Under the pieces are notes generated by a model. The model was not told the DNA's origin. It saw nothing but the letters and a program-made list of their open reading frames with translations, and did not search any database. Positions 1-22,428 of a stretch of 22,428 nucleotides of DNA are shown piece after piece. Source of the stretch: a virus. Position 1 is the first letter of the stretch; each line of letters begins with the position of its first letter. Made by a program: the position numbers and the translations under genes. Location of the stretch: positions 1 to 22,428 of IMG/VR virus record IMGVR_UViG_3300014720_000204; one strand, written 5' to 3'.

Positions 1-301
1 AATTGCCGCCAACAGTTACATCACTAAGAAAACTTGCATTGCCACTAAGCGTGGCACCACCAAGTCCTACCGTGCCAGTAAAAGTTTTATTGCCTGAAAT
101 TGTTTGAGCGCCAGTAAGTGAAACAAAAGCACCATCACCAGCAATTGCTGGAATGGTAGTTGCATTATTGCTGCCATCTGAGCCTTTGCCATAGTATAAA
201 ATATTATCTACTTCGTTAAACGCTAATTCAGCGTTCTTAAGAGTAGACGGAGCACCAGCGGCTCCACTCACGCGACGCTTAATGCGAATAGTGTTGGCCA
301 T
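1..301 (-). CDS. Phage tail fibre protein, N-terminal part (cut by window edge)
   Basis: Translating from the ATG at 299-301 gives 100 codons that stay open to base 1, so the gene continues outside the window. The product begins MANTIRIKRRVSGAAGAP, followed by a stretch with ELAFNE and ILYYGKG, then a beta-rich region with SLTGAQTISGNKTFTG. From memory, this N-terminal signature is common in cyanophage fibre or structural proteins, where the LAFNEVD segment precedes a trimeric shaft; I could not check this by search. The ATG overlaps the TAA of the upstream collagen-like gene by one base (TAATG), which points to translational coupling. Function as a host-contact fibre is inferred from family resemblance and position. 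The receptor-binding part is not visible. Confidence 0.75.
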   Translation of the reverse strand, partial: MANTIRIKRRVSGAAGAPSTLKNAELAFNEVDNILYYGKGSDGSNNATTIPAIAGDGAFVSLTGAQTISGNKTFTGTVGLGGATLSGNASFLSDVTVGGN

Positions 302-528
302 TAAAAGTTAGCTCCGTCAACAATAGTAGAAATTGTCCAAGTGGCATCAGCTTTATAGCTAGCTGATGGTCCGTCGTAATAGACAACGCTTTTGTCTATC
401 TTAGCGGCATCGTCTACAATTAGGCCGCTTCCTGCTTGGCCGCCTTGTGGCCCTGGAGGACCTTGAGGCCCTGGATGAATAACAGTGACAATTGAACTTT
501 CGCAGGAGGGACTAACAATAACTTGCAT
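301..528 (-). CDS. Small protein with collagen-like GPQGPPGPQG neck
   Basis: This 75-aa protein has a short beta-type N-terminus, then at about residues 19-33 a collagen-like Gly-X-Y stretch (PGPQGPPGPQGGQAG), then a polar C-terminus ending in GANF. Collagen-like segments are frequent in phage fibres, where they form or nucleate trimers. The layout of hydrophobic N-terminus, then PGPQG, then linker matches the start of the 261-aa protein at 2448-3233, so this may be a short relative of it. The ATG at 526-528 has a GGGGAG ribosome binding site about 9 bases upstream. It starts 3 bases after the adaptor gene at 532-870. A role as a linker or neck between tail and fibre is inferred; no enzyme motif is visible. 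Confidence 0.7.
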   Translation of the reverse strand: MQVIVSPSCESSIVTVIHPGPQGPPGPQGGQAGSGLIVDDAAKIDKSVVYYDGPSASYKADATWTISTIVDGANF

Positions 529-531
529 GGC

Positions 532-870
532 CTATCTCCCCGTAAAGCCAGGATCATAAAAGGCAGTGCCTTGGAGGAGATAATATTTATCTCCACTGGG
601 TTCTGTCACCATAACATCATACTGTCCCTGTTCAGTGATGCCACTTGTTACTGTCGATGTTAATGCTAGCTTAAAACTACCACTAGCCCTTACGGTCCAA
701 GATTGTACAAAATCAGCGAGCTTTGATGTGCCTAGCCTATTCCACAGTTCTGCTTCCACTGTATAACCACTCATATTTACTGGCACGCCATTGCCGCCTT
801 TATATTGCAAATCAAGCGCAAAAGTAGCGCCCTGATGAATGGTAATGTCATAACGCCCCGGATCTACCAT
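532..870 (-). CDS. Beta-rich fibre adaptor, paralogue of the protein at 3236-3577
   Basis: This 112-aa protein shares a clear pattern with the 113-aa protein at 3236-3577: YDI near the N-terminus, then Q-x-ATF-x-L, then PVN-(M/L)-SGYT near residue 35, then SGI-x-x-x-G-x-YDV and a late GD-(K/R)-YY-x-L-x-G motif. The two are ancient duplicates, diverged but aligned over their full length. The pattern resembles small Ig-like or BppU-N-like adaptor domains found before phage fibres, but I cannot assign a named family with certainty. It sits just upstream of the collagen-like gene at 301-528, as its paralogue sits upstream of the 261-aa collagen-necked protein. This suggests it seats a fibre on the tail. 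Confidence 0.7.
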   Translation of the reverse strand: MVDPGRYDITIHQGATFALDLQYKGGNGVPVNMSGYTVEAELWNRLGTSKLADFVQSWTVRASGSFKLALTSTVTSGITEQGQYDVMVTEPSGDKYYLLQGTAFYDPGFTGR

Positions 871-918
871 TGCATTAGGCTCTCATCATATTAGTTTAGC
901 CCCTTTATCTTTTATTTG

Positions 919-2142
919 TTATAGCACTTCTCGCCAGCCAATTAGACCAGTGGCTTCTTGGGAGGAGCTGCATTGAATGGTGAGGGCAAGAACGTCGCTT
1001 TCTCCTGAGGCATTCACGCCAAGGGACAGAGCCAAGCCGCTTTCGGGCGAGAATTCCACGTCGCTACGAGCGGCGACCAGCCCTCCTCCCACGACAGTGC
1101 CTCCACTGAACGTGCCGCTGCTCATCGTCTGCACATTGCCCCTCCCATTATCTGCCGCGCTCCAAACGCCACTAATGGTTGGATTGAGACGTAGGCGCCA
1201 TTGAGCCACAGTGTTGTCATTTTGTTTGCCCCCAACACTCACATCTACTTGTGCAGGAAGAATAACATTGTCAGTGCGGCCACTGGCCATGCGAATAGCT
1301 GCCACCATTGTTTCAGAAGAAATGGCAGAAAAAGTAGCTGCACCACGTCCGGCAATGTAAATGGCTCCTGCAGGCTCATATCCTCCTTCGCTCATCACTG
1401 ACGAGCAGATTTGCCTCATTGTTGCAGGAGCATAATCACTGGCAGCAATGCGATAGGACAATGGCAACACGGCAGTTGTCATATACACTTTGTCCAGTAA
1501 ATTGGCATGGTTAAATTCGTGGCAGTAATAATGCTCCCCGTCCTTAACAAAGCCCATTCTCACTCTTCCCACTCCCAGCCATTCCAAATCGGCTAGAAAG
1601 ATGTTCGTTTTAGTGAAATCAAGCCATGAAGCAGTGTCAATGTTCCAAGCACTTTGATCAGCAATTGTCTCCACGGGGCTGCCAGTGGTGAAGCTGCGAA
1701 TGACAAATTGAACAGTGGTGCCACTGGCACGAAGCATGATGCCATTATTGTTGTCAAACAGCCCCACTTCTTGCACTAAACCCTCTTGAAGAATGCCTCC
1801 GGCAAAGCTTTGCAGCACCATCAGGCTCTTGCCTGGCTGATAAGGGAATCGCTGCCTTGTGCGTCGCAACACGCTATCTCCCGACGCCGTGACCGTCATC
1901 AGTACTGAGCTTTCGTTGGTGGAGTGCGAATAGGCTCCACTGCCTGCAACAGTGGTGCTCCACTTGCCAGCGTTTTCGCTATGACGAAGCGTGCTATCAA
2001 ACAAGGTGAAGGGCTCACTAATGCGAACCCTGCCAAAAGCATCTACTGCGCCACTATCTGGCCCCTGCTTGACAATTTGTCCGCGATGATCAGCTTGAAT
2101 GGCAGTTTCAAACTGTTCGCCACCACGAATAATTTGTCCCAT
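919..2142 (-). CDS. Large tail-associated surface protein, 407 aa, function unknown
   Basis: The protein begins MGQIIRGGEQFETAIQ and has an early AFGRVRISEPFTLFDS segment at about residues 35-50. Similar segments occur, from memory, in large structural proteins of aquatic phages, often near fibres. The body is rich in beta-strand patterns, serine, threonine and glycine, with no signal peptide and no enzyme motif that I can identify. It ends in GLIGWREVL. A carbohydrate-binding or decoration role is plausible from its position in the fibre region but is only inferred. The gene starts five bases after the 83-aa gene stops. It is followed by a 48-base gap before the adaptor at 532-870. Confidence 0.75.
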   Translation of the reverse strand: MGQIIRGGEQFETAIQADHRGQIVKQGPDSGAVDAFGRVRISEPFTLFDSTLRHSENAGKWSTTVAGSGAYSHSTNESSVLMTVTASGDSVLRRTRQRFPYQPGKSLMVLQSFAGGILQEGLVQEVGLFDNNNGIMLRASGTTVQFVIRSFTTGSPVETIADQSAWNIDTASWLDFTKTNIFLADLEWLGVGRVRMGFVKDGEHYYCHEFNHANLLDKVYMTTAVLPLSYRIAASDYAPATMRQICSSVMSEGGYEPAGAIYIAGRGAATFSAISSETMVAAIRMASGRTDNVILPAQVDVSVGGKQNDNTVAQWRLRLNPTISGVWSAADNGRGNVQTMSSGTFSGGTVVGGGLVAARSDVEFSPESGLALSLGVNASGESDVLALTIQCSSSQEATGLIGWREVL

Positions 2143-2147
2143 TGCAA

Positions 2148-2399
2148 CTATTTTTCTTTTTTCTTATCATAGCTGCAATATGCTTCGCCATATTCTTCAG
2201 CCATTGCTTCAAAGGCATCAACAATATTACGAGGAGAATAGCCACAACCAATGGCAAAATAAAAAAATTGTCGCACTAAGCCATCAGCATTCACGCCACT
2301 ACATTGATGGTTAATTTCTTGATGACTTGCGTAATCAGAAGGCGTATGTTGATCATCAGAGAAACGATGAGAAAAAGAATAGAAATCAACGAAAGCCAT
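2148..2399 (-). CDS. Hypothetical phage protein, 83 aa
   Basis: I do not recognise this protein. The first half (MAFVDFYSFSHRF...) is rich in His, Ser and Asp, with four histidines within the first 31 residues. The second half looks alpha-helical, with VRQFFYFAIGCGYSPRNIVDAFEAM followed by a charged KKKEK tail. There are three cysteines but no paired CxxC motif, so metal binding is not supported. The ATG at 2397-2399 gives a product typical in length of small phage accessory proteins. It lies between a fibre-like gene and the 407-aa surface protein in the same direction with short gaps, so it is probably co-expressed with the fibre set. Confidence 0.55.
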   Translation of the reverse strand: MAFVDFYSFSHRFSDDQHTPSDYASHQEINHQCSGVNADGLVRQFFYFAIGCGYSPRNIVDAFEAMAEEYGEAYCSYDKKKEK

Positions 2400-2447
2400 G
2401 ATGAAAAGAAAGGCTGGTTTGCAGGCTAGCTCTGCGCCATGCGTTTG

Positions 2448-3233
2448 TCAACCACGTACTAAGCCTAAGTCTTTCAATGCTACAATCACGCCGCTCAATG
2501 CCGTAAGAACTTCTGCCGTGCTTGAGCCGCCACTGGGAATGACAATGCCGGAGGGGCACAGCACTGGTGATGCACCAAAAAAACCAGCGGAATTGCCACT
2601 AGCAAAAATAATGACGCCGCCGCTAGCCACGACATTCCCAGAAATTGTAGGAGAAACAATGGAAGGGGAATTAATGGTGGAGCTAGCTATAGTGACTCCG
2701 CTAATGGTACCTCCGCTAATGGTGCCTACGTTTGTAACAACGCCAGATAAGGTGGAGGCAAAAATAACTGCTCCGCTAATGGTGGGCGCAAGATAAGTGC
2801 CACTACTGGCCGTGCCATTGTTAATGGTTGCACCAGACAAAGTGGAAGCAAGAATTGTTGCGCCGCTAATTGAAGGTGATAAATATGTGCCGCCACTCAC
2901 GGAGGCCAAGTTTGTAATTGTACCAGAAATCGTAGTATTGCGTATTGTTCCGCCAGAGTATATGCTATCAATTAAAGAAGCATTGTTATAGGTGCCTCCA
3001 GAAATTGTTCCTTGAACAGTGGCGCCGGAAAGCGTGATGTTACGAAGAGTGAGGCCAGAAGCCGAAGAAGTCCATACGGCGTCATAATCAGTGGCACTTT
3101 GTTTAACAATAATTTGCCCAACCGTGCCGCCAGAAGGCAATGTGCTTAGCCCAATTGGTCCCTGCACGCCAGGGATGGAAAGGCCTAGGTCTACGGTTTC
3201 TCCGCTAACGACAGTAAGGGCAATGGTGCTCAT
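2448..3233 (-). CDS. Fibre-like protein with collagen-like neck and 10-residue beta repeats
   Basis: This 261-aa protein has a hydrophobic N-terminus (about residues 1-18), then a collagen-like neck (IPGVQGPIG, about 20-28), a linker containing QIIVKQSATDYDAVW, and a regular array of 10-residue units from about residue 67 to 200. Units follow the pattern (T/S)-(I/L)-SG-(G/A/T)-T. Such regular turns fit a beta-helix or beta-prism shaft. The C-terminus (LTALSGVIVALKDLGLV) could be a helical cap or trimerisation segment. It follows the 113-aa adaptor with a 2-base gap. Fibre function is inferred from repeats and position. The linker resembles segments just before the variable region in other aquatic phage fibres. 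Confidence 0.75.
   Translation of the reverse strand: MSTIALTVVSGETVDLGLSIPGVQGPIGLSTLPSGGTVGQIIVKQSATDYDAVWTSSASGLTLRNITLSGATVQGTISGGTYNNASLIDSIYSGGTIRNTTISGTITNLASVSGGTYLSPSISGATILASTLSGATINNGTASSGTYLAPTISGAVIFASTLSGVVTNVGTISGGTISGVTIASSTINSPSIVSPTISGNVVASGGVIIFASGNSAGFFGASPVLCPSGIVIPSGGSSTAEVLTALSGVIVALKDLGLVRG
2634..3035 (-). repeat. 10-residue (30-bp) beta-repeat array in the 261-aa fibre
   Basis: About 13 units of ten residues, each starting near TISG, TLSG or SISG. They are diverged at DNA level but keep the 30-bp period, with one unit extended by five residues near residue 90. The register of glycine and threonine is typical of solenoid-like shafts. Confidence 0.65.
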
Positions 3234-3235
3234 GA

Positions 3236-3577
3236 TTAATTCCTGCTACAAGTGGATTCAACTGTCATAACGCCCTTAAGCCAATAATATCTATCACCGC
3301 CGGGCTGCGTGGCACTAACATCGTATAGATAGCGCCCAGCTTCAATGCCACTGCTTGTTGTAGGGGGAAGATTTAGTTCTACTATGCCGCTGGCTGCACT
3401 AACAATGGTGGGAATGAAAGTGGCCACTTGCTGCCCCGTGCTGGCGCCGCAAATGTCACTATCAATGGTATAGCCAGAAAGATTAACGGGCGTGCCTCCA
3501 CTTTGCGTGGCTGTAAGTCGCAAACGAAAAGTGGCATTTTGCAACACCACTATGTCATAAGTGGCGGGATAAATCAT
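3236..3577 (-). CDS. Beta-rich fibre adaptor, paralogue of the protein at 532-870
   Basis: This 113-aa protein starts MIYPATYDIVVLQNATF and shares spaced motifs with the 112-aa adaptor at 532-870, including PVNLSGYT, SGI-E-x-G-x-Y and GGDRYYWLKG. The C-terminus carries VESTCSRN, whereas the paralogue ends in FYDPGFTGR. Length and pattern fit a compact Ig-like or BppU-N-like fold. It is followed two bases later by the collagen-necked fibre at 2448-3233, the same arrangement as the second copy, which suggests a conserved adaptor-plus-fibre module. Upstream, in the short gap, lies a TATAAT-like hexamer that may or may not be a promoter. Confidence 0.7.
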   Translation of the reverse strand: MIYPATYDIVVLQNATFRLRLTATQSGGTPVNLSGYTIDSDICGASTGQQVATFIPTIVSAASGIVELNLPPTTSSGIEAGRYLYDVSATQPGGDRYYWLKGVMTVESTCSRN

Positions 3578-3597
3578 CGCCTACCGTTTTAATTTGT

Positions 3598-3608
3598 TTT
3601 ATTATAGC
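3598..3608 (-). promoter_or_regulatory. Possible -10 promoter box (GCTATAATAAA)
   Basis: The short gap between the 44-aa microprotein and the 113-aa adaptor contains a perfect TATAAT on the minus strand, about 23-28 bases before the adaptor ATG. No convincing -35 box is visible. AT-rich gaps produce this hexamer easily by chance, so it is only a candidate. Confidence 0.25.
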
Positions 3609-3616
3609 TTTGAATA

Positions 3617-3751
3617 CTATCCTTGGCCTCTTGATTTTTTTCTGCCATGAGAAGGCTTGCTATGTTGACCATCGCCTTGTTTTGTCTTCTTAGGCTTACT
3701 AATGATGATGCGCTTTGATGATGCGGCACCTTGTTTGCTACGTACGGCCAT
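3617..3751 (-). CDS. Very basic 44-aa microprotein (KPKKTKQG / KKSRGQG)
   Basis: An ATG at 3749-3751 opens a 44-codon frame ending in TAG at 3617-3619. The product begins MAVRSKQGAASSKR, then has KPKKTKQGDG, then KPSHGRKKSRGQG at its end. About one third of residues are Lys, Arg or His, with only two acidic-side residues or fewer, so the charge is strongly positive. From memory, small ORFs with KPKKTRQG-like cores and RGQG ends recur in cyanophage genomes, which supports it being real; this needs a search. It sits 18 bases after the DUF7936-like gene in a gap no other gene explains. A nucleic-acid- or capsid-binding role is only a guess from charge. No strong ribosome binding site is visible. 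Confidence 0.65.
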   Translation of the reverse strand: MAVRSKQGAASSKRIIISKPKKTKQGDGQHSKPSHGRKKSRGQG

Positions 3752-3769
3752 AGAAACAATGAGGAAGAA

Positions 3770-4078
3770 TTAACTGGTCCAGGGTATGCCAGAAGCTTTT
3801 GTTGGCTGACGTTGCTCATCAATTTGATTTTGAAGGGCAGTTTCAATGTCAGCGACTTTCTTTGCCGTGAGTTCATTTTTCACCCAACCAACAACTATCG
3901 CTTTCGTGAGAGAAGAGTATGAAATGAGATTGTTAGGGCGTTTCAGTCCAACGCTTCCATAAGCACCAGCTTGATAGGTGCCATCATTGGCGGTGATGGT
4001 GTAATGGGCAGTATAAACATAACCATCAGAGGTTTCCCTTTCAAGATTGGCAATGTCCCAAGAGATAGTGGTGGCCAT
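3770..4078 (-). CDS. DUF7936-like small phage protein, 102 aa
   Basis: The protein begins MATTISWDIANLERET and contains GYVYTAHYTITANDG, a SYSSLTKAIVVGWVKNEL segment and an end ASGIPWTS. This order (WxIxxLER, then TAHY, then a helix with VVGWVK, then IPW) matches, from memory, a small family now called DUF7936 in cyanophages and other aquatic phages. Its biochemical role is not known to me. In such phages it usually lies among structural genes. Here it follows the large fibre by a 66-base gap and precedes the basic microprotein, so it is probably a structural or assembly accessory. Confidence 0.7.
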   Translation of the reverse strand: MATTISWDIANLERETSDGYVYTAHYTITANDGTYQAGAYGSVGLKRPNNLISYSSLTKAIVVGWVKNELTAKKVADIETALQNQIDEQRQPTKASGIPWTS

Positions 4079-4144
4079 AAAACAAGATTAACTAATGGTT
4101 AGTTTAGCACCGTCGGGCGCTTAAGAGAGGACTGAAGGACATCA

Positions 4145-7100
4145 TTACCATGTGCTAAGTGCCGCCCTCTTCCATGTATTTGTTGTCGTGCAGACGTAGA
4201 TGTAATTTGCATCCCAGCAGATTTCACCAACGGCACCAGTAGCGCCTGCAGATGCAGGAGTACGTGCAGTACGGAGTCGCATGGTATCAGCATTCACATC
4301 AAGCAGCGTGGTAGGACTGCTGGTCCCAATGCCCACGTTGCCTGCGGAGTCGATGCGCAGGCGCTCGGTTGTTAAGTCACCAGACGGAGCACCTGATCCA
4401 CCTGGTGACGTGGCAAAGCTAATAAAACTTCCGTTATTGGCTGAAAGGTTAACAGCCCCCATATTGATGCGAGCCAAGGCATTAGCCGCTCCTCCTGTGG
4501 CAACTTGTAGAGCTTGTGATACAACGTTAGATTGCCCGCCTGTATAAGGAATATCAAATATAATCCCGTTATTTATTCCGTTACCTTTTGCAGCTATTTT
4601 GAGTTCCCCAGTGGAGTCGATGAGCAGGCGTTCGGTGCCGCCTGTCGTCACACCAACTGCATCAGCACCAGGGCTATAGATGCCTGTATTACTGTCTCCT
4701 GTAAAAGCAATAGTTGGAGCACTAACAGTACCAAGAGCGTGGTTAAAAATACCAGTAGTAACAATATTCTGACTGCCAAAATCAGGGCTAATCTTCGTAC
4801 CAGCAATGGCGGCAGAAGCATTTATATCGTCATTGACAATAGTGTCATTGACAATGTTGCTGCTTGCAATAGTGATGCCAGAAGGCAATGCTCCCGTGGC
4901 AAGCTTAGAAAGAGCAATGGCAGCAGAATTATTGATATCGGCATTGACAATAGTGTCGTCAACAATATTCGCGGAAGCAATCGTAATGGTTGTTGGAAGA
5001 GCACCAGTTGCAAGCTTAGAAAGAGCAATGGCGGCAGAAGCATTTATGTCGGCATCGACAACGCCGCTGGATAGTGCAAGTTTGCTATAGGCAATAGCAG
5101 CAGAAGCATTTATATCGGCATTGACAATAGTATCATTAGCAATCATTGTGCTAGTGACAGTGCCATTGTCGCCGGTTGTAACCACCGTGCCAGTTACGTT
5201 CGGAAGCGTAATGGTTCTATCAGCGGTGGCATCAGCACCAATTAAGCGAATTTCATTTGCATCGTCCGTCGTGCCTTCAAACTGAATGCCAATATTTGTG
5301 CCAAGCGTAATATCTCCCGTGACAGTGCCTCCCGCCTTGGGCAGCGCAGCATCAGCCAAATCATAAGCTGCTTTAACGGCAGTGGACGTAGCAGCCAGAA
5401 TGCTGCTGGTAGTGCCAGTGCTATCACTAAGCTGGACAATGCCATCGCCGCTAGTCGTAGCTGAGCGAATCGTCAACGCAGGCGTGGTAGTGCTAGTGCC
5501 GGATGCAACAGTCAATGCAGCAGTGCTGCTGGTCACTTCAGTGACAGTACCAACAGTGGGCGTGGCCCATTTAAGACCAGTAATTTCAGCACTATCAGCA
5601 GTCAGCACTTGACCATTGGTGCCAACACTACGTCGAGCTAATACCGTTGTTCCACTGGCCGCAATAATATCTCCCTTGACATAACTAGATAAATTGGTGC
5701 CGCCACGCGCTACGGCGAGAGTGCCGCTAGTGATGTTCGTTGCGTTGCGACATTCGCTACTAACTTCTTCAATGGCAGTTTGTACATTACTACTGCCAAT
5801 ATCTCCAACAGCAGCAAAGCTAACCTGTGAGGCGGCAATAGCACCAGCGCCCGCACTAACGTCAATTTCCACCCAACCAGGACTGGCGCTGTTATAAACG
5901 GAAAGAATTAAATCAGGAGGTGCCAATGTAGCGTTTGGCGCGTTACCAGTGGTGATTGTTCCCCCTGAACTAACGACTAAATAATGCTTATTGTTACCAG
6001 GCGCAGAGGCCGGCAATGCACTGCCCACAGTAAAGCCTGCTGCTGCTCCCTCAGGCGTGATACTGGCAACTTGCCCCGTGCCAGAAGGCGTAGCTGCATT
6101 GAAAGTACCAGCAAAAATAATTTGTCCCGCTGAAATGCCAATTGGCACAAAAACATTACCGTCCCACATAAAGAACGATTTGTCCAGTGGATTTAGGTGG
6201 ATTTGTCCAATAAAACTAGGCGTGGGGAAAGTTTCTCCCAGCGAAGCCGTGCTGTAGTCTGATAGTTTATCAATGGTGACGGCATTATCAGCAATGCGAT
6301 CAGTGGGCAAGGTGCCAGTTGTAATTTTAGCTGCGTCAATATTTGGCACATCAGAGGCCTCAAGCAACGCGCCCGTGCTGACATGCCCTTGCGTGTCAAC
6401 TGTTACTTTTGTATATGTGCCGGTGGTGACGCTATTGCTGTGATTTAGCGTGCCGCCATTAACAACTAAGCCAGTGCCTGGTTGGATGATGCCTTTAGTT
6501 GAAGCCGTGGCATCTGGCAAATCATTGGGAACAATGGTGCGAAAGGTGGGGGCAGCATCAGCACCAGCAGCGGGACCAAGAAATGCACGATTAGCTACTT
6601 GCGTGTCAAGAGAAGTGGTGATATTAGCAGTGTGATTATTTGGATAGGCAACGGAAAATGCAATGGGAGTGGAATCAGTGAAATTTATAACATTAACGGC
6701 CGCCTGCCTCACCCACGTGGTGCTGTCCCAAATGTATTCAACGCTGGTATTAGTGTCAAACCAATGCTGCCCTTCAAAAGCGCCGCTTCCCGCTGGTGTG
6801 CCAGCTTGTACAATAGTGGTACTATCATCAGCCATTTTGGCGGCAGTGATGGCATCATCTGCAACTTTGGCTGTTGTAATTGCATTGGTGGAAATAGCAG
6901 CAGCAGCAAGACCAGCAGCATCTACCTTGACAGTGGTAATTGCACCATCAGCAATTTTGCCGTTGGTGACTGCTGAGTTTGCCAGCTTACCGGTGGTAAC
7001 AGCAAGATCAGTAATGGCAGGTGTTGTTACAGCATCCGCGGCAAGTTTAGCGCTGGTAACTGTAGCATCAGTCAGCTTGGCACCTGGTACGGAACCATCA

Positions 7101-7861
7101 GCAAGATTGAGTTTGCCATAAGTGATGCTGGTATTGGCAATTTTGTTTACCGTTACCGCACCATCGGCAATCTTGGCTTCGGTGACAGCGGCATCAGCCA
7201 GCTTGGCGTTAGTGACGGCTAGAGTTTGGATGGCAGCGGTGTCTACGGCATCGTTTGCTAGCTCAGCAGCAGTGACCGCATTAGCAGCAATCTTGGCCGT
7301 GGTAACTGACAATGAAGCCAGTTTGTCAGTAGTGATGGCTGTATCAACAACTTTGGCTGTCGTGATGGCATTAGTGGCAATGGCAGTAGGACCAAGGCCG
7401 GCAATATCAACTTTAGCCGTGGTAATTGCATTATTGGCAATCTTGGCAGTGCTCACAGCTAGGTCTGCAATGCCAGCCGTAGGCATCACCACTTGATCAA
7501 AGGCGCTACCATTCCACACTTGCAAATTTTTGCTAGTGCTATTTACATAGCCCCTTCCTTCAAAATTATCAATGGTAGGCGCCACTGAGTCATAAGCAAT
7601 GGCACTATCATTTGCTAATTTTGCAGCAGTGATGGCATCATCAGCTAATGCGGCAGTGCCAAGTTTGGTCGCACTGGCTTGATTAAGCTTTGCTAAATTA
7701 ATGCTGCTATTGTCAGCCAAATCAGCGGCAGCTTGGAATAGATCCTTGGCCTCCACCTTTTTGGTGATACTACTACCCACGTCAACAATGGGCAGCACAT
7801 CATTAGCTGCAACATCAGCTTGACTCAGCTTTTTTAGCTGCGTAATACGTTGATCTGCCAC
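4145..7861 (-). CDS. Large tail fibre protein with decapeptide repeats, 1238 aa
   Basis: The start is GTG at 7859-7861; an in-frame TAA lies two codons upstream, and MADQRITQLKKLS with VLPIVDVG matches the N-terminal pattern I recall for phage fibres. Residues about 131-345 form a 10-residue repeat array (AITTAKVADD-like). The middle has a TVTEV...LTVASG segment and a TRTITLPN-like strand (RTITLPNVTG). A second repeat region (DINASAAIALSKLA) covers about residues 900-1025. The C-terminal part has NTGIYSPGAD, NVGIGTSSP and a terminal ICWDANYIYVC...NTWKRAALSTW, a pattern often seen at the tip of cyanophage fibres. It is probably a trimeric host-recognition fibre. No tail fibre chaperone is recognisable in the window. 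Confidence 0.85.
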   Translation of the reverse strand: MADQRITQLKKLSQADVAANDVLPIVDVGSSITKKVEAKDLFQAAADLADNSSINLAKLNQASATKLGTAALADDAITAAKLANDSAIAYDSVAPTIDNFEGRGYVNSTSKNLQVWNGSAFDQVVMPTAGIADLAVSTAKIANNAITTAKVDIAGLGPTAIATNAITTAKVVDTAITTDKLASLSVTTAKIAANAVTAAELANDAVDTAAIQTLAVTNAKLADAAVTEAKIADGAVTVNKIANTSITYGKLNLADGSVPGAKLTDATVTSAKLAADAVTTPAITDLAVTTGKLANSAVTNGKIADGAITTVKVDAAGLAAAAISTNAITTAKVADDAITAAKMADDSTTIVQAGTPAGSGAFEGQHWFDTNTSVEYIWDSTTWVRQAAVNVINFTDSTPIAFSVAYPNNHTANITTSLDTQVANRAFLGPAAGADAAPTFRTIVPNDLPDATASTKGIIQPGTGLVVNGGTLNHSNSVTTGTYTKVTVDTQGHVSTGALLEASDVPNIDAAKITTGTLPTDRIADNAVTIDKLSDYSTASLGETFPTPSFIGQIHLNPLDKSFFMWDGNVFVPIGISAGQIIFAGTFNAATPSGTGQVASITPEGAAAGFTVGSALPASAPGNNKHYLVVSSGGTITTGNAPNATLAPPDLILSVYNSASPGWVEIDVSAGAGAIAASQVSFAAVGDIGSSNVQTAIEEVSSECRNATNITSGTLAVARGGTNLSSYVKGDIIAASGTTVLARRSVGTNGQVLTADSAEITGLKWATPTVGTVTEVTSSTAALTVASGTSTTTPALTIRSATTSGDGIVQLSDSTGTTSSILAATSTAVKAAYDLADAALPKAGGTVTGDITLGTNIGIQFEGTTDDANEIRLIGADATADRTITLPNVTGTVVTTGDNGTVTSTMIANDTIVNADINASAAIAYSKLALSSGVVDADINASAAIALSKLATGALPTTITIASANIVDDTIVNADINNSAAIALSKLATGALPSGITIASSNIVNDTIVNDDINASAAIAGTKISPDFGSQNIVTTGIFNHALGTVSAPTIAFTGDSNTGIYSPGADAVGVTTGGTERLLIDSTGELKIAAKGNGINNGIIFDIPYTGGQSNVVSQALQVATGGAANALARINMGAVNLSANNGSFISFATSPGGSGAPSGDLTTERLRIDSAGNVGIGTSSPTTLLDVNADTMRLRTARTPASAGATGAVGEICWDANYIYVCTTTNTWKRAALSTW
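4785..5165 (-). repeat. Second repeat region of the large fibre (DINASAAIALSKLA units)
   Basis: Four related units carry the core ADIN-(A/N)-SAAIA-x-(S/T)-K. Three of them also share DDTIVNAD or NDTIVND just before the core, and two share a following LATGALP-x-x-ITIAS stretch. DNA is similar enough between units that recombination could change unit number. Confidence 0.7.
6827..7471 (-). repeat. Decapeptide (30-bp) repeat array in the large fibre
   Basis: Roughly 21 successive 10-residue units of the type (I/L)A-x-x-A-(I/V)-T-x-A-K run from about residue 131 to 345 of the fibre. Two units are altered to VDIAGLGPTA and VDAAGLAAAA, at different places in the array, possibly marking hinges. The strict ten-residue register suggests a fibrous stalk. 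Confidence 0.85.
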
Positions 7862-7886
7862 GAGTTATAAATTCTTTTGGTACATT

Positions 7887-8771
7887 CTAGTCTTCCACTT
7901 CCGTAAGGAGGAACTCTAGACTATTTTGGTTAAGAGCAAGACGATCTTCGTCCTCTTTCAGGACGTAACCAGATGGACGACCCACTAATAGTTTAATTTC
8001 ACCAGTGGTTACAAAATCTATACTACACGAAATTAAATCAGAAGCGGACAGTTCCAAGCCGGACCGCGTGACCATTGCAGTGAATTCATAGTAAATATTG
8101 TCGTCAGCCGAAAGTGCTGGGTCATTTAATGGGTCGGTGATTGACAGCAGGCAATCAAATGCGCTGCCAATATCCACGCGATGTATAAGCTGTAACATTA
8201 ATAGCGGCGTTTCTTTTACGCCAGAAGTAGTATTATCAAACAAGCAGTCAATAGATCCGCTTCCGCTGATAAGGCCTGCCGAATACATACGCTTAAATTT
8301 ATCATTTAGCGTGGTAGCATCTAAGCCTTCACGATCAGTGTTGAAAGTATAACTGGTCACATCTCCCAACACATTTGGAGATACATCTCGCACCACTAAT
8401 TCAACAAGCAATGGCTCTCCTTCAAAGTTTTTTATTTGAAATTCGGCGGCGCGATTGTTATTTACAGCATCTGCAAAAGTTGGGAAAAACCGCAAACCAC
8501 CAGCGGCGTTGACATTAATAAAAGCTGAAAAGCTACGCTGCTCAACGCCTTCACCATCCACCCAACTGGGAGTTGTAAAAAACACCAATCCTCGCGGGTC
8601 TGGAGTGCTAATTGTAATTTTATCTCCAGTTAGCAAATTATCAAGAGCCCCTTCAAAACCCACTCGATTCAAGACGATAGTAACGTCGGCGTCTTTGACG
8701 ATTGCCGAAAATATTCCTTCGTTATTGCGTCGAAGTCTTACATTACCAATGCGCCCAACAAAATAGGTCAT
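7887..8771 (-). CDS. Tail-tube-fold protein with inserted domain, 294 aa
   Basis: The N-terminus MTYFVGRIGNVRLRR parallels MGFYTGRTGKLYLYG of the preceding gene. Residues about 138-176 (TFNTDREGLDATTL, then GLISGSGSIDCLF) align with residues about 38-75 of that protein, and residues about 228-262 align with its C-terminal strand pair. The two are therefore paralogues, with an extra region of about 100 residues here (about 25-130) that includes LTGDKITIST, RGLVFF and INVNAAGGLRFFPTFADA. I recall similar insert motifs from cyanophage structural proteins. The pattern resembles siphovirus tail tube proteins. It overlaps the upstream gene by ATGA. A position after the hub suggests a role at the tail tip rather than the main tube. 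Confidence 0.65.
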   Translation of the reverse strand: MTYFVGRIGNVRLRRNNEGIFSAIVKDADVTIVLNRVGFEGALDNLLTGDKITISTPDPRGLVFFTTPSWVDGEGVEQRSFSAFINVNAAGGLRFFPTFADAVNNNRAAEFQIKNFEGEPLLVELVVRDVSPNVLGDVTSYTFNTDREGLDATTLNDKFKRMYSAGLISGSGSIDCLFDNTTSGVKETPLLMLQLIHRVDIGSAFDCLLSITDPLNDPALSADDNIYYEFTAMVTRSGLELSASDLISCSIDFVTTGEIKLLVGRPSGYVLKEDEDRLALNQNSLEFLLTEVED

Positions 8772-9265
8772 GCGTCAATTAGTTCTATAAATGGTCCATC
8801 CACGGTAAATTGTAACGATACGCTAGTCAGCTCTCCAGTGCCAACAGTGATACTTGCATTGGTAATATAAGCATTAAAGCCAATGTCATCCTTTATATCT
8901 ACGCCAGCCCCTGGTTGTGATCCGGCTCGCAGCATCATTCCTACTTTGTCTGCTTCCGTAACGCCAGCGCCGCTTGTTTTCATCACTTTATTAAGCAATT
9001 GTTCAAACTGTATGCCTACGTCGCCTGGCTCTGCCCGATAGTACATGACAGTGGCTGAACCAGTGGAACTGACCATGCCAGGCGTGTATGTTTTCACTGC
9101 CGTGTCAATAGTGGTGGTCTCCAAAAGTTCTAGGCTTGTGTCAAGGGACCAATCGCGAATTTTCAATACAGCATTTGTATCGGTAGGGGTCAATGCAGAG
9201 CCAAAAGATGGAGGAAAAATACCATAAAGGTAAAGCTTGCCAGTGCGACCAGTATAAAAGCCCAT
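8768..9265 (-). CDS. Tail-tube-like protein, 165 aa
   Basis: The protein carries the typical order of a tail tube domain: an N-terminal arm (MGFYTGRTGKLYLYG), a strand-turn segment WSLDTSLELLETTTIDTAVK followed by a PGMVSSTGSATV strand, a helical region with FEQLLNKVMK, and a terminal strand pair ending in SVSLQFTVDGPF. The E-x-L-x-x-T-T pattern followed by G-x-x-S-x-x-G-S is what I recall of lambda gpV-like and related tube folds. It lies 24 bases after the hub gene and overlaps the 294-aa paralogue by 4 bases. The tail tube proper is more likely the abundant product at 20354-20932, so this one may form a specialised ring at the tip. That assignment is inferred. Confidence 0.65.
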   Translation of the reverse strand: MGFYTGRTGKLYLYGIFPPSFGSALTPTDTNAVLKIRDWSLDTSLELLETTTIDTAVKTYTPGMVSSTGSATVMYYRAEPGDVGIQFEQLLNKVMKTSGAGVTEADKVGMMLRAGSQPGAGVDIKDDIGFNAYITNASITVGTGELTSVSLQFTVDGPFIELIDA

Positions 9266-9289
9266 TTTAATTAACCATTTGTCTGCATT

Positions 9290-12200
9290 CTACTCTGCCG
9301 CGCCATCAATGGTAAACAATCCATTCACATAGGAAGAAAGTCCTTCCGCAATAAAAGATTGACCATTGGCGTCACAAGGATGTTCTACTGCGCGAACAGT
9401 TGTTTCTCCTTCTTCTTCCATTGTTACTTCCGTCACGCGAAACACACGCTTAGAGCGCACATTTTGACCAAGCACAAACAAATTACCACTTTGTGAAGCA
9501 AGAGCTGGAGCAGTGCCATTGGCGACTGTCACGCCATTAAGGGAACGAGTGCCATCAGTGCTGCCATAAGTGAGCACGTTATAGGTGCCATTGGGAATGC
9601 CTTGTAAGGGCACGTTCAAAGCTCCACCGTCTTCAATTCTGCCTGTATATATGCCGTCCCATTGATTATTGCTGGTTTCCACATAAACGTAACTACCAGG
9701 CATTACAAAGATGTCCGTAGGGAAAGTGACCAGCTCAATGGCGCGGCGGTTATAACGCCGTACATTGCAAAGATATTTGCCCAGTAAGATCGCCTGGGCG
9801 CGAGTGGTGACAAACTGTGAAATGTCAAGGCTTTCGCGAACGGCATTGGCTTCTTGCGTGTCAGTGCGTTTAACCTCTACGCTGTTGTTACGCGGAAACA
9901 CACCATTGCGCTCTACATCACGATAAATCAAAGTGACAATTACATCTTGAACGCCTGTGCCATAGTCAATAAATTCCTCTTTAAGGCTTTCTTCAAGAAT
10001 GTTTCCTTGATTAAAAAGTGCAGTGATTGACACTGAACGAGTGATGGCGCCAGTATTTTTTTCATAAGGCAATGCAGGCACCAGCGTTTCTTTCCCGCCA
10101 ATCTTGCCAAGTTCAAGCAGGCTAAATGGTGCTACTTGCGCCCAAAACTCTCGCCACGGCCTGGCATCTGCAATCACACCGTCCATGAATAAACCATTGC
10201 GTTCGCAAAATCTTTTACTTTGCGCCAGTTGCATCACATCCACTGAATGCAAACTTGCATAGCGACCAATGCCATTGATGCCATCCAAAATTGTATCTAA
10301 GAAAATATCCGCAGCAAAAGAAGTGGAATTACTTGGTGCGCTATTTGCAAAATTAGTTATGGCCGCATCATCAGGCACGTTTGTTGCTTCATTGCCAAAA
10401 TAATTTTGGCTTGTTGGCAGCAGACGCACGCGCTTGCCTTCCGTCACGTAAGCACTAACACTTCGCAAATCCTGAGTGCCAGCCCCTGAGACAACATGCA
10501 CGGCAAGAGTGGACAGGCCGCTGTACAGGCTAGGGCCATAGTTTTGCCACGATTCAATGCGTTGTTCTGTTACGGCTGTAATTTTAATTTCAGCGGACGA
10601 ATCAAAAGAAAAAGAAGTGTTAGAAAATGCGTCGTAATTAAACAAATCAAATTCAGTGGTATTAGCTGGAGATTTATTAAACGGAGGATAGTCGCCTCTG
10701 CCCCCATCTCGATACACTGAGCCATTGAAATACACTTCTACATTGTCATTTTCAGTTAGGTCAGAACCAAGAGTGACCAATGGACCAGTTGGATTGAGAT
10801 AGCAGTAGCCACGAGTGTGGAAGGTGCGAATTTCAATGTAAGTGTCAACAACGGGCTCTAGCTTAATTGCAATAAATCGTGGTCCAGCGTTGCGGGAAAT
10901 TAATTTTAGGTAGGCAAATGTTTCCTGTTGGTTTACCCCACGGCAGCAAAAAATATACGGCAATCTAATGTATTCGCCTGAGTTGTCCAGGCGATACCAC
11001 AAGGCGAACATGGCAGTACGTGCCTTGGCACCATTATCTGATGCACTATGACCATAATTAACTTGATTCTTGCCATAAACATTGGCGCGACCATTGAGAC
11101 GCCTATACACTTGAAACCGTAAAGCTATGTCTAAAACATTGCATTTAGTGACGCTAGCGTAGGCGGCTTCTTCAATACGCGCCAAGCCCTTCACATGGAA
11201 TGATTCTGGGCCCCCTTGTCCTTGCAAGCTGTTAATTTCATCCTGCAAAGCATTATTTTCATTTTGCAATGCAGCAATTTCATTATTATAGTTATTTACG
11301 TTTGATTGGTAGCGATTTTTCTCTGCTTGTGTGAGTCGCTGAGAGCCAAAGCCGCCTTTTCCAAAAGAAACTACGGAGCCACGATTTAGGATTTTTTGAT
11401 CTATATCGCGAAGTCCTTGTGCCTTTGTAATTGCAGCATTAATATTATCAATTCTTTTTTGTAACGCATTGATTCGATCTCCCACTCCTTTCCAGTGTCC
11501 TAATCCATAATTAGCACGTGGCAATTTGCCGGTGCGAATACATTCCACGCCTGCATATAAATCACCGCCCTCAATGCCGTTGGTACTATTATCAGCAAAG
11601 CCTATGGAAACCACGCGAAATAATGCGGAGCCGGCTTTGAATATAGTGCCATTGTCAATTTGCGAAGCTGAATTACGCAGGGCATCTTGACGTGCAATGC
11701 CTGCAGTATCAGTGGTTGGTAATAGTTCAATGGTATGGGCAATAAATAGGTCCCAGAAATCTCCCACGGGAACAAAAGGACGATCACTATTATTGGGCCA
11801 ATATGCACCAGAGCGGGATTGGAATCGTGCTTCAACACGTCGGCGTTCTGTATTGCCATCTTCATTGAGAATTAGCACGTCTGCTTCTATTGGTATAAAG
11901 CCTGTCACGCCTACAGTGTTTGCAGTGGTGGGCGAAAATGCCTGACTAAAACCTTCTTCTGCTCCGGGGAGACCATTGAGTTTTGCAGTGGTATCAGTGC
12001 CAAAGGTTATTGTCGGATCAGTGCCTCCTCCTTTAATTAAATTTTGATACAGAGTGGGACCATTTTCGTTGTAATATTGCCATACATTTCCAAATACCAA
12101 ATCCCTAGCTGGAAATTGTCCAAGAGCCGTGCGCTCTGGATCAATATTGGCAATGCCGGATGCGCCAACGGTCATCATTAACCGCATGAATTGATTATTA

Positions 12201-12613
12201 CCAAAACTAAGAATGCCTGACCATAACAATAGGCTCGCTACACGCACACCGCCATTTATATTTTGCGCAGTGTTGGTATAAACCAACGGTACGGTATCTC
12301 CATATACGGCAAGATCTTGAGCGCCATTGAAACCAATGCGTGGAGCCAGCACTGCATCCCTAGTTTGCTCCGTACCTCGCTCTTTAGGAGCCTTGGGCTT
12401 TGGCATCAACAGGACTGACGCCACCTGGAACAGAATGCCCACAATGGTCAAGATTAAAGCAGTGATTCCGAAATCATTGCGTGCATCCAACACAGTGCCT
12501 TGCTTTATATCTTTGTAAATATGCTGTTGTGCAACAAAATCTAAATACTCTTCCCTTTTAATGCCTAGCGCATCAATTAAATCATATTCATAAGGCAAAA
12601 GTTTGCGCGTCAT
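9290..12613 (-). CDS. Central tail hub / tip attachment protein (J-like)
   Basis: I choose the ATG at 12611-12613 (MTRKLLPYEYD) because it forms an ATGA overlap with the stop of the upstream gene; an alternative TTG lies 18 bases further upstream. The product is about 1107 aa. Near residues 48-70 is a hydrophobic segment (ITALILTIVGILFQVASVLLM) followed by PKPKAPKE, as in the I-like/J-like region of lambdoid tails. About residues 370-470 hold an inserted coiled coil with heptad-like runs (IAALQNENNALQDEINSLQ). The C-terminal half has hub-type features, including QAILLGKYLCNVRRYNRR, then FVMPGSYVYV, and a terminal RVTEVTMEEEGE...VRAVEHPC. It probably forms the trimeric hub at the tail tip that holds fibres and opens the tube. 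Confidence 0.8.
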   Translation of the reverse strand: MTRKLLPYEYDLIDALGIKREEYLDFVAQQHIYKDIKQGTVLDARNDFGITALILTIVGILFQVASVLLMPKPKAPKERGTEQTRDAVLAPRIGFNGAQDLAVYGDTVPLVYTNTAQNINGGVRVASLLLWSGILSFGNNQFMRLMMTVGASGIANIDPERTALGQFPARDLVFGNVWQYYNENGPTLYQNLIKGGGTDPTITFGTDTTAKLNGLPGAEEGFSQAFSPTTANTVGVTGFIPIEADVLILNEDGNTERRRVEARFQSRSGAYWPNNSDRPFVPVGDFWDLFIAHTIELLPTTDTAGIARQDALRNSASQIDNGTIFKAGSALFRVVSIGFADNSTNGIEGGDLYAGVECIRTGKLPRANYGLGHWKGVGDRINALQKRIDNINAAITKAQGLRDIDQKILNRGSVVSFGKGGFGSQRLTQAEKNRYQSNVNNYNNEIAALQNENNALQDEINSLQGQGGPESFHVKGLARIEEAAYASVTKCNVLDIALRFQVYRRLNGRANVYGKNQVNYGHSASDNGAKARTAMFALWYRLDNSGEYIRLPYIFCCRGVNQQETFAYLKLISRNAGPRFIAIKLEPVVDTYIEIRTFHTRGYCYLNPTGPLVTLGSDLTENDNVEVYFNGSVYRDGGRGDYPPFNKSPANTTEFDLFNYDAFSNTSFSFDSSAEIKITAVTEQRIESWQNYGPSLYSGLSTLAVHVVSGAGTQDLRSVSAYVTEGKRVRLLPTSQNYFGNEATNVPDDAAITNFANSAPSNSTSFAADIFLDTILDGINGIGRYASLHSVDVMQLAQSKRFCERNGLFMDGVIADARPWREFWAQVAPFSLLELGKIGGKETLVPALPYEKNTGAITRSVSITALFNQGNILEESLKEEFIDYGTGVQDVIVTLIYRDVERNGVFPRNNSVEVKRTDTQEANAVRESLDISQFVTTRAQAILLGKYLCNVRRYNRRAIELVTFPTDIFVMPGSYVYVETSNNQWDGIYTGRIEDGGALNVPLQGIPNGTYNVLTYGSTDGTRSLNGVTVANGTAPALASQSGNLFVLGQNVRSKRVFRVTEVTMEEEGETTVRAVEHPCDANGQSFIAEGLSSYVNGLFTIDGAAE

Positions 12614-12996
12614 TGATTCATCCAAAAACAATGGCCAATGTTTCTAGGCAATAAAGCTTTGACGACTGTGCCGCCAGGAGAAAGAAATAACACTCCATCT
12701 TCCACAATTGTTCCCAACGCCGAGCCAACAGAAGCTGGCAATAACATCACCGCTCCAGCCAATGGCTCTTTTAGTCGCTTCCCATTGTCAATCATCCACC
12801 TAACAAGCAGCGATTTTGGAAATGTGCTTTCATCATACATTTCATACACCCATTCAAAACGCTCCGTATAATCATTAAAGCCTAGCCGCTTATGCACTTC
12901 ACAAGCGAGCTGAAAACAATCAGTTTTGCCTGACCATGGAGCAGCGCTCCATTGATAAGGCAAGCCAATTAAATCATTGAAGGACGAGTTCTGCAT
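12610..12996 (-). CDS. NlpC/P60-like tail tip protein (K-like), probably lacking the catalytic His
   Basis: The product is about 128 aa from the ATG at 12994-12996; a TTG at 13012-13014 would add six residues. Neither start has a strong ribosome binding site. The segment GLPYQW, then GKTDCFQLACEVHKRLG shows the nucleophile-type cysteine (Cys27 in this numbering) at the start of a helix, as in NlpC/P60 peptidases such as lambda gpK. The later strand that should read HVGIY- or HLGI-like instead reads SALGTIVEDG, so the usual histidine is replaced by alanine. A His-Cys pair (IGHCFW) remains near the C-terminus. It lies between L-like and J-like genes, the K position of lambda. It may be a non-catalytic structural descendant. 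Confidence 0.7.
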   Translation of the reverse strand: MQNSSFNDLIGLPYQWSAAPWSGKTDCFQLACEVHKRLGFNDYTERFEWVYEMYDESTFPKSLLVRWMIDNGKRLKEPLAGAVMLLPASVGSALGTIVEDGVLFLSPGGTVVKALLPRNIGHCFWMNQ

Positions 12997-13438
12997 TGAG
13001 GGGCAATGGGCCAACTAAGCTGCGAGTGAGAGTGCGAGCTGGAAATTGTGCTCCCACGGAATCCATGGCAGTGCGATACCGTAGTTCAATGGTAGTGTCT
13101 GAATAGCTTGCGCCAATGCCAACATAACGTTCTTGATAGCTACGTGAAGGCGCCAGGGCAGCATTTAGCCATTGCGTGGTAATAGTCAAACGACTAAGGC
13201 GATTGCCATCACCTTGCTCAACCAGGCGAATGGCATATTCCACATTGGGAAATAACACTCGCACTAGTCCATTGTCACCATTTAAGTTGGCAGTGCTTCC
13301 TTCTGCTCTGAATGGTGCAAATTCGTAACGAGCGCCGTCTAAAATTCGCGCTTCTTGTATGAAGAAGTTTTGATAGCGATGCTGCACATTATTGGCAGTT
13401 ACTAAATAAAAATATTGAGCCAAACGAATTTCACTCAT
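12974..13438 (-). CDS. Minor tail protein (L-like)
   Basis: This 154-aa protein begins MSEIRLAQYFYLVTANNV and ends with FPARTLTRSLVGPLPLNAELVLQ-type residues. The late R-x-LTRSLVG-x-LP pattern recurs in phage proteins between the M-like and K-like genes, where the lambda counterpart gpL binds the tail tip complex. No cysteine cluster like that of lambda gpL is visible, so iron-sulfur binding is not supported here. It overlaps the upstream gene by ATGA and the downstream gene by about 23 bases. Assignment rests mainly on gene order and the C-terminal motif. Confidence 0.6.
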   Translation of the reverse strand: MSEIRLAQYFYLVTANNVQHRYQNFFIQEARILDGARYEFAPFRAEGSTANLNGDNGLVRVLFPNVEYAIRLVEQGDGNRLSRLTITTQWLNAALAPSRSYQERYVGIGASYSDTTIELRYRTAMDSVGAQFPARTLTRSLVGPLPLNAELVLQ

Positions 13439-13818
13439 CGCATTTCACCAACTAGCTTTACCATTACCGTGCTAATGCCTTTAATTACACTTTCCACTGT
13501 TGGAGGTTCAGCGTAAAGCCATTCAATGCCAAGGGCAGTGCGAACTTTACTTTGTAAAACGCTTGTATAGCCTTCAAACACAATAGAGGGAATAGCAAAT
13601 CCAATTGTGCCACCTTGCTGCAAGTCGTAATGATCAATAATGGTATTAACAATGGTTTCCGAGATATTGCCAAACTCCAATTCCAGCGTATAGCCAAAAG
13701 GACGATTACCGAAGCTGCGGCGTACCACTGCACCAGACATGGCTCGATAAGTTTTAACTGGATATTGGCCAAGTTGAAAACTGCGACCAGTTGGCTTTAA
13801 TGAAGGAAAATCAGCCAT
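13435..13818 (-). CDS. Minor tail / distal tail protein (M-like)
   Basis: The protein begins MADFPSLKPTGRSFQLGQYP and contains GAVVRRSFGNRPFGYTLELEF, then NISETIVNTIIDHYDLQ, then GTIGFAIP. The FP-x-L-x-PT-x-R start followed by an RR-x-FG strand and a helix is a common pattern in proteins directly after the tape measure in cyanobacterial siphophages. Lambda gpM occupies the same position and helps cap the initiator complex. Its ATG overlaps the TAA of the tape measure gene by one base (TAATG), implying coupled translation. No catalytic motif is seen. Confidence 0.65.
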   Translation of the reverse strand: MADFPSLKPTGRSFQLGQYPVKTYRAMSGAVVRRSFGNRPFGYTLELEFGNISETIVNTIIDHYDLQQGGTIGFAIPSIVFEGYTSVLQSKVRTALGIEWLYAEPPTVESVIKGISTVMVKLVGEMR

Positions 13819-16800
13819 TACACGCCAACTCTCCTGCGAGTGGAGCTACTATTTTGCAAACGATCCAAGGTCATCGTCATGCCGCGTTTAGCACCATCAC
13901 TAGTAGCAGTTCTGCGCGTTTCAGCCATTGCTGCTTCAAGCTGAGCCCTGTCAACGTATTCTACTCCATTGATAGTTGTACTTTGGAAGCTCATTGAAAG
14001 CACTGGAGGGGCAGTTGCGCCGGCCATGCCGTTATTCATTTTTTCACGAAGGCCTCCGCCTTGCATTTGCACGGGAATAGAACGACCATCAGGCAATGGC
14101 ACAATGGCTTCGTTATAGCGTCCTTCGCCAACGAGGCCCAGTGTAGGGCCGGTGACTGTGCCGCCATTAGCAAAGGCAGTGAAGCCGCCAGGGGCAATCC
14201 CACCATCGGCATAGGCGGAAGTGGGATTCATTCTACCTACTGCACTCATCCAGTCTCCCCCTGGACTGGTGGGATTAAGATTCTTACCACCAAGTCCTGC
14301 AAAAATCCTGGCAATGCCGATGGCAATATAAGTGGCAATCATTTGTTGCGCGGCCTGCAACAATGCCTGACCAATGCCCTTGAGGAAATTAGCAAACACT
14401 TCTTGAGCTGAAGCTGTGCCATCAATTAGGCTTGCAATGCCAGTTGTCATGGCAGTACCAAAAGCATCCCCAATGGCCATGATGGATGATTGAATGGCAC
14501 CATTGCGCGTTTCTAGCAGAGTTAGCTGATTTTGAAGTTCAGCAAAGTATGTGGCTGTTTCCTTAGAGTCAGTTTCCTTGAACACTTCTTCGAACTTCTG
14601 TCCCGATGCTCCAATGAAGCCTGCGCTAAGTCCCATGCCTCCCAATGGCGTGGCAAAACGCAAGGCTTCTTGCATTTGATTTTCGCGCTGAATGGCAATT
14701 CCGCGCAAAGTTTCATCATTTTTGGCTTTTTCCGCTTGCGTAGCCTTGCCAAGCCCCTCCGCCAAAATTGCCAATATCTTAATACGTTGCCCTTCTGAAA
14801 GGCCTGCCTTAGCCGCAAATTCTGGAAATGCCTTAAGTAAGCCTTGGTATTGAAGATCAAGTTCAAAAAGTCGCATTTTATAATTGATTACATTTTCATC
14901 TATTCCTTGCTCTATTAAATCGTTACGTTTTTTTAGTAACTGATTATCAAGCTCCAGGTCGGGCACATTATATGTCTCTTGCATGTATCGCCCCAGTTGC
15001 TTCAAAATGTCACTTTCCTTTGTTAAAAGCGCTCCGCGTTCTGCAATCTTGGCATTTTGCCTGGCTATATCAGTTTCTGCCGCTGCCATAGTGTCGCGGC
15101 TTTGATTGCTTCCTACCTTGCCTGGCATGCCGGCCCCAACATTTGGCCGAACAAAATAACCTTGTTTTTGGAAATAAGAAAGATCGGGGTAATTGCCGGC
15201 CCTTAAGCCTCTACTTCTGCTTTGATGAAATACATTTGGGCCACCAGTATAAACTCCTACGTGCGGAGTATCACCAGGGCGGCCAGTAGCCACAATATCT
15301 CCGGCTTGAAGCTTCGACCAGTCGGTCATGGTTTGACCAGCCTTCCTGACAGTATCTGCCCATGCAGTTACACCAGGCAAAGAAATACCTAAGCTTTTGT
15401 AAAAAGCTTTCACTGATTCCGAGCACATATTGGCAACACCAGTGAAGCGACTGGCTTCTTGCGTGGCTCTTGTAAGTTGTTGGCTGGAGAAGGTAGTAAG
15501 GCTTGAAACGCCTGTGCCCCCAGCGGAAGGAAGTATTGGAGCGCTAGGCGCTACCTTGCCAGCTTTAGCTGCAATGTTTAATTGCGCTTCTAAAATTGTT
15601 GTTTGCCGATCTTGCTCAGCTTTAACAAGCGCACGAAGAAACTGAAGATTTTGCCTTTGGAGACGATTTGCTCCAAATTCTTGCATGTCAAACAAATCTT
15701 CTTGCAAGCGTTTTTTTAATTCATGACGTGCCTTAATGCGTTCAATTTCTGCTTGGTTATAAGCATTTGCTAGTTGATCACGAAGCCGCTCAAAGCTTTC
15801 AAGACTGTCTGCCTTTGCCTTCTTGTCTTTTTCATCTTTACCTTGCCTGTCCAGAGACATGCCAGCACCTAGGCCGCCATATTGTAAATTACTGGGCTGT
15901 GCAGGAGCATTTGCCTTGGCCCAAGCCGCGTCTCCGCCTAGGGCCTGATAAGCGGCCAATGCTTTGTCATATTCTTGAAACGGTCCACCTCCTCTAACAT
16001 TTGTCGTGGGTCGCGTCTTGCCGGCCACGGCTTTGGCCGCTTTGTCTAGGCGAGCCTTTGCTTCGCCAAGATTTGCCATGCCCAAAGATTGACGAATGCT
16101 AGAGAAAAGGCCTTGAAATACTTTGCCAACTGCCACTGAAAAATTAGCAATCACCTTCATAAGTTCCATGAAGACCTTGGTAATAGGTCCAACAATGGAA
16201 GTAAAGTCTTGAATTGCTTGACGCATGTAGGCGCGATTATCCTTAATAAACTGCGCCACGCTATTGATCATGTCAGTGAAGACATCTTGAATGTCTGCCC
16301 CCATGGGCCCAAATAAACTACCAATTTCTAACGAAATTTGCTCTAATGCAATTTGCAAACGCTTGCCAGCAAACTCAGGGGCCGTGGCAAGTTGCTCGCT
16401 AAATTTTGCATAATCAGTATAATTTTTCTTTGCAAATTCAACAAACTCTTTAATACCAATTTCTCCGTTTTCAAGCCCCTTTTGTAGCTCCTCGAAGCTC
16501 ATCTTGTTTGCTTGCGCAAACTTCACTACAGCGCCAGGAAAACGCTCGCCTAATTGCCCGCGCAGTTCTTCAGCCTGAACGCCTCCCTTGCTGAAGATTT
16601 GCACAACGGCTCGCATGGCCCCTTCCAAATCCTCGGAGCTTCCGCCAGTAGCCATAATGGCTAAGGCTGTACCTTCCATGATCTTGGCAGTATCTGCCAC
16701 GGACAAATTGTATTGTTTGGTATTCACTCGTAATTGAGTGAAGAGGCGCGTTGTTTGTTCAAGGGGCATCAACAAGCGTTGGCTCATGGAGGCAACAGTT

Positions 16801-18281
16801 GCTTGAGATTCCGCAAAATCTTTGGCATCAATGGAGGCAAGAGCAAGTCCGCGTTGCATTTGCTGCACCGCTGCTGCTTGCTTTGTAATACCAGCCAGTG
16901 ATGTGCCAAGGTTATCTACCAATTGTCCAACGGCTGCTCCAGTAAAGGCACCAGGCACACCACCCATCAAGCCACCAGCAATGCCTCCTAATGCACTACC
17001 AACGCCTCCGCCAAGCCCGCCTCCATAAAGAAAAGCTCCTCCAGCAGCGCCAAGGCGTGTTTGAGCAAAGGGGCCACCACGCTGCTTTTTGTTAATTCTG
17101 TCAATACTCTTTTCCGTATGAAGGATTTCCTTGGTTAAGGCCTTCCACTCACTAGTGTCGGGAGAGATTAGTCGCGCTTTTTCTCGCAATCCCGTTAATT
17201 GCCTATCAAGCTTGGCTAAAGAGCCAACTTGCTCATACAAGGGACTGCCTTTGATATTAAAAGCACCACCAATAGGACTTGCCGCGCCAGGAATTGCACC
17301 ACGCTCTGCCATGCCAGAGCGGAATTGGTTAATTGCATCTTGCCTTTCTTGCGCTGCTCGCCTTATTTCTGCGTCAATGCGAGTGCCTTCAGCTATAGCC
17401 TCTTTTAAGCTTGCATTAAGAGCTTCAAAGTAAGCAGGACTTCCAAACTGCCCCACCGTGCCACGAACAGGACTGGCCTCTCCCGATGCGACGCCAAGTC
17501 CCCCCATGCCAGTACGAAATTCGTTAATTGCATCCTGCCTGCTCTGAGCCGCACGCTTAATCTCCTCAAAATAAGCTGGGCTTCCCCATTGATTGATTGT
17601 GCCGCGAACAGGACTAGCACTTCCCGACATGCGGCCACTTGCCCCCATCGCAGTGCGGAACTCATTGATTGCATTTTGTCTGCTTTGAGCTGCGCGTTCT
17701 ATTTCAATGTCAATACGCTTCCCCTCCGCAATAGCTTCTGCTAAATCTTTATTAAGTTTTTCAAAGTAAGCTGGGCTACCGAATTGACTGGCTGTGCCAC
17801 GAATGGGACTAGCAACGCCTGGAATTGCTCCCATGCCAGAACGAAACTGGTTAATTGCATCTTGCCTTTCTTCCGCCGCTTGCCTGATCTCTGCGTCAAT
17901 ACGTTTTCCTTCCGCAATAGCTTCTGCTAAATCTTTATTAAGTTTTTCAAAATAAGCTGGACTTCCAAATTGATTAGCCGTACCACGAATGGGGCTAGCA
18001 ACATTTGGAATCGCCCCTTTTGCGCCCATGCCAGAGCGGAAGCTGGCCATGGATTTACTAAGTTGTTGATATGCTCGGTCTAAATCAACTACTTCACGTT
18101 GAGCGTTCCTAAGTTCGCTTTGTAATCCACTTAAATTACTGGCAGCCTTTATGAAATCCCCCGAACCAATCTCAGCATCTTTGAATTCTTTTGTAACATC
18201 GCTAATTGCTTTTTCAAGTAGATTGATAGTGCGACTGGCGCGACTACTATCTGCTATAAATTCAATTCTGTATTCAGCCAT
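13818..18281 (-). CDS. Tape measure protein with embedded cysteine peptidase domain, 1487 aa
   Basis: Residues 1-80 are helical. Residues about 81-340 hold five repeats with ASP(I/V)RGT and FGSPAYFE. Residues 415-455 are Gly/Ala-rich and hydrophobic. Residues about 460-625 match the tape-measure N-terminal domain pattern (QAAAVQQMQRGLALAS, MEGTALAIMATGGSSEDL, AEELRGQLGERFPGAV). Residues about 945-1046 look like an NlpC/CHAP-type peptidase: Cys953 in NMCSESVKAFY, LQAGDIVATG, His1007 in TPHVGVYTGG and His1019 in NVFHQS. The C-terminus has GPTLGLVGEGRYNEAIVPLPDG, common in tape measures. A GGGAG ribosome binding site precedes the ATG. The rule of about 1.5 angstroms per residue suggests a tail near 200 nm, an inference. 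The peptidase probably opens peptidoglycan during DNA entry. Confidence 0.9.
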   Translation of the reverse strand: MAEYRIEFIADSSRASRTINLLEKAISDVTKEFKDAEIGSGDFIKAASNLSGLQSELRNAQREVVDLDRAYQQLSKSMASFRSGMGAKGAIPNVASPIRGTANQFGSPAYFEKLNKDLAEAIAEGKRIDAEIRQAAEERQDAINQFRSGMGAIPGVASPIRGTASQFGSPAYFEKLNKDLAEAIAEGKRIDIEIERAAQSRQNAINEFRTAMGASGRMSGSASPVRGTINQWGSPAYFEEIKRAAQSRQDAINEFRTGMGGLGVASGEASPVRGTVGQFGSPAYFEALNASLKEAIAEGTRIDAEIRRAAQERQDAINQFRSGMAERGAIPGAASPIGGAFNIKGSPLYEQVGSLAKLDRQLTGLREKARLISPDTSEWKALTKEILHTEKSIDRINKKQRGGPFAQTRLGAAGGAFLYGGGLGGGVGSALGGIAGGLMGGVPGAFTGAAVGQLVDNLGTSLAGITKQAAAVQQMQRGLALASIDAKDFAESQATVASMSQRLLMPLEQTTRLFTQLRVNTKQYNLSVADTAKIMEGTALAIMATGGSSEDLEGAMRAVVQIFSKGGVQAEELRGQLGERFPGAVVKFAQANKMSFEELQKGLENGEIGIKEFVEFAKKNYTDYAKFSEQLATAPEFAGKRLQIALEQISLEIGSLFGPMGADIQDVFTDMINSVAQFIKDNRAYMRQAIQDFTSIVGPITKVFMELMKVIANFSVAVGKVFQGLFSSIRQSLGMANLGEAKARLDKAAKAVAGKTRPTTNVRGGGPFQEYDKALAAYQALGGDAAWAKANAPAQPSNLQYGGLGAGMSLDRQGKDEKDKKAKADSLESFERLRDQLANAYNQAEIERIKARHELKKRLQEDLFDMQEFGANRLQRQNLQFLRALVKAEQDRQTTILEAQLNIAAKAGKVAPSAPILPSAGGTGVSSLTTFSSQQLTRATQEASRFTGVANMCSESVKAFYKSLGISLPGVTAWADTVRKAGQTMTDWSKLQAGDIVATGRPGDTPHVGVYTGGPNVFHQSRSRGLRAGNYPDLSYFQKQGYFVRPNVGAGMPGKVGSNQSRDTMAAAETDIARQNAKIAERGALLTKESDILKQLGRYMQETYNVPDLELDNQLLKKRNDLIEQGIDENVINYKMRLFELDLQYQGLLKAFPEFAAKAGLSEGQRIKILAILAEGLGKATQAEKAKNDETLRGIAIQRENQMQEALRFATPLGGMGLSAGFIGASGQKFEEVFKETDSKETATYFAELQNQLTLLETRNGAIQSSIMAIGDAFGTAMTTGIASLIDGTASAQEVFANFLKGIGQALLQAAQQMIATYIAIGIARIFAGLGGKNLNPTSPGGDWMSAVGRMNPTSAYADGGIAPGGFTAFANGGTVTGPTLGLVGEGRYNEAIVPLPDGRSIPVQMQGGGLREKMNNGMAGATAPPVLSMSFQSTTINGVEYVDRAQLEAAMAETRRTATSDGAKRGMTMTLDRLQNSSSTRRRVGV
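17262..18041 (-). repeat. Five-unit repeat array at the tape measure N-terminus
   Basis: Five units start at residues about 81, 146, 208, 255 and 320 (FR(S/T)-x-M...). Spacings are about 65, 62, 47 and 65 residues. The third unit is short because it lacks the KLNKDLAEAIAEGKRID segment. The DNA is visibly similar between units, so unit number could change by recombination. Confidence 0.85.
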
Positions 18282-18726
18282 TGGTAACTATCTCCCGCAC
18301 CAGCAAAGTTTCCACAATGGATGGAAGCTCCTGAATTGCATTATCTGTGAAAGGACGAGCAGGGTATCTTCCTCCAAGTTTACCGACATAGCCATCATGA
18401 ACAATGGAGGCATATTCCTCTCCATCGCCTCCCGTCCAGACAAAATCAGTAGTGATGGCCGTTTGATTCTCCCTTCGTTGGCTGTTCCTTAAGTCACCAG
18501 TGTCCACAATGTTTCGCGGCTCTGTCACAATCTCCCCGTTTTTTCGAACAGTTTGATATTCTTCTCCTTTCCAATCCCATTCAATTGCTTCAATTTCCTC
18601 CTGAAAGTCTTCATCTGCCCAGTCCATGGCCTCCTCAAAAACGCGACCAAACGCGCCCTTAAGCGTTACCAAACGATTGCTAATCCCATCTTGAACAGGC
18701 ATTGAAAACAATGCACTTTGCCACAT
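18274..18726 (-). CDS. HK97 gp10-like tail completion / neck protein
   Basis: I choose the ATG at 18724-18726 because it lies one base after the upstream TAA; a TTG start 21 bases earlier would add seven residues inside the upstream gene. The product is 150 aa. The C-terminal half reads NIVDTGDLRNSQ, then FVWTGGDGEEYASIVHDGY, then GRYPARPFTDNAIQEL. The order DTG-x-L-x-x-S, then YA-x-x-VH-x-G, then PARPF is the hallmark I know from HK97 gp10-like proteins, which work at the head-tail junction or tail completion. Those genes usually lie before the tube gene, whereas this one lies between the chaperones and the tape measure. It overlaps the tape measure start by 8 bases. Confidence 0.65.
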   Translation of the reverse strand: MWQSALFSMPVQDGISNRLVTLKGAFGRVFEEAMDWADEDFQEEIEAIEWDWKGEEYQTVRKNGEIVTEPRNIVDTGDLRNSQRRENQTAITTDFVWTGGDGEEYASIVHDGYVGKLGGRYPARPFTDNAIQELPSIVETLLVREIVTNG

Positions 18727-18727
18727 C

Positions 18728-19659
18728 TTAGCTAAGTTCAGCGCCAATTAAGCCAATAATAGCAGGAGGCATTTTTTCATGCTTTAATGCCCATTTCATA
18801 GCTGCTATTGTTTCTTCTTGCAAATCATTAGCACCTTTCTTAATTTCATAAGGCAAGAAGTCTTCTAGGCTTGGTTTCTTCCCTTTGCCTGCTAATGCAG
18901 AAAATACCAGACCACTTAGCTTGGCTGTGGAAATACTTTGCGCATTCACTTGCTCCTTATGCGTTTCAAATAAATTTTCTAGGCAAGCTTGCAAGAAAGC
19001 AATGGGAAGTCGTCCAAAGCGTTCCGCATGAAAAATAGGATCGGCAATGGCAAAAGATGAAAGGCGACAGTAGATGCTGGTCCAATCCGTGGAGCGATTG
19101 ATTGCCTGATCACAACTATGTTCCAAGCGCTCCAAAAATGTTATTTTGGGGCTTCTTCTTCCTCCGTTTCATCATCGCCTTTTAACGCTGCATCTTCTTG
19201 GGTCATAAAAGTTTCCACCAGTTGAAGAAACTCTTGCGGAAGTTTATTTGTATCGGCTTTTTCCCATTCATCCGTGGGGAGCCATTTTTTGCCGTCTAGC
19301 ACTTCCCCGCGATTACGGAAAAACATTGTTACCAGCTCTTCAAACTGCTCCCTTCCTGATGGCACCAAGTCCATCAGCTTAGTGGTTTCTTCTGAAAATT
19401 CACTTAATATTTCTGCTCTTTCAACAGTATTGCCCTGCAAAAGCTGAAAGGCCTCCTCTTCTGGAATGTCTTTAATCTTGGCAATCTGTCGAGCAAGTTG
19501 AATGGTTTTTAGCGTGAACTGAGCACGCTTTTTATTTTGCTCTTCACGAAGCCATGCTTCCTCAGCCAACCAACTTCCATATTTACGCAGGCGCAGTTTC
19601 TTGCCAATCTCAGCATAATCAGGAGAGCTAAGCAAAAAGAAATCAGAGTATTTGCTCAT
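18728..19659 (-). CDS. Tail assembly chaperone GT fusion made by -1 frameshift
   Basis: The 172-codon G frame ends GCC-CCA-AAA-TAA. A -1 slip on the CCCAAAA heptamer just before the stop leads into an open frame (ITFLERLEHSCDQ...) that runs to 18728-18730, giving a fusion of about 310 aa. The T part has no good start of its own; its first possible start is a TTG at 19133-19135 inside the junction. The T part is mostly helical, with CRLSSFAIADPIFH, IAFLQACLENLFETHKEQ and an end IIGLIGAELS. In lambda-type siphophages the GT product binds the tape measure and recruits tube subunits. Gene order (before the tape measure) and the frameshift architecture both fit. Sequence similarity to named G/T families was not testable. 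Confidence 0.8.
19090..19165 (-). promoter_or_regulatory. Programmed -1 ribosomal frameshift signal of G/GT
   Basis: On the minus strand the order is: GGAGG (19161-19165), a 10-base spacer, the in-frame slippery heptamer C-CCA-AAA (19144-19150), the zero-frame TAA (19141-19143), and a 7-bp stem TGGAGCG / CGCTCCA (19128-19134 with 19090-19096, 31-base loop). The stem starts 9 bases after the heptamer. The upstream Shine-Dalgarno-like element plus downstream stem is the layout known from bacterial dnaX frameshifting. Confidence 0.85.
19141..19659 (-). CDS. Tail assembly chaperone G
   Basis: This 172-aa protein is highly charged and helical: an N-terminal segment with SDFFLLSSPDYAEIGKKL, a central run with IQLARQIAKIKDIPEEEAF, then a C-terminal segment REQFEELVTMFFRNRGEVLDG and an acidic tail DDETEEEEAPK. 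It is somewhat longer than lambda gpG. Its stop codon immediately follows a slippery heptamer that yields the GT fusion. The ATG overlaps the upstream gene by 4 bases (ATGA). It should act as a cytoplasmic chaperone that coats the tape measure before tube polymerisation. Function is inferred from position and the frameshift. Confidence 0.75.
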   Translation of the reverse strand: MSKYSDFFLLSSPDYAEIGKKLRLRKYGSWLAEEAWLREEQNKKRAQFTLKTIQLARQIAKIKDIPEEEAFQLLQGNTVERAEILSEFSEETTKLMDLVPSGREQFEELVTMFFRNRGEVLDGKKWLPTDEWEKADTNKLPQEFLQLVETFMTQEDAALKGDDETEEEEAPK

Positions 19660-19898
19660 TTGTCATCAATGGGAAGCAATGAAAGTCTAGCGTTCATCAT
19701 TCTTAATGGCACAGCACCATTAGCTGCCCTGGATGGCACCATCACTGCTCGCTCTTTCCCGTTGATGATCATTTTCACTTCCAGCGGACAACCATGACAA
19801 AAGCAAGCAAAGCCAGCAATTAGCAAATCATCTTCTTGATTGACATTAAAGAGCCAAGCCTTCTCGCAAAGGCTTTTAATCATTTTCTTCCTTTTCAT
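19656..19898 (-). CDS. Hypothetical small protein with CFCHGC motif, 80 aa
   Basis: I do not recognise this protein. It starts with a basic MKRKKMIKSLCEKAWLF, followed by LLIAGFACFCHGCPLEVKM, in which three cysteines and a histidine lie within six residues, then a strand-rich second half with AVMVPSRAANGAVPLRMM. The cysteine/histidine cluster could bind a metal or be a redox pair, but there is only one other cysteine (Cys11), so this is uncertain. ATGA overlaps join it to the genes on both sides, so it is co-translated with the tail terminator and chaperone G and may help tail assembly. Confidence 0.6.
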   Translation of the reverse strand: MKRKKMIKSLCEKAWLFNVNQEDDLLIAGFACFCHGCPLEVKMIINGKERAVMVPSRAANGAVPLRMMNARLSLLPIDDK

Positions 19899-20299
19899 CG
19901 CAGCAAATAGCCCATATCCGTGTCTGGCACCGTAATTCTATATTGACCATAAGCAATGTCAGTTTCAGGCGAGAAAGAGAAACGAGCATCAGGAAAACGA
20001 GCGGCTATACGCTCTGCAGCATTGTGCAGCTTTGTTGAGCTTGTATCGTAATCGACTAGCACAATTGTCCATTCTTGACGCCGCTTAAACTTTCCTAAGG
20101 CAGGCGATGGGGAAAGACGAGGAAATTCTTGCACCGCTACTTCTAGGCCTGTCACTTTCCACTCTGCTGGCACACCTTGTCTGCCCGTCACATAGATGGC
20201 AGGAATGGTGGTGCCATTGGGCAAAGTGTAGGAGCCCACTAAATTAGGACTAGCCGAAAGCACAGTATCAACAATGTCTCTAAATTGCGCAATGTTCAC
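19895..20299 (-). CDS. Tail terminator-like / tail completion protein
   Basis: The start is GTG at 20297-20299; no in-frame ATG gives a reasonable alternative. The protein has 134 aa, with an N-terminal helix (MNIAQFRDIVDTVL), a strand pair containing TTIPAIYV, a middle segment KFKRRQEWTIVLVDYD, a helix with LHNAAERIAARFPDA and a final strand with GQYRITVPDTDMGYL. This helix-strand-helix order fits tail terminator (gpU-like) proteins that cap the finished tube. Its ribosome binding site, GGAGG ending ten bases before the GTG, is inside the terminator hairpin at 20303-20329. Identity as a tail terminator is moderate: the fold pattern and position fit, but no diagnostic motif is present. Confidence 0.55.
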   Translation of the reverse strand: MNIAQFRDIVDTVLSASPNLVGSYTLPNGTTIPAIYVTGRQGVPAEWKVTGLEVAVQEFPRLSPSPALGKFKRRQEWTIVLVDYDTSSTKLHNAAERIAARFPDARFSFSPETDIAYGQYRITVPDTDMGYLLR

Positions 20300-20302
20300 A
20301 AT

Positions 20303-20329
20303 AAAAAAGCCTCCCCGTAAAGAGAGGCT
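20303..20329 (-). terminator. Rho-independent terminator after the tail tube gene
   Basis: On the minus strand, an 8-bp stem (AGCCTCTC with GGGAGGCT, one G-U pair) closes a 6-base loop and is followed at once by a run of U residues. It lies 24 bases after the tube gene's stop and just before the next gene's GTG. The 3' arm contains the GGAGG ribosome binding site of that gene, so it may also limit its translation. Confidence 0.85.
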
Positions 20330-20353
20330 AGCAGAAAAAGCTTAGCTAATGCT

Positions 20354-20932
20354 TCAGCTATTAGGAGCAGTGGGGATGATGCTGCCAGAGCTAGTAGCAC
20401 TTTGATGAACGCCAATGCGACCACGACTAATAAGGTCAAAGGTGCATTCAACGAGGTTATCAGCAGGATAGCTCTCGTTATAGTTCATCACAGTAGCTAC
20501 AAAAGCCACGCGGTCATAGTAGAAAGTGGTGCCACTAGAGCCAAGTTGCTTGTTGATTTCAACGTACACTTCCTGGTCCTTATCGTAACGCACAGCGCTA
20601 ATCACCTGGAAAGCTTCATCAAAGCTGTTCGGAACAAACACAGTGCCATCCACATCCTTCTGGAAATAGGAAGTGATGGAAGCAGTGGCCTGAGAAGTGA
20701 CAATCACGCTATCAGCAAAACCACCACCACCAAGCAGGTAGAATTCAGTGTTGCCATCGTTAAAGGCCACAGAAGCCGTTGTAGCCGCTTGCAGCGTATA
20801 AAGCGTAGGAGTGCCGCTAACAGTGAATGTAGCGCCACTCTGAGTGATCACTGGACGACCAGTGCCAGAGATGGAGCCAACACGTACAATTACGTCTTGA
20901 CTCTTGACCAGTTCAGTCGGGTGGTAAAGCAT
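20354..20932 (-). CDS. Probable major tail tube protein, 192 aa
   Basis: The protein starts MLYHPTELVKSQDVIVRVGS, has a strand-rich middle (FADSVIVTSQATASITSYFQKD), then SFDEAFQVISAVRYDKDQEVYVEI, and ends with RVAFVATVMNYNESYPADNLVECTFDLISRG-type residues. The last strand pair (R-x-x-F-x-A...DNLVECTFDL) is similar in arrangement to the ends of the two tube-like proteins at 7887-9265. It has a GAGGA ribosome binding site seven bases before its ATG, one of the better sites in the window. A strong terminator follows it directly, as expected for an abundant structural product. It could alternatively be a decoration or neck protein, but tube is more likely. Confidence 0.6.
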   Translation of the reverse strand: MLYHPTELVKSQDVIVRVGSISGTGRPVITQSGATFTVSGTPTLYTLQAATTASVAFNDGNTEFYLLGGGGFADSVIVTSQATASITSYFQKDVDGTVFVPNSFDEAFQVISAVRYDKDQEVYVEINKQLGSSGTTFYYDRVAFVATVMNYNESYPADNLVECTFDLISRGRIGVHQSATSSGSIIPTAPNS

Positions 20933-20968
20933 GAGAAAGTCCTCAATGGAGAGAGAAATGGTTAAGCG

Positions 20969-21358
20969 TCAAACGTTTTGCACGCTTCCTTTGCCAACTA
21001 GTCTAAAGATGCCTCTAATTGGAGCGCCAAGAAATTGCCAATAATGCTCAGCAATTTGCTCATTTGGCAATAGCTCAAACCGTCCTTCTCTCCCATTGAT
21101 TATGGCAGCAGCGGAGCTACCAGGAGAGATGCCAACTAGGGCAAGTGGTCCAGTGAGACGCCCTTCCATATATACGGCAGTAGCATCAGCACCTAGCAAA
21201 TGATCAAACTGTGGATTGCGTTTTTGCTTTAAGCTGGCATAGTATGTGGTGCCACTAGTGACAGCCACGTAATTGCCAGTGTCAGCATCAACGGCATAGC
21301 CCGTGGCCACTTGCCATACAAGAGAGGCATTAGCGAGTGGCGACAGACCATTTGTCAT
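20969..21358 (-). CDS. Neck / head-closure-like protein, 129 aa
   Basis: The protein has VWQVATGYAVDADTGNYVAV, then TYYASLKQKRNPQFDHLLGADATAVYMEGRLTGPLAL, then GREGRFELLP and an ending with LGAPIRGIFRLVGKG. The order TGN-x-(V/I)-x-V, then LK-x-x-x-x-P, then EGRL-x-x-P, then G-x-x-G-x-F is one I recall from small neck proteins of cyanobacterial siphophages near the SPP1 gp16-like head-closure position. It overlaps the connector gene by ATGA. A head-closure role, sealing the portal after DNA packaging, is inferred from order. Confidence 0.5.
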   Translation of the reverse strand: MTNGLSPLANASLVWQVATGYAVDADTGNYVAVTSGTTYYASLKQKRNPQFDHLLGADATAVYMEGRLTGPLALVGISPGSSAAAIINGREGRFELLPNEQIAEHYWQFLGAPIRGIFRLVGKGSVQNV

Positions 21359-21669
21359 ACGACAAAACCAACAACAGTAGATCCTGCAACGGTTTCAAGC
21401 ATTCGTTTGAACTCTTGGCCATATTGCGTGGCTTCAAGTCCCTTGCCATATACTTTGCCTTCTGTGGCACCAATTTGAATGCCCATTTGTGCTAGTTGAA
21501 TGGCAATAATGTGAGCAGCAAGATGTTTAACAGCTCGATCAGCTTGATCTCCAAAAACATCTGCACTTGCATCGTAGGTGGCTTCTGCAATGGCTCCATT
21601 CACTATTCCCGATGGATGGGGAATAAATTCAGGAAAACGATCTAAAAAGCTTGCATAGGTGACGGCCAT
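21355..21669 (-). CDS. Head-tail connector, DUF4054-like, 104 aa
   Basis: The protein begins MAVTYASFLDRFPEFI and continues with IVNGAIAEATYDASADVFGDQADRAVKHLAAHIIAIQLAQMG, which is the FPEF then helix with A-x-x-x-L-AAH-(I/L) pattern of DUF4054 and HK97 gp6-like connectors. The C-terminal G-x-x-YG-Q-E-F end is also usual for this family. These proteins form a ring under the portal after packaging. A strong GGGGAGGG ribosome binding site lies about seven bases before the ATG. It starts one base after the previous gene's stop. Confidence is fairly high because of motif plus position. Confidence 0.75.
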   Translation of the reverse strand: MAVTYASFLDRFPEFIPHPSGIVNGAIAEATYDASADVFGDQADRAVKHLAAHIIAIQLAQMGIQIGATEGKVYGKGLEATQYGQEFKRMLETVAGSTVVGFVV

Positions 21670-21670
21670 T

Positions 21671-22057
21671 TCAGACCCTCCCCTCTTTCAATGCTGTTAG
21701 ACGCTTGCTAATGGCACTCCTGATTCTCACGCGTCCCTCATGTCCTTTCCATTGTTGAAGCTGATCTTCGTCGTGCATGATTTCAAGCAGTCGAAAGGCT
21801 TCATTTAATGGCAGTTGAATGAGAGTATCAATGCTTTCAGGAATTTCCTGGACAGTTGCCGTTTGTTTTACTTCTTCAATGGCTCCAATGGCCATGAGTC
21901 GTTTAATGGCACCATGCTTTCGTGCTAGTTCCCATTTGGTATCTGGCACGTCAGTATTCACTCCAGGACTGAGTTGGATGAGCCCCATCTCAGTAATAAT
22001 GCCAAAGCCACCTTCACGAGGCGGATTTTCAAGATCGGGGCGATAAGCAATCAACAT
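21671..22057 (-). CDS. Hypothetical head/neck-region protein, 128 aa
   Basis: The N-terminal half reads LSPGVNTDVPDTKWELARKHGAIKRLMAIGAIEEV, a pattern of beta hairpin plus helix, which recurs in small proteins directly after the major capsid gene in many phages. The second half (LPLNEAFRLLEIMHDEDQLQQW, then RIRSAISKRLTAL) is helical and charged. I do not know its role; it may be a capsid or connector accessory. There is a 43-base gap between the capsid stop and this start, with no terminator-like hairpin in it. No strong ribosome binding site is visible. Confidence 0.6.
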   Translation of the reverse strand: MLIAYRPDLENPPREGGFGIITEMGLIQLSPGVNTDVPDTKWELARKHGAIKRLMAIGAIEEVKQTATVQEIPESIDTLIQLPLNEAFRLLEIMHDEDQLQQWKGHEGRVRIRSAISKRLTALKEGRV

Positions 22058-22100
22058 AAATGTTCAAGAGAACTGGCAATAGCTTAACGCCCCGTCTTAC

Positions 22101-22428
22101 TCAGGGAGCTTGCAAATACAGAACACTCTTCGGATAGTAGAGTGCCACGCCACCCACACGAGCATGAGCAGGAACGATAAATTCCAGACCACGCTGTTGA
22201 GGGGGGAACATTTCAAGCGGCTGAGAAATGTGCAATTGCACTTTCTGGGGATCACGCTTGTAGAACACCATGCGATTCTTGGTCAGAGAGCTGGTGTTGC
22301 TGGCATCAAGCTGATTGATGGGCTCGATGTTGCGGATGTAGGGATTGGTGCGCAGGAAATATTCCATCACGGTCACGTCCGAAGAATCGGAGTTGCGACG
22401 AGTGGAAATTACGCTGTAATCTTCCCAA
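22101..22428 (-). CDS. Major capsid protein, C-terminal fragment (partial at window edge)
   Basis: The frame is open from the right edge to the TGA at 22101-22103, giving about 108 visible codons. A GTG at 22374-22376 is an internal valine, not a start, because the frame continues upstream (WEDYSVISTRRNSD...). The end contains MFPPQQRGLEFIVPAHARVGGVALYYPKS and YLQAP. The PPQ-x-(R)GL then R-x-GGV-x-x-x-xP pattern is what I recall at the C-termini of DUF2184-like major capsid proteins. Its position before the connector genes supports this. As only the tail of the gene is visible, identity is moderately certain. Confidence 0.6.
   Translation of the reverse strand, partial: WEDYSVISTRRNSDSSDVTVMEYFLRTNPYIRNIEPINQLDASNTSSLTKNRMVFYKRDPQKVQLHISQPLEMFPPQQRGLEFIVPAHARVGGVALYYPKSVLYLQAP

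Follow-up and report, generated by a model that had tools for sequence, protein, structure and literature searches.

The window, which here denotes the whole virus record of 22,428 bases, carries on its minus strand a 44-amino acid open reading frame that is a real gene and belongs to the phrog_516 family. This family occurs almost exclusively in phages that infect Synechococcus and Prochlorococcus, and its product may be a disordered, strongly cationic, trans-acting peptide with two invariant blocks that would fold on nucleic acid or a ribonucleoprotein, a reading to which we assign a probability of just under one half. phrog_516 is already catalogued, without a function, so that the window protein adds a member, and we found no study of the phrog_516 protein in the literature. 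Added here are the evidence of selection, a single copy whose address shifts across the tail types, the invariance of the C-terminal end, and a probable Pelagibacter branch.

The 44-aa gene and its neighbours

Judging from its tape-measure, tail, neck, and fibre genes, the window virus is a long-tailed phage, most likely siphovirus-like. The following features frame the gene under study, and other genes in the window encode tail proteins and a neck protein.

3236..3577, minus strand: downstream neighbour (113 aa) assigned to phrog_1084; L-shaped tail fibre assembly (phrog_3304, LtfC-like) gave a weaker match
3617..3751, minus strand: 44-aa cationic microprotein gene, phrog_516 member (translation; PHROG match; family and selection analysis)
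3620..3631, minus strand: C-terminal RGQG, residues 41-44 (invariant in alignment A4)
3668..3694, minus strand: core block PKKTKQGDG, residues 20-28 (alignment A4, column frequencies)
3770..4078, minus strand: upstream neighbour, 102 aa, DUF7936 / phrog_7802, unknown function (family matches)
4145..7861, minus strand: tail fibre protein, 1238 aa
13818-18281: tape-measure protein

The microprotein frame runs from an ATG (3751-3749) to a TAG (3619-3617), as the first-pass annotation had it without giving the strand, but fills the gap between two genes somewhat less exactly than was also claimed: it occupies 135 of the 192 nt that separate the upstream gene (3770-4078) from the downstream gene (3236-3577), leaving 18 nt free after the stop of the former and 39 nt before the latter. 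No Shine-Dalgarno-like sequence was visible upstream of its ATG; such a site was present in 58 of 161 family members. The product, MAVRSKQGAASSKRIIISKPKKTKQGDGQHSKPSHGRKKSRGQG, is indeed rich in Lys, Arg, and His, with a net charge of +12 and two His. Within its core block P20, K21, Q25, G26, and G28 are invariant in alignment A4, and it ends in RGQG-stop without the usual final K/R, a bare end found in 4 of 160 members.

The fibre-like surroundings described earlier were borne out by the 1238-aa tail fibre protein and the DUF7936 protein upstream, and by the weak LtfC-like match and a repetitive 261-aa protein downstream. The latter (2448-3233, minus strand) contains repeated SGATI/SGGTI-like units, has no Pfam match, and is probably a beta-structured fibre protein; a weak NCBIfam match that would have made it a secreted effector was put down to the repetitive sequence and dropped. 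Proteins of phrog_1084 with the weaker match to L-shaped tail fibre assembly occurred twice in the window (532-870 and 3236-3577, minus strand), approximately 2.4 kb apart, and this pair is likely a duplication. In the locus with the closest relative of the window DUF7936 gene (86% identical; L005), another gene lies after base 2800, without the microprotein there.

Family, conservation, and hosts

The match to phrog_516 (E 3.7e-7) aligned microprotein residues 3-44 with profile positions 2-47 of 48. PHROGs was alone among the libraries searched in giving a match: Pfam and NCBIfam held no relatives, and no PDB chain was similar at E ≤ 10. Relatives came from IMG/VR loci adjoining a DUF7936 gene and from two family searches, each with at least 550 confirmed places; collected among the matches listed, they comprised 164 distinct proteins from 209 loci. 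Two nearly invariant blocks, PKxTxQGxG and a C-terminal K..RGQG(K/R), are the hallmarks of the family, so that the motifs named in the first-pass annotation (KPKK-T-x-QG and RGQG) proved true on the basis of the alignment and its column frequencies, and the window member has both. The core P, K, Q, G, and G and the C-terminal K, R, G, Q, and G were kept in 97-100% of members, RGQG itself being near-invariant (99%), while a final K or R followed in most of 160 members and is thus frequent, not universal. Net charge ranged from +9 to +15 in members of 37-50 aa (n = 160). A possible internal repeat of the two blocks is not claimed (shuffle test, median p 0.12).

When 182 distinct coding sequences were aligned by codon, dN/dS was below 1 in all 87 independent pairs, with a median of approximately 0.26 over all 3,327 usable pairs and values of 0.07-0.10 for close pairs. 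Both the homologue search and the purifying-selection check proposed at the outset therefore came out in favour of a conserved, tiny cationic cyanophage protein. The same homology, the 164 relatives, and purifying selection exclude a chance open frame, small as the frame is and lacking a Shine-Dalgarno-like site in the window copy, and we consider such an origin practically out of the question.

The family is common to myo-, sipho-, and podo-type cyanophages, making dependence on a particular tail unlikely. Among T4-like cyanophages of Synechococcus and Prochlorococcus, a single query matched 454 records, of which 24 are Prochlorococcus by name; T7-like carriers include S-CBP1 to S-CBP4, S-SRP01, S-TIP28, and DSL-LC07, and further carriers are S-CBS4 and S-EIV1. 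No match was found in 14 control genomes or in plasmids. Bacterial genome bins, in a search bounded by the peptide patterns used, yielded four matches only, all on short metagenome-assembled contigs with viral-looking gene neighbourhoods and none of which is labelled cyanobacterial. Partial matches from Klebsiella and Caulobacter (E 2-5) were treated as chance. The description of the gene as unannotated holds for P-HM1, S-CBP2, S-CBP3, and DSL-LC07, but many genomes list a hypothetical protein, for example gp96 of Syn9 (MATRSKSLSGGKLIESKPKKTRQGMGQHTKLSATSRNGAKKRYRGQGK). The window member agrees with phrog_516 in length and composition and carries both motifs, and differs in its shorter linker (typical of podo- and sipho-type members), its lack of the final K/R, and its genomic address.

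A probable divergent branch, to which the link is moderate, was seen in Autographiviridae that infect Pelagibacter (HTVC021P and others), where the open reading frames lie just upstream of the terminase genes and are mostly unannotated. The HTVC021P sequence scored 12.5 bits against the family HMM, and reciprocal searches met Synechococcus phages only at E 8; basic character is kept in this branch and RGQG in part. In HTVC021P (L082 2465-2596), the unannotated basic frame ends in KKKYRGQGR and shares bases, read in a different frame, with the beginning of the annotated gene that immediately precedes DNA maturase B, and related frames occupy the same place in other pelagiphages.

Genomic address and copy number

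The tail-fibre address, which the first-pass annotation had treated as meaningful, did not prove to be a property of the family. T4-like members are placed between a gene for a PAAR protein or a glycosyltransferase-like gene on one side and ferredoxin or gp25/gp6 on the other, and small genes between gp46 and gp25 form a hot spot of variable genes (Sullivan et al. 2010, PMC3037559). The T7-like gene either is flanked by those for DNA polymerase and exonuclease, in some cases overlapping the start of the latter, or immediately precedes the SSB gene. Other phages carry it after DUF7936 or fibre-region genes and before small membrane-like proteins or an endolysin, with the DUF7936 gene immediately upstream in 31 loci; a lysozyme adjoins it in S-EIV1. 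Although most members from IMG/VR are surrounded by late genes for tail, fibre, and lysis, no steady linkage to the tail module was found across the family, whose members, as a rule one per genome, have as neighbours genes for baseplate, ferredoxin, DNA polymerase/exonuclease, SSB, lysis, or terminase. Near the microprotein gene, two other small basic proteins were observed: a lysine-rich protein (99 aa, phrog_7595, unknown function) upstream in some S-EIV1-like contexts (L160, L086), and a separate 48-aa basic frame (MPFSSEKQMRYMYSQNPEIAKRWSKEAKAAGK...) downstream in L045, L046, L052, L054, and L056, approximately 220-368 bases past the DUF7936 match.

Ten records of 36-47 kb, chosen for carrying DUF7936, formed a less biased sample for copy number. 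Seven held exactly one copy (G004-G007, G013, G014, and S-CBP3), which in five of the seven was far from DUF7936. The other three (G008, S-B28, and S-H1) had no match, and since S-B28 and S-H1 are complete genomes, phrog_516 is not indispensable. Fourteen T4-like records searched whole, mostly picked as family carriers (Syn9 being the exception), usually had one copy, with two in S-B43 and one strong plus one marginal match in S-SKS1. Within 300 nt upstream, the T4-type late promoter (NATAAATA; PMC2984593) was found in none of 82 T4-like loci versus 9% of random pieces, and the gene therefore seems to be co-transcribed.

Possible roles of the peptide

The product is predicted to be intrinsically disordered: AlphaFold2 run with 29 relatives gave no secondary structure, a mean pLDDT of 60.7, and a pTM of 0.16. 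Composition, predicted disorder, and the lack of domain or structure relatives suit a peptide that becomes ordered on its target; nucleic acid or a ribonucleoprotein is suggested by its charge, and a specific target by its invariant C-terminus. In the reading we favour, the disordered cationic peptide would act in trans, its basic Gln-Gly blocks, PKxTxQGxG and K..RGQG-K/R-COOH, folding onto phage DNA, RNA, or the host ribosome in a manner somewhat like that of ribosomal protein tails. Such basic tails and small rRNA-binding ribosomal proteins (bTHX, the N-terminus of bL27) are short, Lys/Arg/Gly-rich, and disordered when free; they provide a functional analogy only, as no ribosomal protein relation was found in PDB (E ≤ 10), Pfam, or NCBIfam. 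That the peptide binds DNA, RNA, or an acidic virion surface, as first suggested from the sequence, is plausible. We infer a nucleic-acid target and action in the cell or head rather than the tail. However, the near-invariant residues exceed what a generic charge neutralizer needs, and the target could equally be a protein.

A peptide with such a protein target is the main rival. It would serve host takeover, the invariant RGQG(K/R) C-terminus docking into a pocket on a single conserved host protein such as RNA polymerase or a nuclease, and we regard it as unlikely, though less so than the other alternatives. The invariant end itself accords with this idea, as does the restriction of phrog_516 to phages of few aquatic hosts, and the T4-like gene is grouped with ferredoxin and glycosyltransferase-like auxiliary genes. 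The cyanopodovirus gene, moreover, sits between DNA polymerase and exonuclease, corresponding to the T7 interval (gene 5-6) that holds gp5.5 and gp5.9. The likeness proposed to those two T7 proteins is one of gene position; gp5.9 is acidic and gp5.5 is larger than the phrog_516 product. Against docking on a host protein stand the composition, which is typical of nucleic-acid binders, and the Pelagibacter branch, which is basic yet keeps RGQG in part only.

A minor virion component, either of the tail, fibre, or baseplate (on an acidic surface) or internal to the head, appears improbable. Fibre genes adjoin the microprotein in the window, and the T4-like gene lies between PAAR and gp25/gp6 genes, but T7-like members adjoin replication genes and the address is tied to no tail gene. 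Two observations speak against a fibre or baseplate part: the single copy shifts from module to module, and it recurs beside replication genes in phages whose tails differ, which would not be expected of such a part. In Syn9, gp96 also bears the label hypothetical, with several genes close by marked as virion structural, a weak argument, given that K/R-rich tryptic peptides are easily missed. A lysis-associated cationic peptide is more improbable still: small membrane-like proteins or endolysins lie downstream in many freshwater-type loci and a lysozyme beside the S-EIV1 member, but the sequence lacks any hydrophobic or amphipathic stretch, and in many members the lysis genes are distant.

The gene is overlooked owing to its small size, its frequent lack of annotation, and the fact that only PHROGs matched it among the libraries searched. 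Its sharply conserved residues make its function directly accessible to point mutation. A gene of approximately 45 codons that occurs once per genome in very different cyanophages and moves between modules gives a good indication of a common need in the infection of marine and freshwater cyanobacteria. In a broader and rather doubtful version, phrog_516 would be a takeover microprotein of cyanophages of three tail types and of pelagiphages, exchanged between phage lineages that are otherwise unrelated and binding the host ribosome or transcription machinery via both blocks; if true, infection of the ocean's most abundant phototrophs would generally require it.
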